From positions 1 through 10,350 of the forward strand of contig CAMNHX010000017.1 of the NCBI GenBank assembly GCA_946539945.1: DNA of 10,350 nucleotides, in the 5' to 3' direction. Below are positions 1 to 10,350 of the stretch, piece by piece. The DNA comes from an uncultured Desulfobulbus sp. GTDB lineage: Bacteria; Desulfobacterota; Desulfobulbia; Desulfobulbales; Desulfobulbaceae. Below the pieces are notes generated by a model. That model made no database searches, had not been told where the DNA came from, and saw only the letters and a program-made list of their open reading frames with translations. Made by a program: the position numbers and the translations under genes. Positions within the stretch are counted from its first letter, which is position 1. Every line of letters begins with the position of its first letter.

Positions 1-9
1 GGGGAATAT

Positions 10-103
10 GGGGTTGGTTCGCCACTGTAAAATTCCCCACTCTGGGGAATGTTCCCGCGAAAACCAAGCCTTGTTCCCTTGGGCAGCCTCGTTGAAGCAG
101 GAA
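10..103 (+). repeat. Structured repeat, copy 1 (tnpB 3' end / omegaRNA-like)
   Basis: This stretch aligns without gaps to 3931-4024 in the same orientation, 83 of 94 positions identical. It can fold as a long hairpin. An outer stem pairs TTGGTT-CGC (14-22) with GCG-AA-AACCAA (57-67, two-base bulge). An inner stem pairs ATTCCCC (32-38) with GGGGAAT (44-50) around a five-base loop. In one frame it reads GLVRHCKIP...ENQALFPWAASLKQE, resembling the variable tail of IS200/IS605-type TnpB proteins. After 103 it departs from copy 2 and has none of that copy's downstream hairpins or right-end motif, so this copy is truncated on its 3' side. Only nine bases precede it in the window, so its left edge cannot be judged. 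The repeat itself is seen directly; the omegaRNA relationship is inferred from copy 2. Confidence 0.75.
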
Positions 104-271
104 GCAAACAGCAAACCGATCACGTTTGGATAGATTTGATCAGGTTTGCGTAAGTTTTGCAGAACGGTACATGGTTCTCGTGAAACACCTCGCTCCTTAC
201 GAAAAAAATGGGCAGGGAAGCATATCGGATGAAGCCACACGATAACAAAAAAAGAGATCTTGAACAGGTTT
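104..271. other. Intergenic, AT-richer spacer
   Basis: No gene is supported here. It holds an 11-base direct repeat with one mismatch (GATCACGTTTG at 118-128, GATCAGGTTTG at 138-148), spaced 20 bases apart, which could be an operator-like pair. On the minus strand, downstream of the kinase stop codon, there is a run of seven T (complement of 247-253) preceded by only a weak four-base stem (TGAA/TTCA). This is at best a poor intrinsic terminator. Confidence 0.4.
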
Positions 272-1378
272 TCAGGCTTCCGGGGAAGAGGACAGGCGCT
301 TCAGGCGTTGGGCCAAGATACTGCGCAGAGAGCCTTCTTCCTGCATCAGGGCGGTGTGCAGCCGGAACTGCGTCACAGCGCGTTGCAGATTGTGGCCGGG
401 AAAGCGGCAGACAAAGTAGCGGTCGCCGTCCAGATGGTCGGTGAAGAAGCGCAGGCCCAGTTCAAAGATGAGCAGCCGGGCAGAGTCCAGCAGCACTTCC
501 CTGTCGTCCGGGAGCAGCAGGGACTGGCCACCCTCTGCCAGCCAGGCGCGAATGAGCGCGGCAAAGGCTTCAGCGTCAAAGCGCGGGTTATCCGCATCCT
601 CCCCGTCCGGGTTGCAGCAGGAGCGCAGGCAATCCCCCAGATCGTGCAGCAGAAAGCCAAAGCGTACCGTGTCCAGATCGATCAGACTCAAGGCTTGGTC
701 TGTGGCTGGCGCAAAGAGAAAATTGCTGCACTTGGGGTCAGCGTGTACCACCTGCCGGGCGTGTTGCCCCTCGTTCAACAGGCAGGCCAGGGGACGCAAG
801 CGGGCAATGCTTTCAAGGCAGAACTCCTCTGCCGCGTTGATGGGAGTTCTCTTGGCGCTGATCGCGTCAAAACGGGCCAGATAGGCGAGCGTGTCGTGAA
901 AGCCTGGCAAGGGATCAGAGAGTTCTTCCGGAGCCAGAGATTGCATCAGTCTGTGAAAGCGGGCCAAAAGTGAGCCTGCCGCAGCGGCCTGCGGTGCGCT
1001 GACCCGGACCAGCGTGCGGGACGGTCCGATATAGGTGGTCAGCCGCCAGAGAGCGCCGCCCTCATCAAAGAGCGCGTCCTCACCTTGCGGATTCTGCCAG
1101 AGACGCGGAAACTCCGGCGTATCCGGTCTTGCTGCGCGGCATTGGGCCAGATGCGCGGTCACACGCCGGAAATTGGCCATCAGCGCGGGCAGGTCGGGAA
1201 AGACTGCCGGATTGAGTCGCTGAAGTACAGCTTTTGGGGGACTGCAAGTGCCAGCAAGCTGGAGGATCCAGGTTTGATTGATGTTGCCATCCGCGCTTTC
1301 ACGGACCGCTTGCAAACGCGCTGCAGGCAGAAAAAAGCGCAGACGCTGTTCAAGTTGGACAAGGGAAAAAGGAGACAT
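272..1378 (-). CDS. NahK-like sugar kinase (APH phosphotransferase family)
   Basis: A 368-residue cytoplasmic protein of the aminoglycoside-phosphotransferase fold. It most resembles N-acetylhexosamine 1-kinases (NahK type), which phosphorylate GlcNAc/GalNAc at C1 using ATP. Visible motifs are the nucleotide-loop region GNINQTWIL (31-39), VLQRLNPAVF (51-60), the catalytic loop HADPKCSN (212-219; likely base D214, N219), the metal-binding DLDT (234-237) with HDLGD (245-249), and a C-terminal block FELGLRFFTDHLDGDRY (305-321) followed by GHNLQRAVTQ, which is characteristic of the NahK group. The usual HGD/HND of the loop is HAD here. An in-frame TGA lies seven codons upstream, so this ATG is the first possible start, although no clear Shine-Dalgarno sequence precedes it. 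It is transcribed divergently from the SH3 gene. Substrate is inferred; MurNAc/GlcNAc kinases of the AmgK type share the fold, and another sugar or small alcohol is possible. Confidence 0.75.
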   Translation of the reverse strand: MSPFSLVQLEQRLRFFLPAARLQAVRESADGNINQTWILQLAGTCSPPKAVLQRLNPAVFPDLPALMANFRRVTAHLAQCRAARPDTPEFPRLWQNPQGEDALFDEGGALWRLTTYIGPSRTLVRVSAPQAAAAGSLLARFHRLMQSLAPEELSDPLPGFHDTLAYLARFDAISAKRTPINAAEEFCLESIARLRPLACLLNEGQHARQVVHADPKCSNFLFAPATDQALSLIDLDTVRFGFLLHDLGDCLRSCCNPDGEDADNPRFDAEAFAALIRAWLAEGGQSLLLPDDREVLLDSARLLIFELGLRFFTDHLDGDRYFVCRFPGHNLQRAVTQFRLHTALMQEEGSLRSILAQRLKRLSSSPEA

Positions 1379-1455
1379 GGTTGTAGAACAGGGTCTTCAG
1401 GTTGAGAGGTTCACGATTGTCCTGTGCGGCGTCCCGCATATGCTGGCAGACCGTT

Positions 1456-1545
1456 TCAGGGCAGGAGACCCCTGTCCTGAAGCGCTACCGCTACGGCAGA
1501 GAAAGCCGGGAGGGCTGCACAGAGTCCTTTTTTTGTTGCGTACAT
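1456..1545 (-). CDS. Possible 29-residue small protein or leader peptide
   Basis: On the minus strand a very good Shine-Dalgarno AAGGAG sits five bases before an ATG that opens 29 codons ending in TGA. The product begins MYATKKGLCAALPAFS and continues AVAVALQDRGLLP: a short basic start followed by an Ala-rich, mildly hydrophobic stretch, somewhat like a truncated signal peptide. The stop codon lies inside one arm of the hairpin at 1455-1481, and the kinase gene begins about 80 bases downstream on the same strand. It could be a leader peptide, a true small protein, or the decayed start of an exported protein. I do not recognise it; the ribosome site is the only positive evidence. Confidence 0.3.
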   Translation of the reverse strand: MYATKKGLCAALPAFSAVAVALQDRGLLP

Positions 1546-1670
1546 TTGCTCTCCTTGTATGTTGTCTGGCGGCAGGTCCCTGACTGCCCGTCCCGCCGAA
1601 AAGCGTACCTGCCTTTTCCGGGCAGGAAGAACGCAGGAGGCATCTTTCAACAGTACAGAAGGGGCTGTTC

Positions 1671-1723
1671 TGCCGCCCGAAGCGTTCCGGGCGGCACAGT
1701 CGCGTCTGGCCTGCACCAGACGC
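1671..1723. repeat. Tandem perfect hairpins
   Basis: Two perfect inverted repeats lie five bases apart: TGCCGCCCG/CGGGCGGCA (1671-1679 with 1688-1696, loop of eight) and GCGTCTGG/CCAGACGC (1702-1709 with 1716-1723, loop of six). Neither has a T-tract on either strand. They could be protein-binding sites, part of a 5' leader for the minus-strand kinase unit, or a small structured RNA. Confidence 0.55.
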
Positions 1724-1823
1724 CTTGCCTTCATACAGACAACCTACCAATGACAGAACACCTTTACAAGGAGGGCGCTTCTTCCCTGGCCTGCAAGCCG
1801 GGTTTTCCGCGCAAACAAGAATG

Positions 1824-2294
1824 ATGAATCTGAAGAAAGTTTTCCTGTCCTGTGCCGCGCTGACAGCGGCCTTTTTCCTGCTTGTGAGTACTGCTTCTGC
1901 TGCCGAGATGGTCTCCATCAAGGGCAACAACGTGAATATGCGCTCTGGCCCTGGTCAGGAGCATGAAATCCTGTGGCGTATCGGTCACGGCTTTCCGCTG
2001 CGGGTGATCAAGAAAACCAAGGGCTGGTTGCGGGTCAAGGATTTTGAAGGAAGTGAAGGCTGGGTCAGCACCACTGTGGTCTCCCGCGAACCGCACGCAG
2101 TGGTTCGGGCCAACAAGGGCACGGACCAGAACATCAATGTTCGCAGTCGGCCTGACATCAAGAGTGATGTGGTTGCCACTGCCATCTATGGCGTGGTCTT
2201 CCGGGTGCTGGACCGTAAAGGTGACTGGGTCAGGGTGCAGCATGAAAACGGGGTCAAGGGTTGGGTGCGTCAGGACCTGCTCTGGGGTCTCTGA
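1824..2294 (+). CDS. Exported protein with two bacterial SH3 (SH3b) domains
   Basis: A 156-residue protein. Residues 1-27 form a signal peptide: MNLKKVF, a hydrophobic core CAALTAAFFLLVS, then TASA before the likely cleavage site. Two SH3b repeats follow, at about 29-86 (NVNMRSGPG, then GWLRV and EGWV) and 91-155 (NINVRSRPD, then GDWVRV and KGWV). Such domains bind cell-wall or protein ligands in the envelope; no enzymatic domain is present. The start could equally be the ATG three bases earlier (1821). The reading frame continues upstream to 1725, but the signal peptide fits only the 1821/1824 starts. Shine-Dalgarno support is weak for either. A strong terminator follows directly, so it appears monocistronic. 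Specific ligand and role are unknown. Confidence 0.85.
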   Translation: MNLKKVFLSCAALTAAFFLLVSTASAAEMVSIKGNNVNMRSGPGQEHEILWRIGHGFPLRVIKKTKGWLRVKDFEGSEGWVSTTVVSREPHAVVRANKGTDQNINVRSRPDIKSDVVATAIYGVVFRVLDRKGDWVRVQHENGVKGWVRQDLLWGL

Positions 2295-2318
2295 ACCAGC
2301 CTGGAGCATCGGTGTTGC

Positions 2319-2359
2319 AAAATGGGAGGGCGCGTCAGCTCCTTCCCATTTTCATTTTT
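2319..2359 (+). terminator. Intrinsic terminator after the SH3-protein gene
   Basis: AAAATGGGAGG (2319-2329) pairs with CCTTCCCATTTT (2341-2352) with a single-base bulge, and is followed by CATTTTTG. It lies 25 bases after the SH3-protein stop codon and only about 30 bases before bioC, so transcription of bioC must either start within this short gap, start upstream, or depend on read-through. Confidence 0.8.
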
Positions 2360-2362
2360 GTC

Positions 2363-2374
2363 TTGCGGGCGCAA
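2363..2374. promoter_or_regulatory. Short palindrome ahead of bioC
   Basis: TTGCG-GG-CGCAA is a perfect 12-base inverted repeat between the terminator and the bioC ribosome site. It overlaps the first bases of the AAAGG that would serve as Shine-Dalgarno. It does not match the BirA operator pattern I know (TGTAAACC...GGTTTACA). It may be a small operator, an RNA hairpin partly masking the ribosome site, or chance. Confidence 0.25.
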
Positions 2375-2388
2375 AGGTTAGCGTGGTC

Positions 2389-3171
2389 ATGAATGCCGAC
2401 AAGAGTCGTATCAAACAGCGTTTTGCCCAGGCGCTCGCCAGCTACGAGGCCGCAGCACAGGTGCAGGCTGTGGTGGCTGATACGCTGCTGGACGAATTGG
2501 CTACCTGCCAGCCCGGTCTTGCTCCGGGCCGGGTTCTGGAAATCGGCTGTGCCAGCGGCGTGCTGACCGAAAAGATCGTGGCCCGCTATCCGCGCCTTGT
2601 TGAGCTTCTGGCCTGCGATCTGGTGGAAGACTGCGCTGCCTGTCTGAACACCCGGAGCGCTAACTGGCCTCTGAAACCCGGCTTTCTCGCAGGCGACATT
2701 GAAGAACTGGCCTTGCCGGGTTGCTTTGACCTTATTCTCTCCTCCTCCACCTTGCAATGGGTCCACGACCTGCCCGCGCTGGCAGCCAAGCTGGCTGACC
2801 ATCTGGAGCCAGGCGGACTTTTGGCTGTGTCTCTCTACGGCCCGGACAACTTTCTGGAAATCCGTACCCTGACAGGCAGGGGCTTGCCGTACCTGTCGCT
2901 TGCCGAACTACGGGCGCTTATGGCGCGGCATTTCCAGATTCTGGCGACCCGGGAAGACCGGGAACCGCTGTACTTCGCCAATCCTCTGGACCTGCTGCGC
3001 CATCTGCGGAACACAGGGGTCAACGCCTTGACGCCTCCCGGCTGGACCCGGGGCAAACTGGCCCGCTTTTGCGCCGAATATCAGAGCAACTTTGGCTCGG
3101 CAAAGGGCGTGCGCCTGACCTATCATCCTCTCTATCTTGTGGCCCGAAAAGCCGGGCAGGAGACACTATGA
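2389..3171 (+). CDS. bioC: Malonyl-[acyl-carrier protein] O-methyltransferase BioC
   Basis: A 260-residue SAM-dependent methyltransferase of the BioC family. BioC methylates the free carboxyl of malonyl-ACP so that fatty acid synthesis can build the pimeloyl moiety of biotin. Motif I is VLEIGCASGVLT (49-60), the ribose-binding acid is D77, GDIEEL is at 102-107 and FDLILSSSTLQW at 113-124. Family-specific signatures are LLRHLRNTGVNAL (202-213) and the C-terminal LTYHPLYLVARK (243-254). Length is normal. ATG 2389 is chosen; GTG 2383, two codons upstream, sits at better spacing (five bases) from AAAGG at 2373-2377 and could be the true start. The stop overlaps the bioD start as ATGA, so the two are translationally coupled. 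Confidence 0.9.
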   Translation: MNADKSRIKQRFAQALASYEAAAQVQAVVADTLLDELATCQPGLAPGRVLEIGCASGVLTEKIVARYPRLVELLACDLVEDCAACLNTRSANWPLKPGFLAGDIEELALPGCFDLILSSSTLQWVHDLPALAAKLADHLEPGGLLAVSLYGPDNFLEIRTLTGRGLPYLSLAELRALMARHFQILATREDREPLYFANPLDLLRHLRNTGVNALTPPGWTRGKLARFCAEYQSNFGSAKGVRLTYHPLYLVARKAGQETL

Positions 3172-3857
3172 GCGAACACCAGCACACCATTGCCGTGGGT
3201 GGCATTGACACGGGCGTGGGCAAATCCTTCTGCACCGGGCTTTTGGCCCGCCATCTGCTGCACCGCTTTGGTAGCGCCAGCACCCTCAAGCTGGTGCAGA
3301 CCGGCTGTACCGGCCTTGCCGAGGACATCCTGCTGCACCGCAAGCTGATGGGCATTCCGCCCACAGAAGAGGACACGACGCACTTGAGCAATCCCTATGT
3401 CTTCAAAATGCCTGCCTCACCCGCGCTTGCCGCCTCCCTGGAAGGACAGAGCGTTGAAGAGGCCAAGCTGGACGAGGCGGTCTGCGCCATGCAGGCCCGC
3501 GCTTCCTGGCTTTTGGTCGAGGGAGCGGGAGGGCTGCTGGTTCCGGTCAACGACAGCTTGCTCTTGCTGGACTACTTTGCCCGCCACAACTGGCCGCTCT
3601 TGCTGGTCACCAGTCCGCGTCTGGGGTCCATCAATCACACCCGCTTGAGCCTTGAGGCTGTGAAGAATCGGGGAATGCGGCTTTTGGGGCTTGCCTATAA
3701 CCTGTACGGCAACTTTGATGCGCTCATGGTGCGTGATACCTTGAAGGAATGCCGTCAGGCGCTCAAGGACTACGGCTTCCCGGAACAGATCGTCCTGGTG
3801 CCGGACATCCGGGAAAGCGAGTCCATAAACTGGGATCCACTCCTTGCCGGACTGTGA
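3168..3857 (+). CDS. bioD: Dethiobiotin synthetase BioD
   Basis: A 229-residue cytoplasmic ATP-dependent carboxylase that closes the ureido ring of 7,8-diaminopelargonic acid to give dethiobiotin. The P-loop is GIDTGVGKS (12-20; the family more often has GTDT..GKT), the conserved lysine is K41 in LKLVQTG, the VEGAGG motif is at 117-122 followed by PV, and RLGSINHTRLSLEAV spans 151-165. Length matches the family (about 225). AGGAG at 3158-3162 precedes the start, inside the end of bioC. The bioF, bioA and bioB genes are not in the window, so the pathway is completed elsewhere. No good terminator follows; the next feature is the omegaRNA-like element. Confidence 0.93.
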   Translation: MSEHQHTIAVGGIDTGVGKSFCTGLLARHLLHRFGSASTLKLVQTGCTGLAEDILLHRKLMGIPPTEEDTTHLSNPYVFKMPASPALAASLEGQSVEEAKLDEAVCAMQARASWLLVEGAGGLLVPVNDSLLLLDYFARHNWPLLLVTSPRLGSINHTRLSLEAVKNRGMRLLGLAYNLYGNFDALMVRDTLKECRQALKDYGFPEQIVLVPDIRESESINWDPLLAGL

Positions 3858-3930
3858 GGGTGGACCTGCGTTGGAACCTCGGTGTCTTGGGAGTTTGTGA
3901 GCAGATCCTCGAGAAGCCTTTGAGCGGTTG

Positions 3931-4105
3931 GGGGTTGGTTCGCAACCGTAAAATTCCCCACATTGGGGAATCTTGCGGCGAAAACCAAGCCTTTTTCCTC
4001 TGGGCAGTCTCGTTGAAGCAGGAACCCACCGAAGTGATTCAGGAGTGTTGTTTTGCTCCTGAACGCGGTAGGAATCCCCCGCCTAAAGGCGGGGAAGGAT
4101 GTCAA
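3931..4105 (+). mobile_element. IS200/IS605-type remnant: tnpB tail and right end
   Basis: The right-hand remnant of an IS200/IS605 (TnpB-type) element. A reading frame runs through it with the typical TnpB tail RKIPHIGESCGENQAFF...SLKQEPTE and continues to a stop at 4106-4108. The right end carries the hairpin CCCCGCC-TAAA-GGCGGGG (4077-4083/4088-4094) and finishes AAGGATGTCAA (4095-4105), the usual terminal arrangement of these elements just before the cleavage point. There is no left end, no TnpA and none of the TnpB catalytic core; bioD ends 73 bases upstream. It is therefore a decayed or internally deleted element, or a short non-autonomous derivative. The first 94 bases are repeated at 10-103. 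Confidence 0.75.
3931..4105 (+). ncRNA. Putative orphan omegaRNA scaffold (repeat copy 2)
   Basis: In TnpB systems the omegaRNA overlaps the 3' end of tnpB and runs to the right end of the element; bases just outside the element act as guide. Three foldable units are visible: the bulged hairpin 3935-3988 (outer stem TTGGTT-CGC with GCG-AA-AACCAA, inner ATTCCCC/GGGGAAT at 3953-3959/3965-3971); a perfect 8-base stem TTCAGGAG/CTCCTGAA (4038-4045/4056-4063); and the 7-base right-end stem 4077-4094. The first bases after the scaffold, TGATTCGGTTTTGGGC (4106-4121), would be the guide. The structure is seen, its role is known for the family, and expression here is unproven. No TnpB partner gene lies in the window. 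Confidence 0.6.
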
Positions 4106-4149
4106 TGATTCGGTTTTGGGCGATCTGTTCAGCGTTTCTTTAGCCGGCA

Positions 4150-5172
4150 TTATAGTAAATCCAGTCGCGCCAGCCTCTGCACCCGTTCCACAGAGGCAGC
4201 CAGCCGCTCCGCAGTGATGAGACCCTGGGTCAACAACTCTTCCAGAGCAGCCACGCCTTCGTCCAGCGCCCCGGGTTGGTCGGACAGGTTGTTACCCACC
4301 AGAAGCATATCCGCGCCTGCAAGGACCGCCATCTGTACAGCCTCGCGGAAACCGTACTCCTTGACAATTGCGCCCATTTGCAGATCATCAGTGCAGATAA
4401 CGCCGCGAAAACCCAACTTTTCACGTAGAAGACCAGTCAGAATGGGGGGCGACAGGGTCGCGGGCCGGGCCTCGGCGTCCAGCTGCCGCAAGACCAGGTG
4501 CGCGGTCATCACCGCGTCCTGAAAGCCCTTGGCAATCAGGTGGCGGTAGGGCGTCAGTTCGTCCTCCTGCCAACCTGGCCCAGCGTCCACAAAGCCCAAA
4601 TGCGTATCGCCCGCTGCCCGGCCATGTCCGGGAAAATGCTTGAGACAGCAGGCAATGCCGTGCGCGTGGAGCGTCCGGGTCCAGATCGCGGCATGGGCAG
4701 CCACTGCCTCTGCATCCATGCCAAAGCTCCGGCCAAAGCCGCCAATCACCGGGCAGGGCGGATCGCAGTCCAGATCCACCACTGGCGCAAAGTTCCAGTT
4801 GATCCCACATTCGGCCAGCGTGGCAGCGCAGCGTTCTGCTGCCGCCTGACTGGCCTGGAGTCCTTCAGCCGCCAGTTCCCGCGCTCCGGGCTGGACCGGA
4901 AAGCCGGCTGCCGCCTTCAAACGGCAGACCCGGCCCCCTTCCTGATCAATACCGATCAAAAGCCTGCCACCTGCCGCGTCCTGCAAGTCTGAAGTCAGAC
5001 GCTTGAGTTGCGCAGGCGAGCTGATGTTCTGTACCGACCCGTCCACGTTCTTGTCGAAGAGTATAACCCCGCCCAGGCCACGCCGAAGCGCAGCGGCAAG
5101 CCAGCCTCCGGGTTGCAGGCTTTCCCCGCGAAAACCCAGAAGAAAAAGCTGTGCCAGATGCAGGGTACTCAT
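4150..5172 (-). CDS. nagZ: Beta-N-acetylhexosaminidase NagZ (GH3)
   Basis: A 340-residue glycoside hydrolase family 3 enzyme without signal peptide, hence cytoplasmic. NagZ removes GlcNAc from GlcNAc-anhydroMurNAc peptides during peptidoglycan recycling. Motifs: IDQEGGRV (75-82), NFAPVVDLD (127-135), KHFPGHG (178-184) with GDTH (188-191) holding the His/Asp acid-base dyad, and TDDLQMGAI (261-269) with the nucleophile aspartate, probably D262. Length is normal for single-domain Gram-negative NagZ. The ATG has a strong GGAGG four bases upstream and overlaps the stop of the preceding gene (ATGA), so the two are coupled. The gene ends about 45 bases from the IS605-type right end. No clear terminator follows. 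Confidence 0.93.
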   Translation of the reverse strand: MSTLHLAQLFLLGFRGESLQPGGWLAAALRRGLGGVILFDKNVDGSVQNISSPAQLKRLTSDLQDAAGGRLLIGIDQEGGRVCRLKAAAGFPVQPGARELAAEGLQASQAAAERCAATLAECGINWNFAPVVDLDCDPPCPVIGGFGRSFGMDAEAVAAHAAIWTRTLHAHGIACCLKHFPGHGRAAGDTHLGFVDAGPGWQEDELTPYRHLIAKGFQDAVMTAHLVLRQLDAEARPATLSPPILTGLLREKLGFRGVICTDDLQMGAIVKEYGFREAVQMAVLAGADMLLVGNNLSDQPGALDEGVAALEELLTQGLITAERLAASVERVQRLARLDLL

Positions 5173-5564
5173 TTATCCTCCAGCCGGAGCATGAGCGGAA
5201 TGCAGAAGCGCGTGCGCTCTTCCTGCTGGGTGCGGTCAAGAGACCAGCCAGCGCAGTGCGCATTCAAAAGCTGTTCCACCCCTGCGACCAAGCCCTTGAC
5301 ATTGATGACAGGGTGTCTGGAAAACACTTCCGGCAGGCCGGAAGTCAGGTTGCAGGCCAGACATTTGCCGGGACGCTGGTGCAGATCAAAGAAAAAGGTC
5401 AAAACGCCGTTTTCCGGGGTATAGCTGCCGTAGCGGAGACGGATGTCATAAGCGCCTTCTGCGGGATCTCCGAACAGGGCATCAAAAAACTCGTTGCTGC
5501 GGCTTTCCGGGAACAGGTCGGTCAGCACGTGGGCGTCGGCAAAAACAGTGTCAGGATTGTTCAT
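5169..5564 (-). CDS. Conserved protein of unknown function coupled to nagZ
   Basis: A 131-residue soluble protein with no signal peptide or membrane segment. The frame stays open to 5666, but ATG 5564 is preferred because GAGGAA precedes it and the upstream extension looks unlike a folded protein. It begins MNNPDTVFADAHVLTDLFPE; recognisable stretches are FFDALFGDPAEGAYDIRL (26-43), LHQRPGKCLACNLTSGLP (61-78, with a C68-x-x-C71 pair) and FSRHPVINVKGLV (81-93). I recall similar proteins next to nagZ in Desulfovibrio relatives, sometimes carrying a meaningless homeobox-like product name; that is memory, not a search result. The four-base overlap with nagZ implies co-translation. Function is unknown; a metal or redox role for the CxxC is only a possibility. 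Confidence 0.75.
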   Translation of the reverse strand: MNNPDTVFADAHVLTDLFPESRSNEFFDALFGDPAEGAYDIRLRYGSYTPENGVLTFFFDLHQRPGKCLACNLTSGLPEVFSRHPVINVKGLVAGVEQLLNAHCAGWSLDRTQQEERTRFCIPLMLRLEDK

Positions 5565-5691
5565 GGCTTCCTCGCCGGTTGGAATGTTGAAATGAATGAA
5601 GAGACAGCACAAAAACCCAATGCCTTTCCGCAAGACTGACACGCAAATCCAGACAAGGCGGCTCAATCCGGAAAAGGTTCAACAGACCGCA

Positions 5692-6615
5692 TTACAGTTT
5701 CAGCCGCCGGATGTCCAGGGAGTCCAGTCGGGTTGTGCCCAGATGCAGCGCTTCGCCGTCTGCCAGATAGCCCACCTCGGACAGCGGCATCTCGCGCAAC
5801 TGGCTGAAAAAGCGCACTGCTGCCGTGTCCACAGCCACCATGTCGGCAGAGGCAAAGAGCGCCTTGGACAGGCTCACCTGTTTGCCGCGTCCGCCCCGGG
5901 GACCGCCGTCCACCAGAATGCGCCAGCCGTCCACGATATTCAGAGCCGGTTTCTTCTGGAGCGTGCAGAGGTCGGCAATGCACTGGTGCAGTCCCTTCCA
6001 GTGAAAGGTCCGGCGATCCCAGACAATGCCCATCAGGTTTTTCATGGCTGAAGTCACGCCCGCGCCACCGTGGGACTTCAAGACAGGCACGTTCAGCCAG
6101 AGGTCGCAGTCCAGAATGGCCCGGTGAATCAGCGCGTTTTTCAGTTTCTTGCCTTCAGGCAGGGCCACTTCCCGATACGCGGATTTGTCGTCCGCATCCA
6201 GCATCTCTCCGCCTGCTGCTGTGACTGCAGCCGCAATGCCGCTGTTCTGATAGCAGTTCTTCCAGTTGTCACAGGTATGGTCAAAGACCTGTACCCTGGC
6301 CGCTCCGGCTGCAAGGCACTGGCGCACCAGCGCACCCACCAGTTCAGGATTGGTGTTGCCGCCCTCTTCCGGGGTATTGTCCCAGCCAATGTTGGGCTTG
6401 ACCACCACGGTATTGCCAGCCTTGACAAAGCGGCCCAGACCGCCCAGTTCGGTCAGCACCTGTTGCAGCATGGCCGCAGGATCGCCGCCCAGGGCTGCCA
6501 CCAGATCAGGCGTGGCCCCCTTGGTCTGCGCCAGAAGCTCAAAGGCTCCGAAAGGCTTGATGACAGCCGCTGCGCCGGAAAGAGCAATAGCCTTGAGAAT
6601 GTCCCGTCTCTGCAT
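5692..6615 (-). CDS. Tat-exported DUF362 family protein
   Basis: A 307-residue protein starting with a Tat-type signal MQRRDILKAIALSGAAAVI, so it probably folds with a cofactor before export. The rest matches DUF362, a family often linked to iron-sulfur proteins; no ferredoxin-type cysteine cluster is evident here. Motifs: VVVKPNIGW (70-78), FDHTCDNWKNCY (111-122), LNVPVLKSHGGAGVTSAMKN (174-193), VDGWRILVDGGP (228-239) and DMVAVDTAA (258-266). The open frame extends to 6660, but only ATG 6615 gives the twin-arginine signal, and GAGG lies six bases before it. It starts eight bases after the nitroreductase stop, forming an operon with it. Substrate and reaction are unknown. Confidence 0.82.
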   Translation of the reverse strand: MQRRDILKAIALSGAAAVIKPFGAFELLAQTKGATPDLVAALGGDPAAMLQQVLTELGGLGRFVKAGNTVVVKPNIGWDNTPEEGGNTNPELVGALVRQCLAAGAARVQVFDHTCDNWKNCYQNSGIAAAVTAAGGEMLDADDKSAYREVALPEGKKLKNALIHRAILDCDLWLNVPVLKSHGGAGVTSAMKNLMGIVWDRRTFHWKGLHQCIADLCTLQKKPALNIVDGWRILVDGGPRGGRGKQVSLSKALFASADMVAVDTAAVRFFSQLREMPLSEVGYLADGEALHLGTTRLDSLDIRRLKL

Positions 6616-6623
6616 GGCCAGCC

Positions 6624-7241
6624 TCACCGCCCCACAGATTGGGTCATCAGAACCGCCCACTCTGGGGGTAAGGGCAGTTCCCCTTTCAAGGTGTCGCGCA
6701 GTTGCGCCTTGACGCAGTTCTGCAGTCCTGCCGAAGCGCAGTACAGCCCCACGTTCTGATACATGGAACCCACGTGGAAGGCGGCAAAGCGATCCTTTTC
6801 CGGGGCAGCGAAGAGCAGAATGCAGGCCGCACCGTCAAAGCGCGCCCGCTGGTCGCCTGCCAGCACACGTTTGATGGCGTGTTCCTTGGGCAGATACTCC
6901 CACACGCCGTCAGACAGTACGGCATAGACAGCCGCTTCCTGCCGGTTTCTGGCAGTTGGGATAACGCGCTTGCCGTCCTCACGGTTGACGCCCCAAGCTG
7001 ACCAGAGCAGAGCGCCCAGCGTGGCCTGATCCAGTTCGCCGCTGCCCGGCGAATGGTTGGCCTGCCGTTCCTTCAGGCAGGTCATGAGCGGCTTGCCGCT
7101 GTTCAGATCAGGTTTGGGCAGGGGTTTGATTTCGCTGTTTGCGCTTTCTGTACTTGCAGCCTGCGCTGTTTCCACAATGCCCAGAATACCAGCCGCTGCC
7201 ACAACTGCTGCGCCTGTGCCCAAAAAGGTTCTTCTGTCCAT
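6624..7241 (-). CDS. Tat-exported nitroreductase-family protein
   Basis: A 205-residue flavoprotein-type enzyme. The N-terminus MDRRTFLGTGAAVVAAAGIL is a clear twin-arginine signal with cleavage probably after TAQA near residue 28. The mature part shows nitroreductase-fold features: LMTCLKERQANHSPGSGEL (52-70), LLWSAWGVNREDGKRVIPTA (78-97), the FMN-contact type stretch ARNRQEAAVYAV (97-108), and HVGSMYQNVGLYCASAGL (156-173), where related enzymes carry the conserved QN. Export by Tat fits a protein loaded with FMN in the cytoplasm. AAGGGAG precedes the ATG by seven bases. It is the first gene of a two-gene operon with the DUF362 protein. Its C-terminus ends at SVGR, a few residues shorter than the usual VGYP-type tail. 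Substrate unknown. Confidence 0.85.
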   Translation of the reverse strand: MDRRTFLGTGAAVVAAAGILGIVETAQAASTESANSEIKPLPKPDLNSGKPLMTCLKERQANHSPGSGELDQATLGALLWSAWGVNREDGKRVIPTARNRQEAAVYAVLSDGVWEYLPKEHAIKRVLAGDQRARFDGAACILLFAAPEKDRFAAFHVGSMYQNVGLYCASAGLQNCVKAQLRDTLKGELPLPPEWAVLMTQSVGR

Positions 7242-7507
7242 AACGATGCTCCCTTGTTGTTTTTGAAGGAGATGTACAGGGTTTCCCGGAGTTTACACCC
7301 TGATCGCGCAGGCACAAGCCCGCACGGCTGACGCCCCTGCTACCGCTTGAAAAACATAGGCGAAGACAGGAAAAAGGGCAAGCGGGTTTGAAGTGGTTTG
7401 CGCTACCTCTCCCCAAGCGAAGCGGTGAAAGGAGTCATGGAGAATACCGGGAAGGCGGTAGGAGAGGGACTTTTACTGCTTCGCTGAAAAGTCGCTTTGT
7501 TCAGTAT

Positions 7508-7560
7508 GACATAAAAAGTGAAAACGGAATTGCTGCAGAGGGATTCCGTTTTTTCTTTTG
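7508..7560 (-). terminator. Bidirectional intrinsic terminator
   Basis: AAAACGGAAT (7521-7530) and ATTCCGTTTT (7543-7552) form a perfect 10-base stem with a 12-base loop. On the plus strand it is followed by TTTTCTTTT, and on the minus strand by CACTTTTTATG. Its main visible client is the minus-strand glycosyltransferase unit, whose last stop codon is about 250 bases upstream in that direction. Confidence 0.75.
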
Positions 7561-7612
7561 AACCCGCGAAGCGGGATTTCAAGGCCCTGCATTTTCCTGC
7601 TGGCATTGGTAG

Positions 7613-7777
7613 GGGATTTTGCGATGGTTCAGTCCCATGTTGAGCAAGGGCTTTCTTGAGGGGATGAACAGTCTGATTCAGGCGGCCAAGCCACAGGTGT
7701 GCGGCTAGCGCACGGCCAAAAACTTCGCCACCATGCTCTCTCTCCTCGGCGCAAACCTCAATTTCTCCCTACCCACT
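7613..7777 (+). pseudogene. ISL3-family transposase C-terminal remnant
   Basis: Translated on the plus strand from 7613 this reads GILRWFSPMLSKGFLEG, then MNSLIQAAKPQVCG, a TAG stop (7706-7708), and RTAKNFATMLSLLGANLNFSLPT. It matches the C-terminal end of ISL3-type DDE transposases, where a Gly-x-x-Glu-Gly-x-Asn-Ser block containing the catalytic Glu is followed by (K)ARGYRT and a NFxTMxYL stretch. The TAG stands where GYR is expected and is one base from TAC (Tyr). An in-frame TAG lies just upstream (7610-7612), and nothing of the DDE core, the N-terminal zinc finger or the end repeats is visible. The fragment runs up to about 20 bases from the stop codon of the convergent glycosyltransferase gene. 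Confidence 0.75.
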
Positions 7778-7799
7778 TGCAACAGCGAGGAATCACAAT

Positions 7800-9230
7800 T
7801 CATCGCTTTGCCGCCTCTTCCCTCCAACTCAAAAACAGAACCAGCGCAAAGCCGCTGGCTGCCAGCAGACTGAAAAAGGCCACCCAGAAGTTGTCTCGCG
7901 CCAGACTCACCAGCAGCGCGGTCAAGGAGTACAGGAACGACAGCACTTCCAGGGCAATGAGTCGGGCATTGACGCGGGGATGCCGCTTCTGACCGTTCTT
8001 CCGCCCCTTGGGTGTGCGGTGAAAGGCGTTCTTGACGCCAAGCCCTACCTCAAGCGCAGCGCAAAAGTAATACAGGCCCAGAGGAAAGAACATGATCACA
8101 TAACCACAGGCAAAGACCAGCTTCCGTTTCAGGGAGGCGTCCGGCTCAAGAGCGCCTGCCATGTTGTTCCAGGTCCAGAGCAGGGCAAAGACCAGAAAGG
8201 CGGTACAGCAGAGGTTGAAAAAGGGGCCAGGACTGCCGCTGGTCAGGCAGGCAAAGGGCAGGGTCAGCAGCACCAGCACATAAACCAGGGCCAGCAAGAG
8301 GGAGGAAAACATCAGGGCCAGCGCGTTCAGACGCGGCAAAAGCCCCATGCGGGCGGCACACATCCTGCGCAGGTGCAGGGCAGCGTTGTGGATCAGACCG
8401 CAGGCCCAGCGGTGGCGCTGCACCCGGAAAGAACCCATGCTCTCCGGCAGTTCTGCTGTGGAAACCACAGAGGCCAGAAAGACGTAGTTCCAGGCCTGCA
8501 GCTGCGCCCGGTAGCCCATGTCCACGTCTTCAGTAATGGTTTCAGCGCTCACTCCGCCAATGGCCTGAATGCAGGAGCGCCGCCAAACGCAGGAACTGCC
8601 GGTCAGAGAGGCCATGGATTCGTCCAGGGACAGACCAGTGGTCACGTCTTCCTTGTGTCCCGCCTCCACAGCCTGAAAGCAGGTGAGAAAGGAAGCCCTA
8701 CGGTTGCGGTACTCCACGCCGGTCTGCAAAAATCCAACCCGCTCGTCCTGAAAGCAGGGCATGGTCTTGAGTAAAAAGTCCGCAGGCGGCAGACAGTCAG
8801 CGTCAAAGATGGCGATAAAGTCACCTTGCGCCAGTTCCAGGCCAAAGGAGAGATTACCAGCCTTGTAGCCGATCCGGCTTTCCCGCCGGGCGTGGCGGAT
8901 ATTGACGCCTCTTTGACGGTGCCAGGTGACCCGCTCGGCCAGAATGGCACGGGTGGCGTCTGTGGAGGAGTCATCCAGCGCCAAGATGTCCAGCTTCTCT
9001 GGCGGATAGCGCAGAGAGCAAACCGCATCCACCAGCGCGGCAGCAACCTCTGCCTCGTTATAGACCGGTAAAAGGACGCTGACTGGAGGCAGAAAGGCGC
9101 TCTCTTCCCCTGCAGTGGGATGGGACGGCGCGTTTTTCGCCCTGTGCGTAGAACGGATTTCCAGAAGCACATACACGCCGAACAGGGTGACCACCAAGGC
9201 CAACACGCCCTGAATCAGTAAGACAAGCAT
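7800..9230 (-). CDS. Membrane-bound processive glycosyltransferase (GT2)
   Basis: A 476-residue inner-membrane family 2 glycosyltransferase of the cellulose/mannan-synthase-like type. One N-terminal membrane segment (about 3-25) leads into a cytosolic GT-A domain: VSVLLPVYNE (50-59), LDDSSTDAT (85-93, UDP/GDP-sugar binding), FDADCLPP (142-149, DxD), the TEDVD acceptor-base motif (233-237) and QRHRW (271-275, the Q-x-x-RW processivity motif). About four or five further membrane segments follow (about 303-330, 337-360, 371-397, 424-444, 449-468). FHRTPKG (403-409) resembles the segment after the channel helices in this family. It polymerises a polysaccharide while extruding it; which sugar cannot be told. 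It begins six bases after the upstream gene's stop with no good ribosome site, suggesting coupling. There is no PilZ domain. Confidence 0.88.
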   Translation of the reverse strand: MLVLLIQGVLALVVTLFGVYVLLEIRSTHRAKNAPSHPTAGEESAFLPPVSVLLPVYNEAEVAAALVDAVCSLRYPPEKLDILALDDSSTDATRAILAERVTWHRQRGVNIRHARRESRIGYKAGNLSFGLELAQGDFIAIFDADCLPPADFLLKTMPCFQDERVGFLQTGVEYRNRRASFLTCFQAVEAGHKEDVTTGLSLDESMASLTGSSCVWRRSCIQAIGGVSAETITEDVDMGYRAQLQAWNYVFLASVVSTAELPESMGSFRVQRHRWACGLIHNAALHLRRMCAARMGLLPRLNALALMFSSLLLALVYVLVLLTLPFACLTSGSPGPFFNLCCTAFLVFALLWTWNNMAGALEPDASLKRKLVFACGYVIMFFPLGLYYFCAALEVGLGVKNAFHRTPKGRKNGQKRHPRVNARLIALEVLSFLYSLTALLVSLARDNFWVAFFSLLAASGFALVLFLSWREEAAKR

Positions 9231-9236
9231 GACGGG

Positions 9237-10328
9237 CTAGAGGTGTACAGTGGCCGCTATCTGTTCCAGACGGCATTCCCAGGTATGGTATTGCGCCACA
9301 TAGGAGGCTCCGGCAGCGGCACGTTCCTTGTCCTGCCTGCTGGGACCGCAGCGCCGTATCCGGGTCAGCAGTTCCCGCGCCTCTTCCGGCTGGGAGACCG
9401 CGTAACAGAAGTCGCGGAACTCTTCCATCACCACCCGGCTGGGATTGGTCAGCACAATGCCCCCGCAGGCGAGAATTTCCACCAGCCGTCTGGAGCACAT
9501 GGTGCTGGAGTTGGTGATGCTGTTGACGTTCAGGGAAATTGCATAGTGTTTGTACACCGCAGCGGTTTCAGCATAGGCCACGTGAGGATGCAGTCTGACC
9601 TGCTGGTGCGGTGGAAAGCGGAATTCAAAGAAGCGCGACAGACGGTTGTCGTTGCGGTCAAAAATGTGCATGGGCATGGCCGCCAGATCGCAGGCGTCAA
9701 AGATCATGTTCTGGAAGCGGCGGCGGCGGTTGAGAATGCGGCGGTAATAGCTGCCCACAAAGCAGGCTTCGTTCCGTTCAAAGGAAAAACCGGTAAAGTT
9801 GTGGAACGCGGGCTGAATGGCCATGGCCAGTACCGCAACCTGGGCTTCGGATGGCAGCCGTCTTGTGTAGAGAGGAATGGCGCGGTTGTCGCTGGTGAAC
9901 ACGTAGTCAAAGAGACTGGCCACCTCAATAAAGGGTTCAAAAAAGGCGCTATCGTCCTTGTTCCAGAAAATGGCGGGAATGCCCAGATCACGGGCCAGGG
10001 TCACCAGTCGGGGCAAAGTCTTGCGCTTCCGGCCACAGCGGATGATCCAAGGCTGTTTGGCCAGCTTGTAGCGCCAGGCATCGCCTGCACCGTGAAAGGC
10101 AGATTCCACAAAGACCAGGTCTGGCTTCCACTTGGTCAAAACCTCCCTGAAGTTGGCAGGTGTGAGTGAACGCACCCGGCATTCGGCAGCCAGGCATACG
10201 GTGGTGAAGTGGTCGGCAAGCAAAGCGATTTTCAGATTGCCGAAGCGCCCCTTGCCGGGCACATCCTCGGGAATGGCGGGATAGCTGTATACCAACTGCC
10301 CAAACTGCTGGATAATCCGATCAAGCAT
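9237..10328 (-). CDS. CgeB-like GT-B glycosyltransferase
   Basis: A 363-residue soluble protein resembling CgeB/Glyco_trans_1_2-type enzymes (GT-B fold). The N-terminal half carries NLKIALLADH (31-40), KPDLVFVESAFHGAGDAWRY (68-87), GIPAIFWNKDDSAFFEPF (116-133) and FDYVFTSDN (140-148). The C-terminal donor-binding half carries SLNVNSITNSSTMCSRRLVE (265-284), ILACGGIVLTNPS (285-297) and a closing HTWECRLEQI (348-357). ATG 10328 is chosen because GGAGGG lies four bases upstream; the TTG four codons earlier (10340) would include that ribosome site in the coding region. No signal peptide, so it acts in the cytoplasm or at the membrane face. It is followed after six bases by the GT2 gene. Acceptor and donor unknown; a surface polysaccharide is likely. 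Confidence 0.8.
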   Translation of the reverse strand: MLDRIIQQFGQLVYSYPAIPEDVPGKGRFGNLKIALLADHFTTVCLAAECRVRSLTPANFREVLTKWKPDLVFVESAFHGAGDAWRYKLAKQPWIIRCGRKRKTLPRLVTLARDLGIPAIFWNKDDSAFFEPFIEVASLFDYVFTSDNRAIPLYTRRLPSEAQVAVLAMAIQPAFHNFTGFSFERNEACFVGSYYRRILNRRRRFQNMIFDACDLAAMPMHIFDRNDNRLSRFFEFRFPPHQQVRLHPHVAYAETAAVYKHYAISLNVNSITNSSTMCSRRLVEILACGGIVLTNPSRVVMEEFRDFCYAVSQPEEARELLTRIRRCGPSRQDKERAAAGASYVAQYHTWECRLEQIAATVHL

Positions 10329-10350
10329 CTTGCCCTCCAAGACGTGTAGG

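Follow-up and report, generated by a model that had tools for sequence, protein, structure and literature searches.

The two 94-nt repeats in the window, which is the whole 10,350-nt contig of an uncultured Desulfobulbus sp. (contig C17), are high-copy, non-autonomous PATE-type derivatives of an IS200/IS605 element that have lost tnpA and most of tnpB, a reading to which we assign a probability of roughly 85%. As originally described, the pair aligns without a gap at 88% identity, with 11 differences (positions 23, 26, 41, 42, 51, 54, 56, 73, 78, 79 and 87 in the numbering of copy 1), and the similarity is far above chance (E 1.5e-28). A count of only two repeats, however, was too low: a covariance model of the hairpin module, with 14 candidates scored, recovers at least 13 module copies in the same assembly.

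Complete copies elsewhere in this genome consist of a left end, a remnant of the 3′ end of tnpB, the hairpin module (represented by the 94-nt repeat) and a right end; the corresponding features of the window are collected in Table 1. Internal deletions would have removed tnpA and most of tnpB, leaving the left end, the module-bearing scrap of tnpB and the right end. The shortened elements would then be mobilized in trans by a Y1 TnpA acting through single-stranded DNA hairpins, and the divergence between copies would be mostly decay after insertion.

Table 1. Features of the two repeat copies and their right ends in the window.
Feature	Positions	Strand	Basis or remark
Copy 1: hairpin module and type B right end, without its left end (contig edge)	1–167	+	
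94-nt repeat, copy 1: hairpin module and KQE part of tnpB tail	10–103	+	
Type B right end, ending ..GTTTTGCAGAACGG	104–167	+	
16-nt flank of copy 1, putative guide if an omegaRNA is made	168–183	+	PMC8612924, in part
Copy 2: hairpin module and type A right end; left end not recognized	3931–4105	+	
94-nt repeat, copy 2	3931–4024	+	
Third stem, 5′ arm CCGTAA, broken in copy 1	3946–3951	+	Predicted fold, family alignment
Third stem, 3′ arm TTGCGG	3973–3978	+	Predicted fold, family alignment
Stretch homologous to IS605 tnpB 3′ ends and right end	4011–4108	+	Plasmid matches
GCAGGAA, common to A-type and B-type tnpB 3′ ends	4018–4024	+	Similarity of the copies ends here
Right end A, outer stem and hairpin TTCAGGAG..CTCCTGAA; homologues show compensatory changes	4026–4072	+	Fold, covariation
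GAAT, same letters as the IS608 right guide; directly before the terminal palindrome	4072–4075	+	Sequence; PMC5934647, in part
Right end A, terminal palindrome	4076–4095	+	Fold, covariation
TCAA, letters of the IS608 right cleavage site; element end	4102–4105	+	TCAA in 24 of 26 A ends; PMC5934647, in part
16-nt flank of copy 2, putative guide if an omegaRNA is made	4106–4121	+	PMC8612924, in part

Element ends, deletions and copy number

The left end of complete copies carries a CGGGCTGCGCGGAAAG-palindrome. Its exact start, CGGGCTGCGCG, is found at seven loci, preceded by TTAC in five and by TGAC in two, and AAAG stands before the left palindrome in five of the seven (by eye). The left end is separated from the module by tnpB-tail DNA (VSACGE) with the sequence GTGTCAGCCTGTGGAGAG or a near variant of it. 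Two right ends follow the module. Type A has the layout ..GGAAT-palindrome-AGGATGTCAA, with a TCAA terminus and GAAT each present in 24 of 26 cases; type B ends in ACGG (18 of 19) and not in TCAA. These are the right ends of two tnpB groups in the same genome, whose 3′ ends finish in ..ACEVSGAVMPPAAGTHRSDSGVLSCS (A) and ..VSACGEEGTGPFREGRVKPASVKQEANSKPGQIEEI (B), and right end A matches the right end of a tnpB locus on contig C316. Both groups contain GCAGGAA directly ahead of their own right end. The 94-nt similarity stops at positions 103 and 4024 because copy 1 passes from GCAGGAA into right end B and copy 2 into right end A, from which we infer recombination or copying between two element types at GCAGGAA.

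L003 and L008, which are complete copies, have a near-terminal palindrome at each end; the window shows right ends only. From left end to TCAA, L003 is about 325 nt long, and L008 measures about 175 nt; both are too short for a transposase gene. In L008 and L011 the left end is joined straight to right end A at GCCTTTTTCC. Since GCCTTTTTCC occurs twice in L012, in the left end and again where the module ends, deletion between short repeats would explain L008 and L011.

Copy 1 lacks its true left end because position 10 is close to the end of the contig, and upstream of copy 2 unrelated sequence takes the place of a left end. With no left end visible, each window copy could be a dead fragment, which counts against the PATE-type reading. 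Copy 2 stands directly downstream of a methyltransferase-domain gene followed by an AAA_26 gene (2389–3857, plus strand), which we take to be BioC/BioD-like genes of biotin synthesis. In a search for an empty site, the gene downstream of copy 2 was unmatched in 14 bioD loci of the same genus, covered to about 1.5 kb or less per side.

A second left boundary, in which GACATTG follows TTGAT or TTGAC (L004, L015 and L027) or TGGAC (L079), is seen in loci on contigs C19 and C292 of the same assembly, and L077 has a similar word, TTGATGACATTGAGG, without the module. This boundary may represent a second left-end type. It recalls the ISDra2 target TTGAT|G (PMC5934647, in part) and fits poorly with a single left-end type, a further point against the preferred explanation; an intact element with such a left boundary was not found. 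A third tnpB group (L033, L039 and L040) has the tail GQNLASLGFLFRQSRGAVNRPNVAR and the end ..GGGCGGGGTTGTTTAC, and in L011 this end is fused to a type A left end. At L026 (contig C26, about 4280–4400), two opposite-facing tnpB-tail pieces lie head to head within about 120 nt.

The elements are numerous in their own genome. Window 3925–4110 has at least 48 matches there (67 candidates, 40 scored), including the query itself and six end palindromes read backwards, and window 1–260 has at least 40 (57 candidates, 40 scored). Among the own-genome loci collected, without a word filter and mostly from searches scoring 40 candidates each, type A right ends occupy at least 26 distinct places and type B right ends at least 19. 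The downstream flanks differ in 26 of 26 type A ends and in all 18 type B places with flank sequence. A rival account, in which a 94-nt piece was recently duplicated within the locality and the changes fell by chance, would agree with the presence of just two copies within the window, but dozens of copies elsewhere in the genome, with fixed ends and different flanks, refute it.

The assembly is 75% complete and comprises 406 contigs. Eight of these start or finish with an identical 53–55 nt of end B, which indicates that the assembly breaks on these repeats; an intact parent element may thus be hidden, which also weighs against the PATE-type reading. Near the end of contig C226, positions 3935–3988 are identical over 54 nt to window 2–55, an assembly break at the repeat. 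This contig may be the true upstream neighbor of copy 1, or it may hold another copy.

A single full-length Y1 TnpA (148 aa, contig C70) is encoded in the genome (PF01797, E 7e-43), and its relatives in the PDB include the ISHp608 transposase. A full-length TnpB frame was not found in the assembly, where the longest open frame is 222 aa, compared with 402 aa in Providencia. PF07282 gives 13 matches, eight of them above the cut-off, and PF01385 gives four, one above; all are in open frames of at most 222 aa, several at contig edges. The 222-aa frame, on contig C219, is without the middle part of the Providencia TnpB (by eye). A working TnpB may be encoded in the quarter of the genome that the assembly lacks, or may be split by contig breaks.

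The covariance model of the module, run over 257 genomes of the order under strict filters with 14 candidates scored per genome listed, so that weak copies elsewhere may be missed, finds at least 13 places in the own genome and one marginal place elsewhere (G137, E 6.5e-4). A DNA search of 35 relatives gave matches in G002 only, four weak ones to the right end. The module is also found in three named MAGs: JAISOL010000055.1 (Deltaproteobacteria), JAISZT010000029.1 (Desulfovibrio sp.) and CALUZP010000028.1 (uncultured Desulfovibrionaceae). In the first and last of these it is accompanied by a left palindrome, VSACGE DNA, GCAGGAACCC, palindromes and a TGTCAA end; the Desulfovibrio copy has neither the left part nor the terminal TGTCAA. 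Visual inspection of the stretches read upstream in the three MAGs revealed no evident TnpB frame. The module therefore either predates this genome or has passed from one genome to another.

Structure in right end A and in the hairpin module

The original prediction of an omegaRNA-like RNA is right in that the copies derive from the 3′ end of tnpB beside an IS605 right end, where reRNA/omegaRNA is encoded: the homologous stretch of copy 2 (Table 1; query 87–184) matches the 3′ ends of TnpB and transposase genes on enterobacterial plasmids. A plasmid search with window 3925–4110 returned 1315 records with partial matches (847 from Klebsiella, 217 from Escherichia and 178 from Salmonella), none of which covers 80% of the query. 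The best 20 of the 1315 extend from query position 74–89 to 181–186; TnpB or transposase is the annotation of most (four carry no feature and one is a recombinase). In a Providencia plasmid record, the match comprises the last 44 nt of the gene for a 402-aa TnpB and the end that follows it, with tnpA alongside. Six phage records match only query 85–181 or 87–119, and the viral contigs gave no confirmed match. Right end B, used as query against plasmids, found one weak TnpB match, in Acidiphilium.

In ISDra2, the tnpB 3′ end and right end give rise to an RNA of about 150 nt, the last 16 nt or so of which come from the flank (PMC8612924, in part). Because the ISDra2 RNA comes from the corresponding DNA, right end A keeps an omegaRNA-type scaffold: copy 2 retains the type A version of the omegaRNA-encoding DNA and copy 1 its type B counterpart. 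Judged from sequence, it is possible that the copies still make guide RNA.

The clearer compensatory pairing is outside the 94-nt repeat, in right end A (4026–4095). Among 16 rows (nine from the own genome, three from G002, two from MAGs and two from plasmids), which remain of 21 after removal of five similar own-genome rows, the covariation is 0.225 against 0.161 in shuffled alignments, and none of 500 shuffles reaches 0.225. There are 17 doubly changed cells against 3–11 with a slid partner, the structure being copy 2's own fold and hence favored against the slid controls. Both partners are changed in 5 of the 16 pairs that make up the two helices ahead of the terminal palindrome. Less striking are the 8 doubly changed pairs (34 of 500 shuffles) and the 27 pair types (85 of 500). 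The 21 rows were picked by the pattern G(G/A)AATC plus TCAA, so the covariation test is uninformative on GAAT and TCAA themselves. In this family of elements the terminal palindrome is also read by TnpA as single-stranded DNA (PMC5934647, in part); consequently, covariation there is evidence for structure and not for RNA alone.

The hairpin module gives a more mixed picture. All seven differences in its hairpin half had been assigned to loops or unpaired segments, and indeed none falls in the two stems drawn in the original prediction, which make up 34 of 61 nt (hypergeometric P 0.002, for stems chosen after looking at the differences). Differences 26, 54 and 56, however, fall in a third stem, CCGTAA/TTGCGG, which is part of the minimum-energy fold of copy 2 and absent from that of copy 1. 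When this stem is included P goes up to 0.07, so that the placement in loops depends on which stems are drawn. Its six pairs are retained in 12 to 17 of 18 alignment rows; L027 has C-G in place of A-T at one of the six. Taken alone, the 94-nt repeat folds with z −1.67 in copy 1 (9 of 200 shuffles equal or better) and z −2.58 in copy 2 (3 of 200); with their right ends, the copies reach z −3.27 and z −4.10, respectively.

Covariation over the 94 nt, the check suggested at the outset, is not higher than in shuffles with 12 rows and shows a modest excess with 18. The larger alignment has 7 doubly changed pairs against 3.5 shuffled (11 of 500 shuffles) and 27 pair types against 21.8 (4 of 500), with 4–6 doubly changed pairs in slid controls; it was fitted to the model and leans towards structure. 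Its rows are 15 own-genome copies and three from other MAGs, to the exclusion of partial copies (L005, L010, L045–L048 and L079) and of weak or rearranged ones (L026, L053 and L054). Fewest-changes counts on a FastTree tree of these 18 copies are 1.63 per paired column (62 columns) and 1.67 per unpaired column (15 columns), with no rate difference (permutation P 0.41). Over the whole structure, then, stems change as often as loops. The two stems originally drawn are slower, with 1.12 changes per column (34 columns) against 1.96 in the rest of the hairpin half (24 columns; P 0.015), although for 14 of their 17 pairs at least one of the 18 copies has lost the pairing. The claim that the repeats diverge as structured RNA is accordingly borne out in part: the outcome named as refuting it is seen for the structure as a whole and not for these two stems. 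The slower change in the two stems is unlike pure decay and to that extent counts against the PATE-type reading.

By eye, the hairpin module is missing from the readable tnpB tails at 13 own-genome loci (among them L035, which breaks off, and L043, which does not resemble TnpB) as well as from the TnpB tail of Providencia, and it therefore seems to lie outside the standard omegaRNA scaffold. An Rfam scan of the window found nothing overlapping either 94-nt repeat; its sole, sub-threshold match (E 0.44) is at 155–203 on the minus strand. The left arm follows the right arm more closely in a variant module found in L014, L016 and L013, with a perfect 13-nt complement between CTGGTTTTCGCCG and CGGCGAAAACCAG in L014 (fold z −8.36) and a similar, imperfect one in L016 and L013.

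Coding signal and alternative explanations

The codon count of the original prediction is reproduced: in the ..GENQAFFLWAVSLKQE (KQE) frame nine codons are altered, none synonymously. In a simple simulation this outcome has a probability of 0.126 by chance (12.6% of trials), so the lack of synonymous changes is weak evidence. For eight ungapped copies of the 18-row alignment, pN/pS of the module is 0.74, 0.81 and 0.85 in the three frames, with no frame favored. The pattern had been called opposite to coding constraint; constraint is indeed absent, but this is expected of non-coding remnants and is not specific to RNA.

These values bear on an alternative that we consider improbable, namely that the copies are truncated tnpB genes of an intact TnpB family absent from the assembly, whose coding tail would be the module. 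In its favor, the KQE frame stays open in many copies and in L002 and L019 is joined to a VSACGE-like tail, and five metagenomic frames of 65–109 aa carry the tail, in a search limited by length such that a full-length TnpB was beyond its range. Yet no frame is protected, and the VSACGE frame differs from the KQE frame in L003, L095 and L097. Furthermore, the tail profile, searched over 257 genomes of the order, finds at least 23 places, all in the own genome (101 candidates there, 23 scored), and four long frames read from its matches contain no TnpB body by eye. A different proposal, compatible with the PATE-type reading and unlikely rather than implausible, is that the copies are living omegaRNA donors: they would make a tnpB-less reRNA with their own flank as guide, to be loaded by a TnpB encoded elsewhere, and the module would be an additional RNA domain maintained by selection. 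The covariation of right end A, including the two helices before the terminal palindrome, argues for it, as do the folding of both copies with their right ends, the occurrence of the module in three other genomes and the slower change of the two stems originally drawn. Against it stand the search of the own assembly, which found no full-length TnpB frame, the use of the terminal palindrome as DNA by TnpA, which makes covariation there not specific to RNA, and the equal change of paired and unpaired module columns overall.

The PATE-type reading has precedents. Like the PATEs of Haloquadratum walsbyi, the complete copies leave no room for a transposase gene and have ends related to an IS605-type transposon, and deletions between short repeats have been described for PATEs (PMC3119063, in part). 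The present elements differ in being bacterial, in keeping a tnpB 3′ end and a further hairpin module and, for the window copies, in having no visible left end. In Halanaerobium hydrogeniformans, a PATE-like element combines a left end of 28 nt, the last 58 nt of tnpB and the whole 160-nt right end; right ends of two types also occur in that genome, as do tnpB inserts that bear hairpins (PMC7290912, in part). One such element is present there, whereas here there are dozens of copies, and a single module is followed by either of two right ends. IS608 of Helicobacter pylori carries TTAC (CL), TCAA (CR), AAAG (GL) and GAAT (GR), together with tnpA and tnpB (PMC5934647, in part). Complete type A copies contain all four words, but neither gene; type B right ends are without such words. 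The DNA corresponding to the ISDra2 reRNA (PMC8612924, in part) is kept in copy 2, with the difference that an extra hairpin module lies upstream and there is no tnpB in cis. The open-licence papers searched contain PATE precedents, but none of them names this family, and neither the combination of one module with two right ends nor the module as such was seen in them.

The 94-nt repeat is thus explained without a new class of RNA, and the covarying pairing is located within such elements. A bolder view, which we regard as doubtful, is that the tnpB-less swarm constitutes dispersed orphan guide-RNA genes, whose type A and type B right ends with their differing flanks would serve one or two TnpB nucleases in trans, with the module as a new RNA or DNA domain by which gutted elements could compete for TnpB or TnpA. 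With dozens of copies, two right ends and deletions between short repeats, this genome offers a natural set in which to ask whether tnpB-less elements guide TnpB in trans.
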